Assembly: GCF_000952855.1 (NCBI RefSeq)
Contig: NZ_JSVU01000007.1
Location: 62,001 to 126,000 of the forward strand
Length of the DNA stretch: 64,000 bases
Reading direction: 5' to 3'
DNA from: Aequorivita vladivostokensis
GTDB taxonomy: Bacteria > Bacteroidota > Bacteroidia > Flavobacteriales > Flavobacteriaceae
Positions 1 through 64,000 of the stretch are shown here, one piece after another. The notes under the pieces were generated by a model, which had not been told where the DNA came from, searched no databases, and saw nothing but the letters and a program-made list of their open reading frames with translations. Within the stretch, counting starts at the first letter, position 1. Every line of letters begins with the position of its first letter. Position numbers and translations under genes: made by a program.

Positions 1-1307
1 ACGGTCACCCGGTGTTTCTTAAAGTTTATAAGTTGAATAAGGATTATCATAATCACGGGCATAGCGGCTATAATGAGAAAGACGATTTCCCAAGTAAAAT
101 TTGTTTTCAAGACCCCGAGCATTGCAGCCCCGGCAGCGCGCCCCATATTTGAAAGCGCCATATAAAGTGTGAATTGGGTCGCGGCAACGGTTTTCCAGCA
201 AAGGTGCATGGCCGATGCGAACACCGCAATACACAAAAACGTATATAGCGTGTAATAGGAAAGGATAAAGGCGTAAACAATTAAATTATTGCCCCATAGA
301 TTGGATAGGGATGCAAATACGGCTATAAGTAGGGTCAAGAAAAATAAATACAATGAAAGCATTTTGATTTTTCCAAAATAGTCCACCAAATAGCCCCCGA
401 TGAACATGCCCAAAAAGCCTCCAATAACCGTTGTAATGGAAAATACATTTGAAAAATACGAATTTGTCCACCCCAATTCCTGAATGCTGAAAATAGGCAG
501 TAGCGTGTCAATAAGTCCGAACATTAAACCCACGGCAAAAACCCCGAGGCCAAACACCAAGCTCGATTTTAACCGAAGAACCTTGTAAAGGCATTTAAAA
601 ATGTGTTTCCAGCTCCGCAATTGTGTCTGCTTTGAATCTGGGGAAACTGCCCCGGCTGTCCAGGGCATTGTCTTTTCGCCGGGCCGTTCCTTAAAGTAAA
701 TCGGGAAAAGCATAATGGTTGCCACCGCAATGGAAAGGGAAGAGATAGCCGTTGGGAAACCAAACGTATTGATAAGCCAAGTACCGATAAGCAAGGACGC
801 CGAAATGCCAATGGTTTTCGCCCCCCACATAAGGCCATTGGCCCGGGCCTGTTCGTTCTCGGGAATTACATCCACGGCCATCCCATCGGTTGCCACGTCC
901 TGAAATGCGCCGAAAAAACTGATGAAAAAACCCGCAACCATTAAGGCGGAGAGATTGTTCAATGGATCTGGAATCAACCCGATACATAAAAAACTTATAA
1001 TTAAACCAAGCTGCCCAAAAATGACCCACGGTCTTTTTCTGCCCATTGCCAACAGGGTGAAACGATCGATCAAAGGCGCAATCACAATTTTAAAGCTCCA
1101 TGGAATCCCAACAACCCCCACATAGGCTGCGATTTCCATGGCCGACTTGCCGTTCATCGCCAACCAGGCGGGAATTGCAAAAAAGGTAATGCCTTCGGGA
1201 ATTCCCTGGGCGATATAAAGTGCCGAAAAGGTAATATACCTGGTTAAGGCATTATCGGTTAAGATTCTGCCCAATCTTTTTTTTCTGATAATAGTTTCTT
1301 TTGCCAT
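1..1307 (-). CDS. MFS permease, AmpG-like, 3' end cut by window edge
   Basis: Read on the minus strand from the ATG at 1305-1307, one open frame runs to the left edge of the window, giving at least 435 residues with no stop. The protein starts MAKETIIRKKRLGRIL and continues with about ten to twelve hydrophobic segments. It has the charged cytoplasmic loop GRKRPWVIFGQLG and the segment GAFQDVATDGMAVD, which resemble AmpG/PUCC-like major facilitator permeases that import muropeptides or sugars. The C-terminal end (FKKHRVT) probably lies near the true end. Substrate is not readable from the sequence. A perfect 18-bp palindrome lies just upstream. Family assignment is fairly sure; AmpG function is a guess. 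Confidence 0.8.
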   Translation of the reverse strand, partial: MAKETIIRKKRLGRILTDNALTRYITFSALYIAQGIPEGITFFAIPAWLAMNGKSAMEIAAYVGVVGIPWSFKIVIAPLIDRFTLLAMGRKRPWVIFGQLGLIISFLCIGLIPDPLNNLSALMVAGFFISFFGAFQDVATDGMAVDVIPENEQARANGLMWGAKTIGISASLLIGTWLINTFGFPTAISSLSIAVATIMLFPIYFKERPGEKTMPWTAGAVSPDSKQTQLRSWKHIFKCLYKVLRLKSSLVFGLGVFAVGLMFGLIDTLLPIFSIQELGWTNSYFSNVFSITTVIGGFLGMFIGGYLVDYFGKIKMLSLYLFFLTLLIAVFASLSNLWGNNLIVYAFILSYYTLYTFLCIAVFASAMHLCWKTVAATQFTLYMALSNMGRAAGAAMLGVLKTNFTWEIVFLIIAAMPVIMIILIQLINFKKHRVT

Positions 1308-1325
1308 GATTTTAGGTTTTAAGGG

Positions 1326-1343
1326 GGAGGATTAAAATCCTCC
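1326..1343. other. Perfect 18-bp palindrome followed by T-run
   Basis: GGAGGATTAAAATCCTCC is a perfect palindrome followed on the plus strand by seven T residues. It lies between the stop of the cupin/SnoaL protein and the start of the MFS permease, both on the minus strand. On that strand there is no U-tract after the stem, so it may be a protein-binding site or an inefficient terminator. Confidence 0.5.
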
Positions 1344-1454
1344 TTTTTTATTGGCGACATGGGGAAACTGCCTTTTCTGCTTGAATTTTGTTTGATTTAA
1401 ATTGTTAATGCCTACTCTTTTCAGTTTACGGCTTGCTCCGTTTTAGTTGAAAAT

Positions 1455-2312
1455 TTAATTTTCCATCGCCTCGGCCACTTTCTCGGTATCCAAAAACTGC
1501 TGAAATGCGACAACCTTTCCATCCTTGAGTGTCCAAAGATGTGCAACTTGGGCGTTATAGGTCTTTCCGGTTTTCTTTACTTTGGCATCATAACGAAGCG
1601 TTGCCAGCACTTGATCGTTGTCCATATTGTGCAATTTGATGTCTTCCAGTTTAAAATATTCGTGGTCCGCGCCAAGCCTTGCGAAAACGCCATTTAACAC
1701 CGCGTCCGGACCAATGTATGGATTGCCATCTGCAAGGGAATTGCTTTCGGCTTCATTCCAAACTATTTTTGGGTCCATGCTGGCGAGGACGGTTGGAATA
1801 TCGCCAACCGCAAAAGCTTTGTAAAGACCATCCACAGCGGCTATATTTTGAGCCGTATTTCCATTTTTCATCTCAACGCGGATAAGCTTGATGGTTTCTG
1901 TTTTACTCAGGTTTTCGGCTTGATGCGGCGCTTCGGCATTTTTGAATATGGTTAGCGGAAACCTTGGTTGTTCGGGGAATTTTCGCGAATCGAGAATTAC
2001 ATTGCCTTGGGCGTCATAATCCACAAAATCTCCCGCACTTAGTATATAAAGCGTGCTTGGCCATTGATAATGGTGCAGCGGTTCCTTTTCGCCCGGTAAA
2101 AGTGTTACCTCCAAAACCCTCACCTTGTCGTTTTCCAATAAAATTTTATGGTTTTGGGGTGCGGCTACCACTGCGTCCAGCGCTGCGGGCCAATCGGCAG
2201 GATTTCCTGTATTATAGGCAAAAGTTGAAGCATCCAATTTTTGTTGGCCAAATGAAGCTGCCGTTATTGCAAAGACAGCAATGATTAACAGGTAATTTCT
2301 AAGTGTTTTCAT
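1455..2312 (-). CDS. Exported cupin-like plus SnoaL/NTF2-like protein
   Basis: A 285-residue protein from the ATG at 2312, chosen because it begins MKTLRNYLLIIAVFAIT, a clear signal peptide; an upstream in-frame ATG adds 17 residues that spoil it. Residues about 45-140 have cupin-like features (LEVTLLPGEKEPLHHYQW, with the paired His). Residues about 155-280 look like a SnoaL/NTF2 fold: VDGLYKAFAVGDIPTVLASM at the start and DGKVVAFQQFLDT at the end. The enzyme role, if any, is unknown. It heads towards the MFS gene and follows the RidA lipoprotein. It is one of four NTF2-like exported proteins in this run, which suggests local duplication of the fold. Confidence 0.75.
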   Translation of the reverse strand: MKTLRNYLLIIAVFAITAASFGQQKLDASTFAYNTGNPADWPAALDAVVAAPQNHKILLENDKVRVLEVTLLPGEKEPLHHYQWPSTLYILSAGDFVDYDAQGNVILDSRKFPEQPRFPLTIFKNAEAPHQAENLSKTETIKLIRVEMKNGNTAQNIAAVDGLYKAFAVGDIPTVLASMDPKIVWNEAESNSLADGNPYIGPDAVLNGVFARLGADHEYFKLEDIKLHNMDNDQVLATLRYDAKVKKTGKTYNAQVAHLWTLKDGKVVAFQQFLDTEKVAEAMEN

Positions 2313-2337
2313 ATTATGTTTTTTAGTATTCGTAAAT

Positions 2338-2856
2338 CTATTTTTTGTATACTTCCATCTCAATCTCTATCATAAATTCCGGGAGTGCCAATTCCTTTAC
2401 CCCAAGCCACGAGCCTGTGGGGAAATGGTTTTTATAGATTTCTGCTCTAAAGGCCGCCACTTCCAAAAACTTGGGCATGTTGGTAGTAAATACATTTTCC
2501 ACGACCACATCGTCAAAAGTGCAGCCGTAATGCGCCAATACTTTTTCTAGATCGGCATAGCAGTTTTTCATTTGTTGTTCTATGTCGCCCACAGCGGTTG
2601 GGTTGCCTTGGTCGTCCATACTTACCGCTCCGGAAATTTTTATGTCGTTGCCAATTTTTACGGCATGCGAGTAGCCATAGGCTTTTTCAACTTCGGGACG
2701 CAGCAGGAAATAGTCCGGGGTTTCATCTACTACAACTGTTTCCGTGGGTTCGGATTTTTCTACTGTTGTTTCAGTCTTGGTCTTTTGGTTACAGCTAGAT
2801 AGCGAAATTGCTGCTACCAAAGCGAGTGCTATTGTTGTAAGTTTTGTTGTTTTCAT
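2338..2856 (-). CDS. RidA-family lipoprotein
   Basis: A 172-residue protein. The start at 2856 was chosen because it gives a lipoprotein signal, MKTTKLTTIALALVAAISL then SSC. After a Thr/Glu-rich linker, residues about 50-170 match the RidA/YjgF fold: IKISGAVSMDDQGNPTAVGD, IEQQMKNCYADLEKVL, VVENVFTTNMPKF, and a C-terminal PEFMIEIEMEVY with the glutamates usual in the family. RidA proteins deaminate reactive enamine/imine intermediates in the cytoplasm; an exported lipidated version suggests a different, periplasmic or surface role. The key Arg of RidA may be the one in AAFRAEIY. It sits between two NTF2-like exported proteins on the same strand. Confidence 0.8.
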   Translation of the reverse strand: MKTTKLTTIALALVAAISLSSCNQKTKTETTVEKSEPTETVVVDETPDYFLLRPEVEKAYGYSHAVKIGNDIKISGAVSMDDQGNPTAVGDIEQQMKNCYADLEKVLAHYGCTFDDVVVENVFTTNMPKFLEVAAFRAEIYKNHFPTGSWLGVKELALPEFMIEIEMEVYKK

Positions 2857-2893
2857 TTTATGAATCGTTTTTAATGGTTGTTTATCGATATTG

Positions 2894-2975
2894 AACCACA
2901 AAGGGCACAATGTTTTGCACAGAGTACACAAAGAATTGCTTTGTGTGCTTTGTCTTCTTAGTGTTCTTTGTGGTT
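2894..2975. repeat. CACAAAG-type intergenic long palindrome
   Basis: The left arm AACCACAAAGGGCACAA and the right arm ending CTTTGTGGTT, with inner CACAAAG and CTTTGTG, form an imperfect hairpin of about 82 bp between two minus-strand genes. Repeats of the CACAAAG/CGCAAAG type recur in many bacterial genomes. A second, related one lies at 4508-4601. Confidence 0.6.
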
Positions 2976-3008
2976 TCATTTAAACTTATTTTGAGTAAAA
3001 AATCTATT

Positions 3009-3998
3009 TCAATATCCCACGCCATATTTAATCTGCCTGCTATATTCTTCAGTATCAAAACTGCCTTTGGATTCTTTTATCAAACCGTTTTCGTCCAACT
3101 GCCAAAGTTCAAAACCACTTATGTTTACTTTTTTCCCGGTGCTGTTGGGGCCGGTGTTGGTTCCGGTCAATGTCCAATGGAATTCTGTTCCCATTGGAGT
3201 TTTGACCAATTTGTCAAAAGCCACGACCATATCGTCAGGGAAATTTTCCATAAAGGCCTTGGCAGACTTTGCAATGGCATTTCTTCCAACTGAAGGCGTG
3301 CTATTGTTTATGTTAAGCGAGCCATCTTCGGAATAAAACAACGCCACAAAATCGGGGTTTTGGCTGCACCAAGCCTGGGCGTAACTTTTGGCGAAGACGA
3401 TTGGGTCGTAAATTCTTTCAGTTTCTGGAATACGGGTTGAGGTGAACGAAATATTGATAAACTTCCAAGCTCCGTTTTCCTTTAGCAATGTGAAATAATC
3501 GATGTTGTGCAAAAGCGGCACTCCAAAGGCATGTAAAACGGCATCGGCTTTTACGAATGCCAATTGCCCCTCGCTTACATGTATTGTGTATTCTTTTACG
3601 GGTTCAAAATAAGGCCGGTTTGTTCTAATTTTCCCCGCTTCAAAATAGTCGCGCATCAACATGGTTTCAGTAGTCCATTTGCCGTCCCTTAATCTTTTGG
3701 TTGCGAGACTTGCATTGTCGGCCATCATTTTTTCCATTTTGTCGAGCTGGTAGTTGCCTGCTACAATCAGAAATTGTTCGATTGTTGCCTTTATTTCTGC
3801 TTCGTCTTTGGCATAAACTTTTTCCGAAGTAGTTAGTTGCTTTTGACTACCCATTTTATCTAAGTTTTTATGGTTTTTTATTCCCGTAGAAACCATTCCT
3901 GTAATTGCAGATTCGGCACTCCCATGCGGGTCTGCGCCTTGGGCGTTTATTGCGAAACCCACAAATAACAAAAACAGGATTTGTATTATAATTTTCAT
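3009..3998 (-). CDS. Exported protein with two NTF2/SnoaL-like domains
   Basis: A 329-residue protein beginning MKIIIQILFLLFVGFAINAQ, a signal peptide. Residues about 65-195 form a first NTF2-like domain (DEAEIKATIEQFLIVAGNYQ to NGAWKFINISFTSTRI, the usual edge-strand ending). Residues about 205-320 form a second one (YAQAWCSQNPDFVALFYSED to ELWQLDENGLIKESKG), close to SnoaL-like polyketide cyclase folds. The length, about 330, equals two domains plus a leader. No catalytic set can be assigned. It belongs to the same-strand run of exported NTF2-like proteins; the spacing of about 150 bp to the RidA gene is filled by a palindromic repeat. Confidence 0.75.
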   Translation of the reverse strand: MKIIIQILFLLFVGFAINAQGADPHGSAESAITGMVSTGIKNHKNLDKMGSQKQLTTSEKVYAKDEAEIKATIEQFLIVAGNYQLDKMEKMMADNASLATKRLRDGKWTTETMLMRDYFEAGKIRTNRPYFEPVKEYTIHVSEGQLAFVKADAVLHAFGVPLLHNIDYFTLLKENGAWKFINISFTSTRIPETERIYDPIVFAKSYAQAWCSQNPDFVALFYSEDGSLNINNSTPSVGRNAIAKSAKAFMENFPDDMVVAFDKLVKTPMGTEFHWTLTGTNTGPNSTGKKVNISGFELWQLDENGLIKESKGSFDTEEYSRQIKYGVGY

Positions 3999-4106
3999 TA
4001 TTTCTTAATTTTCATTTACAACTTCGATGATTATACCTACAAGGAGCCGCGCTGAAGGGCGGGGAATATTTTGCAGGAAATTCATCTTTTCACGTGGTTA
4101 CCACGA

Positions 4107-4160
4107 TCATCTTCAGTTTCAGTTTCAGTTTCGATTTCGATTTCGATTTCGATTTCAGTA
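4107..4160. repeat. Hexanucleotide repeat CAGTTT then GATTTC
   Basis: About four CAGTTT units run into about five CGATTT units in perfect hexamer register, ending in the 3' part of the broken gene at 4155-4489. A near-identical CGATTT array occurs at 5537-5590. This is a simple tandem repeat of the kind that changes length by slippage. Confidence 0.75.
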
Positions 4161-4489
4161 AATAATATTCTCCAAAATCCTTCCCAGATTGCTTTCGGCC
4201 ATCGGAACCTTGCGGTCTGCGGCAAAGATTTGCTGGATTTCGTTTTTCAGCTCGCACAGTTCCAGTTCAGAGTATTGGTGCCGTTCCAGTGCGTCCTGTA
4301 TTTTTTCAAGGCTTTCATCTTCGTCATCATTCTGAAATTCCCGGTACATTTTTTCGAACATTTCTTCAGAAGTTTCTTTTTTATCAGGGCTATTTCTTCC
4401 TCGGTTTCCAATTTATCTGCTTTGGCGCAGAGCATCAGAATGTATGTTTTCAGCTATGCTTTGCTCCATTGGGTTTCGTAAGTTTTCAT
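4155..4489 (-). pseudogene. Broken small protein gene (TerB-like), amber codon plus frameshift
   Basis: From the ATG at 4489 the frame reads MKTYETQWSKA and hits TAG at 4454-4456. It then continues LKTYILMLCAKADKLETEEE as if nothing were wrong. In the A-run near 4373-4385 the frame must shift by one to continue as TSEEMFEKMYREFQNDDE and then LEKIQDALERHQYSELELCE. Joined, this gives about 110 residues, resembling short TerB-like helical proteins of Bacteroidota. Two independent lesions make a real pseudogene more likely than a sequencing error. The last bases overlap a hexamer repeat. Family match is from memory and moderate. Confidence 0.6.
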
Positions 4490-4507
4490 ACTATTGTTTC
4501 TACAATT

Positions 4508-4601
4508 TCTTAGCGTACTCTGCGCCTCTGCGGTGGGTACATTTTACCGCAAACCTGCCTGCCGTTACCGTCTGGTAGGCAGGGGCGCAAAGGGCGCAAA
4601 G
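4508..4601. repeat. CGCAAAG-type hairpin with nested CCTGCCT palindrome
   Basis: The left arm CTCTGCGCCTCTGCGGT pairs with ACCGCA and then GGCGCAAAGGGCGCAAAG. The right arm is split at 4554-4583 by a second palindrome, CCTGCCTGCC to GGTAGGCAGG, so one hairpin appears inserted in another. The same CCTGCCT palindrome is nested in a different hairpin at 18256-18287. Confidence 0.6.
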
Positions 4602-4606
4602 TTTTG

Positions 4607-5380
4607 TTAGTTTCTAGCAGCGGCTTTTACGTCGCCACTAATGCCACTTAATTCCGGGACATACATCCAAATTTCGGTCTCGCCGCCATTGGTCACGTCC
4701 ATCCAGTCCTTTAAAAACTGGTCCCAACTTCCGGTGCCGTTCATTTCATCGTATTTTTTGGCGATGCTGTGGTCTTCGCCCAGCCATGCCGATTTGTCAA
4801 AAAATGAAATGACCGCCAGATCCTTTCCTTCCTTGGTACTGGGGAATTCGTTGGTGTAAATACCAAAGGTTTCATTAGGCGATTTTGCGGCGTACACATC
4901 GTGGACTTTTTTAACCAAGGCCATTGCCTCTTTGTATTTACCGCGTTTAATATCCCACATATCCACGGCCATGTTCTTAATGGTGAAGTCCTTTGGAAAG
5001 CGCGACATGTCTGCATTGAATTTCCAATATGAACTCTCGAATCCGCTACCAGGCATGAGGTATGGACTTACGTTGTCGCGCCAATCGGCATCGTGGCCTT
5101 CTTTTTGTGCGGGGCCATGGTCCATGGAGCTCCATGGGAATGGGCCCATAACCCAAACGTAGCGACCGGTTCTGGGTCCATTGGAAATCCAATACACGCG
5201 AACTCCATGGGGTCCGTCGCCGTGGTATTTTTTGTTGTGCGCGGTAATCCCTCTTTCAAATTGGCTTATCTGTGTGGGATTTGGCGTTAACACGTCATTT
5301 TCGAATACGGCGTATTCGGTGCTGTTTTGCGATAGTGCCAAAAAAGGCAGTAAAAGCAGTGTAAAAAGTAATTTTCTCAT
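4607..5380 (-). CDS. Exported protein of unknown function
   Basis: A 257-residue protein with a signal peptide (MRKLLFTLLLLPFLALSQ). The mature part has aromatic-rich stretches such as GRYVWVMGPFPWSSMDHGP and DFTIKNMAVDMWDIKRGKYK. Its general look is like a ferredoxin-like or ABM-type fold used twice, but I recognise no named family and no catalytic motif. It ends just after the nested CGCAAAG hairpin and is transcribed with the neighbouring NTF2-like genes. Given the company, a soluble periplasmic ligand-binding or small-molecule role is possible but not shown. Confidence 0.65.
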   Translation of the reverse strand: MRKLLFTLLLLPFLALSQNSTEYAVFENDVLTPNPTQISQFERGITAHNKKYHGDGPHGVRVYWISNGPRTGRYVWVMGPFPWSSMDHGPAQKEGHDADWRDNVSPYLMPGSGFESSYWKFNADMSRFPKDFTIKNMAVDMWDIKRGKYKEAMALVKKVHDVYAAKSPNETFGIYTNEFPSTKEGKDLAVISFFDKSAWLGEDHSIAKKYDEMNGTGSWDQFLKDWMDVTNGGETEIWMYVPELSGISGDVKAAARN

Positions 5381-5463
5381 GATTTTAAATTTGTGTTTCC
5401 ACGATAGGCGGAAACGGGTTAAAATTGAATTGTTTCGCTTTATAAACCGGGGAGTTTCTTTTG

Positions 5464-5490
5464 ACTTAAGACTTTAGGACGTAGGACGAA
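5464..5490. repeat. GACTTAAGAC-type degenerate repeat
   Basis: The stretch contains GACTTAAGAC, TTTAGGAC and GTAGGACG in about 7-8 base register. Related GTCTTAAGTC/TAGGAC motifs occur at 14441-14485, 53526-53572 and 59793-59900, always between genes. Confidence 0.45.
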
Positions 5491-5536
5491 TTTGCAATGC
5501 TTGTCATTTCCGCAATATTTCCAACTTCGTTTTCAG

Positions 5537-5590
5537 CTTCATCTTTCGATTTCGATTTCGATTTCGATTTCGCTTTCGATTTCGCCTCGA
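5537..5590. repeat. GATTTC hexanucleotide array
   Basis: Five or more TTTCGA units, then variants TTTCGC, run up to the stop region of the NTF2-like gene at 5598. It shares its unit with the array at 4107-4160, 1.4 kb away. Confidence 0.75.
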
Positions 5591-5597
5591 TTTCGCT

Positions 5598-6530
5598 CTA
5601 ATCCAACAATTTCGGGTTGTAATAGGCGGTTTCACTGGTTATCTTACCATCCTCATTAAAATACATTTGGTAGTGGATGGGGACCGTGATTGCTTTTTTG
5701 TCCGATTTGCGCATAAAGTTGATGTTCCACCAGGACTGCACTACGTGGGCATCACCCATTTCGTAATGTAAATAATCGGGATAGCCCACCACATCAATAC
5801 TGGCTACGTCAAATTTGTCCAGTATCTGCTTGTCTATGGCTTTCTGCTCTGCCAGCGAAATGCTCTTGAAATCGGGTGAACTGGAATCGACAAACCGGGC
5901 GTCTTTATCATAAAAACTGTATGCCTTGTCCCAGTCGTTGTTCTCGATGGCGTACATCATTTTCCTCACTGTATTTATAAAATCGTGGTGGTTGTAGATT
6001 GTGCCGTTTTTCCTGTCGGAAAAACTGGAGCGTATTTCATCAATTACCCCGTCGTTTTTGTATGTGATGAGCCTGCTTATTTTACTGTTTTTGGTAAGGG
6101 TATAAAGCCGGTGCGAAGCGGCATCAATCTTCACGCCAGTGGTTTTGTGGACGCCCTTTATTAAATCCCAGGTCTGTACCCACACATCGCCATCCGGATT
6201 GTCCTTTTTATACTCTATGGCATCTGGGTAGGATCCGGGAAATGTCTCAATGGCATAGTAGTCCAAATTATCGTGGTAAAGCATTTGGTTGTCCAGAAAG
6301 GCTTCCTTATCCATCCCCTTGTCGTTGTCGTTGTCTGAAGTACCGTTATAGGCCTTGAAGTCGTCGGTCAGGTAGCTCGCCATTTTGGCTCTGTCGCCCG
6401 CTGCCGATGCTTTGGTGAAATCATTAACTACGTCAATTGCCGGATGCTCTATATAGACCGTTCCGTTCTTTTTCTGTGCTGTGGCAATGAAAGCTATGAG
6501 TAGCATTGCCGATAGAATTGTTGTTTTCAT
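5598..6530 (-). CDS. Exported NTF2-like protein
   Basis: A 310-residue protein starting MKTTILSAMLLIAFIATAQ, a signal peptide. Two NTF2/SnoaL-like halves can be seen. The first covers about residues 30-165 (AIDVVNDFTKASAAGDRAKM, YLTDDFKAYNGTSDNDND). The second covers about 185-305 (FINTVRKMMYAIENNDWDKA, FVDSSSPDFKSISL, and the ending MYFNEDGKITSETAYYNP). This matches the two-domain layout of the 3009-3998 protein, so the two are likely distant paralogues. Function is unknown. It is part of a long minus-strand run with short spacers, but a hexamer repeat separates it from the next gene. Confidence 0.75.
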   Translation of the reverse strand: MKTTILSAMLLIAFIATAQKKNGTVYIEHPAIDVVNDFTKASAAGDRAKMASYLTDDFKAYNGTSDNDNDKGMDKEAFLDNQMLYHDNLDYYAIETFPGSYPDAIEYKKDNPDGDVWVQTWDLIKGVHKTTGVKIDAASHRLYTLTKNSKISRLITYKNDGVIDEIRSSFSDRKNGTIYNHHDFINTVRKMMYAIENNDWDKAYSFYDKDARFVDSSSPDFKSISLAEQKAIDKQILDKFDVASIDVVGYPDYLHYEMGDAHVVQSWWNINFMRKSDKKAITVPIHYQMYFNEDGKITSETAYYNPKLLD

Positions 6531-6606
6531 TTTTATGTATGTATTTGGTTAATATTTGGTTTTATATTGTTGGTTTATAAATGATTAAGAGGGCTTCTTA
6601 AATAAC

Positions 6607-6631
6607 TCAATAACTCAATAACTTCTTTCTT
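6607..6631. repeat. AATAACTCA tandem repeat
   Basis: AATAACTC is repeated in 9-base register just downstream of the epimerase gene. The reverse complement of the same unit (AAGTTATTGAGTT) appears at 46114-46135. Confidence 0.45.
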
Positions 6632-6635
6632 TTTA

Positions 6636-7574
6636 CTATTTTGAATAACTGTTTAAAGTCTCTTGAACTGGTCTGAATTTCACGCCCAGATCGTGCCTTG
6701 CCAATTGGTTTTTGTAAATTATGTTTCCTTTGCTTTTCGGTTCTTTGTGGTTCAGCATTAAGCTCATATCGCTCACTGGGTAACTTTCGCTGCTCAGCAA
6801 ATAGTTTTTGCCGTGCAGGCCGGAAATTGTTGCGGCTTTAAAAATGGCTTCCGCTACATCGTTAACATCTACTACGGCCATTTCGGGATTGGTGTCATAA
6901 AGCATTTGCACAAATGGATTGGGGGCAATTTTGTTCTTAAAGAGAAACTGCATTCCAGTGGAAGTAGAATCTTCCCTATTTGACAGAGATTTCCCCATAA
7001 CCCCAACCGGCGATACCGAAGTGATTTCAAAGGAAAGATTTGGGTTTTTCTTTATAAAGTTTTCCACCGTTTGGTTGGCCATAAACTTGGCCTGTGCATA
7101 CGGATGGCTTTCGACGCTTATGTATTTTTTATCGGTTTCATCAAAGGAATCGGTGGTGGTCTTGCCGTATGCCGCTAATGGAAAGTTGGTGTTATAGGCT
7201 GCCACCGAGGCTATGAAAACCACTTTTTGAATTAAAGGCGCATCCTTAATGGCTTCCAAAAAGTTTTCGGTGCCCTTGATGGTGGGGTCAAAGAGCTCTT
7301 TTTGCGGATCGTTTACATCCAGTTGAAAGGGCGTGCCGCCGTGGATTACAATTTCGCAATCGCTCACAAAATCTTTCAACACTTCCAAGTCCTCTACCTT
7401 CAGCCCGCTGATGTTGAGGTTGTCGGAATTTTCCAGACTGAAGAGATGTTGGTACTTTTCGCTCTTTTTGATGTCGGTTACAGATACTTTTACATTGTAT
7501 CCTTCTTCCAGAAATTTCTTGGTGGTGTAACTTCCTATAAAGCCAGAGCCTCCTATGATACCTACTGTTTTCAT
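6636..7574 (-). CDS. NAD(P)-dependent epimerase/dehydratase (extended SDR)
   Basis: A 312-residue protein. The N-terminus MKTVGIIGGSGFIGSYTTKK holds the GGxGFxG Rossmann motif, and an acidic strand gives the usual NAD-binding core. VVFIASVAAYNT and the later YAQAKFMANQTV supply the SDR Ser and the YxxxK catalytic pair. The length fits extended SDRs such as dihydroflavonol-4-reductase-like enzymes acting on sugars or ketones. No signal peptide, so it is cytoplasmic, unlike its neighbours. It lies between two exported NTF2-like genes on the same strand with spacers under 110 bp. The substrate cannot be read. Confidence 0.85.
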   Translation of the reverse strand: MKTVGIIGGSGFIGSYTTKKFLEEGYNVKVSVTDIKKSEKYQHLFSLENSDNLNISGLKVEDLEVLKDFVSDCEIVIHGGTPFQLDVNDPQKELFDPTIKGTENFLEAIKDAPLIQKVVFIASVAAYNTNFPLAAYGKTTTDSFDETDKKYISVESHPYAQAKFMANQTVENFIKKNPNLSFEITSVSPVGVMGKSLSNREDSTSTGMQFLFKNKIAPNPFVQMLYDTNPEMAVVDVNDVAEAIFKAATISGLHGKNYLLSSESYPVSDMSLMLNHKEPKSKGNIIYKNQLARHDLGVKFRPVQETLNSYSK

Positions 7575-7645
7575 AATTTTGGTTTTAAATTAGACCTAAC
7601 GGGTTAACTACATCCTCACTTGTAATGCCCGTTAGGCCTGGGTAA

Positions 7646-8206
7646 TTACTGTTCGCCCGCTGCTTCAGGGGTAGTGGCGCCGTCCATTTCACTTGCTTCG
7701 GCAGAACTTTTATCGGCCTCTTGCAGAGCCTGCATATCCAGCATTATTTTTGAAAGGTCCCAATAGCCAAATTCCTTTACGATTTTGCCATCTACAAATT
7801 GGGCCGTAATGTGTGTAGGAATGGTATATGTCTTGTTGGTGGCCGCGAGTGTGCCTTTCCAGAGGCCCCAGAAGTTTACATAGGTTTTGCCCTTATCGGT
7901 CACTACCATTTCATATTCAGATTCATCATCTACATATTTCCAGTCTGAAAAGATAGTTGCGTCTTCTTTGTGCATTGTCATTAGTTGAGCCAGTGTTTTT
8001 CCATCTTCTTCAACTACATTGTACATTATCTTGGCCGTATCTGCGTAGTGGCTTGCCAATGCTTCCCAATCGCGGTTTTCATACGATGCAATAACTTCTT
8101 TTAATGAATTTATTTCAGGCGATTGTTGGGTGTAGCGCTTTTCCTGTTGTTGGCAAGCTGCCACGGAAAGGACTATTGCAAGTCCTAAAAAGAGTAATTT
8201 TTTCAT
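7646..8206 (-). CDS. NTF2-like lipoprotein
   Basis: A 186-residue protein with a lipobox (MKKLLFLGLAIVLSVAAC). Residues about 30-160 form an NTF2/SnoaL-like domain: EINSLKEVIASYENRDWEAL, ASHYADTAKIMYN, and the ending FVDGKIVKEFGYWDLSKIML. The C-terminus is a low-complexity, Glu/Ala-rich tail. It is the fourth NTF2-like exported protein of the cluster and the only lipidated one. It is followed 70 bp later by the epimerase gene and preceded by the small exported protein at 8227. Function unknown. Confidence 0.75.
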   Translation of the reverse strand: MKKLLFLGLAIVLSVAACQQQEKRYTQQSPEINSLKEVIASYENRDWEALASHYADTAKIMYNVVEEDGKTLAQLMTMHKEDATIFSDWKYVDDESEYEMVVTDKGKTYVNFWGLWKGTLAATNKTYTIPTHITAQFVDGKIVKEFGYWDLSKIMLDMQALQEADKSSAEASEMDGATTPEAAGEQ

Positions 8207-8226
8207 GTGTTCTCAGAATTATTTAT

Positions 8227-8568
8227 CTATTGGTTATTATTTTTTATCGCGAGCTTCTGTTTCTGCAACTTGTTTTTCAGTTGCATTGAATCACGTCTCT
8301 TTTCATCTGCCAGAGAAAATCTGGATGTTTCGTTTGTATGGAACACATCAAGAGAAGGAAGTTGCTCCGCTTTTTCCACCTTTCGCAGTGCATAGGGAAC
8401 ATAGTCTATGGGAACGACCGGAAGGGGACTGTTATTAAAGTTTTCGATAGTCCGGTACCAGTCCGGTCCCAGATATTCCGCCCCACCCTTTTTGTGTATT
8501 TGGGCCGTGGCCTGAAAACCAATTAATAATGGGAAACAGAAAATAATAATGGTGCTAAGTGTTTTCAT
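8227..8568 (-). CDS. Small exported protein of unknown function
   Basis: A 113-residue protein starting MKTLSTIIIFCFPLLIGFQA, a signal peptide with cleavage near AQIHKK. The mature part is short and polar, with YLGPDWYRTIENFNNSPLPV and a Lys/Gln-rich helical tail (MQLKNKLQKQKLAIKNN). I do not recognise a family. It is probably the first gene of the minus-strand run, since about 245 bp without a gene separate it from the LytTR regulator. That stretch (8569-8813) holds no clear site beyond AT-rich sequence. Confidence 0.6.
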   Translation of the reverse strand: MKTLSTIIIFCFPLLIGFQATAQIHKKGGAEYLGPDWYRTIENFNNSPLPVVPIDYVPYALRKVEKAEQLPSLDVFHTNETSRFSLADEKRRDSMQLKNKLQKQKLAIKNNNQ

Positions 8569-8813
8569 AATTCTATTTATTTATGGTTTATACCAAAGGA
8601 ATTGAATAAACTATCTGAAAACAAGTGAGTTAGGATGAAAAGGGGTTGAGGTTGTCCGAAGGGATAATATTTGTTCCCCAAGAATAAAACGTGGATTGGG
8701 CCTATTGCGAAGACCCTATTTGAAGATAATAACCTGAATTTGGAATTTTAAAGTGTAGGGTGTCAGTATGTTATAGAAGATGTATGCGTTGCCCGAATAA
8801 GACTTGCCTGCAT

Positions 8814-9569
8814 TTAAATAGTTTGCAACCGTTTAAGGAGCTCCGTGCGCATCGCCCTGCTCATAGGGATGGCTTTTTTGGCTATAACTACATGGGTGCC
8901 AGCCACTTCGTCTATTCGGGAAAGATTGATAATATAGGAGCGGTGTATTCTGAGGAAGTGTTTCTGTGGAAGTTTCTCATCAATATTCTTGAGGGTCATC
9001 ACCAAGAGATATTCCCTGCCCTCCGAAAATATGCGGCAATAATTGCGGTCTGCCTCAATATAGAGAATATTCTTGATGTCTATTTTCAGCATCCTTTCGT
9101 TATGGCGCACAAAAATTCTGTCATTCAGAATAAAGTCGGTATCGTTTCCGGTGGCTGCCGTTGGCCCATTGTCGTTTTCTGAATCTTTTTCCAACGAAAT
9201 CCTGTCAACGGTCAATTCAATGGCGCGTTGCAGATCAAGTTTTTTAAAGGGTTTTGAAATAAAGGCATACGGATGCGTTTCCTTGGCGCGGTTAAAATGT
9301 GCCTCGTCGGTATTTGCCGTTAAATAAATAATGGGGATAGGGTGTATCTTGTGGATTGCTTGTGCCGTTTCAATACCGTCCAAATCGCCCTTGAGCCGAA
9401 TATCCAACAATATAATATCGGGCCTGTTAATCTGTATATGCGAAATGGCTTCGTCGCCCTGCGGAAGTATGCCCGTTATCTCATAGCCCAACTCGCTTAA
9501 CTGCAGTGAAATATTGGCGGCAATTACCATTTCGTCCTCTACAATCAATATTTTTACGGCTTTGTCCAT
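8814..9569 (-). CDS. LytTR-type response regulator
   Basis: A 251-residue regulator from the ATG at 9569 (a TTG one codon upstream is possible). The receiver domain is at residues 5-125 with the acidic pair at 11-12, phosphoacceptor Asp56 (IILLDIRLKG), Thr84 and Lys106 (ISKPF). The LytTR DNA-binding domain spans about 145-250 (DRIFVRHNERMLKIDIKNIL, YLLVMTLKNIDEKLPQKHF, RIHRSYIINLSRID). Its ATG overlaps the TGA of the histidine kinase by one base (TGATG), so the two are translationally coupled. It should be phosphorylated by that kinase and bind paired direct repeats. Target genes are not evident. Confidence 0.92.
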   Translation of the reverse strand: MDKAVKILIVEDEMVIAANISLQLSELGYEITGILPQGDEAISHIQINRPDIILLDIRLKGDLDGIETAQAIHKIHPIPIIYLTANTDEAHFNRAKETHPYAFISKPFKKLDLQRAIELTVDRISLEKDSENDNGPTAATGNDTDFILNDRIFVRHNERMLKIDIKNILYIEADRNYCRIFSEGREYLLVMTLKNIDEKLPQKHFLRIHRSYIINLSRIDEVAGTHVVIAKKAIPMSRAMRTELLKRLQTI

Positions 9570-11446
9570 CAAGCAATTTTAAAGTTCTTAAAGTTGAAGA
9601 AAACCGTGGTGCCATTAATGTGTTCTTCGGTTATGGTGCCGTTAAGTTGTTGTGTGAGCAGTTGGATTAGCTGTGTGCCAAAACCAGTGCCCTGAGGTTT
9701 TGAATCCTTGGTCTTCCCAATGCCATTGTCTGAGACTTTTAGAAATAGTCTTTCGTTTTCCTGTTTTAAACTGATGTTGATCTTTCCTTTTTCTCCTTCC
9801 GGAAAAGCGTATTTTAAGGCGTTGGTCAAAAGTTCATTTACAATAAGTCCAATGGGAACCGCGGTGTCCACATCCAGGTTGAGATTGTCCATGGCGCATT
9901 CTATTTTCACCTTTTCCTCGGCATTGAATGTATCCAAAATACCTTCGCTTAAATTCATAAAATAATTCTTCATTTCTATACTGCCCAAATTTTCACCCTG
10001 ATACAGCTTTTGATGGATAATGCCCATACTTTGCACACGGTTCTGGCTGGCGAGCATGGCTTCCTTGCTTGCCCCGTCCTCCAGTTTTGCCGATTGTAGG
10101 GCAATGAGGCTTTTCACCATTTCCAGATTGTTCTTTACGCGGTGGTGAATTTCTTTTAGCAGCAGTTCGTTTTGTTTGTTCTTTGCATCCAGTTCGGCGT
10201 TTAACGTGGCCAGCGCTTTTCGCTTCTTGCGAATATTTCTCAGTGTAAAAAACATTCCAAACAGTATAATTGCAAGCATTCCGGCCAAGACAATATAAAG
10301 GGTTTGGGTCTTTCGCTGTTGTGCAATCTTGGCCTCTTTGTCCATGATTTCCATATCCTTTTGGGCCGTTTCATATTTTACTTGCAACTCGCTGTCCTTA
10401 CGCGCAATGATGGTGTTGAGGTATTCCGTATGGCCTTGTTCGTATAATTCATGATATTCCAGGGCATTTTTATAGTCGCCCAATTCACTGTAAATGTTGG
10501 AAACGTGCATATAGTTTTCCCAAAGATTTTTGGTGTTGCCTAAGCGTTTCATAATTTCAATCGCGCGCAGATTGTAGGGTAGGGCCTCGGCGTATTTTCC
10601 CTGCAAAATATATACGTGCCCGATGTTTGCGGTGGGCGGCATCATATAGCGTTCCAGCCCTATGGCTTTCGCGCCCTCGTAGCAGCGGTTGTAATCGGCA
10701 ATGGCTTCCTCGTAACGCTCCATATATTTATAGATATTTCCGCGGCCGTTGTAACACGCCAATAGCGGTGGCCCGGTTTCGCCCATCTTTTTATATGTGT
10801 TGATGGCGGTATTCATGCTCGCCAAACTTTCGTCCAGATTTCCCAAAAACAATTGGTTTTCGGCAAGCCGGCGATAGGAGAGCGCCAAGTCTTCCTCATA
10901 CCCGTTTTTCTCCTGGATTGCAATTGCTTTTTGGCAGTATTCCGCCCCTTCGGCATAGCTGTCCGAATAATAAAGTAGGTCGCAAATTTTTGTGTAGCAT
11001 TGCCCAATGCCGCGCTGGTCACCTGTTTTTTCGTAGAGCGCCAATGCTTTGTAAACGGCTTCGGAACCCTTGTCGTATTCGGCCGTGCCGCTGTAATTCA
11101 TAACCAACAGGAGATAGGTGTCTGCCAGTTGTTTGGTCATTTTCTGTTTTTCGTAAACCGAAATGGCCTTTTTCAAATAAACGATGGAAGAATCCAGCAC
11201 GGTATGGTCCTCGTGCCATTTCGCCAACCCGATATAGGCCTCGCCAAGAGTCTGGAAATCCTTGTTTTTTTGGGAAAGCTGAATGGTTTTTTTGAAATTT
11301 TTGTACTGCTGAAGCGTATCTTCAACCCCTGGAATTGCTTCCCGATCGGAATTTTTAAGCGTGTCTTCTTTTGTTTTGGAAGGAGTTTGGGGAAGACTGC
11401 TCCACGAAACGCACGCTAATACTACAAAGAGTAATAGTCGTTTCAT
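9569..11446 (-). CDS. TPR-containing sensor histidine kinase (HisKA_2 type)
   Basis: A 625-residue kinase with a signal peptide, a long run of tetratricopeptide repeats (about residues 45-350, e.g. GQCYTKICDLLYYSDSYAEG), one membrane helix near 377-397 and a cytoplasmic kinase. The HisKA_2 box LLKEIHHRVKNNLEMVKSL carries the phosphoacceptor His at 434/435. The HATPase part has NELLTNALKYAF and DNGIG. This design, TPR sensor plus LytTR partner, is common in Bacteroidota. The TPR part lies outside the inner membrane and probably senses a protein partner. It shares a one-base stop/start overlap with the regulator gene. Ligand unknown. Confidence 0.92.
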   Translation of the reverse strand: MKRLLLFVVLACVSWSSLPQTPSKTKEDTLKNSDREAIPGVEDTLQQYKNFKKTIQLSQKNKDFQTLGEAYIGLAKWHEDHTVLDSSIVYLKKAISVYEKQKMTKQLADTYLLLVMNYSGTAEYDKGSEAVYKALALYEKTGDQRGIGQCYTKICDLLYYSDSYAEGAEYCQKAIAIQEKNGYEEDLALSYRRLAENQLFLGNLDESLASMNTAINTYKKMGETGPPLLACYNGRGNIYKYMERYEEAIADYNRCYEGAKAIGLERYMMPPTANIGHVYILQGKYAEALPYNLRAIEIMKRLGNTKNLWENYMHVSNIYSELGDYKNALEYHELYEQGHTEYLNTIIARKDSELQVKYETAQKDMEIMDKEAKIAQQRKTQTLYIVLAGMLAIILFGMFFTLRNIRKKRKALATLNAELDAKNKQNELLLKEIHHRVKNNLEMVKSLIALQSAKLEDGASKEAMLASQNRVQSMGIIHQKLYQGENLGSIEMKNYFMNLSEGILDTFNAEEKVKIECAMDNLNLDVDTAVPIGLIVNELLTNALKYAFPEGEKGKINISLKQENERLFLKVSDNGIGKTKDSKPQGTGFGTQLIQLLTQQLNGTITEEHINGTTVFFNFKNFKIA

Positions 11447-11604
11447 TTTGGTTGTGATGGGTTGTTTGTTGATTTTAAATGTACGACTATTTTTTTGGAA
11501 ATAGAAAATACCGAATAAAAATTCAAAATAGCGTACGAGCCAAAGCGTCTTAAAATCAATATTTTATAATATTTCAGGCCAACAGCCACCTTGCATTTAG
11601 TACG

Positions 11605-11641
11605 AAACTTCCCTTTGGAATTTTTTTCCGAAGGGAAGTTT
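11605..11641. terminator. 14-bp stem hairpin after the DoxX-like gene
   Basis: AAACTTCCCTTTGG and CCGAAGGGAAGTTT pair almost perfectly around a T-rich loop, about 55 bp downstream of the DoxX-like stop on the minus strand. There is no U-run after the stem, so a hairpin terminator is plausible but not certain. Confidence 0.45.
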
Positions 11642-11697
11642 GCAATACAAGCAAATAGAATTAGCGCTTAGCCTGCATTTGACGCGGGCGTACTTAA

Positions 11698-12060
11698 TTA
11701 GGCCAGAATAAAGGCGCTAATGGCCATCACGATGTCGCGTACGGCAACATCGGGGTGGTGCCATGTAAAAATGAGGCTGAGCGCAATAAGTAGCAGCCAG
11801 AGTGAAACGATATAGGCGCCTATCTGGATGCGGATGGCTACGATTATACCTGCCACAATCTCGATTATACCAACTATTTTCATAAAGGTTTCGCCGCTAA
11901 AGGGAAGCATTTCCAAAGTAGCGGGGGCCAGATAGGTATCCCACTGCGCCAAAATGTTGAAGAATTTGTCCAAGCCCGCAACTATGGGTACGATGATGAA
12001 CACCGCTTTTAGGAGGTTCTGGATATTGTTGATTTCCGAAGTTTTTGTTACTGTTGCCAT
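11698..12060 (-). CDS. DoxX-like four-helix membrane protein
   Basis: A 120-residue protein with four hydrophobic segments: AVFIIVPIVAGLDKFF, the segment around MKIVGIIEIVAGIIVAI, YIVSLWLLLIALSL, and a final DIVMAISAFILA. The pattern GLDKFFNILAQWDTYL resembles DoxX/DoxD-type integral membrane proteins of Bacteroidota. Biochemical role unknown. It diverges from the ECF sigma factor gene across about 105 bp, so the two may share a regulatory region. A stem-loop follows it. Confidence 0.75.
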   Translation of the reverse strand: MATVTKTSEINNIQNLLKAVFIIVPIVAGLDKFFNILAQWDTYLAPATLEMLPFSGETFMKIVGIIEIVAGIIVAIRIQIGAYIVSLWLLLIALSLIFTWHHPDVAVRDIVMAISAFILA

Positions 12061-12118
12061 GATTAAATGAATTTTTTGGTTCTATAGGTTTGATGCCATG
12101 GACGGGTCGCGGTTACAA

Positions 12119-12133
12119 AATTTGTAACTTTAG
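12119..12133 (+). promoter_or_regulatory. Possible -7 element of the sigma factor gene
   Basis: The stretch holds TAACTTTA, close to the Bacteroidota -7 consensus TAnnTTTG, about 35 bases before the preferred ATG at 12168. A transcription start just after it would make the upstream in-frame ATG at 12141 unlikely. Confidence 0.35.
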
Positions 12134-12167
12134 GCAGCTTATGGCATCAAAAGGGAAAGAACATAGT

Positions 12168-12842
12168 ATGAAAGCAAACCATCTCGAATCATTTACCTTG
12201 ACTAAATTGCCCGATTCCACTATTGTTGAAAGGGTTTTGCAAGGGGAGAAGGAACTATTTGAAATTTTATTGCGACGGTATAACCAGCGGCTGTTTAGGG
12301 TGGTTCGTAGTTACATCCATTCAGAAGATGACGTTAAGGATATTATGCAGGATGCCTATGTTAAGGCCTATACCAAGTTGGAACAATTCAACTATGAAGC
12401 CTCATTTTCTACCTGGCTCATTCGGATTGCCATAAATGAAGCCTTGCAGCAAATACGAAAGAACAAAAGACAAACCAATAATTACGGAAAAACGGAACGC
12501 TTAGACAACGTTTTCCATTTGCCAGATCCAAACCAGATGAACCCAGAAAAGCATACCATTAGAACCCAGACCCACCATTTGATTGAAGAGGCGGTGGACA
12601 GGTTGCCAGAAAAGTACCGCGTTGTATTTGTTATGCACCAAGTAGAGGGACTTTCCAATCCGGAAATTGCGACCTGTCTAAAATTAAGCGACAGCAATGT
12701 AAAGGTGCGCCTGCATCGGGCCAAGAAATTACTGAAGGAAGAATTATATAAAAATACCCACGATGCCTCTATCTATGAATTTGGAAACCAAAAATGCGAT
12801 TTGATGGTGGAAATGGTGATGGTAAAAATCCAGAATATTTAA
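12168..12842 (+). CDS. ECF-type RNA polymerase sigma factor
   Basis: A sigma-70 family factor of 224 residues from the ATG at 12168; in-frame ATGs at 12141 and 12090 are possible but lie close to or before the likely promoter. Region 2 is LFEILLRRYNQRLFRVVRSY, DDVKDIMQDAYVKAYTKL and FSTWLIRIAINEALQQIRK. Region 4 is LPEKYRVVFVMHQVEGLSNP with the helix-turn-helix SNVKVRLHRAKKLLKE. There is no obvious linked anti-sigma gene: it faces the DoxX-like gene upstream, and downstream lies a shared terminator. Target genes are unknown. Confidence 0.92.
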   Translation: MKANHLESFTLTKLPDSTIVERVLQGEKELFEILLRRYNQRLFRVVRSYIHSEDDVKDIMQDAYVKAYTKLEQFNYEASFSTWLIRIAINEALQQIRKNKRQTNNYGKTERLDNVFHLPDPNQMNPEKHTIRTQTHHLIEEAVDRLPEKYRVVFVMHQVEGLSNPEIATCLKLSDSNVKVRLHRAKKLLKEELYKNTHDASIYEFGNQKCDLMVEMVMVKIQNI

Positions 12843-12860
12843 GGGGCTTTCCAAAATAAG

Positions 12861-12886
12861 GAAAGCCGCGATATAGTGCGGCTTTC
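12861..12886. terminator. Bidirectional hairpin terminator
   Basis: GAAAGCCGC and GCGGCTTTC form a perfect 9-bp stem around an 8-base loop, placed between the convergent sigma factor gene and the T9SS pseudogene. The T-rich edge gives terminator function in the plus direction and an A-rich edge partly in the other. Confidence 0.7.
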
Positions 12887-12905
12887 TCAAATCTTTCAAA
12901 ATTTC

Positions 12906-14162
12906 CTATCTTTTCAAAACTTTTAGACTGCTTGTTCTGCCTTCACTTAAAACATGGACTATGTACAAGCCGTTGGCCAGGTGCGCGGCCTTTATCTGGC
13001 ACAGTTCATTTTCATTTTCATAAGTTCCCAAAAGTTGGCCATTTAGGTTGAAAAGTTGAACAGTATCCAATTTTCCCTTGGAAGCGCGGATCTCGAAATT
13101 CTGGGTGTGCTCATTGTAAAAACCGATTAGGGATTCGTCAATCAATTGATGGTCATTGGTTCCCAAAAACACATCGTCAAACTTTAGCATCACTCCGCCA
13201 GAGCCGCAGATTAGGCCAGAGCCATTTTCAAAAAATGCAATTTCGTACAATTGATTTTGGCCGTTGCCCACAAATATTTGGTTCCAATTGGCACCGTTGT
13301 CTTCAGAAAAATAAATATCGGTATCAGTTCCCCCAGCCATCAATTGGTCCCCTTTATACGCCAAGGCGTAAAAATGGTGGTAGCCAGTGGCAAAATCGCT
13401 CCAGGTACTGCCTCCGTCGTGGGTGGTTTTGAGCAAGCCATCTTCCCCAGCTATTACTCCGTTATCGGCATCCTTAAAATGGAGCGACAGAAAATAATTC
13501 TGGATAACTCCTGAATAGATCTGTGTCCACGTATTGCCCCCGTCAGTAGCTTTTGCGATGCGTTCATCGGCACCTACGGAATACAGTGTAGTCTGGTCTG
13601 CATATCCCACGTTAATTCCCCCTGCATCCATTACATCGGTCGCGGCGGTCCAGGTATCGCCTCCGTCTGTTGTGAGGTATATTGCAAAAAAGGGAGCGTC
13701 ATTTAACTGCGCCGAGACAAAGCCAATGTTTTCATCGTAAAAGGAAAGGTTGTTGTAAAGATAAACGTCGGTACCCACGGTCATAGGCGTCCAAGTGGCG
13801 CCGGCGTCCTCGGTTTTCATAAATAGGTCGTATCCAGCCACAAAACCTTTGGTTTCACTTACAAACTCAATCTTTTCAAAACTCGGCGAAGTACCGCTGG
13901 TGGGATAGATGGTGGTCTAGGTCTCGCCGCCATCAACGGTTTTTATAATAATTCCCTCGGTATCAAAAGTAAATTTGGAGCCTGCGGCGTATGCTATATC
14001 GTTCTGACCTTCGGGAATGGCAAGGTCGTAAAGTATAAAATCGGTTCCGGTGGTTTTGTACTCAAAATTTTGTGCCTTGGAGGCAAAAATGGCTCCCAGA
14101 CAAACTGAAAAAATTAGGATTGCTTTTTTAACTGAATGTGTAGAATTTTTCATGGTTTTCAT
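12906..14162 (-). pseudogene. T9SS-sorted BNR/Ycf48-like protein, interrupted by an in-frame amber codon
   Basis: From the ATG at 14162 a signal peptide is followed by a beta-propeller with repeated DGG-TW motifs (TEDAGATWTPM, LTTDGGDTWTAAT, TTHDGGSTWSDF). The C-terminus is a type IX secretion sorting domain ending SSLKVLKR (SKGKLDTVQLFNLNGQLLGT, ANGLYIVHVL). Codon 82 is TAG at 13917-13919, exactly where Trp (TGG) belongs in TVDGGETW. The frame is otherwise open for 418 codons. A single G-to-A change explains it. Without readthrough only an 81-residue piece is made; an internal restart at 13841 would lack a signal peptide. Confidence 0.8.
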
Positions 14163-14179
14163 ATAAGGTTTATTTCCAG

Positions 14180-14187
14180 CAAATATA
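14180..14187 (-). promoter_or_regulatory. -7 element TATATTTG of the T9SS gene
   Basis: Read on the minus strand the site is TATATTTG, a full match to TAnnTTTG, ending 17 bases before the ATG at 14162. No clear -33 TTG is seen. Confidence 0.5.
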
Positions 14188-14440
14188 GTTCCTGCCCGTA
14201 CGGCGAGAAAACATTTAAAGGTTTTGGGTTTCTGTAATTCGTGAAATTTAAAAGGTTTTTATAAGAGAAATAAAAGAAAAGTCACCGTGGAGAAAATTAG
14301 CCGTACCTTCGCCACTTATTAAAACCGTCTTCTTAGTTTTAATGGTTCTTAAAAAGACCGAAATCTAAAAGCGCCGCGATATACTATCTCCAAGCGCAGC
14401 GGTCACAAATAATCAAAATCATATAATACTCATTTTTTTG

Positions 14441-14485
14441 GTCTCAAGTCTTAGGTCATTCAATCTTAAGTCTTATGTCTAAAAT
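14441..14485. repeat. GTCTTAAGTC-type degenerate repeat
   Basis: The stretch contains CAAGTCTTAGGTC and CTTAAGTCTTATGTC followed by TCTAAAATCTAATATCTAA, short units of 7-8 bases directly before the helicase start. The same kind of sequence is at 5464-5490, 53526-53572 and 59793-59900. Confidence 0.45.
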
Positions 14486-14499
14486 CTAATATCTAAAAA

Positions 14500-15771
14500 A
14501 TGTCATTTAAATCCCTTGGGCTGTCCGATGCCCTGCTGAAAGCAATCAGCAAAAAAGGATATGAAACGCCTTCGGCAATTCAACAAAAAGCAATCCCTTT
14601 AATCTTGGAACGCAAGGACGTACTCGCTTCCGCCCAAACCGGTAGCGGGAAGACCGCAGGCTTCGCCTTGCCGATGCTCCAAATATTGAACGGCGAACCC
14701 GCATTGAGAAAACGCCCCGTTCGCGCCTTGATACTCACCCCCACCCGCGAACTCGCCGCACAGGTGCAGGATGAGTTTAGGGAATACAGCGAATTTACAG
14801 ACCTCCGCTCCACCGTTATTTTTGGCGGCGTGGGCGCGAACCCACAGATTCGCGCCCTTCGCAACGGCGTGGATATTTTGGTGGCGACCCCGGGCAGATT
14901 GCTCGATTTGGAAAACCAAAATGCGCTCTCCCTTTCAAAAGTAGAAATCCTTGTTTTGGACGAAGCCGACAGAATGCTCGATATGGGCTTTCTACGTGAT
15001 ATTAAAAAGATACTCGCCCTTTTGCCTTCAAAAAGACAGAATTTATTGTTTTCAGCAACCTTTTCAAAGGAAATAAAAAAGCTGGCCAATGAGTTTTTGC
15101 AACATCCCGTTTTAGTTGAAGCAACACCGGAAAATACCACGGTTGAAAAAATAGACCAAACCGTTTATAGGGTCGATAAAGCCCAAAAAACAGATTTGAT
15201 CATAAAGCTTATTTCTGAAGGCAATTGGCAACAGGTTTTGGTTTTTACACGCACCAAACACGGCGCAAACCGTTTGAGCGAAAAACTTGAAAAATCGAAA
15301 ATTACTTCTGCCGCCATTCACGGCAATAAAAGCCAAGGTGCGCGTACCAGAGCATTGTCCGGATTTAAGGAAGGGAAAGTACGCGTTCTGGTTGCAACCG
15401 ATATTGCAGCCCGTGGCCTTGATATTCCGTTGTTGCCGCACGTTATCAATTTTGAATTGCCAAACGTTTCCGAAGATTACGTTCACCGCATTGGCCGTAC
15501 CGGAAGGGCAGGCGCCAGTGGGGAAGCGCTTTCTTTGGTAAGTCTCGATGAGGTTGGCTATTTAAAGGATATTGAAAAGTTGATAGGCGAGCGCCTTCAG
15601 CCCAAAACCCTACCAAATTTTCAACCTACAGAAACTATGGCCGACGTAAAAGAAGCAGAGGAAGAAAAGAAACGACAAAAGGCACAGCGCCATAGCCGTG
15701 GACGGAATGCCGGCACTAAAGTGAATACCCATTCTAAAAAGAACAGCAATAGAAATAGGGGGAAGAGGTAA
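14500..15771 (+). CDS. rhlE: DEAD-box RNA helicase (RhlE group)
   Basis: A 423-residue helicase with the full motif set: Q motif ([29 protein letters not shown]), Walker [29 protein letters not shown] ([14 protein letters not shown]), SAT, RGLDIP and [11 protein letters not shown] Lys/Arg/Asn-rich tail follows (about residues 385-423). It unwinds RNA duplexes in ribosome assembly or RNA decay. It is a single gene with a long AT-rich leader, a layout often seen for cold-induced RNA helicases; that regulation is inference. The ATG follows directly on a repeat-rich leader without an obvious Shine-Dalgarno, as is normal for the phylum. Confidence 0.93.
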
Positions 15772-16135
15772 CCGGTGCTAAAAACTGTACGATACCAAAA
15801 CATAATCCAAGATACCGCCTCACAAACCTAAAGCATTCTTTTTAACGATTGACAATACCGACCTTCCAAGCCTAAATAAAAGGTACGCCCTTTAAAGCAG
15901 CTTGTCCAGCATCGATTTCTAAGAAATTATAGGGTGGTACCAAGGTGTTGTGCACAGAACTGGCATGAGCTGTGTAGTTTCCGATGTTGTTTCAAATGGG
16001 TGCTTTGGCAGAGACATATTCCTTTACTTTTTTGGCGATGGGTTGGCTGTAGCCATTGTGGCTATGTATGGTTTGTAGCGTTGGATTTTCTTTTATCGAA
16101 TATTGAAGTTATGAAAACCTTTTTTATTCAGAAGG
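15772..16135. other. Convergent intergenic gap, no gene seen
   Basis: This 364-bp gap separates the helicase and the P-type ATPase, which converge. A plus-strand frame from 15934 is open but is Cys/Trp-rich with no recognisable domain and runs into the ATPase gene on the other strand. I see no terminator hairpin of note. Confidence 0.5.
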
Positions 16136-18088
16136 TCAATCCCACTTCATTTTCTGTAACCGTACCGCGTTTAAGATTGCTAATAAAGCCACACCAACAT
16201 CGGCAAAAACTGCTTCCCACATTGTTGCTAAACCGCCTGCGCCTAAAATCAGTACAATAACCTTTACGCCAAAGGCCAAGCCTATGTTTTGCCAAACTAT
16301 TTTACGTGTCGAACGACCTATTTTAATTGCTCTCACAATTTTCGAAGGTTGGTCGGTCTGAATAATTACATCTGCGGTCTCAATCGCCACATCACTTCCT
16401 AAACCACCCATAGCAATTCCAACATCACTTGCTGCCAAAACTGGTGCATCGTTAATTCCATCGCCAATGAATGCAATTTTGTTTTTTGGATTTTTCTTTA
16501 GAATTTCAACTTCATTCAATTTGTCCTCGGGCAATAATCCGCCCTTGGCTTGCATGATATTTAATTCGGAAGCGACCTTTTGGGTTATGGAATCCTTATC
16601 GCCCGAAAGCATCATAATGTTTTCAATTCCTACTTTTTGTAAATTGATTATTGTTACCTTTGCATCGTCTTTCAATTCATCTGCAATTACTACATAGCCT
16701 GCAAACTTATTATCTATGGCTACCATAACAATCGATTCTACAATATTTTCCGTTTCCGATAAAACTTCAATATTGTTGGCTGTCATCAACGCTTTATTTC
16801 CAACCAAAACAATCTTATTATTTACACTTCCTTTCAAGCCTTTACCGGCAATTTCTGAAACTTCCGTAGCGTAGTAATCGGAACCTTCTGCTTTGTATTC
16901 TAAAATAGCTTTTGCGATTGGGTGTGTTGATTGTTCCTCCATCGCCATTAGATATTTCATAAATTCGGTTTCATTCCAACCGATAGCCTTAACTTCTTTA
17001 ATTTTGAAAACACCTTTGGTAATAGTGCCGGTTTTGTCCATTACCAACATATTTATTTTGGTCATCCCATCGAGAAAAGAAGCTCCTTTAAATAGAATTC
17101 CATTCTTGGAAGCAGCTCCTAATCCGCCAAAATACCCCAACGGAATAGAGATAACCAATGCACAAGGACACGATATAACCAAAAATATCAATGCCCGGTA
17201 CAACCAATCCCTAAAAACGTAATCGTCTACAAAAAAGTAAGGTAAAAAGGTAACTCCTATTGCCAAAAACACAACAATTGGAGTATAAATACGTGCCAAC
17301 TTTCTAATAAATAATTCAGTTTTTGATTTCCGGGCGGTTGCATTCTGTACCATATCAAGAATTCGGGCAATTGAACTATCCTTAAATTCTTTGGTTGTTT
17401 CAATTTCAATTACTCCACCCATATTGATACTTCCGGCAAAGACTTTTTCGCCTTTTGCAATAGTTTCTGGTTTGCTTTCGCCAGTTAAAGCCGCGGCGTT
17501 GAATGACCCTTTTTCCGATAGCAAAATACCGTCCAAAGGTATTTTTTCGCCAACACGAACTTGGACTTTTTCACCTATTTCAACCGTTTCAGGATTTACG
17601 GAAATATAGTCCCCATTCCGATACACCGAAGCTTCATTTGGTCTTACATCAAGTAAGGCTTTAATATTGGTCTTTGATCGGTTAACCGCTGCATTTTGGA
17701 ACAATTCTCCCACTGCATAAAATAACATGACTGCAACCCCCTCGGGATATTCGCCAATGATGAATGCACCAATTGTGGCTATTGACATTAGGAAAAACTC
17801 CGTAAAAACATCGCCTTTTTTAATGTTTTTCCAACCTTCCCTTAAAACAGGAAATCCAACAGGCAAATATGCAATTGTGTACCAAATAATGCGTAGCCAA
17901 TCCTTAAAAAAAACAGCATTAAAATAGTCTAATGCAATGCCAATAATCAACATCACAAAACTAATTATTGCTGGAATGTAGGCTTTGAAATTACTGGGTT
18001 GACCACTATGGTCGTGACCATCGTCGTGACTATGTGCTGCTTCTGAACTTGGTCTTAAATCTCTTAAGTTGAGTTTCTTTTTCTTCAT
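16136..18088 (-). CDS. P1B-type heavy-metal ATPase (Zn/Cd/Pb class)
   Basis: A 650-residue metal-pumping ATPase. It has no HMA domain; instead the N-terminus is His-rich (HSHDDGHDHSG, residues 19-29). The actuator loop has LTGESKPE (about 201-208), the transmembrane metal site is SCPC (306-309), the phosphorylated Asp is D351 in DKTGTITKG, the HP motif is at 389-390, and GDGINDAP lies near 553. A CPC motif with an HSH-rich start fits ZntA/CadA-like zinc or cadmium export better than copper. It stands alone, next to the hairpin-rich accessory region, with no linked regulator. Its 3' end faces the helicase gene. Confidence 0.92.
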   Translation of the reverse strand: MKKKKLNLRDLRPSSEAAHSHDDGHDHSGQPSNFKAYIPAIISFVMLIIGIALDYFNAVFFKDWLRIIWYTIAYLPVGFPVLREGWKNIKKGDVFTEFFLMSIATIGAFIIGEYPEGVAVMLFYAVGELFQNAAVNRSKTNIKALLDVRPNEASVYRNGDYISVNPETVEIGEKVQVRVGEKIPLDGILLSEKGSFNAAALTGESKPETIAKGEKVFAGSINMGGVIEIETTKEFKDSSIARILDMVQNATARKSKTELFIRKLARIYTPIVVFLAIGVTFLPYFFVDDYVFRDWLYRALIFLVISCPCALVISIPLGYFGGLGAASKNGILFKGASFLDGMTKINMLVMDKTGTITKGVFKIKEVKAIGWNETEFMKYLMAMEEQSTHPIAKAILEYKAEGSDYYATEVSEIAGKGLKGSVNNKIVLVGNKALMTANNIEVLSETENIVESIVMVAIDNKFAGYVVIADELKDDAKVTIINLQKVGIENIMMLSGDKDSITQKVASELNIMQAKGGLLPEDKLNEVEILKKNPKNKIAFIGDGINDAPVLAASDVGIAMGGLGSDVAIETADVIIQTDQPSKIVRAIKIGRSTRKIVWQNIGLAFGVKVIVLILGAGGLATMWEAVFADVGVALLAILNAVRLQKMKWD

Positions 18089-18185
18089 TTATAATTTAAG
18101 TTTGCTAATGAAATTTGGAAAGAAGCAGTTCCTTTATTTTTTAAACGCAAATCTTTTGCATTTTTTTCGATGTAATTTTCTAAAA

Positions 18186-18349
18186 GCCTACCGCAGGACT
18201 ACGACTTCCTAAATATAAAATAAAAAAGTAGTCGTAAATTAAAAGATTTGGCGACCCTGCCTACCGGAGGCACAACAGGCAGGCTCGCCAATATGCCAAA
18301 ACATTGGGTTTGGCACTTGCTTGCTCTATTTTATTATACCTTGTTAGGC
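18186..18349 (+). repeat. attC-like hairpin S1 (left arm degenerate)
   Basis: The right arm GCTCTATTTTATTATAC is followed by CTTGTTAGGC, whose GTTAGGC matches the integron core rule GTTRRRY exactly. The inner part has ATTTGGCGA, also found inside site S8 (25921-25930), but here it is split by a CCTGCCT palindrome. The left arm may begin at GCCTACC (18186) but pairs poorly. The right core overlaps the stop of the HigA remnant. Confidence 0.45.
18256..18287. repeat. CCTGCCT palindrome nested in site S1
   Basis: CCTGCCTACCGG and ACAGGCAGG form a stem flanked by GGCGA and TCGCC, so it opens the GGCGAC segment of the host hairpin. A sister copy is at 4554-4583, again inside another hairpin. Confidence 0.5.
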
Positions 18350-18466
18350 AACGTTTTTATCCACGTGTTGCTTTATTTCGCTCAGTTCTTTTTCTTCTTC
18401 GATATCAAAATCATTTTGAAGACCGAGCCAGAATTTTGCAGAATTCCCAAAATATTTGCTTAATCG
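18344..18466 (-). pseudogene. HigA-type antitoxin, C-terminal remnant
   Basis: A 40-codon frame without a start reads RLSKYFGNSAKFWLGLQ, then DFDIEEEKELSEIKQ, ending KNVA. This matches the C-terminal half of HigA antitoxins, whose helix-turn-helix is followed by LR-LSKYFG-S--FWL-LQ. Just upstream, TLDV occurs in another frame, consistent with a small deletion. The rest of the helix-turn-helix and any HigB toxin are gone. The stop codon overlaps the GTTAGGC core of hairpin S1. Toxin-antitoxin genes are frequent in chromosomal integron arrays, which supports that reading of the region. The family call rests on this short but characteristic stretch. Confidence 0.6.
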
Positions 18467-18521
18467 CTAACGTCAAGGGTAAGCATATTTTTGAATGTTT
18501 GCAGAATTTTTTTCAAATGTT

Positions 18522-18651
18522 GCCTAACGTTTGGTATAAACGCAGTAGCGGGATTTACGTATTAAACTTCGGTTTATAACTGACATTAAATTTATAAAAT
18601 TACTATTGGATTAAGCACTAATCCGCTATTGTGTTGATACTCGTGTTGTGA
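18522..18651 (+). repeat. attC-like hairpin S2
   Basis: Left edge GCCTAACG (a full match to RYYYAAC), left arm GTATAAACGCAGTAGCGG, right arm AATCCGCTATTGTGTTGATAC and right edge GTTGTGA. The arms pair over about 20 bases with a few bulges. It ends four bases before the stop of the exported protein at 18656. Confidence 0.6.
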
Positions 18652-18655
18652 CCAG

Positions 18656-19570
18656 TTATTCATTCTCCACTATTATTGAACCGACATATTCAAATGGAAT
18701 TTTTAAGATAATTTCAGATTCTTCTCGCCATTTTTTTTCGTTCATTCCTGAGATACTTTGTTTTATCTCGGATTCTTTAATCCAACCAGTATTTTTGTCA
18801 ATCTTGAAAGTCGAAGTCATATTTCCGATAGAGTTAAATCTTAATAATTCACCTTTTATTTTTATAAATGAGTTATTGTCATCTGAGATTGTTTTCGATT
18901 GGCTATTAATGATAGCAAAGTCTTTGTTTAGTTCCTTTAATACAAATTCATTTTCCATTGTTACGCCAGATACAGTTTCAAGTCTTATTTTATTTTTCCA
19001 CCTATCTCCTTCTTTAACAGGTGATTTTGGATAGATTGCTGTTAGCATTTCCATTGATCCTTTCATTGCTTTTTCTCCGAAAGATTGTTTTAACATATAT
19101 ATCATTCTTGCTTTTTCAAGCTTAGGTATATCAGGATTGAAACTAAATAGGTTATCAAAGATTTTCTCCATTTTGACTTCTTTAACGATTCCATATTTCA
19201 TAATAGAAATATAAAAGGGTGATTTCGTCAATTCGTTTAGAAGCAAACTAAGAATATCTGTAGAATCAACTTTTTGAGAGTTCGCTGAGATTTCATTTCC
19301 GTTAGTATTCACTTTCAAATACATTGTCAGAAATCTTACTTCTAAATGATAAACGGAATCTATTTTTTCTTTTACCAAGAAACTCATTTTACCCCCATAA
19401 GATATATCCGAAATAAATGATTCCCCGTGGAGTTCCTGAGTCATAGTAACCTGGGATTCAGTATCGTGATAATATGATTCTCCTACGGTTAAATTTAACT
19501 CTAAAACCTGTGAGAAGGAAAAGCTTATTGTAAATAGTAAAAAAGCTAATAAAAGTATAAGTTTCTTCAA
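18656..19570 (-). CDS. Exported protein of unknown function (DUF6263-like)
   Basis: A 304-residue protein if started at the TTG at 19570, which gives MKKLILLLAFLLFTISFSFS, a clean signal peptide; an ATG at 19606 would extend it into hairpin S3. The mature part has GESYYHDTESQVTMTQ near the start and YPKSPVKEGDRWKNKI in the middle, a layout I associate with DUF6263-type Bacteroidota proteins; this match is tentative. It sits alone between hairpins S2 (after its stop) and S3 (before its start), as a cassette would. AT-richer than the core genes around the region. Confidence 0.65.
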   Translation of the reverse strand: MKKLILLLAFLLFTISFSFSQVLELNLTVGESYYHDTESQVTMTQELHGESFISDISYGGKMSFLVKEKIDSVYHLEVRFLTMYLKVNTNGNEISANSQKVDSTDILSLLLNELTKSPFYISIMKYGIVKEVKMEKIFDNLFSFNPDIPKLEKARMIYMLKQSFGEKAMKGSMEMLTAIYPKSPVKEGDRWKNKIRLETVSGVTMENEFVLKELNKDFAIINSQSKTISDDNNSFIKIKGELLRFNSIGNMTSTFKIDKNTGWIKESEIKQSISGMNEKKWREESEIILKIPFEYVGSIIVENE

Positions 19571-19589
19571 ATGTATATTCTTTAATTGG

Positions 19590-19663
19590 CCATAACGGTC
19601 TCGCATAACCTTCAGTTACGGGTTAATATACGCAGACTTTTCGGTTTGGCACAGACGTTAGCA
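19590..19663 (+). repeat. attC-like hairpin S3
   Basis: Left edge CCATAACGGTCTCGCATAACC pairs with the right part GGTTTGGCACAGACGTTAGC. Edges are CATAACG and GTTAGCA. The arms match over about 17 bases with bulges. It lies 20 bases upstream of the start of the exported protein on the minus strand. Confidence 0.5.
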
Positions 19664-19712
19664 ATTCCGAATGGATTCGGACGTAGTCGAATCCGCCGTA
19701 ATTGCGGTTAGC
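19657..19712 (+). repeat. Short hairpin S4 between two GTTAGC cores
   Basis: GTTAGCAATTCCGAATGGAT and ATCCGCCGTAATTGCGG form an imperfect stem; both edges carry GTTAGC. It shares its left core with S3 and its right core with the left arm of S5. Confidence 0.45.
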
Positions 19713-19730
19713 ATCTATGAAAAAGCAGCG
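19703..19730 (+). repeat. Left arm of attC-like hairpin S5, split by IS110
   Basis: GCATCTATGAAAAAGCAGCG pairs with GCTTTTCATAGGATAC at 21124-21139. The two arms are separated by the IS110-family element, so the element lies in the loop of the hairpin. Confidence 0.5.
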
Positions 19731-19767
19731 AGTCTCGTATCTTTAAAGTTCACCAAAACAATAAGAT

Positions 19768-20817
19768 ATGAAATTAGAACCCACTGCCCAACCAAAGTTA
19801 TACATTGGCATCGACATTCACAAGCGTAGCTGGAAAGTTCATTGCGCCACCGATCTGTTTGGTGGCAAGTCATTCGCTATGCCCCCAAAGCCTGAAGTAT
19901 TATACGAGTATGTAGCCAAACATTTTCCCGACCATCAGGTTACTACAGCTTATGAAGCAGGTTGTTGCGGCTATTACGCCCACCGTAGTTTTGAGGCATA
20001 CGGCTGGCATTCCCTAGTAGTGAACCCTGCCGACATCCACCGCAAGGGAAAAGAACGTTTTACCAAGACCGATAAAATAGATGCCCAATTGATAAGTAGA
20101 GAGCTTAAGGATGGCAGACTTGAGAGTATTCACGTTCCCCATGTGGAGCGGGAGCAATTGCGCAGTCTTTTCAGAAGAAGGAACGATCTGGTTAAGGATT
20201 ACAGGCGTATCAAGAGCCTTATAAAAATGCAGTTGCTGTATTTTGGCATTGCTATTCCCGAGGAGTTTGACAATGACCATTGGAGCCACAAGTTCCGCGG
20301 TTGGGTGGACGAAGTAGTCTTTGCATATCCATCGGCGCGCGAGACGCTGGACAGCAGGATGCGGAGCTTCAGGTTCATAGACCAGGAGCTGCGCGATGTC
20401 TCCACAAAGATGCGCGCCTATTGCCGCAAGCATTACAAGAAGGATTATTATTTATTGAAAAGTATTCCGGGAATAGGCGGGATTGTGGCCTGCGGCATTA
20501 TCTGCGAGCTTGGCGATCTGCGACGCTTTAACAGCATAAAACATCTTGCGGGCTATGTTGGGCTGGCTCCGGGCATCCACCAGAGTGGCGACAACCAAAA
20601 GAGCACGGGCATTACAATGCGCGCCCATAGATTGATGCGAAGTTATTTTATAGAAGCGTCCTGGCAGGCCATCAGGACAGACCCCATAATGCAGGCCTAT
20701 TACCGCAGGCATTTGGGCAAGAACGTCAAATCAATAATAATCAAGGTGGCCCGTAAATTATTGAACAGGACCTTGGCTGTCATAAAAACAGAAACTCCTT
20801 ATGCGATAGGGCATTGA
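19768..20817 (+). CDS. IS110-family transposase (DEDD)
   Basis: A 349-residue transposase. The RuvC-like DEDD domain shows D16 (YIGIDIHKRSWKV), E63 (TAYEAGCCGYYAHR), D102 and D105 (KTDKIDAQLISREL). The C-terminal Tnp_20 domain covers about 225-320: LLKSIPGIGGIVACGI, LAGYVGLAPGIHQSGDNQK with a candidate catalytic Ser273, and TMRAHRLMRSYFIEASWQAI. Length and both domains look intact, so it may be active. Members use a structured RNA from the element's own non-coding end to choose donor and target. The gene is more GC-rich than its surroundings, a sign of recent arrival. Confidence 0.93.
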   Translation: MKLEPTAQPKLYIGIDIHKRSWKVHCATDLFGGKSFAMPPKPEVLYEYVAKHFPDHQVTTAYEAGCCGYYAHRSFEAYGWHSLVVNPADIHRKGKERFTKTDKIDAQLISRELKDGRLESIHVPHVEREQLRSLFRRRNDLVKDYRRIKSLIKMQLLYFGIAIPEEFDNDHWSHKFRGWVDEVVFAYPSARETLDSRMRSFRFIDQELRDVSTKMRAYCRKHYKKDYYLLKSIPGIGGIVACGIICELGDLRRFNSIKHLAGYVGLAPGIHQSGDNQKSTGITMRAHRLMRSYFIEASWQAIRTDPIMQAYYRRHLGKNVKSIIIKVARKLLNRTLAVIKTETPYAIGH

Positions 20818-21123
20818 ATAATAATATAAACAGATAACAAAGCTCACAAAGAAGTATTAAAAGCCTATATCACAAAACAATGTAGGTGGCTGGATTAAAT
20901 TTAGACCACATCTTTTTAGCAAGTGACCAGGTTTATTATAACTTATAATCATACAGATGCCGGTGACCGCGCTTGGACGATGGATCACATATAGGATGCG
21001 GAGCAAGTTATATGGTATTGAAATATTGATAATCCTATCGGAATTATCAACATTCCAACACCCCAAAATCATCATTATGAGATAATTAAAATAAAAATAT
21101 TATTTTTGAAGAACGGGATTAGT
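20818..21123 (+). ncRNA. Candidate guide (bridge/seek) RNA region of the IS110 element
   Basis: This non-coding 3' end holds a GC-richer stretch (20955-21005: GCCGGTGACCGCGC, GGATGCGGAGC) within AT-rich flanks. A hairpin TTGATAAT/ATTATCAA lies at 21026-21050. ATAGGAT at 20992-20998 also occurs in the right flank of the insertion (21132-21138). IS110/IS1111 elements encode their guide RNA in such regions. No covariance or loop assignment was possible here. Confidence 0.35.
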
Positions 21124-21149
21124 GCTTTTCATAGGATACAGTGTTGGCA
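21121..21149 (+). repeat. Right arm of attC-like hairpin S5
   Basis: GCTTTTCATAGGATACAG runs into the core GTTGGCA at 21143-21149. It pairs with 19711-19726 across the IS110 element. Confidence 0.5.
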
Positions 21150-21190
21150 AACGTTATTTCTTCACAAGCTTGTATTAATTGTTTCTGTTA

Positions 21191-21769
21191 TTACTTATTC
21201 ATCTGTCCTAATTTTTCAACTTTATTCAACCATTTTGCTCTAAATTCTTCTGTAGAAAGACGTATAGGTCCAATGGCTGTAATTCGCACTTTTTTTATGC
21301 CAATATAATGTAATGTTCCTTTTTTCATCGCATTGTGGCTAGGACTTCTGTAAACCAATTTGTAAAACCAAGCTGGTTGATCCATTGTGCAAATTATTCT
21401 GGCAGATTTACCTGTTAGGCATTTATCAGAAAACAATGAATTTTCTCTTTTTTTAAATGCAAATCCTGGAAGTAAAATCCGGTCTAAAAAACCTTTCATT
21501 ATTGCTGGTACAGAGCTCCACCAAACAGGATAAACCCAAACTATATGGTCTGCCCATTTTATTTTATCCTGTGCATCTAGTAAATCGGGTTCTAATTCGG
21601 TTCGTTTTCTGTAGCCAAATTCTAGGTTTGGGTTGAAGGTTAATTCTCGGATATTAATTTCTTTTATTTCAGCATTTGATTTTTCAGCACCTTTTTTATA
21701 GGCTTCTGAAAGTCCAAAACTAAAGCTTTCCTTGTCAGGATGCCCATTTATAATGAGTATTTTCTTCAT
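21191..21769 (-). CDS. NAD(P)H-dependent flavin oxidoreductase (flavodoxin-like, KefF/MdaB type)
   Basis: A 192-residue protein with the flavodoxin-like fold of NQO/KefF-type reductases: MKKILIINGHPDKESFS (FMN phosphate loop), IKWADHIVWVYPVWWSSVPA and MKGFLDRILLPGFAF, then an active-site Tyr in RSPSHNAMKKGTLHYIG. Such enzymes pass two electrons from NAD(P)H to quinones or other electrophiles through FMN. It is the last gene of a minus-strand trio with a small membrane protein (5 bp upstream) and a Crp-type regulator. The trio is flanked by hairpins S5 and S6, as one cassette. Substrate not determined. Confidence 0.87.
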   Translation of the reverse strand: MKKILIINGHPDKESFSFGLSEAYKKGAEKSNAEIKEINIRELTFNPNLEFGYRKRTELEPDLLDAQDKIKWADHIVWVYPVWWSSVPAIMKGFLDRILLPGFAFKKRENSLFSDKCLTGKSARIICTMDQPAWFYKLVYRSPSHNAMKKGTLHYIGIKKVRITAIGPIRLSTEEFRAKWLNKVEKLGQMNK

Positions 21770-21774
21770 CTATT

Positions 21775-22098
21775 TTAGAAATATTTTTTGATTTTTGATT
21801 CAAATTGTGTTCCTGATAAATTTTCTATTTTGAAGAATTTATAGAGGATAAAAGTGGTAGGAACGGTTAAAAAGAAGCTGCAAATTGCAAAAGTGGCAAT
21901 GCTACAGAGCACAGCTAAGATTTGTGAACCAAGTTCTCCCATATAATTTTCTGTGATGAAAAAAAGATAGGTAGCTTCTGAATAGTCGTAAAAGCGAACG
22001 GTGGTTTCGTAGATTAACCAAGCAGGATAAAACCATTTTCTAATAGATACCCACCATTTTCCCCAAATTGATGTTAGTTGTGTATTTTGTTCTCCCAT
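21775..22098 (-). CDS. Small membrane protein of unknown function
   Basis: A 107-residue protein with an amphipathic start (SIWGKWWVSIRKWFYPAWLI) and at least two membrane helices, around TYLFFITENYM and the segment LAVLCSIATFAICSFFL. I recognise no family. It is five bases before the flavin reductase gene and about 55 bp after the Crp-type regulator, so it is probably co-transcribed with both. It may be a membrane partner of the reductase; that is inference from position only. Confidence 0.6.
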   Translation of the reverse strand: MGEQNTQLTSIWGKWWVSIRKWFYPAWLIYETTVRFYDYSEATYLFFITENYMGELGSQILAVLCSIATFAICSFFLTVPTTFILYKFFKIENLSGTQFESKIKKYF

Positions 22099-22154
22099 TT
22101 GTAATTATTTATTGCAAAGGTCAAACTAAAGGAAGCGGTATCATTTGATATAGA

Positions 22155-22736
22155 TCAAATTCGGTTTTTGGGGTTTCTTATTCTACTCAAAGTTTCAAGC
22201 GTAATGCCTAAATAAGAAGCAATATGAGTAAGCGGAATTCTGTTTGTTATGTCAGGATAAATGGCTAAAAGGTGTTTGTATCGTTCCTCGGCTTTATTGA
22301 ACTGAATGGTATACAATCTTTCGCACAAACCTAACATAGTTTCGGTTACTACTTTGCTTATAAAACGTTCAAAATCGTGATATTTATCAGTAAGTATATC
22401 AACAGTATCTTTTGAAAACTCAATTACTGTTGAATCTTCAATGAACTCAATATAATGAGGGCTCGGCTCTTTGCTGAAAAAACTCACTACTGAAGCCATA
22501 ATCTGATTTTCAAAAGTAAACCAGTCAGAAATGTCCTTTCCGTCTTTTAGATAATAGGCTCTAGAACAACCTTGCACAATTAGATATCCTTTTTTAGAAA
22601 ATTGTCCTTCACGAACCACAATTTCCCCTTTTTTAAACGTGCTAATTTTTGAATTGGCAATAAATTCCTCTTGGCATTCAATGGATATTGGTGAATAAGT
22701 TTCTCCAATTTCATTTAAGATTTTTTCAATATTCAT
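22155..22736 (-). CDS. Crp/Fnr-family transcriptional regulator
   Basis: A 193-residue regulator with an N-terminal cyclic-nucleotide-type beta-barrel (KISTFKKGEIVVREGQFSKK, YLIVQGCSRAYYLKDGKDIS) and a C-terminal winged helix-turn-helix ending ITNRIPLTHIASYLGITLET LSRIR. No Cys cluster for an iron-sulfur site, so not Fnr-like. This small Crp type is common in Bacteroidota, often next to the gene it controls; it probably controls the reductase/membrane pair downstream. The upstream 50 bp lead straight to hairpin S6, leaving little room for other control sites. Confidence 0.87.
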   Translation of the reverse strand: MNIEKILNEIGETYSPISIECQEEFIANSKISTFKKGEIVVREGQFSKKGYLIVQGCSRAYYLKDGKDISDWFTFENQIMASVVSFFSKEPSPHYIEFIEDSTVIEFSKDTVDILTDKYHDFERFISKVVTETMLGLCERLYTIQFNKAEERYKHLLAIYPDITNRIPLTHIASYLGITLETLSRIRNPKNRI

Positions 22737-22786
22737 TTTTTATGGACTACAATTCTTTGGTTTGGAACAGAGGTTCGTTTTAATGT

Positions 22787-22862
22787 TTGCCAACGGTTTG
22801 TGTATGAGCAGTAGCGGCTTTTGCGAGTTGGCTTTGCACGAGCTATTGCTTATACACCTTGT
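22787..22862 (+). repeat. attC-like hairpin S6, cut by IS1182-type element
   Basis: Edge TGCCAACG, left arm GTGTATGAGCAGTAGC, right arm GCTATTGCTTATACAC (14 of 16 bases pair), then CTTGT. The insertion element begins right after CTTGT, where the GTTR core should follow. Confidence 0.65.
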
Positions 22863-23679
22863 GCCTGTTGCACAACCACCTCTTCAAATATAGCAAAAGG
22901 CTTGTATAAAATTGAGAAGTTTATTAATTTCATGCCTATGCAAGGCAAGAAAAACTATCAGGAAAAACTCTTCACAAGCTTTAAGCTAAGTGACAGGGTT
23001 TCAAAAGAAAATTTTTACCGACGGCTAAAAGAAGTTCTAGACCTGGACTTTCTTTACCCGCTCACCAATAAGTTCTATGGACAAAGTGGGCAAAAAAGCA
23101 TAGACCCCGTGGTCTTTTTAGGGAAAGAAAGTAACCTTCCGCAAGCAGAAACTTGAAAAAGGCACATTAAAGGATAATTATTTTACAAAACGAAGTGATT
23201 GCAAGGGATGTCCCATCAAAGAAAGCTGTATAGGTAAAAGCCACGAAAAGCGGATCAATATCACTGCTTACCGGGAAGAATATGAACGCAACATAGCGAG
23301 AATGAAAAGCCCCACTGGTCGGTATCTAAAAAGCAAACGGCAAAGCACCGTGGAGCCTGTCTTTGGAACCCTCAAGGAGTTTATGGGGCTTCGCAAGGTC
23401 AATACCATTGGCATTAAACAGGCCAACAAATGCATGCACCTCTCGGCGATGGCCTACAACCTCAAGAAATACCTCAAGTTTATCCAAAAACGCGCAAAGA
23501 GCGGGGCGGAAAGCCTTGTTTTATATTTTTTACCAAAAATAGTGCTTCAGAATGTAGCAAGGCATTTTTAAAAGCACCAAATTTGGTTCATTCTCAAGCC
23601 TGACCAAAAAAGCAAGGCCGCTTAAAACGGCTTATATTGGTTCAGGTTTAAAAAATTAAGGGGTTGTGCAACGGTTACC
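22863..23679 (+). mobile_element. IS1182-type element, copy 1, internally deleted
   Basis: Shares nearly identical ends with copy 2 (25993-27695), including GTTGCACAACC at the left and GGTTGTGCAAC at the right. An 884-bp internal stretch (26250-27133 of copy 2) is missing. Flanks are CTTGT at the left and GATGT at the right, so no clean 5-bp duplication; it may be a recombinant of two insertions. Confidence 0.85.
22932..23571 (+). pseudogene. Deleted IS1182-type transposase
   Basis: The N-terminal piece (MPMQGKKNYQEKLFTSFKL to QKSIDPVVFL) is joined at 23119/23120 to the C-terminal part. The 884-bp loss is not a multiple of three, so the frame closes at 23156. The C-terminal Cys cluster and STVEPVFGTLKEFMGL are still readable in another frame to 23571. 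The catalytic core is missing, so the copy could only move if the intact copy supplied transposase. Sequence identity with copy 2 is high, so the deletion is recent. Confidence 0.85.
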
Positions 23680-23946
23680 GATGTTGGCAGTAGTTATGAT
23701 TTAAGCCGAGATATTGCAAAAAAGCAGTTAGAATGTGAAGAAAATTGCATTAAACAAGTAATTAAACAATACACAGGTAAAGAACTCACTTTAGAAGATG
23801 CCCCAAAAGTACAGAGAGCTTTTCACATAAACGACAGTAGCAAATATATACTTGCTTATGATGGTGTTCAATTAGGTATGATTAGGTATATAAACGATGG
23901 TTGCAATTTTCGTGTAGAGTTTACGCCAAATGAATTTCAGTTTTAA
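23680..23946 (+). pseudogene. 5'-truncated small gene, unknown
   Basis: An open frame of 88 codons without a start codon begins at the right end of the deleted IS1182 copy: DVGSSYDLSRDIAKKQLEC, then QYTGKELTLEDAPKVQRAF and ends FRVEFTPNEFQF. The composition looks like a real small soluble protein. The start was probably removed when the insertion or a later rearrangement occurred. It is followed five bases later by hairpin S7, as a cassette gene would be. No family recognised. Confidence 0.5.
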
Positions 23947-23950
23947 TTAC

Positions 23951-24017
23951 TACCAACGTTTAGTATATGAAGCGTAGCGCCCGAATGGGGGCTATGATTT
24001 CATATACAGTGTTATGA
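23951..24017 (+). repeat. attC-like hairpin S7 (complete, 67 bp)
   Basis: Edge TACCAACG, left arm GTATATGAAGCGTAGCGCCC, right arm GGGGGCTATGATTTCATATAC, core GTTATGA. The two arms pair through GTATATGAA and GTAGC. This is the shortest and cleanest of the sites, placed directly after the stop of the truncated gene. Confidence 0.65.
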
Positions 24018-24100
24018 GCTTTTTTACATTCTTCATTGTCACTGGAAAATTGTCCATGCTTAAGTCTCTTATCTCCATTCCAAGGCCCCTTATTTAGTTC

Positions 24101-24108
24101 TACATTTG
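24101..24108 (+). promoter_or_regulatory. -7 element TACATTTG of the ABM-domain gene
   Basis: TACATTTG matches TAnnTTTG and lies 23 bases before the ATG at 24132. No clear -33 TTG. It means this unit carries its own promoter. Confidence 0.5.
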
Positions 24109-24131
24109 CAGTGTAACAAAAATAAGTCAAA

Positions 24132-24851
24132 ATGAAATTTAAAAGTTTAATCAAATTAAGTAGCCTAGTTCTAATTCTAGGGATAACAATTCAAACATTT
24201 TCTCAATCTAAAAAAAGTAATATTATGGACAACACAAAAAATGAAAAAATCGGATTATTAGTAATCATGAAAGCGAAAGAAGGTAAGGAGCAAGAAGTGA
24301 AAGAGTTTCTTCTAGGTGGTTTATCATTGGTAAATGCAGAACCAAAAACTGAATCTTGGTTTGCATTTCAAATAGATGAACAAACTTTCGGAATTTATGA
24401 CACATTTGAAGCTGAAGAAGGCAGACAGGCACACTTAAAAGGAGAAGTGGCAAAAGCCTTATTGGCCAATGCTGGAGGTCTTTTAGAAGGTTTTGATTCT
24501 AGCAGAGACATTAAGACCGTTGATGTTCAAGCAAGTAATCATAAAGTGGGTAATCAGAATAACGGATTGTTGGTGATTATGAAAGCCAAAGAAGGAAAGA
24601 CATCTGCAGTGGAGGATTTCTTACAAGCGGGCAAGTCATTGGTAAGTTCTGAGCCTGCAACTTTATCATGGTATGCTTTTAAAATCAATGAAGAAACCTA
24701 TGCCATTTTTGATACGTTTGCAGATGACGCTGGCAGAGATGCTCATTTGACAGGGAAAGTAGCAGCAGCGTTGATGGAGAATGCGCCTGTAATTTTGGAA
24801 GGCTTTGATGCTTCAGCAATTCAAAAAATTAACATTCTAGCTTCAAAATAA
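24132..24851 (+). CDS. Exported protein with two tandem ABM-type domains
   Basis: A 239-residue protein. The N-terminus KFKSLIKLSSLVLILGITI is a signal peptide. Two similar domains follow, about residues 40-125 and 143-238. Each has (G)LLVIMKAKEGK, then SLV-AEP--SW-AF and a C-terminal E-GRQAHLKG or AGRDAHLTG. This is the antibiotic biosynthesis monooxygenase (ABM) ferredoxin-like fold, usually a homodimer; here one chain carries both halves. Such proteins oxidise quinols or bind small aromatics. A hairpin terminator and an AraC-type regulator follow on the same strand, within the unit between hairpins S7 and S8. Confidence 0.82.
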   Translation: MKFKSLIKLSSLVLILGITIQTFSQSKKSNIMDNTKNEKIGLLVIMKAKEGKEQEVKEFLLGGLSLVNAEPKTESWFAFQIDEQTFGIYDTFEAEEGRQAHLKGEVAKALLANAGGLLEGFDSSRDIKTVDVQASNHKVGNQNNGLLVIMKAKEGKTSAVEDFLQAGKSLVSSEPATLSWYAFKINEETYAIFDTFADDAGRDAHLTGKVAAALMENAPVILEGFDASAIQKINILASK

Positions 24852-24865
24852 ATATTTGATTTAAG

Positions 24866-24896
24866 AAAGGAGTGCTTTTGGTACTCCTTTTTTTTT
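24866..24896 (+). terminator. Terminator after the ABM-domain gene
   Basis: AAAGGAGT and ACTCCTTT pair around a short loop, followed by eight T residues. It lies between the ABM gene and the AraC-type gene, so the regulator is made by readthrough or from its own start. Confidence 0.75.
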
Positions 24897-24929
24897 AAAA
24901 ATTTGAATAAGTTAAAAAATAAATTTAGT

Positions 24930-25793
24930 ATGGCCCAAATAATTATAGACAAACAAAACGGGGAACTTGCGTTTAGATTAGAAGAGTTCAACGACCTAAG
25001 CCAGTTTGATCATTTACAAAGAAGAAATTATTATTCTATCGTTTTGTTATGTGGAATTAGCTATGAACTAAGCGTTGATTTTCAAAGTTTTAAATTGCAA
25101 GGAAATCAAATGATTTGTTTGGCTCCGTATCAACCTTTCATGATACGTTCTGAAGAAAAGTGTCAGGGTTATTTATTGAATTTTCATCCCGATTTTTTTT
25201 GTACATATAGACATCAAAACGAAATAGAGACCGAGGGATTCCTTTTTAATAATTTCCATGGTTTACCCTATTTTACTGTAAACGAGCAAAGCCTATTTCT
25301 TAATTTGATTGATCAAATTTCGAAAGAGATGGACAAAGACTCAATCGCTCAGCATGAAGTTCTTGTGGCATATTTAAAAGTGTTTTTAATAGAAGCGGTC
25401 AGACATAAGAAACAATTTGATCAACAATTAACTCCCAGATTGTCAGATTCAAAAACAGAAATTTTACAAAATTTAGTCGATGCAATTGAGAGTAATTATT
25501 GCAAATTCCATTCTCCCCAAGAATACGCAGATGAACTATGTGTAAGTACTAAAACTTTAGCCAGTATCGTCAAGAAATATCTCAATCAAACGACTTCATC
25601 CTTAATTTCAAATAGGATCATTATTGAGGCGAAACGAGAACTTTATCTAACTTCTAAACCAGTGAAACAAGTTGCTGCTTTTTTAGGTTTTGACGATGAA
25701 TTCTATTTTAGTCGTTTTTTTAAAAAGAAGGTAGGAGTATCGCCTGATATTTATCGTAAGACAGTTGGTTTTGCTAAATTAGAGTCAAATTAA
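24930..25793 (+). CDS. AraC-family transcriptional regulator
   Basis: A 287-residue regulator from the ATG at 24930 (MAQIIIDKQNGELAF); a TTG nine codons upstream is less likely. The N-terminal part (about 20-150) is a cupin-like sensor. The C-terminal AraC domain has two helix-turn-helix units: YADELCVSTKTLASIVKKYL and KQVAAFLGFDDEFYFSRFF, ending KKVGVSPDIYRK. Bacteroidota proteins of this type usually control the neighbouring gene, here the ABM-domain protein upstream. It is followed directly by hairpin S8. Confidence 0.88.
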   Translation: MAQIIIDKQNGELAFRLEEFNDLSQFDHLQRRNYYSIVLLCGISYELSVDFQSFKLQGNQMICLAPYQPFMIRSEEKCQGYLLNFHPDFFCTYRHQNEIETEGFLFNNFHGLPYFTVNEQSLFLNLIDQISKEMDKDSIAQHEVLVAYLKVFLIEAVRHKKQFDQQLTPRLSDSKTEILQNLVDAIESNYCKFHSPQEYADELCVSTKTLASIVKKYLNQTTSSLISNRIIIEAKRELYLTSKPVKQVAAFLGFDDEFYFSRFFKKKVGVSPDIYRKTVGFAKLESN

Positions 25794-25796
25794 TTA

Positions 25797-25992
25797 CTCA
25801 CAACGGCTCCGTATATGAAAAGTAGCGCTGAAAATAAGCGGTTTCTTTTCGGATGAAACACAAGCCGAATTTTTAAATTTTACTATTTATTTTTTACTTG
25901 GAAAATCGTCAAATTTAAAAATTTGGCGACTTTCCTGAAATGCCCAAGACTACGTGTTAACAACGACTTGCGCTATTTTTTATATACATTGT
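25797..25992 (+). repeat. attC-like hairpin S8, cut by IS1182-type element
   Basis: Edge TCACAACG, left arm GTATATGAAAAGTAGCGC, right arm GCGCTATTTTTTATATAC (16 of 18 bases pair), then ATTGT. The core resumes across the insertion as GTTATCT at 27699-27705. The inner part carries ATTTGGCGAC, shared with S1. Confidence 0.65.
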
Positions 25993-27695
25993 GCCTGTTG
26001 CACAACCACCTCTTCAAATATAGCAAAAGGCTTGTATAAAATTGAGAAGTTTATTAATTTCATGCCTATGCAAGGCAAGAAAAACTATCAGGAAAAACTC
26101 TTCACAAGCTTTAAGCTAAGCGACAGGGGTTCAAAAGAAAATTTTTACCGACGGCTAAAAGAAGTTCTAGACCTGGACTTTCTTTACCCGCTCACCAATA
26201 AGTTCTATGGACAAAGTGGGCAAAAGAGCATAGACCCCGTGGTCTTTTTTAAGATATGCCTGGTGGGCTATCTGGAAAACATAACCACAGACCGTGGCCT
26301 AATGGATCACTGCAGTATGCGCATGGACATCCTTTATTTTCTGGACTATGATATTGACGAGCCTTTACCTTGGCACAGCACCATCAGCCGCACACGGCAA
26401 CTTTTCCCGGAAGATATTTTTGAAGAAGTCTTTACCCGTGTTTTGAAATTGTGCATACAAGCCGGTCTGGTAAGCGGCCATACCCAGGCCATCGATTCAG
26501 CTCCTGTAAAGGCCAATGCCTCGATGGACAGTCTTGAGATCAAAGTGCCGGCAGATGAACTTGAAGAACACCTTTCCAAAGTGCGCGTACAGAGCAGCAG
26601 GGACAGAAAGGCCAAAGAGAACAAAGCGCCTAAAGAACAACAAGAAATAACGGCCAGTAAAAAAGAATTACAGGAGATCAAGAGCCGTAACAAAAGATGG
26701 AGCGAAGACCAGGATATGCGCCCGGGAGCCAAGAACAAAGGCAGCCGTTACACCAGCAACAAAACCCATTATAGTCCTACCGATCCCGATTCCAGAATAA
26801 GTGTCAAGCCCGGGAAAGCAAGAAAGCTCAACTACCTGTGCAACATAAGCGTAGATACCGGGGGCCACGTGATTACCGATGTGCAGGCTTACCACGCCGA
26901 TAAGAAAGACAACCAGTATTTGCAGGACACCGTGGCAAGACTTAACAGGCGATTGAGAAAGGAGGGAATGATTTGGGAGCACCTCTTGGCAGACACCGGC
27001 TACAGCAGTGGGGAGAACTATGCCTATCTGGAAGCCAAGGGCATTAAAAGCTACATTCCGCCCCACGGAACTTACAAAGGCGGCCCCGAAGACTTTAAAT
27101 ATATAAAAGAAGGTAACTACTGGCTGTGCCCACAGGGAAAGAAAGTAACCTTCCGCAAGCAGAAACTTGAAAAAGGCACATTAAAGGATAATTATTTTAC
27201 AAAACGAAGTGATTGCAAGGGATGTCCCATCAAAGAAAGCTGTATAGGTAAAAGCCACGAGAAGCGGATCAATATCACTGCTTACCGGGAAGAATATGAA
27301 CGCAACATAGCGAGAATAAAAAGCCCCACTGGTCGGTATCTAAAAAGCAAACGGCAAAGCACCGTGGAGCCTGTCTTTGGAACCCTCAAGGAGTTTATGG
27401 GGCTTCGCAAGGTCAATACCATTGGCATCAAACAGGCCAACAAATGCATGCACCTCTCGGCAATGGCCTACAACCTCAAGAAATACCTCAAGTTCGTCCA
27501 AAAACGCGCAAAGAGCGGGGCGGAAAGCCTTTTCTTGTGTTTTTTGCCAAAAACAGTGCTCCAGAATGTAGCATGGCATTTTTTAAGAGGACCAAATCTG
27601 GTTCCTACTCAAGCCTGACCAAAAAAGCAAGGCCGCTTAAAACCGCTTATATTGGTTCAGATCTAAAAAAATTAAGGGGTTGTGCAACGGTTACC
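25993..27695 (+). mobile_element. IS1182-type insertion sequence, copy 2, complete
   Basis: 1703 bp, flanked by a 5-bp direct repeat ATTGT (25988-25992 and 27696-27700). Ends share the 11-bp inverted repeat GTTGCACAACC/GGTTGTGCAAC. It carries one transposase gene. Insertion is in the right arm of hairpin S8, at the same position as copy 1 in hairpin S6. Confidence 0.85.
26062..27618 (+). CDS. IS1182-type transposase
   Basis: A 518-residue DDE transposase from the ATG at 26062; a longer frame starts outside the element and is not credible. Early part: FYRRLKEVLDLDFLYPL and FFKICLVGYLENITTDR, the usual N-terminal DUF772-like helix. Catalytic core: GHTQAIDSAPVKANAS (first Asp), LADTGYSSGENYAYL (second Asp) and the late STVEPVFGTLKEFMGLRK (Glu). 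A Cys cluster (SDCKGCPIKESCIG) sits before the last part. The frame is intact, so the copy may still be mobile. It is far more GC-rich than its flanks. Confidence 0.92.
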   Translation: MPMQGKKNYQEKLFTSFKLSDRGSKENFYRRLKEVLDLDFLYPLTNKFYGQSGQKSIDPVVFFKICLVGYLENITTDRGLMDHCSMRMDILYFLDYDIDEPLPWHSTISRTRQLFPEDIFEEVFTRVLKLCIQAGLVSGHTQAIDSAPVKANASMDSLEIKVPADELEEHLSKVRVQSSRDRKAKENKAPKEQQEITASKKELQEIKSRNKRWSEDQDMRPGAKNKGSRYTSNKTHYSPTDPDSRISVKPGKARKLNYLCNISVDTGGHVITDVQAYHADKKDNQYLQDTVARLNRRLRKEGMIWEHLLADTGYSSGENYAYLEAKGIKSYIPPHGTYKGGPEDFKYIKEGNYWLCPQGKKVTFRKQKLEKGTLKDNYFTKRSDCKGCPIKESCIGKSHEKRINITAYREEYERNIARIKSPTGRYLKSKRQSTVEPVFGTLKEFMGLRKVNTIGIKQANKCMHLSAMAYNLKKYLKFVQKRAKSGAESLFLCFLPKTVLQNVAWHFLRGPNLVPTQA

Positions 27696-27698
27696 ATT

Positions 27699-27705
27699 GT
27701 TATCT
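27699..27705 (+). repeat. Core of hairpin S8 after the insertion
   Basis: GTTATCT follows ATTGT from the target duplication. It restores the edge of S8. The same GTTATCTCTT string precedes the gene start at 28360 on the opposite strand. Confidence 0.5.
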
Positions 27706-27709
27706 CTTG

Positions 27710-28360
27710 TTATTTTTCGGTCAGTTGGTTAATTGGATAAACTAATTTTTCATTTTTAATATAGTTTTCTGCCTTTAAATCATTAATTGATATAATTAGT
27801 TCCGTATTCTTATAAGAATCCAGCTTAATGGTTTTAATATGGTTATTATACTTTAAAACCAATGGACTATCAATTGTTTCAATAGTAAATTCCCAATTTT
27901 CCTCAAATGGCGGAACTAAACAAATTAATTTATTATTTTGATATACGGACAAATCATAAAATGTTTCGAAATTCTTACTAACCTTAATTATGCTTTTTTG
28001 TTCATTTGTTTCTTCTTCTAAAGTTCGTATGACTAATCTTTCGATAGGATTTTCATCCGTAAGATTTAGAACTAAATTTTGTGCGTCATATTCATAAAAA
28101 CCATAACTCTGGTGAATCACAGCTGAAATTCGAACTCCGCATATTTCCCTTCCATCCTCCGTTGTTCCAATTATATTCGTACTATCAGGGTAGTTTACTT
28201 TTTCAATTACTTCAAATAAAACTCTATTATTTGGCAATAGTTTAATTGTTTTTCCATCACGAGTTTCCAGAATTTTGATTTCAGCAGAATCTTGACTGAA
28301 GTTGTTTTGGCTACAAATCAATCCTATTACTAAAATTATATTCCCAAGGTGCTTTTTCAT
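27710..28360 (-). CDS. Exported protein of unknown function
   Basis: A 216-residue protein from the ATG at 28360 (MKKHLGNIILVIGLICSQ), which gives a signal peptide; an upstream start at 28414 would run through hairpin S9. The mature part is beta-rich and acidic (LETRDGKTIKLLPNNRVLFE, GREICGVRISAVIHQSYGFY). No named family recognised. Its start lies seven bases after a GTTATCT core on its own strand, the spacing seen for integron cassette genes. It is AT-rich compared with the core genes of the window. Confidence 0.65.
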   Translation of the reverse strand: MKKHLGNIILVIGLICSQNNFSQDSAEIKILETRDGKTIKLLPNNRVLFEVIEKVNYPDSTNIIGTTEDGREICGVRISAVIHQSYGFYEYDAQNLVLNLTDENPIERLVIRTLEEETNEQKSIIKVSKNFETFYDLSVYQNNKLICLVPPFEENWEFTIETIDSPLVLKYNNHIKTIKLDSYKNTELIISINDLKAENYIKNEKLVYPINQLTEK

Positions 28361-28366
28361 AATAAG

Positions 28367-28437
28367 AGATAACATGTGTATATACGACATGCCTATTGCT
28401 GCTATCCCGCACATGTGCGCATGTCATGTGTTCTGTG
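28367..28437 (-). repeat. attC-like hairpin S9, opposite orientation
   Basis: On the minus strand the right arm GCAATAGGCATGTCGTATA is followed by CACATGTTATCT. GACATGC/GCATGTC pair, with a GCACATGTGC palindrome in the loop. It overlaps the stop codon of the recombinase remnant. It is the only site of the set that faces the other way. Confidence 0.5.
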
Positions 28438-28905
28438 ATTTATCAAATGTAACCGATTCATACAAAGTATCCAAAGGACTCTTTAAAGTTTTGTTGTTAA
28501 TGCCTATAACTCTGGTGTAAACCTCAGTTGTTTTTGTGCTGGCGTGGCCTAGGGCACTTTGTATGTAGCGGATGTTCACCCCGCGCTCCATAAGGTGTGT
28601 GGCAAAACTGTGCCGAAGCGTGTGCGGCGTGCTCCACGGATTTGAATTGGTGGCTTTCACCGCACTTCTAAAAATACTCTGTATACTTTTGGAAGAATAC
28701 TGCCCCCCATCCTGGCCTTCAAACAACCAGTAAGCGGGTTTAAATTGCTTGTAATATTGTCGCAAGAGTACCAGGAGCACAGGGCTCAATACCGTATGCC
28801 GGTCGCGCTTGCCCTTACTGTCTTTTATAAAAATGTAGCCATCATCCCTTCAAATATCCCTTCCCTTAAACGCAAAACATCTCCCCCTCGCAACCTCCTA
28901 TACTG
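28424..28905 (-). pseudogene. Tyrosine recombinase (XerD/IntI-like), decayed
   Basis: The C-terminal half is open: [37 protein letters not shown], then the catalytic [20 protein letters not shown] and the Tyr in [10 protein letters not shown], ending LKSPLDTL. Further 5' the patch-I box survives in another frame as RRLRGGDVLRLREG, so a frameshift lies near 28840-28865. The N-terminal SAM-like domain is lost; tandem ATTTGGAATTTGG repeats begin at the break. HxxR, H and Tyr motifs are intact. The end SPLD-L is seen in IntI and related Bacteroidota recombinases, but the long IntI-specific insertion before HxxR is absent. Confidence 0.78.
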
Positions 28906-28924
28906 TATTGAAATATTGAGTATT

Positions 28925-29078
28925 TAAAATTATTTGTGATTTGGAATTTGTGATTTGGAATTTGGAATTTGGAATTTGGAATTTGGGATTTGGGATTTGG
29001 GATTTGGGATTGGAATTTGGAATTTGGGGATTTGGGATTTGGAATTTGTGATTTGGAATTTGTGATTTGTAATTTAAA
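28925..29078. repeat. ATTTGGAATTTGG tandem repeat, about 150 bp
   Basis: Seven-base units (GGAATTT, GGGATTT, GTGATTT) are repeated about twenty times with small changes, between the broken recombinase and the next gene. Its translated frame (QIPNSKFQIPN) is a by-product of the repeat, not a protein. A smaller array of the same unit is at 46218-46292. Confidence 0.8.
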
Positions 29079-29088
29079 AATCACCCCT

Positions 29089-29745
29089 TCAACTCATATA
29101 TACCCCTAAAACCTCAATCCCAACCGCATCCTTGCCAAAATTTGCATATTCCTCTTCCCCCAGGACCTCCATAAACCGTAAACCCAAAACAGGTATATAC
29201 TGTAGTCCTTCTTCTTTTGTGGGTCCCCCCTCAAGTGTTTGCACTAATCTTTCAGACCGATCCTCCTTGGATCTCCTAAGGATAGGAGCCTCATAAGTAA
29301 CAAAGGTATTGGTAGCTGCATCGTAAACAAGCAGGCAATAGAATAGCTCAAAGTGGGTGGCGCCTTTGGGAAATTTGGCAGCGGCAGGATTAAATCTTGC
29401 CCACTCCAATGAAAAATCCAAGGCGTCGATCCTCGGATTTCCAAAATGCTGCCGTATGCCTGCCTTCGGCGTAAATACGAATTCCCGTAGTAACTGCTGT
29501 CCCTTTAGCGTTTTTAACCCTTGCCCTACATTTCTGGATCCGGGGACGGAATCTTTATCAAGCGCCTTGATTTTCAGGAATAATTGCATCAGGCGTTGGT
29601 GCAGGCTGCCGTCATTTAAATGGCAAAGAATAGGATGTAGCGAAATCTTGAATTCCTTGACAAATACGCTACACAATGTTAATTCTTCGCTGTTCTTGTA
29701 AATCCGGGGATTTTTTTTATTATTTTCGTAGTTAAATCCTCCCAT
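29089..29745 (-). CDS. Conserved protein of unknown function
   Basis: A 218-residue protein from the ATG at 29745 (MGGFNYENNKKNPRIYKNSE). It has no signal peptide or membrane segment. Readable stretches are FKISLHPILCHLNDGSLHQR, then ALDKDSVPGSRNVGQGLKTL and LDFSLEWARFNPAAAKFPKG. I have a sense of similar orphans in Flavobacteriaceae but recall no name. Upstream, within 90 bp, six phased GCCGAC repeats occur and could control it. The 3' end borders the ATTTGG repeat. Cytoplasmic by default. Confidence 0.65.
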   Translation of the reverse strand: MGGFNYENNKKNPRIYKNSEELTLCSVFVKEFKISLHPILCHLNDGSLHQRLMQLFLKIKALDKDSVPGSRNVGQGLKTLKGQQLLREFVFTPKAGIRQHFGNPRIDALDFSLEWARFNPAAAKFPKGATHFELFYCLLVYDAATNTFVTYEAPILRRSKEDRSERLVQTLEGGPTKEEGLQYIPVLGLRFMEVLGEEEYANFGKDAVGIEVLGVYMS

Positions 29746-29810
29746 AATTACCACTTGTTGGTTTCTAATATAAATTTAGAAACATTTTCTCTCAAAAACA
29801 AGTGTTTCAA

Positions 29811-29871
29811 GCCGACACCATGCCGACTGCAAGCCGACCGTAAGCCGACTTATGCCGACTCCATGCCGACT
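29811..29871. promoter_or_regulatory. Six phased GCCGAC direct repeats
   Basis: GCCGAC occurs six times in about 60 bp with centre spacing of 10 or 11 bases, separated by A/T-rich fillers (accat, tgcaa, cgtaa, ttat, tccat). That spacing is one helical turn, so all copies face the same side of the DNA. It lies 65 bp upstream of the gene that starts at 29745. Confidence 0.55.
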
Positions 29872-29940
29872 ATACTTCATATATACCCCATAGATACTTC
29901 CTATTTGCCTCCAGTTTGCCCGTCCCAGGACTCACATCCT

Positions 29941-30318
29941 TTATACGGCGCGCCGCTGTTTTACTATTTGTACTCCGAGGGCAATAGCGTACATAGCGGC
30001 TGCAAAAAACCAGACATAGGTAATTTTTCCCTTCCCCATCACATAATAATCAAAAGCCGTACTTGCAGCCACAAGTATATTGAGGCCGAGTATAGTGTAG
30101 TTCAGTCTTAAGTATTTTTTTGGGGAAAGTTTGCCCAGTACCATAAATAGGTTAAAAACTGCTGTTACAAATTGAAGCATTGCCAGCCCAGTCTTGCCAT
30201 CCTCCACTAGGCCCAGTCCGCCAATAAAAAAGATAAAGGCATTCAGCAAAAAACTGAACCTGAATATTTTGGCTTTTAGTTTTGGATTCATTAAGCCAAA
30301 ATAAAACATTTTTTTCAC
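29941..30318 (-). CDS. Small membrane protein at the end of the ars operon
   Basis: A 125-residue protein with four membrane helices (FSFLLNAFIFFIGGLGLV, AMLQFVTAVFNLFMVLG, YTILGLNILVAASTAF and WFFAAAMYAIALGVQIV). No cysteines. I recognise no family. Its start is 18 bp after the stop of the arsenite transporter, on the same strand, so it is probably the last gene of the arsenic operon. Whether it takes part in arsenic handling is unknown. Confidence 0.65.
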   Translation of the reverse strand: MKKMFYFGLMNPKLKAKIFRFSFLLNAFIFFIGGLGLVEDGKTGLAMLQFVTAVFNLFMVLGKLSPKKYLRLNYTILGLNILVAASTAFDYYVMGKGKITYVWFFAAAMYAIALGVQIVKQRRAV

Positions 30319-30336
30319 TCAAATTCAAAACTTAAA

Positions 30337-31398
30337 TCAGGAATGTGGTTTAAGTGTTTCTTTTGTGAAATATTTCTTCCGTAGCCAAAAAGAAACCCGC
30401 ACCAATAAAATTAAAGCTGGAACTTCTACCAATGGGCCAATTACCCCCGTAAAAGCTTGCCCGGAATTTAATCCGAAAACGGCAATGGCCACTGCAATGG
30501 CCAATTCAAAATTGTTGCCGGCCGCCGTAAAGGCAACCGCTGCAGTTTTGTCGTAGGTTGTCCCCATCGCTTTTGTAACGAAAAATCCAATAAGGAACAT
30601 CAATGCAAAATAAATAAGCAAGGGCACGGCGATAATCAAAACATCCATGGGTATTTGCACAATTAATTCACCTTTTAGGGAAAACATGACTACGATGGTA
30701 AACAAAAGCGCAATCAGGGTTATGGGAGAAATTGTGGGAATAAATCTCTGATTGTACCACACTTCGCCTTTAAATTTCACTAAAATAAGCCTGCTCAATA
30801 TTCCCATTACAAACGGAATCCCCAGATAAATGGCAACACTCTCGGCTATGGTTGCTATGGAAATATCAACAATGGCGCCCTCAAACCCGAAATAGGGCGG
30901 AAGCACCGTAATAAAAAGCCAAGCGTAAAAACTATAGGCAAAAACCTGGAAAATACTATTCAGCGCAACCAAACCGGCACCGTATTCACTGCTACCTTCG
31001 GCCAGGTCGTTCCAAACCAAAACCATGGCGATGCAACGCGCCAGACCAATCAAAATAAGTCCGACCATATATTCTGGATAATCGCTTAAAAAGATAATTG
31101 CCAGAATAAACATCAACACAGGACCAATAATCCAATTGAGAACAAGCGAAATGGAAAGGATTTTTGTATTCCGGAAAACCTTTGGCAATAGTGCGTAATT
31201 CACCTTTGCCAAGGGCGGATACATCATTAATATCAAACCAATGGCTATGGGAATGTTTGTACTGCCACTATTAAAGGAATTCAGAAACTCTGGAAAATTA
31301 GGCGCGAAATAACCTATGCCAACGCCCAAGGCCATCGCTATGAAAATCCAAAGAGTAAGATAACTGTCGAGAAAACTTAATTTTTTAGTTGAAGCCAT
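30337..31398 (-). CDS. arsB: ACR3-family arsenite efflux transporter
   Basis: A 353-residue, about ten-helix permease of the ACR3 group. The family markers are present: the membrane Cys in [17 protein letters not shown] (about residue 130) and a conserved Glu near the end in [14 protein letters not shown]. It exports As(III) from the cytoplasm by the proton gradient. It follows the arsC-like phosphatase gene by three bases. The symbol arsB follows common use for ACR3 in such operons; acr3 is equally correct. Regulation by the linked ArsR is expected. Confidence 0.92.
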
Positions 31399-31401
31399 TT
31401 T

Positions 31402-32019
31402 TTATGAAATAATTTGTGAAAAAACAAATTTCATCTCAATCGCAATCTGTTCGCTCCGCGCCGTATATACTTTTTGTTGTTGAGGTGTACCGTCCGAAAT
31501 TTTTGGGTCCTCGTACATTATTGAAATCCGTTTTTCCGAACCAGCCACAAAAGGACAGCCTTCATCTGCCTGGGAACAGGTCATAATTGCGGCAAAACCT
31601 GCTGCGGGGTTAGCCTCGTCATCATATTTTTTTGAAAAAGCAATAATCGGTGACTTTTCCAAAGCGTATTTTATGCTATAAATGGGGTTTTTGTTGTCTC
31701 CTTCTTTCGAAATTTCAAAGCCCGTGTTTTCCAAGGTCTCTACAACCATTGGGTAAACGGCGGTAGCTTCCGTCCCGCCGGAATAGCACGTTATATTTTT
31801 AATTCCGAAGTATTCCGCCACGGTCTGCGCCCAAATCTGCGCCAAATGGCTTCTGCGGGAGTTGTGTGTGCAGATGAAGTTAAGCTGGATTGGCTTGTCT
31901 TCCTTCTTTTTTGAATTTATATAATCAATAAGAGGTTGCAGAACAGTTTTTCTTTCTTCGGAAAGATTTGCTGTAACCAGTTCATCAATAAATTCTTGGA
32001 TTGGTTTCAATAGTTTCAT
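31402..32019 (-). CDS. arsC: Arsenate reductase-like low-molecular-weight protein tyrosine phosphatase
   Basis: A 205-residue protein. The phosphatase loop CTHNSRR (about residues 50-56, C-x5-R type) follows QLNFICTHNSRRSHLAQI. A mobile loop Cys is in ITCYSGGTEATAVYP, and an acid loop is near IMTCSQADEGCPFV. In arsenate reductases of this fold these cysteines relay electrons while As(V) is reduced to As(III) for ACR3. It is about 60 residues longer than the classical ArsC, as in most Bacteroidota versions. Position three bases before the ACR3 gene supports the arsenate role. Confidence 0.88.
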   Translation of the reverse strand: MKLLKPIQEFIDELVTANLSEERKTVLQPLIDYINSKKKEDKPIQLNFICTHNSRRSHLAQIWAQTVAEYFGIKNITCYSGGTEATAVYPMVVETLENTGFEISKEGDNKNPIYSIKYALEKSPIIAFSKKYDDEANPAAGFAAIMTCSQADEGCPFVAGSEKRISIMYEDPKISDGTPQQQKVYTARSEQIAIEMKFVFSQIIS

Positions 32020-32029
32020 TATTTAATTT

Positions 32030-32518
32030 TTATATACCCACTACTTTACTACGGCGTTCCAAAAGCACGTTGTCTTTCCAAACACCATGGAGTTGTCCCA
32101 CTTTTTCTTTGTAACCTACTTCACGAAAGCCGCATTTTATGTGCAATTTATGGCTGGCTACATTGTCACGAAAAATTCCCGATTGCAATGTCCAGATATT
32201 GTTGGCGTCACTAATTTCTATTAAATTCTTCAGAAGAAATGCTCCCGCACCCTTTCCTCTTGCCGTTTCCGCAACATATACGCTCACTTCGGCAACGCCA
32301 CCGTAAACGCAGCGACTGGAAACAGGGGAGAGGGCGGCCCAACCCAAATAGTTGTTATCTTCAACGGCGATTATTCTTCCAAAGTGAAGATGCCCAGCGT
32401 CCCACTTTTCCCAACTGGGGATGGTGGTTTCAAAAGTTGCAGTGCCCGTTTGCAGGCCTTCGCCATAAATTCGGGCGACTTCCGGATAGTTTTCTTCTGA
32501 AATTTCAATCAGATTCAT
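32030..32518 (-). CDS. GNAT acetyltransferase, ArsN/Pat-like
   Basis: A 162-residue GNAT enzyme from the ATG at 32518, one base after the arsM stop; a longer upstream start would overlap arsM. Signature: VAEVSVYVAETARGKGAGAF (acetyl-CoA loop R/Q-x-x-G-x-G/A) and a final WTLQSGIFRDNVASHKLHIK then GFREVGYKEKVG, as in phosphinothricin acetyltransferases. Copies of this subgroup in ars operons are called ArsN and acetylate arsenic-containing amino acid analogues such as arsinothricin. That role is inferred from family and position. Confidence 0.85.
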   Translation of the reverse strand: MNLIEISEENYPEVARIYGEGLQTGTATFETTIPSWEKWDAGHLHFGRIIAVEDNNYLGWAALSPVSSRCVYGGVAEVSVYVAETARGKGAGAFLLKNLIEISDANNIWTLQSGIFRDNVASHKLHIKCGFREVGYKEKVGQLHGVWKDNVLLERRSKVVGI

Positions 32519-32519
32519 A

Positions 32520-33407
32520 CTAGCAACAATTACCGTCTGGGGAGCAGCAGGGCTCATCATTTATTTCAGTCAATTGTCTTTTCGGTTTTTCAGGCTTTGT
32601 TCCCGGTTTTTCAGCATAGACTGTAACACTGAAAATACCCGTTCCTGCATTGTTGAAGGTTTTCACTTCTTCCTCGGAAAGATACTTTTCAAGAATATCA
32701 TTCGGGATTACGATCGGTTTTTCCTTTTGAATTTGAATATTCTGAAACCCCGCATCTTCTATAAATTGTAAGTATTCCGTTTTTTGGATTGCTCCCGCCA
32801 CGCATCCCGCATACATTTCGGCGTCTTCCTTAAGGGCATCTGGAAGGTTTCCGATCAAAACGATATCGGAAATACTAAAATGGCCGCCCGGTTTTAAAAC
32901 CCTGAAAATCTCGCCGATTACCTTTTGTTTGTTCGGTACCAAGTTTAAAACACAATTGCTCACTATTACGTCCGCAACGTTGTTACTTACTGGCATCGCA
33001 TCTATATCTCCTTCGCGGAATTCTACATTATTAAAGCCCAATTTCTCCGCGTTTGCACGGGCCTTTTCTATCATTATCGGCGTAAAATCGATCCCGATAA
33101 CTTTGCCTTCGGCCCCCGTTTCGTGTCTTGCCACGAAGCAATCGTTACCCGCGCCGGAGCCCAAATCGATTACGGTGTCGCCTTTTTTGATTTTTGCGAA
33201 TTGCGTAGGAAGCCCACAGCCCAACCCTAAATCTGCATCCTCTACATAACCGCCCGTTTCTGAGTAGTCATCCATCATTATATTATAAACCTTATTTGAA
33301 GGCGTTGTTGCACCGCAGCAGGAAGCAGCATTTTCAGCTTTGCCCTGTTCGGCTATTTTGGCGTATCGGTCTTTTACGATGTCTTTTAATTGTTGCTCGT
33401 TTTTCAT
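32520..33407 (-). CDS. arsM: As(III) S-adenosylmethionine methyltransferase
   Basis: A 295-residue methyltransferase. SAM-binding motif VIDLGSGAGNDCFVA (about 80-94). Cysteines known to hold arsenic are present: CC in AASCCGATT (29-30), LGLGCGLP, VSNCVLNLVP and AGCVAGAIQ. A Cys-rich tail (EPCCSPDGNCC) ends the protein. It methylates arsenite to volatile or exported methylarsenicals. It is the second gene after arsR and precedes the ArsN-like enzyme by one base. Complete by length and motifs. Confidence 0.95.
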   Translation of the reverse strand: MKNEQQLKDIVKDRYAKIAEQGKAENAASCCGATTPSNKVYNIMMDDYSETGGYVEDADLGLGCGLPTQFAKIKKGDTVIDLGSGAGNDCFVARHETGAEGKVIGIDFTPIMIEKARANAEKLGFNNVEFREGDIDAMPVSNNVADVIVSNCVLNLVPNKQKVIGEIFRVLKPGGHFSISDIVLIGNLPDALKEDAEMYAGCVAGAIQKTEYLQFIEDAGFQNIQIQKEKPIVIPNDILEKYLSEEEVKTFNNAGTGIFSVTVYAEKPGTKPEKPKRQLTEINDEPCCSPDGNCC

Positions 33408-33447
33408 TTTTTTGAAATTTTTGGTTTGTGTTTCAGTTTAAACTTTT

Positions 33448-33777
33448 TTAGCAACAGCTTTCTTTGGAAATATCCTGATCTAAAAACTGCATCATTACTT
33501 TCTTCATTTTGGTCCAATTTCCTGTATCTATGCAATAACAAATGCTAGTGCCTTCAATACTTCCTTTAATCAGGCCGAGGTTTTTTAGTTCCTTTAAATG
33601 TTGTGAAATTGTAGGTTGCGCCAAACCGATTTCTTCCACCAAATCGCCACAGATACAAGCGTTTATTTTGAAAAGATGCTGAAGAATGGCCACGCGCGCC
33701 GGGTGCCCAAAAGCTTTGGCAAAAGTTGCAATTTCATTTTGTTGCTCGGTAAATATTTCAGTTTTTGTGATTCCCAT
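33448..33777 (-). CDS. arsR: ArsR-type metalloregulator
   Basis: A 109-residue SmtB/ArsR regulator. FGHPARVAILQHLFKINACI leads into the metal site CICGDLVEEIGLAQPTISQH, where CxC lies in the DNA-binding helix region as in classic ArsR. A C-terminal CC pair (ISKESCC) gives extra thiols. It represses the operon and lets go on binding As(III). It is the first gene, 40 bp before arsM; the promoter should lie in the 75 bp upstream (33778-33853), which is AT-rich without a clear palindrome. Confidence 0.93.
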   Translation of the reverse strand: MGITKTEIFTEQQNEIATFAKAFGHPARVAILQHLFKINACICGDLVEEIGLAQPTISQHLKELKNLGLIKGSIEGTSICYCIDTGNWTKMKKVMMQFLDQDISKESCC

Positions 33778-33853
33778 AATTGCTTTATAAGGTCATTGCA
33801 ATATTACGATTAAAGAATAAAAGCACAAAGAAATTTTTTATAAAAATGAAATT

Positions 33854-35149
33854 TTATGAATCCTTATTTGAAATTTTCCTTTTGTAAATCCACTCCATAA
33901 CAAAGCAAATACAGATGATTCCCAACGAAATGGACACACCCAATAAGTTTGAGGTAGATTGCTGGATTATCAGGACTATAAAGGCAACGGCTGAAAGTAT
34001 GGCGCCCATCAAACTGATGGTTTTGCTCGCATGTATCTTTTTGGCCTTTTTAAAACTTACATAATTTACCACGGCAAATATTAGCAGAAAGCCGGCACTG
34101 CCCGAAGTGGATATGCTCTCAAGGTTTAAAAAATTGGCGGTAAGCAGGGTGAGCACCACGGTAATTAATAGGCCAATGGGCTTGTTCCAAAACTGATCGG
34201 TAAAGGCGTGGGGCAGTTCGTCATCCTCGGCAAGTTCATAGCTTACCCGGCTCCCGCCATACAGGCTTGCGTTTATTGCAGAAAAGGTTGAAATAAGTGC
34301 GGCAATAGTCATTACGGTAAAACCAATCTGCCCGATCATCGGTTTGGAGGCCGCGGCCAAAACGTAATCCTTGGCGGTTGCAATCTTATCAAAACTCAAG
34401 GAACCGACGGTTACCATGGCAATAAGTATATATAGCAAAACCACAAACCCAACCGATATAAAATAGGCGCGCGCAACATTTTTTTCTGGGTTTTTTAGGT
34501 CGGGGACGGCATTGGCAATAAGCTCAAAACCTTCATAGGCCACAAAAATCACCATCCCGCCCGTAAGCAGTTGCAACGGACTTTCCCAATTGGCGGGGTT
34601 TAGTTGGTCAATATTGGCGCTGCCAAAGAGGCCGTAGATTCCAATCCCCGTAAAAGCCAATAAAATAAAGAGTTTTACGAAAACCGCAAGGCTTTCAATT
34701 TCGCCCACCACTTTTAGACTATAGTAGTTTATCAGCGTTGCCAACAATACAACCCCCGATACGAAAATATGTGTGTCCATCGCTTTTGAACCGGTAATGG
34801 AAACAAGGTTGGGCGCATACGAGCCAAAGGCGCTGGCATAAAGCGAAAGCATAATAATATAGCTCACCCAGAGCACGTTATTGATTCCCCCGCTAAAAAT
34901 ACCCCGACCAAAACCTTCGTTTACAAATTTAACCGTACCGCCACGGTCGGGAAAGGCAAGCGACAGCTTTGAGTAGCTGTATGCGGTAAAAAGGGCAATA
35001 ATACCTGCCATTAAAAATGCCACGGGAGTACCGCCTTTGGAGAGCGAGACCGCAAGCCCCAAAACTGCAAAAATTCCTCCGCCCACCATCCCGCCGATAC
35101 CGATGGCAACGGCGTCTTTCAGTTTTATGGAGTCTTTGGAATTCTTCAT
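33854..35149 (-). CDS. APC-family amino acid permease
   Basis: A 431-residue protein with about twelve membrane helices. The first helix carries AVAIGIGGMVGGGIFAVLG, the glycine-rich substrate-binding break of APC transporters (unwound helix 1). FVAYEGFELIANAVPDLKNP is the matching helix 6. It imports or exchanges amino acids or similar compounds; substrate not readable. It starts five bases after the stop of the unknown gene at 35155, so the two are probably one transcript. Not part of the ars operon, which starts 75 bp downstream on the same strand. Confidence 0.9.
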   Translation of the reverse strand: MKNSKDSIKLKDAVAIGIGGMVGGGIFAVLGLAVSLSKGGTPVAFLMAGIIALFTAYSYSKLSLAFPDRGGTVKFVNEGFGRGIFSGGINNVLWVSYIIMLSLYASAFGSYAPNLVSITGSKAMDTHIFVSGVVLLATLINYYSLKVVGEIESLAVFVKLFILLAFTGIGIYGLFGSANIDQLNPANWESPLQLLTGGMVIFVAYEGFELIANAVPDLKNPEKNVARAYFISVGFVVLLYILIAMVTVGSLSFDKIATAKDYVLAAASKPMIGQIGFTVMTIAALISTFSAINASLYGGSRVSYELAEDDELPHAFTDQFWNKPIGLLITVVLTLLTANFLNLESISTSGSAGFLLIFAVVNYVSFKKAKKIHASKTISLMGAILSAVAFIVLIIQQSTSNLLGVSISLGIICICFVMEWIYKRKISNKDS

Positions 35150-35154
35150 TTTTC

Positions 35155-35718
35155 CTATAAATCAAACAGATTTTCAAAAATGTTGAAATGATGTTTATCG
35201 GTATCTAATGAAATTAACAGGATATTGTTTTTTAAAGTTATTGATTTTAACTCTTCTGAAAGAAAAAGTGGCTCCAATTTTATATAAAGATTTTTGATAA
35301 GTGCTTCATTGGAATTTGCACCCGTAACAACATATTTTTTTGAAAAGGGATATCCATTAAAATTCGGACTGAAAAATTTCTTTAAAAAACCAATATCGCG
35401 CTTTCGGACAATTGAAAAAATTGAATTGCTTGATGCAGCCCACGGAGCCGACCATTCAGCTAAAGTTAACAGGCTTTGTTTTTTTGCGGAAAGTATGAGG
35501 TTGCCTGTTGAGGTGTATGTGGCTTTTTTATACCTCAATCGCCACGGTTTTGGATGGGATATTCTTCCCTCAACTAAATAAGACCAAGCATTGTATGTTC
35601 CTTTTACCTCTCCATTTTTATGGGCTATAAATTCTTCAAATGCTTTACAGAAATCCTTGTTCACTTTATAAAAAGGAGAGGAGAGCTCGCCGGTAGCCGC
35701 ATTGGATTTTATCTTCAA
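35155..35718 (-). CDS. Conserved protein of unknown function
   Basis: A 187-residue soluble protein (MKIKSNAATGELSSPFYKVN) with Lys-rich and aromatic stretches: GTYNAWSYLVEGRISHPK, FLKKFFSPNFNGYPFSKKYV. No signal peptide or membrane helix. I do not recognise a family. It lies between the GNAT gene (6 bp) and the APC permease (5 bp), all on the minus strand, so the three form an operon. A cytoplasmic or membrane-peripheral role is all that can be said. Confidence 0.65.
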   Translation of the reverse strand: MKIKSNAATGELSSPFYKVNKDFCKAFEEFIAHKNGEVKGTYNAWSYLVEGRISHPKPWRLRYKKATYTSTGNLILSAKKQSLLTLAEWSAPWAASSNSIFSIVRKRDIGFLKKFFSPNFNGYPFSKKYVVTGANSNEALIKNLYIKLEPLFLSEELKSITLKNNILLISLDTDKHHFNIFENLFDL

Positions 35719-35724
35719 TTTCCT

Positions 35725-36177
35725 CTATTTTAAAAGTTTCGCAAAACAAACACTGTTCTCCACCCCGGCATATTGGCCATAATTATCAGTAAATCTATAG
35801 CCACTTTTTTTATATAGCGAAATGGCCTCCGGCTGTTTTATTCCGGTTTCCAAAATACATTTGTCATTGCCCAATTCCTTTGCCCAGATTTCCAGTTCTC
35901 TTAAAATTTCCCCCGCAATTCCTTTTCCGCGTTCTTCAAGGGGAACAAACATTCGCTTTACTTCCATAGTTTCTGTTTCAAACTGCTTGATGGCACCGCA
36001 ACCCACTGCACGATTGGCTTCATTATAGGCCACAACAGTGTGTTTTATAGCGTCCAATTTATTGAATTGATCATAAAACGCATGGTCCTCCCCGTCGCGA
36101 ATGGCAAGATCTGCGTCCAGCTGTTTTACCAATTCAACAAAATCTGGGTTGTTGGAATCTGTGCGTAAAAGCTTCAT
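35725..36177 (-). CDS. GNAT-family acetyltransferase
   Basis: A 150-residue GNAT protein. MEVKRMFVPLEERGKGIAGE holds the acetyl-CoA loop (R-G-K-G-I-A), and ILETGIKQPEAISLYKKSGY is the usual last helix and strand. Close to ElaA/YafP-like enzymes of Bacteroidota. Substrate unknown. First gene of the short operon with the unknown 187-residue protein and the APC permease. Confidence 0.88.
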   Translation of the reverse strand: MKLLRTDSNNPDFVELVKQLDADLAIRDGEDHAFYDQFNKLDAIKHTVVAYNEANRAVGCGAIKQFETETMEVKRMFVPLEERGKGIAGEILRELEIWAKELGNDKCILETGIKQPEAISLYKKSGYRFTDNYGQYAGVENSVCFAKLLK

Positions 36178-36281
36178 CTACTTTGGATATTGGCAAAGTG
36201 AAGATAAAAAAACGCGCTGAATTTTCATTGTGAAAATCCAACACGTTCATTTTCCAACCAACATTTAGGAACAGTAGGTTG

Positions 36282-38024
36282 CTATTTAATTATGATTTTT
36301 TCTGAAGTAATGCCGGCGTTATTGATGATTTTCAGAATATATTCCCCCGCGCTCAATTGGCTCACGTCCATCGCAAAAGACAACTCTGAAACCTTGCTTT
36401 CTTCCTTTAATTTACGGGAATTCAAGTCGAAAATTTCCACCTTTGAAGCGAGTCCATTTGTAGGAAAATTGATCATCAAAACATCCTTCGCCGGAATGGG
36501 GTAAATTATATAATCGTGCTTTGCGTTAGCTGTCACTCCCAACTGAATGCCATTGCCTTCCACGACCAAATAGGTGTTATTTTCTTCAATATCGGTAAAA
36601 GTTTCCACCGTGCCCGAAGGCCATTCAACCCTAATTTCAGACACATTTGTAGCGTTGCCCAATCCAAAATGGTTGGTGAAACTGTTTTGGCTGCAATAGC
36701 CACTGGCGGCTTCAATTTGTCGGATTTGCCATACTTCGTTTCCGTTAATGTTCGCCCGAACCCGCACTTTGGCGCCCACCGCAGAACCGTTGGACGGATC
36801 GCCAACACAACGAATCTTTATCCAATTGTTTCCACTGCCAGTGTTTTTGAAAAGTGAATTGGCCTGGTTTTCATTTAAGGTATTCGCCAATATAACGTCC
36901 AGCCACCCGTCGTTGTTATAATCGCCGAAAGCGCAGCCAAACGTATTGCCCTGATGGTTTGCCAGCGCACTGCCAGTGTCTTTGGTAAAAACACCGTTCC
37001 CGTCATTTATAAAGAGTGAATTTGTAATTTGGCCCGGAAAATAGGCGTTGCAAACCAATAGATCCAAATCGCCATCGTTATCAACATCGGCAAAGGCGGA
37101 ACCAAATGAACTTCCAATTTCCAGCGCAATGGCAGAACTTGTCTGTTCTACAAAAGTTCCATTTTCATTGAGGAAAAGTTGGTTGCTTTGTCCGTCCCAA
37201 TTTGCCACAAAAAGATCGAAATCGCCGTCGTTGTCCACATCGGCCCACGAGCTGCCGGCGGAATTCTTTCCGTTTTGGGTGATGGCCAGATTGGTGATTT
37301 GCGTGAAATTATCAGGTTCATCATTTCTGAAAAGGGAATTGTTGGCATCGTTTTCATTTGCAATAAACAAATCGCTGTCGCCATCGCCGTCGTAATCTAT
37401 CCAATTTATGGAGCGCGAAGCAAGCGTTTCACTGGTAATTGACAGGCCGGACACCGCTTCAAAAGAACCATTGCCCTGATTTTCAAAATAGAGATTTCGG
37501 GTGGAAACCACGCTATTTGTAATATAGGAATCCAAATACTGATCGTTGTTGAGGTCTATCCAATTTGCCATTTCAGAATAGGTCAGCGGAATTCCAATGG
37601 CGTTATCGGGTTCGTATGTAAAAGTGCCGTTGCCATTATTTCGGTAAAAATAATTTTTCTTCCCCGTACCATTTCTGCCGTAAGTGACCACCACGGCATC
37701 TAAATCGCCATCGTTGTCAACATCGGCAAAGCTGGCACCGTCTGAGCGGTCGTTGTCCGAAACAATATCGTCTGCAATTACGGTGGTAAAACTGCCATCG
37801 CCATTGTTTAAATAGAGCATATTGTTTTGCCCCGCGGCTGGTCCGTTGGTGAAAAATATATCATCCCATCCATCGCCGTTCACATCAATAAAATTGGCAC
37901 TTCGCGAGGCCGAAGGCGTGGTGGTAATATCTTCAAAAGTGGTTTCCTCAAAGGATTGTGCCCTTGTTTTTTCGGCGAAAAATAAAGAGAAGCAAAGGCT
38001 GAAAAGTAGTAATGGTTTCGTCAT
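36282..38024 (-). CDS. T9SS-sorted FG-GAP/VCBS and ASPIC/UnbV protein
   Basis: A 580-residue exported protein. After a signal peptide (MTKPLLLFSLCFSLFFAEK), about seven FG-GAP/VCBS blades repeat FVDVNGDGWDDIFF-like motifs with Asp-rich calcium loops (DVDNDGDLDAVV, DYDGDGDSDLFI, DYNNDGWLDVIL). Near 430-490 an ASPIC/UnbV domain ends VSEIRVEWPSGTVETFTD. The C-terminus (IYPIPAKDVLMINFPTNG to EKIIIK) is a type IX sorting domain. It is probably surface-bound or released and binds a ligand through its propeller; the ligand is unknown. Single gene. Confidence 0.92.
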   Translation of the reverse strand: MTKPLLLFSLCFSLFFAEKTRAQSFEETTFEDITTTPSASRSANFIDVNGDGWDDIFFTNGPAAGQNNMLYLNNGDGSFTTVIADDIVSDNDRSDGASFADVDNDGDLDAVVVTYGRNGTGKKNYFYRNNGNGTFTYEPDNAIGIPLTYSEMANWIDLNNDQYLDSYITNSVVSTRNLYFENQGNGSFEAVSGLSITSETLASRSINWIDYDGDGDSDLFIANENDANNSLFRNDEPDNFTQITNLAITQNGKNSAGSSWADVDNDGDFDLFVANWDGQSNQLFLNENGTFVEQTSSAIALEIGSSFGSAFADVDNDGDLDLLVCNAYFPGQITNSLFINDGNGVFTKDTGSALANHQGNTFGCAFGDYNNDGWLDVILANTLNENQANSLFKNTGSGNNWIKIRCVGDPSNGSAVGAKVRVRANINGNEVWQIRQIEAASGYCSQNSFTNHFGLGNATNVSEIRVEWPSGTVETFTDIEENNTYLVVEGNGIQLGVTANAKHDYIIYPIPAKDVLMINFPTNGLASKVEIFDLNSRKLKEESKVSELSFAMDVSQLSAGEYILKIINNAGITSEKIIIK

Positions 38025-38173
38025 AATAGATTCGAATTATAGCTTAAATTTTGGTTGTGAAAGCTGTATGAGGAAGTGAAATTAAGTCGAAACGGTTTGG
38101 AGATATTCGATTATGCGGTGAATGACCAATTATTGTTTTGAAAGGCCAGTAAACTGTTTTAAATGATCAATTT

Positions 38174-38203
38174 CCCTCCACATCGCATCGTGGCAGTGGA
38201 GGG
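38174..38203. terminator. Hairpin after nhaA
   Basis: CCCTCCAC and GTGGAGGG form an 8-bp perfect stem around a 14-base loop, 48 bp beyond the nhaA stop on the minus strand. No U-run follows on that strand, so it is a hairpin of unproven terminator strength. The rest of 38025-38250 shows nothing. Confidence 0.4.
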
Positions 38204-38250
38204 CGCGGGGAAGACAGGGCTTCCCTAAAATAATTTAAATAATGATTTTG

Positions 38251-39573
38251 TTAAGCTTTCGGAGCAGGGCCGAACTTTCCTTTTACTGAATTGAAACGAA
38301 GGATTCCATACCCAAGAATGGCAGAAATAAACGAGCCTATCAAGATTCCTATTTTAGCGGAATCTATATATTCCGGGCTACTGTTAAAGGCAAGACCGGC
38401 AATAAATATGGCCATGGTAAACCCAATTCCCGCCAAAAATGAAACTCCGACTATCTGTCTGTTTGTAATATCTGAAGGCACATCAATTAGCTTTAACTTC
38501 CGCGCCGCAAAGATAACGGTTGAAATCCCGATGCTTTTCCCCAAAATCAAACAGATCATAATGTTCACGACCAAGGCCGTTTCCAGCCCACCTTCACCAT
38601 TGATAGCTACTCCAGCATTGGCAAGTGCAAAAATAGGAATCACCAAATATGCCACCCAGTTGTGCAGTTTGTGTTCCAAATGCTGCAAGGGAGATCGATA
38701 CTTATCAGACCAGTCCTCCAAATCGTCGATCAGTTCGAGCTGTTCGCCAGAAAGAACGGGTTTTTGCAGAATGGTGCTTTCCTTTATGTTTTTTACAATA
38801 CTGTCCAATTGGTCGGTAAATTCATCGGTGCTTATTTTCTGACGAACCGGAACCGCAAATGCCATTAGGATTCCCGCCAGGGTGGGGTGTAGACCCGCTT
38901 TTAAAAACAACAACCACACGATAAATCCGGCAATAATGGTTACAAATTCGGAATACAGACCTCTGTAGCTCAAAACATAGATAAAGACCAAAATGCCCAA
39001 GGCGCCGCCCAACATGAGTAAATTTAAGTCACCACTGTAAAAAATGGCAATTACCAGCACCGCCCCAAGATCGTCCACAATCGCAAAGGCGGTAAGGAAG
39101 ATTTTTAAACTGGTGGGAACCCTGTTTCCGAGTACTTTCAATACAGCCAGGGCAAAGGCAATGTCAGTAGCCATGGGTATTCCCCAACCTTTTAGAGTGT
39201 CCGGATTTTGGTTGAGGACCAAATATAGAATCACGGGCAGGGCAATGCCGCCCAAAGCTCCAAATAGTGGAAACATTACCTTTTTGGTGGAATTTAATTC
39301 TCCGATTAAAAATTCGCGTTTTATTTCCAGCCCGATTAAGAAAAAGAAAATAGACATCAATCCGTCATTTACCCAAAGTATCAATGGTTTTACGAGTTCA
39401 AAGCTGTCCGTAACAATACCGATTTCATATTGCCAAAAAGATTGATAGCTCTCCGAAAAGGCCGAATTGGCCCAGACCAGTGCAATGATAGTGGTTGCCA
39501 AAAGCAATATCCCGGTAGAGCTCTGAAGGTTGACGAATTTCTGAAAAGGTGAGAGTATTTTTTCTTTTATCAT
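38251..39573 (-). CDS. nhaA: Na+/H+ antiporter NhaA
   Basis: A 440-residue protein from the ATG at 39573 (MIKEKILSPFQKFVN); an upstream ATG at 39594 adds seven residues. About eleven membrane helices. Key parts: the early MSIFFFLIGLEIKREFLIGE, the paired Asp in FLTAFAIVDDLGAVLVIAIF (ion site) and PTLAGILMAFAVPVR. It exchanges sodium for protons across the inner membrane, apt for a marine-type organism. A longer cytoplasmic loop (residues about 255-310) than in E. coli. Single gene. Confidence 0.94.
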   Translation of the reverse strand: MIKEKILSPFQKFVNLQSSTGILLLATTIIALVWANSAFSESYQSFWQYEIGIVTDSFELVKPLILWVNDGLMSIFFFLIGLEIKREFLIGELNSTKKVMFPLFGALGGIALPVILYLVLNQNPDTLKGWGIPMATDIAFALAVLKVLGNRVPTSLKIFLTAFAIVDDLGAVLVIAIFYSGDLNLLMLGGALGILVFIYVLSYRGLYSEFVTIIAGFIVWLLFLKAGLHPTLAGILMAFAVPVRQKISTDEFTDQLDSIVKNIKESTILQKPVLSGEQLELIDDLEDWSDKYRSPLQHLEHKLHNWVAYLVIPIFALANAGVAINGEGGLETALVVNIMICLILGKSIGISTVIFAARKLKLIDVPSDITNRQIVGVSFLAGIGFTMAIFIAGLAFNSSPEYIDSAKIGILIGSFISAILGYGILRFNSVKGKFGPAPKA

Positions 39574-39702
39574 AAGTTTTCTGCGAGTTGGCAATATACA
39601 AAAGCCGTATAAATATTTTTTGTTGTTTATTTTTTAAAATTTCATTTAAAAAAAATGGAAACAGCAAATCTACAGAAAACTATATGACGAATTGCAGGGT
39701 AC

Positions 39703-39733
39703 CGAATACTGAATACTGCAACTGAATACTGCC
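39703..39733. repeat. CTGAATACTG tandem repeat before ffh
   Basis: GAATACTG is repeated three times with small changes just upstream of the ffh promoter. Another of the short intergenic tandem repeats of this window. Confidence 0.5.
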
Positions 39734-39744
39734 AACTTTTTTTT

Positions 39745-39752
39745 ACCTTTGC
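39745..39752 (+). promoter_or_regulatory. -7 element TACCTTTG of ffh
   Basis: TACCTTTG is a full match to TAnnTTTG and is preceded by a T-run. It leaves a leader of about 20 bases before the ATG at 39777. Confidence 0.6.
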
Positions 39753-39776
39753 AACTCTCAAAAAGAAAGCAAGAAT

Positions 39777-41105
39777 ATGTTCGATAATTTAAGCGATAAA
39801 CTGGACAAAGCGCTGCATGTACTGAAAGGTCACGGCAGCATTACCGAAGTAAACGTAGCCGAAACCTTAAAGGAAGTGCGCCGTGCCCTTTTGGATGCCG
39901 ACGTCAACTTTAAAACCGCCAAGGAATTCACCAATACCGTAAAGGAAAAGGCCCTGGGCCAAAACGTACTTACCACCTTGCAGCCCGGTCAATTGATGGT
40001 GAAATTGGTAAAGGACGAACTTACCGAACTGATGGGTGGCGAAACCGCTGGCATTAATTTAAGTGGCTCGCCTACGGTAATTTTAATGTCCGGATTGCAG
40101 GGTAGTGGTAAAACTACTTTCTCTGGAAAACTTGCCAATTATCTTAAAACCAAAAAAACAAAAAAACCGCTTTTGGTGGCCTGTGATATATACCGTCCTG
40201 CGGCAATTAACCAATTGCACGTGGTGGGAGACCAAATAGGCGTTGAGGTTTACAGCGAACCCGAAAATAAAAATCCGGTCCAGATTGCACAGAACGCAAT
40301 TGCCCACGCCAAGCAAAATGGCTTTAATGTCGTAATTGTGGATACTGCCGGTCGTCTTGCGATAGACGAGGCGATGATGACGGAAATTGCAAACGTCCAT
40401 AAAGCCATCAACCCGCAGGAAACCCTTTTCGTTGTCGATGCGATGACCGGACAGGATGCGGTAAACACGGCAAAGACTTTTAACGAAAGATTGAACTTTG
40501 ACGGCGTTGTGCTTACCAAATTAGATGGTGATACCCGCGGGGGTGCGGCCATCTCCATTAAGAGTGTTGTAGATAAACCTATCAAGTTTATCGGTACCGG
40601 TGAAAAGATGGACGCCATTGATGTGTTCCACCCTGCTCGTATGGCCGACCGTATTTTGGGGATGGGCGACGTTGTTTCGCTTGTGGAACGTGCGCAGGAG
40701 CAGTTTGACGAAGAGGAAGCCAGAAAACTTCAAAAGAAAATTGCGAAGAACCAATTCGGTTTTGATGATTTCCTTAACCAGATCCAACAGGTTAAGAAGA
40801 TGGGAAGCATGAAGGATTTGGTGGGAATGATTCCCGGAGCAGGAAAAGCCTTGAAAGATGTTGATATCGATGACGATGCTTTTAAGGGAATTGAAGCCAT
40901 TATCCACTCAATGACTCCAAAAGAAAGAACCGAGCCGGCAATTATAAACGGAAGCCGAAAAAAACGAATCGCTAAAGGAAGCGGCACCAGCGTTCAGCAG
41001 GTAAACCAATTGCTAAAACAGTTCGACCAAATGAGCAAGATGATGAAGATGATGCAAGGCGGCGGCGGACGCAAGATGATGCAGGCTATGGGGAAGATGC
41101 GTTGA
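39777..41105 (+). CDS. ffh: Signal recognition particle protein Ffh
   Basis: A 442-residue SRP54 GTPase. N domain at 1-85; G domain with G1 GLQGSGKTTFSGKL (about 107-120), DTAGRLAIDE and TKLDGDTRGG; C-terminal M domain rich in Met (about 330-442: KKMGSMKDLVGMIPG, FDQMSKMMKMMQGG). It binds signal sequences and 4.5S RNA and brings ribosomes to FtsY at the membrane. Complete by length. Transcribed from the TACCTTTG promoter; it is followed by the CAGTCT repeat and the four-helix gene. Confidence 0.96.
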   Translation: MFDNLSDKLDKALHVLKGHGSITEVNVAETLKEVRRALLDADVNFKTAKEFTNTVKEKALGQNVLTTLQPGQLMVKLVKDELTELMGGETAGINLSGSPTVILMSGLQGSGKTTFSGKLANYLKTKKTKKPLLVACDIYRPAAINQLHVVGDQIGVEVYSEPENKNPVQIAQNAIAHAKQNGFNVVIVDTAGRLAIDEAMMTEIANVHKAINPQETLFVVDAMTGQDAVNTAKTFNERLNFDGVVLTKLDGDTRGGAAISIKSVVDKPIKFIGTGEKMDAIDVFHPARMADRILGMGDVVSLVERAQEQFDEEEARKLQKKIAKNQFGFDDFLNQIQQVKKMGSMKDLVGMIPGAGKALKDVDIDDDAFKGIEAIIHSMTPKERTEPAIINGSRKKRIAKGSGTSVQQVNQLLKQFDQMSKMMKMMQGGGGRKMMQAMGKMR

Positions 41106-41114
41106 TTTAGATTA

Positions 41115-41166
41115 CAGTCTCAGTCTCAGTCTCAGTCTCAGTCTCAGTCTCAGTCTCAGTCTCAGA
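41115..41166. repeat. CAGTCT hexanucleotide array, eight copies
   Basis: Eight perfect CAGTCT units (41115-41162) then a partial one. The reverse complement of the same unit (GACTGAGACTGA) occurs at 41595-41608, so the four-helix-bundle gene is framed by complementary sequences. Confidence 0.8.
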
Positions 41167-41191
41167 TTTAGTTATAGTACAGATATTAGAT

Positions 41192-41569
41192 ATGGATTTT
41201 AAAAAATTGATAGCTTATCAAAAATCATTCGATTTGGGGATGGCTATCTATAATGTTTCAAAATCATTTCCAAAAGAAGAAACCTATTCATTAACAGACC
41301 AAATACGGCGAAGTTCACGTTCTGTTTCCGCTAATATTGCAGAGGCTTATAGAAAAAGAAAATATCCGCGACATTATATCAGCAAATTAACCGATTCTGA
41401 TGGTGAGAATTCGGAAACAAGTGTATGGCTCGATTATGCCTTTGCCTGTGAATACCTGAATGAAAATCTTTATAAGGAATTGACTCAAGAAAATATCGAA
41501 ATAGGGAAATTAATCAATTTTATGATAAACAATCCAGGGAAGTTCGGAGTAGATGAAGAAGGTCTTTAA
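41192..41569 (+). CDS. Four-helix bundle protein (23S rRNA IVS-type)
   Basis: A 125-residue protein: MDFKKLIAYQKSFDLGMAIY, then PKEETYSLTDQIRRSSRSVS, ANIAEAYRKRK and a last helix ENIEIGKLINFMINN. This matches the four-helix bundle family named after proteins found inside 23S rRNA intervening sequences, but here it lies free between ffh and folD. Function is unknown; diversity-generating systems use related small proteins as partners. It is flanked by CAGTCT repeats in inverted orientation. Confidence 0.88.
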   Translation: MDFKKLIAYQKSFDLGMAIYNVSKSFPKEETYSLTDQIRRSSRSVSANIAEAYRKRKYPRHYISKLTDSDGENSETSVWLDYAFACEYLNENLYKELTQENIEIGKLINFMINNPGKFGVDEEGL

Positions 41570-41618
41570 TTATAATTTCCCCACTGAAAACTGCGACTGA
41601 GACTGAAAACTAAAGAAC

Positions 41619-42494
41619 ATGATAATACTAGACGGAAAGAAAGTAAGCAACGACATAAAAAATGAAATAGCCGCTGAAGTTGAAAAAATGAAGGCCAATG
41701 GTGAAAAAGTGCCTCACCTTGCCGCAATTATTGTTGGCGACGATGGTGCCAGCCTCACCTACGTTGGGAGTAAGGTTAAGGCTTGCGAACGGGTTGGTTT
41801 TGAATCTACTTTGGTGAAAATGGCGCACACCACAAGCGAGCTGGAATTACTGAAAAAGATTAAGGAATTAAACGAGGATGACAATATAGACGGTTTCATC
41901 GTGCAGCTGCCGTTGCCTCCACAAATTGATACCCAAAAAGTGTTGCTTACCGTAGATCCTTCAAAAGATGTGGACGGTTTCCATCCAGAAAATTTCGGTA
42001 AAATGGCTTTGGATATGAGTACGTTCATCCCTGCCACCCCGTTTGGGATTCTTGAACTGCTACAGCGGTATGAGGTGGATACCAAGGGCAAACATACGGT
42101 TGTTATTGGAAGAAGTCACATTGTTGGCCGCCCGATGAGCATTTTAATGAGCCGTAAGGGCTGGCCCGGAAACAGTACAGTAACACTTACGCACAGCAAT
42201 ACAAAAAACATAGCGCAAATAACCACCCAGGCAGATATCATTATTTCAGCATTGGGAGTTCCCAATTTCTTGAAGGCCGAAATGGTTAAGGATGATGCAG
42301 TGATTATAGATGTGGGAATCACCAGGGTAGAAGATGAAAGTCATCCGAAAGGCTACGTAATTACTGGCGACGTTGATTTTGAAAATGTAAGCAAAAAAGC
42401 TTCCTTTATCACACCCGTTCCCGGAGGCGTTGGCCCAATGACCATTGCCATGCTCCTTAAGAATACGCTTTTGGCAAGAGAACAGCGAAAATAA
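41619..42494 (+). CDS. folD: Bifunctional methylenetetrahydrofolate dehydrogenase/cyclohydrolase
   Basis: A 291-residue FolD. Active-site motifs are complete: YVGSKVKACERVGFES with the catalytic Tyr and Lys, VQLPLPPQID, DVDGFHPENFG, the NADP loop GRSHIVGRPM and the end PVPGGVGPMTIAML. It converts 5,10-methylene-THF to 10-formyl-THF in the cytosol for purine synthesis and initiator Met. The ATG is 50 bp after the four-helix gene. It converges with the DUF1232 gene two bases on. Confidence 0.96.
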   Translation: MIILDGKKVSNDIKNEIAAEVEKMKANGEKVPHLAAIIVGDDGASLTYVGSKVKACERVGFESTLVKMAHTTSELELLKKIKELNEDDNIDGFIVQLPLPPQIDTQKVLLTVDPSKDVDGFHPENFGKMALDMSTFIPATPFGILELLQRYEVDTKGKHTVVIGRSHIVGRPMSILMSRKGWPGNSTVTLTHSNTKNIAQITTQADIIISALGVPNFLKAEMVKDDAVIIDVGITRVEDESHPKGYVITGDVDFENVSKKASFITPVPGGVGPMTIAMLLKNTLLAREQRK

Positions 42495-42496
42495 TT

Positions 42497-42934
42497 TTAT
42501 AGGCCTTTGCCTTCCTTAATTTTCCAGTCTAAATATTTGTGAAGGTCTGTTTCAATCCAGCCTACGCCGATAGCCAATACTGATACGTCGTCAATAAACC
42601 CAATTCCCGGTATAAAATCTGGAATAATATCAAAAGGATTGAGTACGTAGAGCAGGGCAAGTACTATGGTAGCAATAGTAAACCAAGGCACATGCGGGTA
42701 AACACTATTCTTTACATCCTTTAGCATGCCCACCATAATTTTTCCCAATTCGGCATATTTTGAAAGGGAATTGGCACCGCTAAATTTTTTGTTGATGGCC
42801 TCTTCATTTTCCAGCACCACCTCTACATCATCATCCTCAATTTTGGTCACTTCTTCCTCCATATATTCCTTAGTACCTGTATCGCGATTTCCGGGGTTGA
42901 AGTACATTTTTGATAATATTCCTTTGAACGACAT
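42497..42934 (-). CDS. YkvA-like DUF1232 membrane protein
   Basis: A 145-residue protein. The DUF1232 core is at about 85-130: VPWFTIATIVLALLYVLNPF followed by DIIPDFIPGIGFIDDVSVLA, the family signature of two short membrane segments with P-D-x-I-P. An acidic N-terminal part (EEEVTKIEDDDVEVVLENEE) precedes it. Role unknown, probably envelope-linked. It converges with folD and is separated from the DCC-type gene by about 65 bp. Confidence 0.88.
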   Translation of the reverse strand: MSFKGILSKMYFNPGNRDTGTKEYMEEEVTKIEDDDVEVVLENEEAINKKFSGANSLSKYAELGKIMVGMLKDVKNSVYPHVPWFTIATIVLALLYVLNPFDIIPDFIPGIGFIDDVSVLAIGVGWIETDLHKYLDWKIKEGKGL

Positions 42935-42998
42935 AATTTTTTTATTTTAAAGATAAGCTTTTGGGAAAAAGTAAAGTTTTAAAATTTTGTTATAAAAA

Positions 42999-43475
42999 CT
43001 AAGTAAACCAATAAATAATTGAAAAACCGAATAGAAGGATTAAAAACCAATACGGTTTAAGGGCCTGTGGATTATTTCCGAAGAAAATTTTGGTAACCGT
43101 AAACATAAACCCCCGATGCTTCGCTATAAAATTGTAGGCATGGTCGCTAAGTTTTTGAAACCACTTAATAGTACTGTACCACCTATGCCATTTTTTATCG
43201 GGATTTTCAAAATATAGAAAACTTCTATAGGCAGAATTCGGTCCGCTATAAATGCGCCCATCCGTTTCAATAAGCCTAGATGCTTTTTTAAATTCCTTAA
43301 GGGGAATATCAGCATATCTGCCCGAAACTTCCTGATAGGTTTTAAACGTTATATTTTCATTGGATTTTGATTGCCAATGGGTAATCCAGAATTTGCAAAA
43401 ACCGCATTCGCCATCCCAAACCATCATAGGTTTCTCAGTGGGAGGGTAGGCTGTTGTTTCTATTTTGGCAAACAT
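42999..43475 (-). CDS. DCC-type thiol-disulfide oxidoreductase-like protein (DUF393)
   Basis: A 158-residue protein. MMVWDGECGFCKFWITHWQ holds the DGxCxxC motif of the DUF393/DCC family, with a thioredoxin-like CxxC. ADIPLKEFKKASRLIETDGR and SDHAYNFIAKHRGFM follow the family pattern. A C-terminal hydrophobic stretch (PYWFLILLFGFSIIYWF) may anchor it to the membrane. It probably has a redox role but no partner is known. It lies just downstream of the AI-2E permease gene on the same strand. Confidence 0.88.
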   Translation of the reverse strand: MFAKIETTAYPPTEKPMMVWDGECGFCKFWITHWQSKSNENITFKTYQEVSGRYADIPLKEFKKASRLIETDGRIYSGPNSAYRSFLYFENPDKKWHRWYSTIKWFQKLSDHAYNFIAKHRGFMFTVTKIFFGNNPQALKPYWFLILLFGFSIIYWFT

Positions 43476-43488
43476 GTGCTATCATTTC

Positions 43489-44529
43489 TTACAGGCGCTC
43501 CTCATCAGTAGGGGTGTCTTCTTTTCCATATTCCTTTCTGTAAATGCGGACTATAACCATAAAAAGACTGATAAGTAGCGGTCCAAAAATTAAGCCGATA
43601 AACCCAAACAGCGGCACGCCCACAATAACCCCAATTAAGGTTACTAGCGGATGTACATTGTCCAGTTTTTTCAGCACGTACAAACGGATTATATTATCGG
43701 TTGATCCTACTACTACAAACCCGTAAATAAGGATTCCCCACGCCTGAAAGCTATGCCCGGTGGATAGCGTGAGCACAAAAACCGGTAGTATGCCCACGAG
43801 CGTTCCCACGAAAGGAATCATACTCCCAATAGTTACAATGACAAACCAAAAAAATGGGTCGTCTATGCCAAAGATTAAAAAACCGATAAGTGCCACGATT
43901 CCTTGAGCAACGGCCACCAACGGAATGCCCAGTGCATTTGAACGGACCATAGCCTGTACTTCTACGCCAATCTCCTTCAGGTTGCCGCGGTCCATGGGAA
44001 TATATTCTTTTAACGATTCCCTCAAATCGGAGCGATTGGTAAGCATGTAATACAACATAAAGTACATTAGCCCGATAGCTATAAAAGCATTAAAAGTACC
44101 GCCCGCGAGACTTTGCAGATTTTCAGAAATCCAGCCGGTTATGGCAGAGGGATCTATTTGTGAGTTTAGATCATACCCCACATAATCTTCAATTTTCCCC
44201 AACTGTTCCTTAAGTGCCCTTATAACCTCTGCGGAATTTTGTACGGCATCCCCTATTTTGTTTGTCAACATTAAAATAATTCCGGCAATGGGAATCAGTA
44301 TTCCGACGAAGGAGAGAAACATTAAAAATCCAGCCGCAAGTGAAGGGTTCCATTTCTTTTTATTTACAAGCTTGGCCATCCATTTGCGCATTAGCACGTA
44401 AATGGTAATGGCGCCTAAAACCCCCGTTAAATAAGGCAGAAGCTCCCTAAAAATAAGACTGCCTATCAATAAGACGAGTAATATAACGAAAACCTGTCTT
44501 ATTATTTGGGGAGGAATTTGTTTGATCAT
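43489..44529 (-). CDS. AI-2E family transporter
   Basis: A 346-residue protein with about eight membrane helices and the long amphipathic part of the AI-2E/PerM family: NKIGDAVQNSAEVIRALKEQ before the central FVIVTIGSMIPFVGTLVGI and the end GVIVGVPLFGFIGLIFGP. Family members export small molecules or sodium; the name does not show the substrate. It starts with an ATGA overlap of four bases with the VOC gene, so the two are coupled. Confidence 0.9.
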   Translation of the reverse strand: MIKQIPPQIIRQVFVILLVLLIGSLIFRELLPYLTGVLGAITIYVLMRKWMAKLVNKKKWNPSLAAGFLMFLSFVGILIPIAGIILMLTNKIGDAVQNSAEVIRALKEQLGKIEDYVGYDLNSQIDPSAITGWISENLQSLAGGTFNAFIAIGLMYFMLYYMLTNRSDLRESLKEYIPMDRGNLKEIGVEVQAMVRSNALGIPLVAVAQGIVALIGFLIFGIDDPFFWFVIVTIGSMIPFVGTLVGILPVFVLTLSTGHSFQAWGILIYGFVVVGSTDNIIRLYVLKKLDNVHPLVTLIGVIVGVPLFGFIGLIFGPLLISLFMVIVRIYRKEYGKEDTPTDEERL

Positions 44530-44954
44530 TTGGCGAATAGTTGTGTCATATCAGCAAAGGCCTTGAACTCGAGTGCGTTCCCCGCTGGATCCTTAAAAAA
44601 CATCGTTGCTTGCTCTCCCACCTGCCCTTCAAAACGAAGGTAGGGAGCAATGATGAAGGTAATGTTTTTCCGAATAAGTTTTTCAGAAAATTCCTTGAAA
44701 CTTCCCATATCCATGACTATTCCGAAATGGGGAATGGGTACGGCCTTACCATCCACCGGATTTTCGATTTCTCTTTCTTGAGAATTGGCTTCTTTTAAAT
44801 GTATAACAAGCTGATGTCCAAAAAAGTCGAAATCAACCCAATGATCGCTACTTCGCCCTTCGGGGAGTTCAAGAATTTCGCCGTAAAATTTTCTGCAAAC
44901 GTCCAAATCATCTACGGGTATGGCTAGATGGAAGGGTCTTAAAGTGTTATCCAT
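44526..44954 (-). CDS. VOC-family protein (glyoxalase fold)
   Basis: A 142-residue protein from the ATG at 44954: MDNTLRPFHLAIPVDDLDVC has the first His of the vicinal-oxygen-chelate fold. VDFDFFGHQLVIHLKEA and the final MFFKDPAGNALEFKAFADM carry the other metal-ligand candidates (His, Glu). It could be a dioxygenase or lyase; the substrate is unknown. Its start overlaps the stop of the Rho_N-like gene by one base, and its stop overlaps the AI-2E start by four, so three genes are coupled. Confidence 0.9.
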   Translation of the reverse strand: MDNTLRPFHLAIPVDDLDVCRKFYGEILELPEGRSSDHWVDFDFFGHQLVIHLKEANSQEREIENPVDGKAVPIPHFGIVMDMGSFKEFSEKLIRKNITFIIAPYLRFEGQVGEQATMFFKDPAGNALEFKAFADMTQLFAK

Positions 44955-45193
44955 CAATTATTTCTTAGGGCGTGGATCAATTCTTTTTTATCCATTTTTG
45001 AACGGCCGTCAATACCAACCTTTTTGGCCTGTTCATAAAGTTCGTCCTTGGTCCACTCTTCGTAGGGTTCAGACTTTCCACCCTTTTCGCCTGCGTCTGA
45101 TGTGTTGGCAATGCGAGCGGCCTTTTCCTTGCTATAACCCTTATCGCGAAGGGCTTCGTATTGGTCTTCGTTTTTAATTCTTGGATCTGGCAT
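44954..45193 (-). CDS. Small Rho_N/SAP-like domain protein
   Basis: A 79-residue protein. The C-terminal half WTKDELYEQAKKVGIDGRSK and DKKELIHALRN is a Rho N-terminal/SAP-like helix-extended-helix that binds nucleic acid. The N-terminal half is polar (PRIKNEDQYEALRDKGYSKE). Seen widely in bacteria as a stress-linked small protein; role unproven. First of a coupled three-gene set with the VOC and AI-2E genes. Confidence 0.82.
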   Translation of the reverse strand: MPDPRIKNEDQYEALRDKGYSKEKAARIANTSDAGEKGGKSEPYEEWTKDELYEQAKKVGIDGRSKMDKKELIHALRNN

Positions 45194-45211
45194 AACAATT
45201 TGTTTTAAAGT

Positions 45212-45240
45212 AAAAACCCTCTGTATTACAAAGGGTTTTT
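45212..45240 (-). terminator. Terminator of the small membrane protein gene
   Basis: On the minus strand AACCCTTTGTAATACAGAGGG is followed by TTTTTAC, a stem with a U-run, 12 bases after the stop at 45252. Confidence 0.7.
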
Positions 45241-45251
45241 GCAGTTAATAT

Positions 45252-45437
45252 TTAGTTTTGATCAGTATCTTTTCTGTTTTTTAACAATCCAATACCGGCA
45301 AAAAAGAAAACTATGCCCAAAATTATTAGTGCCCAGGGACTCATTCCTATGTCCATACTGCCGAACACTCCCAATATTCCCATTACCAATCCTAATCCAC
45401 CGATAATCGTTAAAATGAAACCTAAAATCTTAATCAT
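45252..45437 (-). CDS. Small two-helix membrane protein
   Basis: A 61-residue protein: MIKILGFILTIIGGLGLVMG and SPWALIILGIVFFFAGIGLL are two membrane helices with a short charged tail (KNRKDTDQN). Typical of many tiny Bacteroidota membrane proteins of unknown role. Followed by a clean terminator, so probably its own transcript. Confidence 0.72.
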   Translation of the reverse strand: MIKILGFILTIIGGLGLVMGILGVFGSMDIGMSPWALIILGIVFFFAGIGLLKNRKDTDQN

Positions 45438-45528
45438 AATTCATTAATTTTGATGGTTAATTGGATTAAAATTAAAGCAAAACGTTCATTCAGGAATGGA
45501 CCTTAACAAAATCTTTGCAGGATACAAA

Positions 45529-46095
45529 CTATTCCGAAGGCGCGTCCCAGCCTATCATAAAATATTTGATGGGGGCCTCATCCGGAATTTGGCTGGCTTC
45601 AACTTTAATGTCCATATTGTAGCGAAGTTCTTCGGGCAGGCTCTTTTTGTCAATAGTCAAATAGACGTCTGAATCCTTAAGAAAAACGACGACCGCATTA
45701 ATGGTGGTTTCGATATTGTCGATGGTGTAATTGGCCTTTACGTCCTTAAAGGTACTTGCGGTGGTGAGCCCTTTCTCGGTCTTATAGCGCGAATCGAAAA
45801 CCTGGATATTCGTTATCGTTGAATTGGGATCGTTCTCGTCGTTTGGCGAGAGCAACAGAAGTTGTTTACCGCCTTTTTCATAAATCTCTACCTCGCCCTG
45901 TGTTTCAAGAGCATTGGGCGACGAATTGATTTTTACGATGGAATCTTCCGCAAAAATGGAATCAATCTGCTTCATTTTTATTTCCTTGTTCAAATTTCCA
46001 ACGGAGCCATTTTTAATTAAAAAAGGATCACTGTCCTTTCCGCATTGTACAAAAGCGAGTGAAACTATTCCAATTATTAAGAGTGTTTTTTTCAT
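45529..46095 (-). CDS. Lipoprotein of unknown function
   Basis: A 188-residue lipoprotein (MKKTLLIIGIVSLAFVQC lipobox). The mature chain is beta-rich: VGNLNKEIKMKQIDSIFAED, GEVEIYEKGGKQLLLLSPND, STFKDVKANYTIDNIETTIN and an end IKYFMIGWDAPS. I recall similar Flavobacteriaceae proteins without a named domain. Upstream (46096-46290) are short repeats and no promoter that I can place. Function unknown. Confidence 0.7.
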   Translation of the reverse strand: MKKTLLIIGIVSLAFVQCGKDSDPFLIKNGSVGNLNKEIKMKQIDSIFAEDSIVKINSSPNALETQGEVEIYEKGGKQLLLLSPNDENDPNSTITNIQVFDSRYKTEKGLTTASTFKDVKANYTIDNIETTINAVVVFLKDSDVYLTIDKKSLPEELRYNMDIKVEASQIPDEAPIKYFMIGWDAPSE

Positions 46096-46109
46096 TGAAG
46101 TTTTTAGTT

Positions 46110-46140
46110 ACTGAATTATTAAGTTATTGAGTTAAAAAGT
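46110..46140. repeat. TTATTGAGTTA-type short repeat
   Basis: GAATTATTAAGTTATTGAGTT is built from 8-9 base units. The reverse complement of the unit (AATAACTCA) is at 6607-6631. Confidence 0.4.
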
Positions 46141-46217
46141 AATTTGGTTATTAAGTTTTTGGGGTTTATGGGACTTTTCTTTATCGTCTTGAATTTGAGT
46201 TCGGAATGTATAAAGGA

Positions 46218-46292
46218 TGAAATTTTTGAATTTGGTATTTGGTATTTGGAATTTAGTATTTGGAATTTAGTATTTGGTATTTGGAATTTTTT
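46218..46292. repeat. ATTTGG tandem repeat, second locus
   Basis: TATTTGG and AATTTAG/AATTTGG units, about ten copies in 7-base register, in the 3' gap of the HerA-like gene. It belongs to the same family as 28925-29078 and a short palindromic version at 49456-49490. Confidence 0.65.
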
Positions 46293-46294
46293 AA

Positions 46295-47824
46295 TCATTT
46301 CATCATTTTGCCCAAAATCCCCAAAACACTGCGAATTACAGTGGGGCTAGAGAGCGTTTTTATCCAGGGGTTTGCGGTCCTCCTTCCACTGGAAGATCTG
46401 CGGCTCGAGGTAGATTTCCTTGCCGCTTCCTTTTCCTTTTGGGCTTTTTCCCTGGCCTCTTCCTTATTTGCCGTTTCAATCTTTTCGGTCAACATTTCAT
46501 AGGCACTTTCGCGATCGATCACTTCGTTGTATTTTGGGATCAGTTTTGAAGCCTTCAGTAAATCCTTCAATTCTTGGTCTGTTAAAACATCCATCCGGCT
46601 CATGGGCGCCCGCAGCATAGTTCGGGCCAGAGGGGTTGGGATGCCTTTTTCGTTTAACGCGCTCACCAAAGCCTCGCCAATTCCTAAAGCGGTTAGGATC
46701 TCATCGGTTTTATAGTAATCGGAAAGCGGATAATTTTCGGCCGTCAACTTGATTGCTTTTCTATCTTTCGCCGTAAAGGCACGAAGCGCGTGCTGTATCT
46801 TCAGCCCCAGTTGGCTCAAAACGGCATCGGGAACGTCCGTGGGGTTTTGCGTACAGAAATATAGCCCCACCCCTTTGGAACGGATCAGCTTTACGATGCT
46901 CTCTATCTGGTCGAGCAAGGCTCCGCTGGCCTGATTGAAAATTAAATGTGCCTCGTCAATAAAAATAACCAGTTCGGGTCTGCCGCTATCGCCCTGTTCT
47001 GGGAACGTGGCATAAATTTCTGCCAAAAGGCTCAGCATAAAAGTTGAAAAGAGCTTCGGTCTATCCTGAATATCCGTCAGGCGGATGATATTGATGTAAC
47101 CTCGTCCGTTTTCATCAATGCGAAGCAGATCGTCCGTATCGAAAGATTTTTCGCCAAAGAAAAGATCGGCGCCTTGCTGTTCCAATTCCACTACTTTCCG
47201 AAGGATTGCCCCCGTGGAAGAAGAGGAAATGCGACCGTATTCCTTGGCAAACTCATCTTTGCCTTCATCGGTAGTGTATTGTAATATTTTTTTGAAATCC
47301 TTTAAGTCCAGCAAAGGCATTTTGTGGTCGTCGCAATATTTGAAGATTACCGAAACAATGCCGGCCTGCACGTCGCTCAAATCGAGGATGCGGGAGAGTA
47401 GGACGGGGCCAAACTCACTAACCGTGGCGCGCAGTCGTACGCCTTCTTGGTCTGACAGCGAGAGGATTTCCACGGGAAATTTCTTTGCTTCATACGGAAA
47501 ACCAATAGCCGCATGGCGCTCCTCGATTTTCGTATTGTTGGATCCGGGTTGTGCAATCCCGCTGAGGTCGCCTTTTATGTCCATCAAAAGCACAGGAATT
47601 CCCTTTTCCGAAAGATTTTCAGCAATTATCTGAAGCGTTTTGGTTTTTCCGGTACCCGTGGCGCCGGCAATCAGCCCGTGCCGATTTAAGGTTTTCAATG
47701 GAATTTTTACGTAAGCATCCTTTACGGTCTCACCGTTGAGCATGGCCGCACCAAGGTTTATAAAATCGCCTTTTGTGGTGTAACCGTTATTTATATACTC
47801 TAAAAAAGCTTGCTTGTCTGCCAT
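46295..47824 (-). CDS. HerA-like/DUF853 ATPase
   Basis: A 509-residue P-loop ATPase of the HerA/YjgR type. Walker A is GATGTGKTKTLQII (about 53-66). Walker B is LVIFIDEAHLIFNQASG. RSKGVGLYFCTQNPTDVPDA is the sensor-like part. A charged helical part, Glu/Ala/Lys-rich (AREKAQKEKEAARKSTSSRR), ends the protein. HerA relatives move along DNA with nucleases; the DUF853 group has no settled role. No nuclease gene is linked, so do not read it as a NurA-HerA defence pair. Confidence 0.9.
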   Translation of the reverse strand: MADKQAFLEYINNGYTTKGDFINLGAAMLNGETVKDAYVKIPLKTLNRHGLIAGATGTGKTKTLQIIAENLSEKGIPVLLMDIKGDLSGIAQPGSNNTKIEERHAAIGFPYEAKKFPVEILSLSDQEGVRLRATVSEFGPVLLSRILDLSDVQAGIVSVIFKYCDDHKMPLLDLKDFKKILQYTTDEGKDEFAKEYGRISSSSTGAILRKVVELEQQGADLFFGEKSFDTDDLLRIDENGRGYINIIRLTDIQDRPKLFSTFMLSLLAEIYATFPEQGDSGRPELVIFIDEAHLIFNQASGALLDQIESIVKLIRSKGVGLYFCTQNPTDVPDAVLSQLGLKIQHALRAFTAKDRKAIKLTAENYPLSDYYKTDEILTALGIGEALVSALNEKGIPTPLARTMLRAPMSRMDVLTDQELKDLLKASKLIPKYNEVIDRESAYEMLTEKIETANKEEAREKAQKEKEAARKSTSSRRSSSGRRTANPWIKTLSSPTVIRSVLGILGKMMK

Positions 47825-47905
47825 CGCACTAAATTTTGCTCAAAAGTAGCAATTGTAATGAAGCTTCTGAAATATCTTACAATATAAATACTAATATTTG
47901 CGGGG

Positions 47906-48613
47906 TCAATTCATTTTGGTTATCCCAATATTAAAGAAAGCCGCATTTAAGGGATTGTTGTCATTATTGAGTACGTACTGAAGTTCTAAAATGTCTCCAG
48001 CATTTAGATAATACGTCAATATGCCACTGGCTCCAAAATAATCCGTACCTGTTCCGGGAACGGAAACAAAGCCTCTGGAAAGATAGCCTACCAAAGAATT
48101 GTTCCTATACGCCCCAATAATATATTTGTGGCTTCCCGAAGGAATATTGCTGGTTGAGAAAGAAGCCGAAATGGCATATGTGCCAGTTTTGTTGATGACA
48201 ATAGTGCCATTGGCACTTATGGTAAAGGTCGTTGGGTCGTTTATTTGTACATGGGTTGAATTAAGCGGAAAGTTATAATAGGTATTATTCATTGTTGAAA
48301 CTGTTCCTCCCGCTCTATTGAGGACCAAAGTAGGATTTGTAGTGGTTTTCCAACTTCCATTTGAAAAAACAAACAAACTCTGCGTGGTAGTATTGTAAAC
48401 TACCGCTCCGTCCAATGGGGTAGGTATGTTTCGCATTTGAACATCAGTCATTCGTGGCGGAACAAAGGCGCCTAAAGTACTTTCAATTTCAAATGCAGAT
48501 CCATCGTCAGGGGTGGTTGTGCCAATGGCAACCTGAGACTGGGCCGTTGAGAAAAAAACAAAAAGAAGTGTACAGGACAGAATATGTCCAAATGCTTTGT
48601 TAAATAAAATCAT
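47906..48613 (-). CDS. Exported beta-rich protein
   Basis: A 235-residue protein with a signal peptide (FSTAQSQVAIGTTTPDDGSA). The motif VAIGTTTPDDGSAFEIEST then LGAFVPPRMTDVQM is a common start of Bacteroidota surface or tail-fibre-like proteins. The later part (GTIVINKTGTYAISASFSTS, LNAGDILELQYVLNN) resembles a C1q/TNF-like jelly roll. Function is unknown; probably secreted or surface-attached. It diverges from queE, about 200 bp away. Confidence 0.72.
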   Translation of the reverse strand: MILFNKAFGHILSCTLLFVFFSTAQSQVAIGTTTPDDGSAFEIESTLGAFVPPRMTDVQMRNIPTPLDGAVVYNTTTQSLFVFSNGSWKTTTNPTLVLNRAGGTVSTMNNTYYNFPLNSTHVQINDPTTFTISANGTIVINKTGTYAISASFSTSNIPSGSHKYIIGAYRNNSLVGYLSRGFVSVPGTGTDYFGASGILTYYLNAGDILELQYVLNNDNNPLNAAFFNIGITKMN

Positions 48614-48803
48614 TTTTGAGGGGTACTTTGAGTTAATAATTGGCGTGAAAAATATGGTGTATAACGGGATGAAAAAAAAATCACAGTATTTTTTGTCTGA
48701 TTTTTCGATTAATACATACTTAAATCAGATTATTGGTTAATGAACATTCCATTTTCTACAATTTAATTAAAGGATTTCGGGAATTTATCAACTTCACTTT
48801 TTC

Positions 48804-48811
48804 TACCTTTG
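48804..48811 (+). promoter_or_regulatory. -7 element TACCTTTG of queE, leaderless layout
   Basis: TACCTTTG ends five bases before the ATG at 48817, so transcription would begin at or next to the start codon. This supports the start at 48817 over the upstream in-frame start at 48733. Confidence 0.6.
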
Positions 48812-48816
48812 CACCA

Positions 48817-49446
48817 ATGAAAAAAGAAGTACAGCAGTTAGTGGATAGAGGAGTGATGCTTCCCTTGATGGAAGAGTTTTACACCATTCAAGGCGAAGGA
48901 TTTCATAAAGGAACCGCCGCATATTTTATTCGTGTGGGCGGTTGCGATGTGGGCTGCCATTGGTGCGATGTTAAGGAAAGTTGGAATGCCGATCTACACC
49001 CTCCTACGGCAATTGAGGCAATTGTTGAAAATGCCGCAAAATATTCCAAAACTATTGTGATAACCGGCGGCGAACCACTTACTTGGGATATGGGGCCATT
49101 GACACAAATGCTGAAGGAAAGAGGTATGCAAATTCATATTGAAACCTCGGGAGCCTATGAATTAACCGGTATTTGGGATTGGGTTTGCCTTTCCCCCAAA
49201 AAAATGAAACTGCCCACACAAGAAGTCTATAAAGCTGCAAACGAATTAAAAGTAATCGTTTTCAACAAAGACGATTTCCGCTTTGCGGAAGAACAAGCTG
49301 CCAAAGTAGGCCCAGATTGTATTCTTTATTTGCAGCCAGAATGGAGCAAACGTGAAAAGATGAGTCCGCTAATTGTGGATTACGTGATGCAAAACCCAAA
49401 ATGGAAGGTTTCGCTACAAACCCATAAATACTTGAATATCCCGTAA
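48817..49446 (+). CDS. queE: 7-carboxy-7-deazaguanine synthase
   Basis: A 209-residue radical SAM enzyme. The cluster motif is C-x3-C-x2-C in VGGCDVGCHWCDVK, preceded by EEFYTIQGEGFHKGTAAYFI. TIVITGGEPLTWDM and MQIHIETSGAYEL follow the family. It turns 6-carboxytetrahydropterin into CDG on the way to queuosine. The start at 48817 fits the promoter. No other queuosine gene is next to it; it is a single gene here, with the exported beta-rich gene diverging. Confidence 0.93.
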   Translation: MKKEVQQLVDRGVMLPLMEEFYTIQGEGFHKGTAAYFIRVGGCDVGCHWCDVKESWNADLHPPTAIEAIVENAAKYSKTIVITGGEPLTWDMGPLTQMLKERGMQIHIETSGAYELTGIWDWVCLSPKKMKLPTQEVYKAANELKVIVFNKDDFRFAEEQAAKVGPDCILYLQPEWSKREKMSPLIVDYVMQNPKWKVSLQTHKYLNIP

Positions 49447-49525
49447 AAAAATCCAAATTCCAAAAGTGAACCATTGGAATTTGGTGCTTAATATTTGTTT
49501 TTTGAAATTCCCTTTAAAAAATTAG

Positions 49526-50068
49526 TCAGACTTTTTTAAAGGGAATTTCAACATATTCGTCATCCCAGCCTATCATAAGCGTAGTTCCGTTGCTTTCGGG
49601 TCTAAAGATCATGGATAGCGACTCAATGGGTGCTGCGGCATCTTTAACAACAACATTCATTCTGGCCACGTCTTTTTCCTTTTTATAGCTATACGCTCCC
49701 CAAACATTGGTGTCGCTGTTGATGATGATAGTCCAGCTATCTTCATCCGGAATGGTGTACAGGGTATAGGTTCCAGGCTTTAGCGTCGTATTTCCAAATT
49801 TAAGAGGAGTATAAATGGTGAGCTCGGTGGCTTCATTGGCGCCAGTTCGCCACACTTCGCCGTAAGGAACCAAATCGCCAAAAATATCGCGTCCCTTTTT
49901 TTGGGGTCGGCTATAGATAACACGTGCCAAGGGCGGACTGTTCTTGTCCGGTCTGGCCATTACCAAATCCATTGGTGAAGCATCCATCTGCGGAAAGCTT
50001 TGCGCCTGGCCGGTTTGGAAGGTAAACGATGCGATTAGAAGGCAAGCAAATAGAAATATTTTATTCAT
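49526..50068 (-). CDS. Exported DUF2911 protein
   Basis: A 180-residue protein with a signal peptide (MNKIFLFACLLIASFTFQTG). The DUF2911 signature is clear: ARVIYSRPQKKGRDIFGDLV, PYGEVWRTGANEATELTIYT, LKPGTYTLYTIPDEDSWTII. Function is unknown. It diverges from gyrB; about 290 bp lie between, AT-rich, holding the gyrB promoter near its far end. Confidence 0.92.
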   Translation of the reverse strand: MNKIFLFACLLIASFTFQTGQAQSFPQMDASPMDLVMARPDKNSPPLARVIYSRPQKKGRDIFGDLVPYGEVWRTGANEATELTIYTPLKFGNTTLKPGTYTLYTIPDEDSWTIIINSDTNVWGAYSYKKEKDVARMNVVVKDAAAPIESLSMIFRPESNGTTLMIGWDDEYVEIPFKKV

Positions 50069-50260
50069 ATGAAATATTTTAGACTTTATAAAATGTTCAA
50101 ATTAGACGTAATTTTTAATAAAAAGTTTCATCAAAACTCAATAAAACACAATCATAAAACGCTAATTTGGCCAAATTTAGTGCGCAACTATTGCGCCAAA
50201 ATCCAGATCGTCATCGCGCAGGCCTAAATGATGGCTTTTTTCACAGTAATTTGTTAATAA

Positions 50261-52297
<2,037 letters not shown>

Positions 52298-52312
52298 TAT
52301 AACAACTTAGAT

Positions 52313-52353
52313 AAAAAAGCCCATTGCCGACAATTTCAGCAATGGGCTTTTTC
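52313..52353 (+). terminator. Terminator after gyrB
   Basis: AAAGCCCATTGC and GCAATGGGCTTTTT form a 12-bp stem with a U-run, 20 bases after the gyrB stop. Confidence 0.88.
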
Positions 52354-52394
52354 GTTTTTAACCCTTTATTACTATTATTTTAAGCAGATATTGG

Positions 52395-52402
52395 TATTTT
52401 TG
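52395..52402 (+). promoter_or_regulatory. -7 element TATTTTTG of mdh
   Basis: TATTTTTG matches TAnnTTTG. It would give mdh a leader of about 95 bases. Confidence 0.4.
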
Positions 52403-52498
52403 CGGAACATTTCAGAAAGGTTCTGAAAGATTGAAAATTCACTCCGATTTTCTTCGGAAGAACAATAAATCACAAACCATAAACCATAAACATATAAT

Positions 52499-53425
52499 AT
52501 GAAAGTAACAGTTGTAGGGGCAGGTGCCGTGGGCGCAAGTTGCGCAGAGTACATTGCCATCAAGAATTTTGCAAGCGAAGTAGTTTTGTTGGACATCAAG
52601 GAAGGATTTGCCGAAGGAAAGGCAATGGACCTGATGCAGACCGCTTCCCTAAACGGTTTCGATACCAAAATCACGGGAGTAACCAACGATTATTCAAAAA
52701 CTGCTGATAGCGATATTTGCGTAATCACCAGCGGTATTCCGCGTAAACCGGGAATGACACGTGAGGAATTGATAGGTATAAACGCCGGAATTGTGAAGGA
52801 TGTTTCTTCAAATCTTGTAAAGCATTCTCCTAAAACTATTATAATCGTAGTGAGCAACCCGATGGATACGATGGCGTATTTGGTTCATAAAACCTCGGGT
52901 CTCGACAAAAATAAAATCATCGGGATGGGCGGGGCCTTGGACAGCGCCCGTTTCAAATATCGTTTGGCCGAAGCTTTGGGCGCACCCATCAGCGACGTTG
53001 ACGGAATGGTAATCGGCGGCCACAGCGACACCGGAATGGTTCCATTGACAAGATTGGCAACAAGAAACAGCGTTCCCGTAACAAAATTTATTTCAGAGGA
53101 AAGAATGAACCAGGTAATGGAAGACACCAAAGTAGGCGGCGCAACGCTAACCAAACTTTTAGGAACTTCGGCTTGGTACGCTCCGGGCGCAGCAGTTTCA
53201 GCTTTGGTACAGGCCATTGCCTGCGACCAAAAGAAAATGTTCCCTTGTTCCGTAATGCTCAATGGTGAATACGGAATGAAGGATATCTGCATCGGTGCTC
53301 CAGTTATTTTGGGCAGAAACGGTATCGAAAAAATCGTTGAGCTTGAATTGAACGATGCCGAAAAAGCACATATGAAAGAAAGTGCCGAAGGGGTTCGTAA
53401 AACGAATGATTTACTGGAACTTTAA
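52499..53425 (+). CDS. mdh: Malate dehydrogenase
   Basis: A 308-residue, lactate-dehydrogenase-like malate dehydrogenase. NAD loop GAGAVGASCAEYIA (7-20); substrate Arg in IPRKPGMTREELIGIN; catalytic His in GGHSDTGMVPL and its partner Asp in MGGALDSARFKYRL. It converts malate and oxaloacetate in the TCA cycle. The length and motifs are complete. Single gene between two hairpin terminators. Confidence 0.96.
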   Translation: MKVTVVGAGAVGASCAEYIAIKNFASEVVLLDIKEGFAEGKAMDLMQTASLNGFDTKITGVTNDYSKTADSDICVITSGIPRKPGMTREELIGINAGIVKDVSSNLVKHSPKTIIIVVSNPMDTMAYLVHKTSGLDKNKIIGMGGALDSARFKYRLAEALGAPISDVDGMVIGGHSDTGMVPLTRLATRNSVPVTKFISEERMNQVMEDTKVGGATLTKLLGTSAWYAPGAAVSALVQAIACDQKKMFPCSVMLNGEYGMKDICIGAPVILGRNGIEKIVELELNDAEKAHMKESAEGVRKTNDLLEL

Positions 53426-53450
53426 TTCCAAAATAAGATTAATATAATTA

Positions 53451-53486
53451 AACCTCACAAGTCTTCGAGACCTGTGAGGTTTTTTC
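53451..53486 (+). terminator. Terminator after mdh
   Basis: AACCTCACAAGTC pairs with GACCTGTGAGGTT, followed by TTTT, about 25 bases after the mdh stop. Confidence 0.85.
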
Positions 53487-53493
53487 ATAATAA

Positions 53494-53526
53494 AAACCCC
53501 AAAGGTTTTCAAAACCTTTGGGGTTT
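53494..53526. terminator. Second, bidirectional terminator between mdh and nrdJ
   Basis: AAACCCCAAAGGTTTT and AAAACCTTTGGGGTTT form a 16-bp stem with a one-base loop. It is symmetrical, so it can end transcripts from both sides. Confidence 0.8.
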
Positions 53527-53572
53527 AGTCTTACGTCTTGCATCTTATAGTGAAGCGGTCCTAAGTCTTTTT
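53526..53572. repeat. GTCTTA-type degenerate repeat
   Basis: TAGTCTTACGTCTTGCATCT and CGGTCCTAAGTCTTTT are units of the family seen at 5464, 14441 and 59793. It lies in the 3' gap of nrdJ. Confidence 0.4.
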
Positions 53573-53573
53573 T

Positions 53574-56126
53574 CTACCCGCACTTTGATGACCCACAGTC
53601 CTTACAAGTCAAACAGCCTTCTTGGTAAATAAGCGAAGTACTATTACAGTTTTCACATTTCTGCTTTTTGGCTTCGGTTCCATCGGCCACGTAGCGTTTT
53701 AACGCCCGCGCAACCCCGTTTTTCCAAGTGTTGATACTTTCACTGTCCAGTTGTAAACTGTTAATCAAATCCACCACTTTTTCTATCGGCATGCCGTGGC
53801 GGAGCGTGCTGGAAATCAATTTTGCATAGTTCCAAAACTCTGGGTTGAATTTATGCGAAAGCCCTTCAATAGTGGTTTTATAGCCTCTTTTGTTTTTATA
53901 TTGAAAATCGTAACGCGAAGTTCCGTCCTCGTTTCTATTCTTTATAATAACACCTTCATTTACCCAACGCGGAATTAAAATTCCGTCCTCGTCATCTGCA
54001 AAACCGGTAAAAATTTCATAGGGTTTTCCATCAATCAAGCCGATAAAGGCAATCCATTTGTCTTTGCTGTTTTGGAAACGTACCACGTCTGCCTCCAAAA
54101 TTTCTGGACGTTTGGTTGGGAAAGCTGTAAGCGTTTCATTGTCTTCCTCTTTCTTTTCCTCATTGGAAATCAAAACCCCGGAACGCGACCCATCACGGTA
54201 AACGGTAACGCCTTTGCAGCCTGCCTGCCACGCTTCGAGATACAGTTTTCCGACCAATTCTTCGGTGGCATCGTTCGGCAAATTGATGGTTACCGAAATG
54301 GAATGGTCCACCCATTTCTGTACCGCGCCCTGCATCCGCACTTTGCTCATCCAGTCCACATCGTTGGAAGTTGCTTTATAATACGGCGATTTCTTTACAA
54401 TTTTGTTCAGCTCTTCCTGGCTGTAATTTTTATCGGTTGCAATGCCGTTGGCTTCCATCCACTGTTTAAAACGGTGGTGGAAAACCACGTATTCTTCCCA
54501 ACTGTCGCCCACTTCATCCACAAAATCTACACGTACGTTTTTATCGTTCGGGTTTACTTTTCTTCTTCTTTTATAAACAGGAAGAAAAACAGGCTCAATG
54601 CCCGAAGTGGTCTGCGTCATCAAACTGGTAGTTCCCGTTGGGGCGATTGTCAACAATGCTATATTTCTTCGGCCGTATTCGAGCATATCGTAATACAGCT
54701 TTTCATCCGCATCTTTTAGGCGAAGAATAAACGGGTTGTTTTTTTCCCTTTCGCTATCAAATATTTTGAAGGCACCTCTTTCCTTGGCGGTATAAACCGA
54801 TGCGCGATAAGCTTCCAAAGCCACGGTTTTATGGATTTCAACAGAGAAATCGATGCCATCCTTGCTGCCGTACTTTATGCCCAAAGCGGCCAGCATATCG
54901 CCTTCGGCGGTAATTCCAATCCCGGTCCTGCGACCTTCCTCTGCTTTTGTTTGAATGTTTTTCCAAAGATTTCTCTCAACAGCTTTCACCTCATCGCTCT
55001 GCGGATCGGCATCTATTTTTGCGATGATGGCATCTACTTTTTCAAGTTCCAGGTCGATGATATCGTCCATAATTCTTTGGGCGATACCGATGTGTTTTTT
55101 GAAAAGCTCAAAATTGAAGGAAGCATTTTTGGTGAAAGGTTCTTCCACATACGAAAATAGGTTTATTGCAAGCAAACGGCAGGAGTCGTAGGGGCAAAGC
55201 GGAATTTCGCCACATGGATTTGTGGATACGGTTTTGTAGCCCAAATCGGCATAGCAATCCGGTACGCTCTCCTTAATAATGGTATCCCAAAAAAGAATGC
55301 CCGGCTCGGCAGATTTCCATGCGTTGTGCACTATTTTTTTCCAAAGCTTTCCAGCCTCGATTTCCTTTGTGTTTTTTGGGTTTTCGCTAAAAATTGGATA
55401 TTTCTGTGTATAGTTTTTTCCATCTTTTACGGCTTGCATAAAAGCATCGTCCATTCGCACGGAAACATTGGCACCGGTAACTTTTCCCTGCTCCATTTTC
55501 GCATCAATAAAATCTTCGGAATCGGGGTGATTTATGGACACCGAAAGCATCAACGCGCCACGACGGCCGTCCTGTGCCACTTCGCGGGTTGAGTTTGAAT
55601 AGCGCTCCATGAACGGAACAATCCCAGTTGAGGTCAACGCTGAATTCTTCACCGGAGACCCTTTCGGGCGGATGTGCGAAAGATCGTGGCCCACACCGCC
55701 GCGACGTTTCATCAATTGTACCTGTTCTTGGTCAATTTTCATAATGCCTCCATAAGAATCGGAATCGCCGTTGTTTCCTATTACGAAACAATTTGATAAT
55801 GAAGCAATCTGGTATGGATTGCCTATTCCCGCCATAGGGCTGCCTTGGGGCACGATGTACTTGAAATCTTTGATAGCCTCAAAAACTTCTTCCTCGGTCA
55901 TTGGGTTGGCATAGCGCTGCTCGATACGCGCAATTTCCTTTGCGATACGGCGGTGCATATCGTTTGGCGTTTTTTCATAAATATTGCCTTCAGAATCTTT
56001 TAGGGCGTACTTGTTTACCCAAACGCGGGCAGCAAGATCGTCACCTTTGAAATATTCAACCGAAGCTTCAAAAGCTTCATCCTGTGTGTAGGTTTGGGGA
56101 GTGGGGATGGCGGTTTTTACTTGCAT
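53574..56126 (-). CDS. nrdJ: Adenosylcobalamin-dependent ribonucleotide reductase
   Basis: An 850-residue class II enzyme. Substrate loops and catalytic Cys: MKRRGGVGHDLSHIRPKGSP, then VSTNPCGEIPLCPYDSCRLL with the N-x-C-G-E active site, and LTIAPTGTTSLMTQTTSGIE. The C-terminal tail has the Cys-rich zinc-ribbon-like end (CENCNSTSLIYQEGCLTC, CKDCGSSKCG) that holds the reducing thiols. It makes deoxyribonucleotides from diphosphates without an NrdB partner. Needs vitamin B12. No cobalamin riboswitch was seen upstream. Confidence 0.95.
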   Translation of the reverse strand: MQVKTAIPTPQTYTQDEAFEASVEYFKGDDLAARVWVNKYALKDSEGNIYEKTPNDMHRRIAKEIARIEQRYANPMTEEEVFEAIKDFKYIVPQGSPMAGIGNPYQIASLSNCFVIGNNGDSDSYGGIMKIDQEQVQLMKRRGGVGHDLSHIRPKGSPVKNSALTSTGIVPFMERYSNSTREVAQDGRRGALMLSVSINHPDSEDFIDAKMEQGKVTGANVSVRMDDAFMQAVKDGKNYTQKYPIFSENPKNTKEIEAGKLWKKIVHNAWKSAEPGILFWDTIIKESVPDCYADLGYKTVSTNPCGEIPLCPYDSCRLLAINLFSYVEEPFTKNASFNFELFKKHIGIAQRIMDDIIDLELEKVDAIIAKIDADPQSDEVKAVERNLWKNIQTKAEEGRRTGIGITAEGDMLAALGIKYGSKDGIDFSVEIHKTVALEAYRASVYTAKERGAFKIFDSEREKNNPFILRLKDADEKLYYDMLEYGRRNIALLTIAPTGTTSLMTQTTSGIEPVFLPVYKRRRKVNPNDKNVRVDFVDEVGDSWEEYVVFHHRFKQWMEANGIATDKNYSQEELNKIVKKSPYYKATSNDVDWMSKVRMQGAVQKWVDHSISVTINLPNDATEELVGKLYLEAWQAGCKGVTVYRDGSRSGVLISNEEKKEEDNETLTAFPTKRPEILEADVVRFQNSKDKWIAFIGLIDGKPYEIFTGFADDEDGILIPRWVNEGVIIKNRNEDGTSRYDFQYKNKRGYKTTIEGLSHKFNPEFWNYAKLISSTLRHGMPIEKVVDLINSLQLDSESINTWKNGVARALKRYVADGTEAKKQKCENCNSTSLIYQEGCLTCKDCGSSKCG

Positions 56127-56386
56127 ATTTTTGAAAAGATTTTTGGTTAATTAAATTCGGATTTTTAAAGTATGTAAATATAGCAAAATAGCAATCCCAT
56201 TATAATTTTAATTTTTAAAGTTGTCAAGAATGGATTGTTAATATATTAATAATCAGAATTATAAAAATTTATCAACAGCAAAAAGTTGACAAATTTTGAA
56301 TATTAAAATGATTTGTCGGAAATTTTTCACTATTACTGATACCTTAGTCTTAAATATATTTAAAGGAATGTGATAAAAGTCATTTT

Positions 56387-56414
56387 TTGACAGTCCGTAT
56401 GGGTGCTATCTTTG
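56387..56414 (+). promoter_or_regulatory. Complete promoter TTG-N17-TATCTTTG
   Basis: TTG at 56387-56389 and TATCTTTG at 56407-56414 are 17 bases apart. That is the Bacteroidota promoter form. It ends four bases before the GTG at 56419, so the mRNA is probably leaderless. Confidence 0.65.
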
Positions 56415-56418
56415 TTCT

Positions 56419-56796
56419 GTGAAAAACATAATTCTCATACTCGTTTCGCTAATCATGTTCACAAGACCTTTGTGGCCCGTGGTGGAATATGTAGCAAATT
56501 ATGAATACATAGTGAACGTGCTTTGTGAGAACAAAGACAAGCCCGAAATGCAATGTAACGGGAAATGCCATCTCACCAAAGAATTGGCAAAGGAAGCAGG
56601 GGCAGAGGATGACAATCCGTTCAATAATAAAACATCCAAGACTGAGATTCCGCAGTTTATTATTTCTGAAAATATCGCGGAATATAGTTTTGCTTCGGTC
56701 GGCGAATTAATTTCAGTTGAAAATATCGGCTACAAGCCAAATTTGAATTCTTCCCTTTATATCTCAAAAATTCTACATCCGCCGCAGTTGGGATAA
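56419..56796 (+). CDS. Membrane-anchored Cys-containing protein of a TonB-receptor cluster
   Basis: A 125-residue protein started at GTG (56419), chosen from the promoter distance. It has an N-terminal membrane segment (MKNIILILVSLIMFTRPLWP), then NVLCENKDKPEMQCNGKCHL with three cysteines and a His, a possible metal site, then KELAKEAG and a low-complexity tail. It begins a plus-strand unit with a TonB receptor (82 bp on) and a Met/His-rich lipoprotein. I infer copper handling from these partners; function is not shown. Confidence 0.7.
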   Translation: MKNIILILVSLIMFTRPLWPVVEYVANYEYIVNVLCENKDKPEMQCNGKCHLTKELAKEAGAEDDNPFNNKTSKTEIPQFIISENIAEYSFASVGELISVENIGYKPNLNSSLYISKILHPPQLG

Positions 56797-56877
56797 TTTT
56801 CAGCAACGATTCTTTCTGAAATTTTCTCTGAAAAAAATCAGTTAGATACTTCTTTTAATTATCAAAACATATTCAAA

Positions 56878-58917
56878 ATGAAAGCATTTATACCTGTGTT
56901 CCCCGTAAAGGGAATGCTTATGGGCTGGCTTTGGTGTGCGCTTATTTGCGGCAGTTTTACCACACAAGTCTATGCCCAGGAAACCCCGGCGGACAGTCTG
57001 AAATTAATTCAACTCAATGAAGTGGTGGTTATTTCCGCAGGCAGACAATTGGACCATCAGAAACAGCGCAAACCCTTGTCCACATTGGACGAGTTTTTGG
57101 AGTCGTCCCGCAGTATCAAAATGGTAAAGCGTGGCGCCTACGCCTGGGAGCCAACAATGAACGATATGGCCTCCGAACGATTGGCAATAACCATAGATGG
57201 CATGCAGATATTTGGCGCGTGTACCGATAAAATGGACCCGATAACTTCCTATGTTGATGTCTCTAATCTTTCGGAGGCGGAAATAGGTTCAGGCCAGCAG
57301 GGCGCGGCATTTGGGAATACCATAGGCGGCGGTATCAATTTGAAATTGGATAAAAGCAATTTTAAATCAACCGGATGGACGGGTTCTTTGGAAAGCGCTT
57401 TTGAAACAAACAATTCCATGCGCGTTTTTGGAGGCGAGCTCAATTATTCCGAAGAAAAATTCTATTTCAATCTGGATGGAATTTACCGCAAGGCCGATAA
57501 TTACAAGGCCGGTGGCAATAAAGAAGTGAAATTTTCACAGTTTGAAAAGTATAACTTCTCAATAAATTCGGGCTATAAACTTGCCGAGGACAAATCCATT
57601 TCCGCTACCTTAATATATGATGAAGCGAACGATGTGGGCTATCCTGCCCTGACGATGGACGTTTCCTTGGCGCGTGCCGTGATTGCTTCGGTGAGTTTTA
57701 ATCAGGATACGTTGTTTGGAAATTTCAGCAATTGGGAAACCAAGATGTATTTCAATACCATAAAGCACGTAATGGACGACACCAAGCGACCCAATGTGCC
57801 AATACATATGGATATGCCGGGCTGGAGCGAGACCGCGGGATTTTATACGCAGGCAAATTTCAATAAAGAAAAACATCACTTCTTTTTTAAGTGGGATGGG
57901 TTTTACAATAAAAGCTACGCGGAAATGACCATGTACCCAACCAACAGCAACGAGCCGTTGATGTTCATGCTTACGTGGCCCGACGTGCGTACCAAAAATG
58001 TTGGTTTTTATGCCGAAGACCATATTCCGTTGAAAAATGCTTCTTTAAAACTTTCAACACGTTTGGCGTACCATTCCAATACGGTTGCAGATGATTTTGG
58101 GCTGAACAGTCTAAAAATTTTCTATCCCGAAATGGACAGGACCAATACCCGTTTCCTGAAAAGTTTTTCGGCCCAATATCACAAAATGCTGAGTGACTTT
58201 CATATTAACGGCGGCCTTTCCTATGGCGAACGCGCGCCCTCGGTTTCGGAAGGGTATGGGTTTTATCTTTTCAACAGTTTTGATAATCACGATTATATTG
58301 GCGACCCGGGTTTGAACACTGAAGGTTCTGCTGATGCGAATCTTTCGGTAACCTATAAAAAACCAATTTTTGAGATTACCGCAGGAGCAAATTACTTCCA
58401 CGTTTTCAATTATATAATCGGAAAAGTTGATTCCTCGCTCAGCACGATGACTATTGGTGCCGAGGGGGTGAAAATTTATACCAATCTTGATTATGCACAG
58501 CTTTTTAACGCTTCGCTCTCGGGAAGGTATAGTATTTCGAACGCATTTAAATTAACGGGAAGAGTTTCATACCACCGAGGCGTGGATGATGAAGGTGAAA
58601 ACTTGCCGCTAATAAGCCCAATCTCATACCGAAGTGCAATTGATTTCTATAAAAACCAGTTCTCCGCATCGCTATCGGTTGATGGCGCTGGGGAGCAGAC
58701 TAATTACAATCCTACCTATGGTGAAACCAAAAGTACGACTTATGTTACGCTGTCGGCAAGCTTCGGAAAACGTTTCTTTTTAAGGGACAACGACCTTTTC
58801 CTAAAAGCAGGGATTGAAAACATTTTTGATACCAATTATTCAACCTATACCGATTGGAACAACATTCCGCGGATGGGCCGTAATTTTTACTTAACAATTT
58901 CTTACTCAATCAATTAA
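56878..58917 (+). CDS. TonB-dependent outer-membrane receptor, probably copper-linked
   Basis: A 679-residue TonB receptor. Signal peptide, then a short TonB-box-like VVVISAGRQLDHQKQRKPL, a plug with AITIDGMQIFGACTDKMDPI and GAAFGNTIGGGINLKLDKSN, and a barrel that ends with ...MGRNFYLTISYSIN. The plug motif FGACTDKMDP is seen in receptors near copper genes. It lacks the carboxypeptidase-like N-terminal domain of SusC proteins. It takes up a metal or a metal complex across the outer membrane with TonB-ExbBD energy. It is followed 17 bases later by the Met/His-rich lipoprotein. Confidence 0.9.
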   Translation: MKAFIPVFPVKGMLMGWLWCALICGSFTTQVYAQETPADSLKLIQLNEVVVISAGRQLDHQKQRKPLSTLDEFLESSRSIKMVKRGAYAWEPTMNDMASERLAITIDGMQIFGACTDKMDPITSYVDVSNLSEAEIGSGQQGAAFGNTIGGGINLKLDKSNFKSTGWTGSLESAFETNNSMRVFGGELNYSEEKFYFNLDGIYRKADNYKAGGNKEVKFSQFEKYNFSINSGYKLAEDKSISATLIYDEANDVGYPALTMDVSLARAVIASVSFNQDTLFGNFSNWETKMYFNTIKHVMDDTKRPNVPIHMDMPGWSETAGFYTQANFNKEKHHFFFKWDGFYNKSYAEMTMYPTNSNEPLMFMLTWPDVRTKNVGFYAEDHIPLKNASLKLSTRLAYHSNTVADDFGLNSLKIFYPEMDRTNTRFLKSFSAQYHKMLSDFHINGGLSYGERAPSVSEGYGFYLFNSFDNHDYIGDPGLNTEGSADANLSVTYKKPIFEITAGANYFHVFNYIIGKVDSSLSTMTIGAEGVKIYTNLDYAQLFNASLSGRYSISNAFKLTGRVSYHRGVDDEGENLPLISPISYRSAIDFYKNQFSASLSVDGAGEQTNYNPTYGETKSTTYVTLSASFGKRFFLRDNDLFLKAGIENIFDTNYSTYTDWNNIPRMGRNFYLTISYSIN

Positions 58918-58934
58918 TAAAATAAAATAAAATT

Positions 58935-59789
58935 ATGAAAACACTAAAATATATATTCACAGTACTTTTTCTTTCAGCCACATTCGTAAGTTGTTCGGAT
59001 GATGATGAAAACACGCCGGTAGCGGTTAACCCTGTGGAAGGTTTAAACATGATTTATGAAATTCCGGCTACAGACCATACCGTTCAGATTTATTCGGAAA
59101 AACAAAATCTGGAAGTGGGTTACAATGAAATTATCATTAGAATTAAGGACATGGCAAACGATAAGTACGTTTCCAATGCAGCTCCAACGTGGATGCCGAT
59201 GATGCATATGGAAACGATGGAGCATTCCGCACCACATAGTATGTTGACCAATACCGAAGAGAGCACAGTTTATAAAGGACACATTGTTTTTCAGATGGCC
59301 AGCAACGACACCGAATATTGGGAAGTGGTTTTTAATTACTCCCTAAACGGCCAGCAAAAGGAAGAGGCCCTGCGCGTATCGGTATCGCAACCGGCTGATG
59401 GGCTGAAAAAGACACAAGTGTTTATGGGCAGCGACGATACGCGGTATATTTTGGCGTACATTAACCCCAAAGACCCAAAAGTTGCAGTGAACGATTTACA
59501 AGCGGTGCTGTATAAAATGGAATCTATGATGAGCTTTCCAATAGTTGAAAACAATAGGATAACCGTGGATCCAAGAATGCCGGGAATGGGCAACCATAGT
59601 TCGCCGAATAATGTAGATCTGACGTATACCTCGGCCACAAAAATGTATGATGGAAAGCTGTCCTTGACGATGACTGGCTATTGGAAGATCAATCTGAAAT
59701 TGATTAACAGCAGCGGCGAAATTTTAAAAGGTGAAGACGTGAACGAAGGAAACCCGGAGAGCAGTCTTTATTTCGAATTGGAGTTTTAA
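58935..59789 (+). CDS. Met/His-rich lipoprotein, FixH/YtkA-like
   Basis: A 284-residue lipoprotein (MKTLKYIFTVLFLSATFVSC). Two beta-rich halves resemble the FixH/YtkA fold. The stretch PTWMPMMHMETMEHSAPHSM has five Met and three His within 20 residues, typical of copper-binding periplasmic or surface proteins; MMSFPIVENN and MPGMGNHSS add more. With the TonB receptor it could hand a copper ion to the outer membrane. No SusD-like features, so it is not a glycan receptor. The metal is inferred. Confidence 0.8.
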   Translation: MKTLKYIFTVLFLSATFVSCSDDDENTPVAVNPVEGLNMIYEIPATDHTVQIYSEKQNLEVGYNEIIIRIKDMANDKYVSNAAPTWMPMMHMETMEHSAPHSMLTNTEESTVYKGHIVFQMASNDTEYWEVVFNYSLNGQQKEEALRVSVSQPADGLKKTQVFMGSDDTRYILAYINPKDPKVAVNDLQAVLYKMESMMSFPIVENNRITVDPRMPGMGNHSSPNNVDLTYTSATKMYDGKLSLTMTGYWKINLKLINSSGEILKGEDVNEGNPESSLYFELEF

Positions 59790-59792
59790 GGG

Positions 59793-59900
59793 ACATAAGG
59801 ACAGTAGGACTTAGGACATAAGATTGGTAAACTGAGTATCGCGGCTGCGGTTAAAGATGTTGTCCTACGTCATAAGTCTTACCGTCTTAAGTCTTATAGT
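59793..59900. repeat. GGACATAAG/GTCTTAAGTC repeats
   Basis: The left part repeats TAGGACTTAGGACATAAG and the right part has TCCTACGTCATAAGTCTTAC and GTCTTAAGTCTTATAG. The two parts are partly complementary, so the gap after the lipoprotein could fold as a hairpin. Confidence 0.5.
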
Positions 59901-59933
59901 TGCCGTCCCGCTTCATTTTTAAAGTTATTTTTC

Positions 59934-59941
59934 TATATTTG
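59934..59941 (+). promoter_or_regulatory. -7 element TATATTTG, leaderless layout
   Basis: TATATTTG ends four bases before the GTG at 59946. The same spacing is seen at 48804 and 56407. Confidence 0.5.
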
Positions 59942-59945
59942 GCGC

Positions 59946-60560
59946 GTGAACTGGAGATGGTACATTCCCATATTGTTACTTGCCCTTACTTTTTTTGGAG
60001 TAGGGATGGAGCCAACTGCCCTGCCCAATCAGGAAATCGTTGTTCAGTTCAATGCCGAAAATGTTAGCACTGCCGATGCCCAACAAGCCATTGCCCGTAT
60101 TACTTCACAGTTAAAGTCTGTTGGCGTTGAAAATGTTGTAGTTTCCAAAATTCACGGCGGCAAGATAAAGGTGGCCTACTTCAGCACCACAGATGTTGCG
60201 ACTATTCAAAATCTTTTTCAAAATGAAGGTACGCTCCAGGTCGGGGATACGGCTTTTAATGAAAAACAGCATTCTTCTGAAATTCCCTTCGGAAAGAACG
60301 CGGGCATTTATAAGTTAGATGTAATCAAGCTTCATAAGGATTACAGCGCCCACAATGGGTTGCAAGGTTTGCCGGTAGTAATAAAAACTGCGAAGGATAC
60401 TTATTTAAAGCCCATTATTTCAGTTTCTGTTTCGGAAACAGGCTTTCACTTAAAGGAGAGCGAGGAACAACTTGCTTTTAAAAACTATCGAAGCGTTTCG
60501 CTTTTAATAGGCACTACTTCACATAAAATTCCAGAGGTCAGGGCTGGTCCTTTATCGTAA
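59946..60560 (+). CDS. Exported protein of unknown function
   Basis: A 204-residue protein from GTG at 59946, chosen because the TATATTTG promoter is just before it. One N-terminal hydrophobic helix (WRWYIPILLLALTFFGVGM). The mature part has IVVQFNAENVSTADAQQAIA, a beta-alpha-beta look, and VVIKTAKDTYLKPIISVSVS. I recall similar Flavobacteriaceae proteins in front of secDF without a name. The gap to secDF is about 180 bp with its own promoter. Function unknown. Confidence 0.68.
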   Translation: MNWRWYIPILLLALTFFGVGMEPTALPNQEIVVQFNAENVSTADAQQAIARITSQLKSVGVENVVVSKIHGGKIKVAYFSTTDVATIQNLFQNEGTLQVGDTAFNEKQHSSEIPFGKNAGIYKLDVIKLHKDYSAHNGLQGLPVVIKTAKDTYLKPIISVSVSETGFHLKESEEQLAFKNYRSVSLLIGTTSHKIPEVRAGPLS

Positions 60561-60672
60561 TTAAAATCTTCACTATAATTTTTTTAGCTGAAAAGGTTTT
60601 CAGTTTAGAAAAATGGTTTTGGACGTCATATTTCCGAAGCCAATAAATATAATTTTTAAATAACCGCGATAA

Positions 60673-60703
60673 TTGTCAGATATATCAGCAAACCATATAT
60701 TTG
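60673..60703 (+). promoter_or_regulatory. Promoter of secDF, TTG-N20-TATATTTG
   Basis: TTG at 60673-60675 and TATATTTG at 60696-60703 are 20 bases apart and lie 35 bases before the ATG at 60738. Confidence 0.6.
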
Positions 60704-60737
60704 CGCGATTTAAAAAATCTGACCAAAAAATATAAAC

Positions 60738-63700
60738 ATGCAAAACAAAGGATTAATTACCGTATTCGCCATCCTGTTTGGATTGGTGAGTATTTATCAG
60801 CTTTCTTTTACGTTTGTTGCCAACAAGGTAGAAGATAGCGCAAAGGAATTTGCAAACAGCAAATTTTCGGCCGAGCAGCCCCATGAGCGGGACGAGGCTG
60901 AGGCACGTTACCTGGATTCTGTGGCTAACCAGCCCGTTTTCTTGGGAATAGATTATAACACTGCCAAGGAAAAGGAACTAAACAAAGGGCTTGACCTTAA
61001 AGGAGGGATCAACGTAATTCTAGAGGTGTCTGTAAAAGACATTTTGAAAGGACTTGCGAATAATACCAAGGATCCGGCTTTCAACCAAGCTTTGGAAAAC
61101 GCGAGCGAACTACAAAAAGATAGCCAGGATACCTATCTTGAGTCTTTCTTTAAGGCTTTTGAAGCCCTTCCGGGTGAGAATGAGCTTGCTTCTCCCGATA
61201 TTTTCTTCAATAAAAATCTGGAAGATGTAATTGATGTAGGAATGACCAATGCTCAGGTAAAACCAATTATTGAGCAAAAGATTGACGAGTCCATTACTTC
61301 TGCTTTTGAAGTTTTGAGAAAGCGTATTGATAAATTTGGGGTTACCCAGCCAAACATCCAGCGTTTGGGGAAATCTGCAAGAATCCTAGTGGAGCTTCCG
61401 GGTGCAAAAGATGTTGATAGGGTTAAGAAATTACTTCAAAGTACTGCCCAACTTGAATTCTGGGATGTCTATAAATTTGAGGAAATGGCAGGTTTCCTTC
61501 AAGCAGCAGATGCTAAGGCAGGTGAAATTGCAATGGCCAAAACAGAGGCTGAATTAACTACTGCCGTTGATACTACCAAAGCAATTTCCGACACTACCGA
61601 TACAGAAGAAGATGACGTAAGTAAACTTTTGGGAGGACAGGATGTTAATGATTCTCTTGTAAATGATAATAAGGCAAACCCGATACTTTCCAAAATGGTT
61701 TCTTTGGGAACCCAAGGGAGTCCCGTGATTGCCACCTTTAAATTGCAGGATACTGCCGCAATTAATGGATATCTGCGCAATCCACAGATCAAGTCGCTCT
61801 TGCCAAATGAATTGCGTTATGCAAAATTTGTTTGGGGCTTACCCGAGACAAATCCGCAATTGAACGGAGAGGAAGTAACTGCCCTTTATGCACTAAAAAG
61901 TAACCGTGATAACATTCCCCCGCTTGGTGGAAGTGTAGTCGTAGATGCTAGACAGGAATATGATAACCTAAGCCGCGTAGTAGTATCTATGCAAATGAAT
62001 GGCCAGGGTGCCAAGATTTGGGAACAAATGACGGGCAATGCCTATGAGAACCAAAGTCAGATAGCCATCGTGCTTGATAATATTGTGTATTCAGCACCAG
62101 GTGTAACCTCTGGACCTATTGCTGGTGGACGTAGCCAGATTTCTGGAGACTTTACCGTAAACCAGGGTCAGGATTTAGCAAACGTATTGCGAGCTGGTAA
62201 ACTTCCTGCATCTGCTGAGATTATTCAGGGCGAAGTAGTAGGTCCTACATTAGGTCATGAGGCTATTAATAGCGGGGTAATGTCCTTTGTAATAGCTCTT
62301 TTCGTGGTGTTGTTGTGGATGATTGGCTATTACGGAAAAGCAGGGCTTTTTGCTGACGTTGCTTTATTGGTAAACATCCTATTTATCTTCGGAATTTTGG
62401 CGGGGCTTGGGGCCGTGCTTACCCTTCCAGGTATTGCCGGTATTGTATTGACCATCGGTATGTCCGTGGATGCAAACGTACTTATCTTTGAGCGGATCAA
62501 GGAAGAGCTTGCAAAAGGAAAAGCCCAAAAAGACGCTATTAAAGATGGTTTCAACAATGCGTTGTCTTCCATTTTGGATGCAAACATTACCACCGGTCTT
62601 ACTGGTTTGATACTATTGGTATTCGGAACCGGACCTATTCAAGGTTTCGCCACCACCTTATTGATTGGTATTGCCACAGCATTGTTTACGGCAATCTTCA
62701 TCACAAGACTGTTTATTGATAGCTATACCAAAAATGGCAAACCATTGCCTTGCTCTACTTTAATTACGAAGAACCTTTTCACAAATGTTCACGTTTCTTT
62801 CCTAAAGAAGCGAAAAATGGCTTACGTGATTTCTGCCATCATGCTGTTGATAAGTGTTTCATCACTTTTCATAAATGGTCTTAACCAAGGTGTTGACTTT
62901 GTGGGTGGACGTACCTATACTGTGCGTTTTGACAAGGATGTGAATGCGCAGGAAATACAGGACAACCTTATTGCAACCTTTGGAAGTGCCGAGGCAAAAA
63001 CCTATGGTGGCGATAACCAGTTGAAGATTACTACTAAATACAAGGTTGACGAAACCGGGACTGAAGTAGATGAGGAAATAGAAAGAATGCTTTTTGAAAC
63101 CGTCAAAAAAGATATGCCAGCCACAATGACCTACGAGGATTTTGTGGGCGACGGCCAAGGAAAAACTATTGGTAGAATGGAGTATTACAAAGTAAGTCCT
63201 ACCATTGCGGACGATATTAAGAAAGACTCCTTCTGGGCCGTATTTGGTTCGTTGGTTGTAGTTTTCCTATATATCTTGCTTCGTTTTAGAAGATGGCAAT
63301 TCAGTTTGGGCGCGGTTGCGGCAGTTTTCCACGACGTGGTTATAGTTTTGGGTGTATTCTCGCTTACCTATAAATTTATGCCTTTCAGTATGGAAATAGA
63401 CCAAGCGTTTATTGCAGCCATTCTAACGGTAATCGGGTACTCGCTGAATGATACCGTTATCGTTTTTGACCGTATTCGTGAATACTTTGGGGAACATCCG
63501 GGATGGAAAATGAACCGAATTATAGATGTAGCCTTGAGCAGTACCTTAAGTAGAACGTTGAACACCTCGTTCACCACACTTATCGTATTGTTGAGTATGT
63601 TCTTCTTAGGTGCAGAATCTATACGTGGGCTGTTATTCGCGATTATCGTGGGTATTTTGGTCGGTACTTATTCATCGTTATTTATCGCTACGCCAATTAT

Positions 63701-63779
63701 GTACGATACCGTAAAACGTAAGAAGGTTGAGGATCTGATTGATAAGAAAGAGGAAGCTGAGCCAGCGCTGGAAGCCTAG
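60738..63779 (+). CDS. secDF: Fused protein translocase subunit SecDF
   Basis: A 1013-residue fusion of SecD and SecF, twelve membrane helices. SecD half: P1 start GLDLKGGINVILEVSVKDIL, and the head with VVDARQEYDNLSRVVVSMQM; helix 4 has MSVDANVLIFERIKEEL with the proton-relay Asp. SecF half: NGLNQGVDFVGGRTYTVRFD and YSLNDTVIVFDRIREYF. It uses the proton gradient to pull proteins out of SecYEG. Fusion is the normal state in this phylum. A low-complexity insert (TTAVDTTKAISDTTDTEEDD) lies in the first loop. A hairpin terminator follows. Confidence 0.96.
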   Translation: MQNKGLITVFAILFGLVSIYQLSFTFVANKVEDSAKEFANSKFSAEQPHERDEAEARYLDSVANQPVFLGIDYNTAKEKELNKGLDLKGGINVILEVSVKDILKGLANNTKDPAFNQALENASELQKDSQDTYLESFFKAFEALPGENELASPDIFFNKNLEDVIDVGMTNAQVKPIIEQKIDESITSAFEVLRKRIDKFGVTQPNIQRLGKSARILVELPGAKDVDRVKKLLQSTAQLEFWDVYKFEEMAGFLQAADAKAGEIAMAKTEAELTTAVDTTKAISDTTDTEEDDVSKLLGGQDVNDSLVNDNKANPILSKMVSLGTQGSPVIATFKLQDTAAINGYLRNPQIKSLLPNELRYAKFVWGLPETNPQLNGEEVTALYALKSNRDNIPPLGGSVVVDARQEYDNLSRVVVSMQMNGQGAKIWEQMTGNAYENQSQIAIVLDNIVYSAPGVTSGPIAGGRSQISGDFTVNQGQDLANVLRAGKLPASAEIIQGEVVGPTLGHEAINSGVMSFVIALFVVLLWMIGYYGKAGLFADVALLVNILFIFGILAGLGAVLTLPGIAGIVLTIGMSVDANVLIFERIKEELAKGKAQKDAIKDGFNNALSSILDANITTGLTGLILLVFGTGPIQGFATTLLIGIATALFTAIFITRLFIDSYTKNGKPLPCSTLITKNLFTNVHVSFLKKRKMAYVISAIMLLISVSSLFINGLNQGVDFVGGRTYTVRFDKDVNAQEIQDNLIATFGSAEAKTYGGDNQLKITTKYKVDETGTEVDEEIERMLFETVKKDMPATMTYEDFVGDGQGKTIGRMEYYKVSPTIADDIKKDSFWAVFGSLVVVFLYILLRFRRWQFSLGAVAAVFHDVVIVLGVFSLTYKFMPFSMEIDQAFIAAILTVIGYSLNDTVIVFDRIREYFGEHPGWKMNRIIDVALSSTLSRTLNTSFTTLIVLLSMFFLGAESIRGLLFAIIVGILVGTYSSLFIATPIMYDTVKRKKVEDLIDKKEEAEPALEA

Positions 63780-63800
63780 TTCTCATTCTTCTGAAATATT

Positions 63801-63837
63801 AAAAGACCTTTCCATTTTTTGGAAAGGTCTTTTTTTA
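63801..63837 (+). terminator. Terminator after secDF
   Basis: AAAAGACCTTTCC and GGAAAGGTCTTTTTTT form a 13-bp stem with a U-run, 21 bases after the secDF stop. Confidence 0.88.
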
Positions 63838-63908
63838 TGCGAAAAAGTACAATCTTTTGGGCATTATGCGGCGTGGCTCCAAGTGTTAATTGTTTTAAAT
63901 GAACAGAT

Positions 63909-64000
63909 TTATTTTGAAGTTGAAAAGCGGATGCGGTCGCCGTTCTTTAGATTCCACACATCGGTCAGGCCGGCATTCACCTCCAAAACGTATTGCGATG
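63909..64000 (-). CDS. DUF192-family protein, C-terminal end only
   Basis: Thirty codons on the minus strand up to the window edge read SQYVLEVNAGLTDVWNLKNG then DRIRFSTSK and a stop. This is the C-terminal end of DUF192, whose last part runs YVLEV-AG----W-L--GD-I. The family is small and of unknown role, often exported. The rest lies outside the window. It converges with secDF across the terminator hairpin. Confidence 0.75.
   Translation of the reverse strand, partial: SQYVLEVNAGLTDVWNLKNGDRIRFSTSK

What the first reader, a model, noticed from the sequence alone, without database searches (positions are those of the whole stretch)
18186..28437. Degraded integron-like cassette array built on attC-like hairpins in a Flavobacteriaceae genome
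Nine imperfect hairpins (S1-S9) delimit almost every unit between the P-type ATPase and a tyrosine recombinase remnant. Their left arms share TATRAA-n-GTAGCG; left edges carry AACG and right edges GTTR. S1 has GTTAGGC and S2 has GCCTAAC, the exact integron cores GTTRRRY and RYYYAAC. Eight of nine face the same way. Units carry one to three promiscuous genes (HigA remnant, reductase/Crp trio, ABM/AraC pair, orphans), and starts lie 7-20 bases from a core, as in integron cassettes. That these sites recombine is inference; such hairpins in Bacteroidota have, as far as I know, not been worked out.
Basis: partly seen in the sequence, partly recalled or inferred. Interest (0 to 1): 0.85.

Follow-up and report, generated by a model that had tools for sequence, protein, structure and literature searches.

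The report
Decayed integron of an unrecognised class
This stretch looks like the worn-out remains of a gene-collecting device (an integron) of a kind that is widespread in Bacteroidota bacteria but falls outside the usual definition, because its recombinase lacks a part thought essential and its recombination sites look different.

Summary
The hairpins are real attC-type recombination sites, and the region is a decayed integron read on the minus strand: integrase remnant (28424-28789), attI (28371-28423), then cassettes. A covariance model built without window sites finds five sites (18526-25993), all on the minus strand. Ends are complementary across each unit, not across the hairpin: 106 of 170 units exact over 6 nt, against 0.7% of mismatched pairs and 3 of 212 hairpins. 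In 18 of 20 other attI copies in the genus the sequence is conserved to GTT and a different cassette follows. Sites occur in 177 of 199 genomes of the family, 14 of 14 named Bacteroidota and 0 of 24 others. The array integrases keep the catalytic residues, lack the I2 insertion that defines IntI (gap 91-96 against 133 residues) and carry an extra N-terminal domain; sites pair better on the bottom strand through A.C/G.T asymmetry. Here the integrase is broken; a same-genus relative has an intact one. Exchange at GTT is strongly supported by comparison; single-strand recombination is inferred. A new variant of a known kind: integrons were reported in Bacteroidota before, but my searches found no description of this class.

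The parts
28424..28789 (-). integrase remnant: C-terminal 121 codons of a tyrosine recombinase with HxLRH, LGH, Y and SPLDTL; N-terminal part absent
   Evidence: Pfam Phage_integrase 4e-21; 28371-28865 is 91% identical to same-genus G027:C10, where the frame is an intact 384 aa; own genome has no match to the N-terminal domain
28371..28423 (-). attI: conserved element between integrase stop and first cassette, ending ...GTATATACACATGTT
   Evidence: conserved to GTT in 19 of 21 genus loci (the window's own copy included), then different sequence
27699..28373 (-). first cassette (U7), gene 27710-28360 without Pfam or NCBIfam match at E 0.001; ends match 7 of 7
25993..27696 (+). IS1182-family insertion sequence (transposase frame 25954-27618), at the 3-nt-spacer side of the next attC; borders approximate
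   Evidence: NF033551 350 bits; repeats; flanks
25802..25993 (-). attC-type site, cut by IS1182
   Evidence: model R1, E 8e-7 (only)
   Evidence: 97% identical unit in G027:C9 with a different neighbour beyond AAC
23955..24013 (-). attC-type site, short (59 nt)
   Evidence: model R1, E 5e-6
23683..23957 (-). small cassette (U5); ends match 6 of 7
22863..23682 (+). second, internally deleted IS1182 copy, at the same position of its attC as the other copy; borders approximate
   Evidence: flanks
22792..22863 (-). attC-type site, cut by IS1182
   Evidence: model R1, E 4e-9
21143..22794 (-). cassette (U4): cNMP-binding (Crp-like) regulator (22155-22736), 107-aa frame without match (21775-22098), flavodoxin-fold reductase (21191-21769); ends match 7 of 7
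19768..20817 (+). IS110-family transposase lying between two truncated attC sites
   Evidence: NF033542 218 bits
19594..19709 (-). attC-type site truncated at the IS110 element
   Evidence: model R1, E 1e-4
18645..19596 (-). cassette (U2) with a DUF6263 protein (frame 18656-19606, -); ends match 5 of 7
   Evidence: PF19777 1e-41
18526..18647 (-). attC-type site, complete
   Evidence: model R1, E 1.5e-11
18343..18528 (-). smallest unit (U1, 186 nt); ends match 7 of 7
18318..18345 (-). remnant of a further attC (one arm and core)

Best explanation
This is a decayed integron of a class found across Bacteroidota. When intact, a tyrosine recombinase with an extra N-terminal domain stands at the head of the array, in most cases transcribed towards attI. 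It joins circular cassettes to attI, or to attC sites in the array, by exchange at the GTT core on the R' (5-6-nt spacer) side. Each cassette brings its own attC: R''AAC - 3 nt - L'' ... L' - 5/6 nt - GTT R'. Because exchange happens at GTT, the first bases of a cassette pair with the last bases before its own attC. attC is inferred to react as a folded bottom strand, whose stem is almost fully paired through G.T wobbles while the top strand has A.C mismatches at fixed places. In this genome the integrase has lost its N-terminal part, an IS110 and two IS1182 elements have cut several sites, and no intact integrase of this type was found. Shown by comparison: sites, unit-end complementarity, core-exact junctions, attI, linkage of array and integrase. 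Inferred: catalysis by this integrase, circular intermediate, single-strand substrate, strand choice.
For: Window: five model sites; six units whose ends match at 36 of 42 positions, reached by 2 of 720 permutations, off-pair mean 2.17 of 7. 35 loci, the window included: 106 of 170 units exact over 6 nt, against 0.70% of 27,148 cross-locus pairs and 3 of 212 hairpins; longest ORF canonical in 98, opposite in 13, none in 6 of 117 units; median unit 778 bp. Core-exact junctions: two in G027; 50 of 149 end points against 3; a 916-nt cassette 99.9% identical between Winogradskyella ursingii and G101 with different flanks. attI: 19 of 21 loci (window included) reach GTT, 71% identity before and 40% after. 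Covariation: 149 double-change cells against 49.5 shuffled and 18-29 slid. Specificity: 14 of 14 Bacteroidota (two of them with one marginal site), 0 of 24 others. Linkage: of 80 integrase loci 16 have sites at E<1e-3, 15 of these downstream on the same strand; N-terminal domain in 114 of 199 genomes of the family, 113 of the 114 with sites, against 64 of 85 without it. R, K, H, R, H, Y (catalytic by general knowledge) invariant in 13 relatives. Strand asymmetry: stem cells paired 97.4% on the bottom, 84.9% on the top strand; bottom more stable in 117 of 131 sites.
Against: No recombination was observed. 64 of 170 adjacent pairs do not match exactly (missed sites or mixed units; not separated). 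64 genomes have sites without a detected integrase domain. 27 of the 43 loci with a Bacteroidota title show no site in the flank held, some being short contigs. end points come mostly from duplicates within single genomes; of 24 ends of 12 cross-genome stretches only 2 lie within 6 nt of a core, a third at 10 nt. 174 of 296 genomes of the phylum have no match, among them at least 7 of one genus of the family. One of five covariation measures, the number of further pair types, is reached by 41 of 500 shuffles. Part of the strand asymmetry (stem position 12) was imposed by the expression that collected the sites; position 7 was not. The integrase lacks the IntI-specific domain said to be needed for IntI activity. 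Integrons or intI have been listed for Bacteroidota before (PMC2426708, PMC8618304, PMC9668308, passages); whether any of those are this class I could not check.
Confidence: 0.9

Rival explanations
1. The hairpins are REP- or MITE-like intergenic repeats, spread by a transposase, that merely separate genes.
For: Hairpin repeats occur between genes and in many copies per genome, up to 57.
Against: Unit-end complementarity, core-exact junctions, uniform orientation relative to integrase and genes and linkage to an integrase are not expected of REPs.
Confidence: 0.03
2. The array is a fragment of a classical IntI integron (CALIN) that came in by transfer from another group.
For: General layout, attI, GTT core and cassette size are those of integrons; an integrase running towards attI is also known from Treponema (PMC3607928, passages).
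Against: The intact relatives of the remnant lack I2 and fall below the TIGR02249 cut-off (three tested: 191-197 bits, cut-off 265; three true IntI 433-455); the sites are absent from 24 non-Bacteroidota genomes and present in 177 of 199 genomes of the family.
Confidence: 0.04
3. The system acts on double-stranded palindromic sites like a Xer or phage-type recombinase, and the hairpins are not folded during recombination.
For: The integrase resembles XerA (best PDB match 4A8E) and lacks I2; its N-terminal extra domain could be an arm-binding domain as in other mobile recombinases (PMC8138268, passages).
Against: The stem covaries while its sequence changes, and the asymmetry favours one strand, which a double-stranded site does not need.
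Confidence: 0.25

Closest known systems
Chromosomal integrons of the IntI class (Vibrio and others; general knowledge and PMC4792948, passages)
   Same: GTT core exchange, cassettes of about 0.5-1.9 kb, cassette ends complementary, attI, palindromic variable attC
   Different: integrase lacks I2 and has an extra N-terminal domain; attC stem arms mostly of equal length with fixed A.C/G.T positions; core GTTR; end pairing reaches about 14 nt with a wobble at position 11
Treponema chromosomal integrons (PMC3607928, passages read)
   Same: integrase transcribed towards attI, in the direction of the cassettes
   Different: its integrase and attC were not compared here
CALIN elements (PMC9024848, passages read)
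   Same: cluster of attC-type sites without a working integrase in this genome
   Different: sites defined by my own model; IntegronFinder was not available to run
XerA/XerC-type recombinases
   Same: closest solved structures by sequence (4A8E, 5HXY) and NCBIfam NF040815 (196-227 bits, cut-off 220)
   Different: N-terminal extra domain, linkage to cassette arrays
attC-like stem-loops behind aph(3')-IVb in Riemerella anatipestifer (PMC13148043, section 11 read)
   Same: order Flavobacteriales; homology-independent, site-specific gain of a gene with a 140-bp 3' stretch likened to attC
   Different: single gene; section 11 names no integrase or array for it; I did not compare the sequences

Membership tests
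integron (IntI class) | IntI tyrosine recombinase with the additional I2 domain | tested here: not met
   box I to HxxR gap 91-92 (96 in L098) in 15 array-linked integrases against 133 in three true IntI; two-piece match to 2A3V with a 19 against 62 residue gap; TIGR02249 191-197 bits in three against cut-off 265, none over it in 20 genomes
integron (IntI class) | catalytic RKHRH-Y of a tyrosine recombinase | tested here: met
   invariant in 13 relatives; the window copy keeps only the C-terminal part
integron (IntI class) | attI next to the integrase at which cassettes enter | tested here: met
   19 of 21 loci, window included, conserved to GTT and different after it; 9 of the 21 have an integrase motif upstream
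integron (IntI class) | attC with core GTTRRRY / RYYYAAC | tested here: not met
   AAC and GTT at the two ends in 202 of 212 sites; consensus only GTTR; exact GTTRRRY not counted, present at 18343
integron (IntI class) | conserved palindromic fold with variable sequence | tested here: met
   149 double-change cells against 49.5 shuffled
integron (IntI class) | extrahelical bases that set strand choice | tested here: inconclusive
   aligned stem arms of equal length in most of 50 sites, some with an extra base; asymmetry is by A.C/G.T
integron (IntI class) | cassette ends complementary and junctions at the core | tested here: met
integron (IntI class) | cassette promoter Pc | not tested
   no promoter analysis was made
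integron (IntI class) | integrase-catalysed attC x attI recombination | not testable with these tools
   needs an assay
CALIN | two or more attC without an integrase | tested here: met
   five sites in the window, no integrase N-terminal domain found in the genome; with my model, not IntegronFinder's
REP/MITE repeat | self-complementary repeat independent of the unit between copies | tested here: not met

The most novel reading that the evidence does not exclude
Bacteroidota hold a second class of integrons, separate from the IntI class: an integrase without I2 and with its own N-terminal domain recombines attC hairpins whose strand is chosen by fixed A.C (top) / G.T (bottom) positions instead of extrahelical bases. 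It is spread over the phylum and may be an original carrier of mobile genes such as tet(X), beside which a truncated relative ('xerD', TnpF) lies. It would be either a living pre-I2 stage or an independent invention of the integron.
Probability: 0.6. Interest if true: 0.94.

Novelty: new variant of a known kind. Interest (0 to 1): 0.88.

Why it matters
Integrons are recognised by IntI with its additional domain and by attC models from other phyla. IntegronFinder 2.0 reports, for Bacteroidetes proper, one complete integron (Salinibacter ruber) after only In0 before (PMC9024848, passages), and the attC models of PMC8352920 cover 11 taxa without Bacteroidota (passages). If arrays like these are real integrons, a large family (sites in 177 of 199 sampled genomes) has gone largely uncounted. 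An integrase without I2 makes a standing question testable: whether I2 was needed to begin recombining folded single strands (PMC7790495, passages). It may also explain homology-independent gene gain in Riemerella (PMC13148043, section 11) and the 'xerD' beside tet(X) (PMC7473080, passages).

Tried and rejected
REP/MITE repeat: rejected. Rfam: no family reached its threshold in the window; in three array loci the only matches were a tRNA and Flavo-1. Reading on the plus strand: rejected, because the hairpin travels with the unit on its plus-strand right and attI and integrase lie at 28.4 kb. GTTRRRY as consensus: rejected. Regular-expression sites were replaced by the covariance model; the first unit-end count with them was 39 of 87 against 0.6%, same hairpin 1 of 111. 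For one search I used 52 of the 56 rows and 160 of the 179 rows; dropped were 16 rows that are the same places read on the other strand and 7 weak rows with E above 1e-3. One search placed one unit border a base off (U1); one search repeats the test with the right coordinate. Tree of 85 integrases: array-linked integrases (15) and IntI (3) lie apart, IntI clade 100/100, but the deep branches are weak (75/96), so independent origin is not shown. Counts are lower bounds (17 and 11 candidates scored per genome), and E-values of the model are rough by the tool's own words. The cross-table of integrase and sites compares the listings by eye. Structure prediction could not be run, so the N-terminal domain stays without a fold; one integrase scanned with Pfam shows no family over its N-terminal 90 residues.
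Full report
What is there. The window is G000:C7:62001-126000. Its 'family f1' in the tools contains the genome of Algibacter onchidii (G145 and G486 show the same sites at the same places), so it is Flavobacteriaceae. A pattern for the hairpin arm has 5 forward and 0 reverse matches in the whole genome, 4 of the 5 here. A covariance model (R1) built from 50 sites of other genomes, none from the window, finds 18526-18647, 19594-19709, 22792-22863 and 23955-24013 on the minus strand; with all filters off nothing else in the 64 kb is below E 0.5 except two of these sites read on the other strand. With default filters 25802-25993 is added (E 8e-7). In the whole genome, sites at E<0.01 also lie on contigs C2 (two), C13, C16 and C20.

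The integron signature. In an integron, exchange at G^TT makes the first bases of a cassette complementary to the last bases before its own attC, while the two sides of one hairpin come from different cassettes. In the window six units can be scored: 7, 5, 7, 6, 4 and 7 of 7 positions after GTT match; 2 of 720 permutations do as well, and the two hairpins whose sides can both be read match at 1 and 2 of 7. In 35 loci, the window included, 212 sites give 170 adjacent units: 106 match exactly over 6 nt, against 0.70% of 27,148 pairs from different loci and 3 of 212 hairpins. In 117 units with at least 5 of 6 matches the pairing goes on to about position 14 (67% at position 10, 82-95% at 12-14) with one systematic exception, position 11, A at the start against G at the end (96 of 117), a G.T wobble on one strand. 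In these units the longest ORF lies in the reading direction in 98, against it in 13 and is absent in 6; median length 778 bp; start codon median 31 nt after GTT, stop median 17 nt before the site.

Junctions move at the core. Same-genus genome G027 has the attI side at 91% identity, but its first cassette differs from the window's from the core on; its copy of the ABM/AraC unit (97%) keeps the hairpin of 23955-24013 and has a different neighbour beyond the core. Window 18333-19708 is absent from G027, with the IS110 element at the border. Of 28 genomes of the genus, 19 hold matches to attI plus integrase end; of 21 loci examined, the window's own included, 19 run conserved to GTT (mean pairwise identity 71% over 33 nt) and then differ (40% over 30 nt); 2 lack GTT. 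Among array loci, 149 interior end points of shared stretches (300 nt or more, 85% or more) were scored: 50 within 6 nt of an R' core, 3 of an R'' core, 0.8% expected. Most come from duplicates within single genomes: of 24 ends of 12 cross-genome stretches 2 lie within 6 nt of a core and one at 10 nt. The clearest case is a 916-nt cassette 99.9% identical between Winogradskyella ursingii (L092) and G101 with different flanks. These results also show which hairpin goes with which unit: the canonical reading is the minus strand.

The fold. On the 50-site alignment the named stem has 149 double-change cells against 49.5 in shuffles and 18-29 in slid versions; the count of further pair types is less telling (41 of 500 shuffles reach it). 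Two stem positions carry A.C on the canonical top strand (39 of 50 and 50 of 50), so stem cells are paired to 84.9% on the top and 97.4% on the bottom strand. By folding energy the bottom strand is more stable in 117 of 131 distinct sites. The second of the two positions was partly imposed by the expression that collected the sites; the first was not. In IntI integrons extrahelical bases set strand choice (PMC4792948, passages).

The integrase. TIGR02249 matches lie beside arrays in the six genomes whose arrays I hold at length (G101, G163, G104, G184, G087, G150). In 80 loci fetched by the integrase alignment (43 with a Bacteroidota title), 16 have sites at E<1e-3; in 15 all such sites lie downstream on the same strand. 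The exceptions are L111, with sites upstream on the other strand, and G184: there the integrase runs away from the array, as in classical integrons, and these two integrases are sisters in the tree (100/99). The N-terminal domain profile finds 114 of 199 genomes of the family, usually once; 113 of the 114 have sites, against 64 of the 85 without it (genome size may confound this). The window's own genome has none, so this integron is decayed. Residues R, K, H, R, H and Y of the active site are invariant in 13 relatives. The IntI insertion is missing: box I to HxxR is 91-92 residues (96 in L098) in 15 array-linked integrases against 133 in three true IntI found in the same scan; these score 433-455 bits with TIGR02249 against 191-197 for three array integrases (cut-off 265). 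A solved IntI (2A3V) aligns in two pieces with a 19 against 62 residue gap. In a tree of 85 rows the array-linked integrases and IntI lie apart, but deep support is weak.

Extent. R1 at E<=0.001: 177 of 199 genomes of the family, 122 of 296 of the phylum, 14 of 14 named Bacteroidota (Rufibacter and Adhaeribacter with one marginal site each) and 0 of 24 named others. The named Bacteroidota were chosen because they hold an integrase relative. Site counts include Flavobacteriaceae bacterium S0862 57, Zunongwangia mangrovi 55, Winogradskyella ursingii 33, Algibacter onchidii 32 and Seonamhaeicola aphaedonensis 29. On a plasmid of Chryseobacterium sp. SNU WT5 the integrase is followed by three sites.

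Comparison with the known. The order integrase-attI-cassettes with the integrase running towards attI is that of Treponema (PMC3607928, passages). I2 is described as not found in any other protein and its removal as abolishing activity (PMC7790495, passages); an integron survey selected on this domain (PMC2426708, passages). A survey of tyrosine recombinases notes that the insertion is not fully conserved in its integron-like group (PMC8138268, passages), so relatives without it may have been seen there. Integrons or intI have been listed for Bacteroidota or the Bacteroidetes/Chlorobi group (PMC2426708, PMC8618304, PMC9668308, PMC9024848; passages). Ten searches of the open library showed no description of this class in their listings; the nearest is the attC-like stem-loop behind aph(3')-IVb in Riemerella anatipestifer (PMC13148043, section 11). 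Preprints and most subscription papers are not in that library.

How sure. That this is a decayed cassette array recombined at GTT: about 0.9. That its integrase is the broken one beside it: about 0.9. That it recombines folded bottom strands: about 0.65, inferred from asymmetry and covariation. That the class arose apart from IntI: open.

Noticed in passing
22850-22870 with 23680, and 25985-26000 with 27697: Two IS1182-family copies sit at the same position of two different attC-type sites, at the 3-nt-spacer side (flanks): the element seems to aim at attC sites, as IS1111-attC elements are said to (recalled).
   Followed up: partly
19709-20950: An IS110-family element lies between truncated attC sites; in same-genus G027 it has the same right neighbours but a different left border.
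   Followed up: partly
28904-29099: An ATTTGGR tandem repeat lies where the N-terminal half of the integrase gene should be.
   Followed up: no
L191-L194 and L196-L203: Twelve copies of the attI element without an integrase motif within 1.5 kb upstream, followed by different sequences; one is G000:C14:39360. More than one attI-like entry point per genome would be unusual.
   Followed up: partly
L206 and L207, 4052-4717: The truncated recombinase (TnpF; 'xerD' in papers) upstream of tet(X3) on an Acinetobacter indicus plasmid and on pHH1107 is 52.5% identical to the integrase of Seonamhaeicola over residues 143-376. A GTTATGTGCC core lies just before tet(X3); no model site was found there. PMC7473080 (passages) asks what this xerD does.
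   Followed up: partly
G184:C4:194000-213900 (L044) and L111: Two arrays in which the integrase points away from the array, as in classical integrons; the two integrases are sisters in the tree.
   Followed up: partly
29808-29871: Repeats of about 11 bp of the type CAAGCCGACTN.
   Followed up: no
L177 (G027:C13:39624-40118): G027 has a second copy of the integrase end, 94% identical to the window, in a short frame (141 aa), with its own attI and a different cassette.
   Followed up: no
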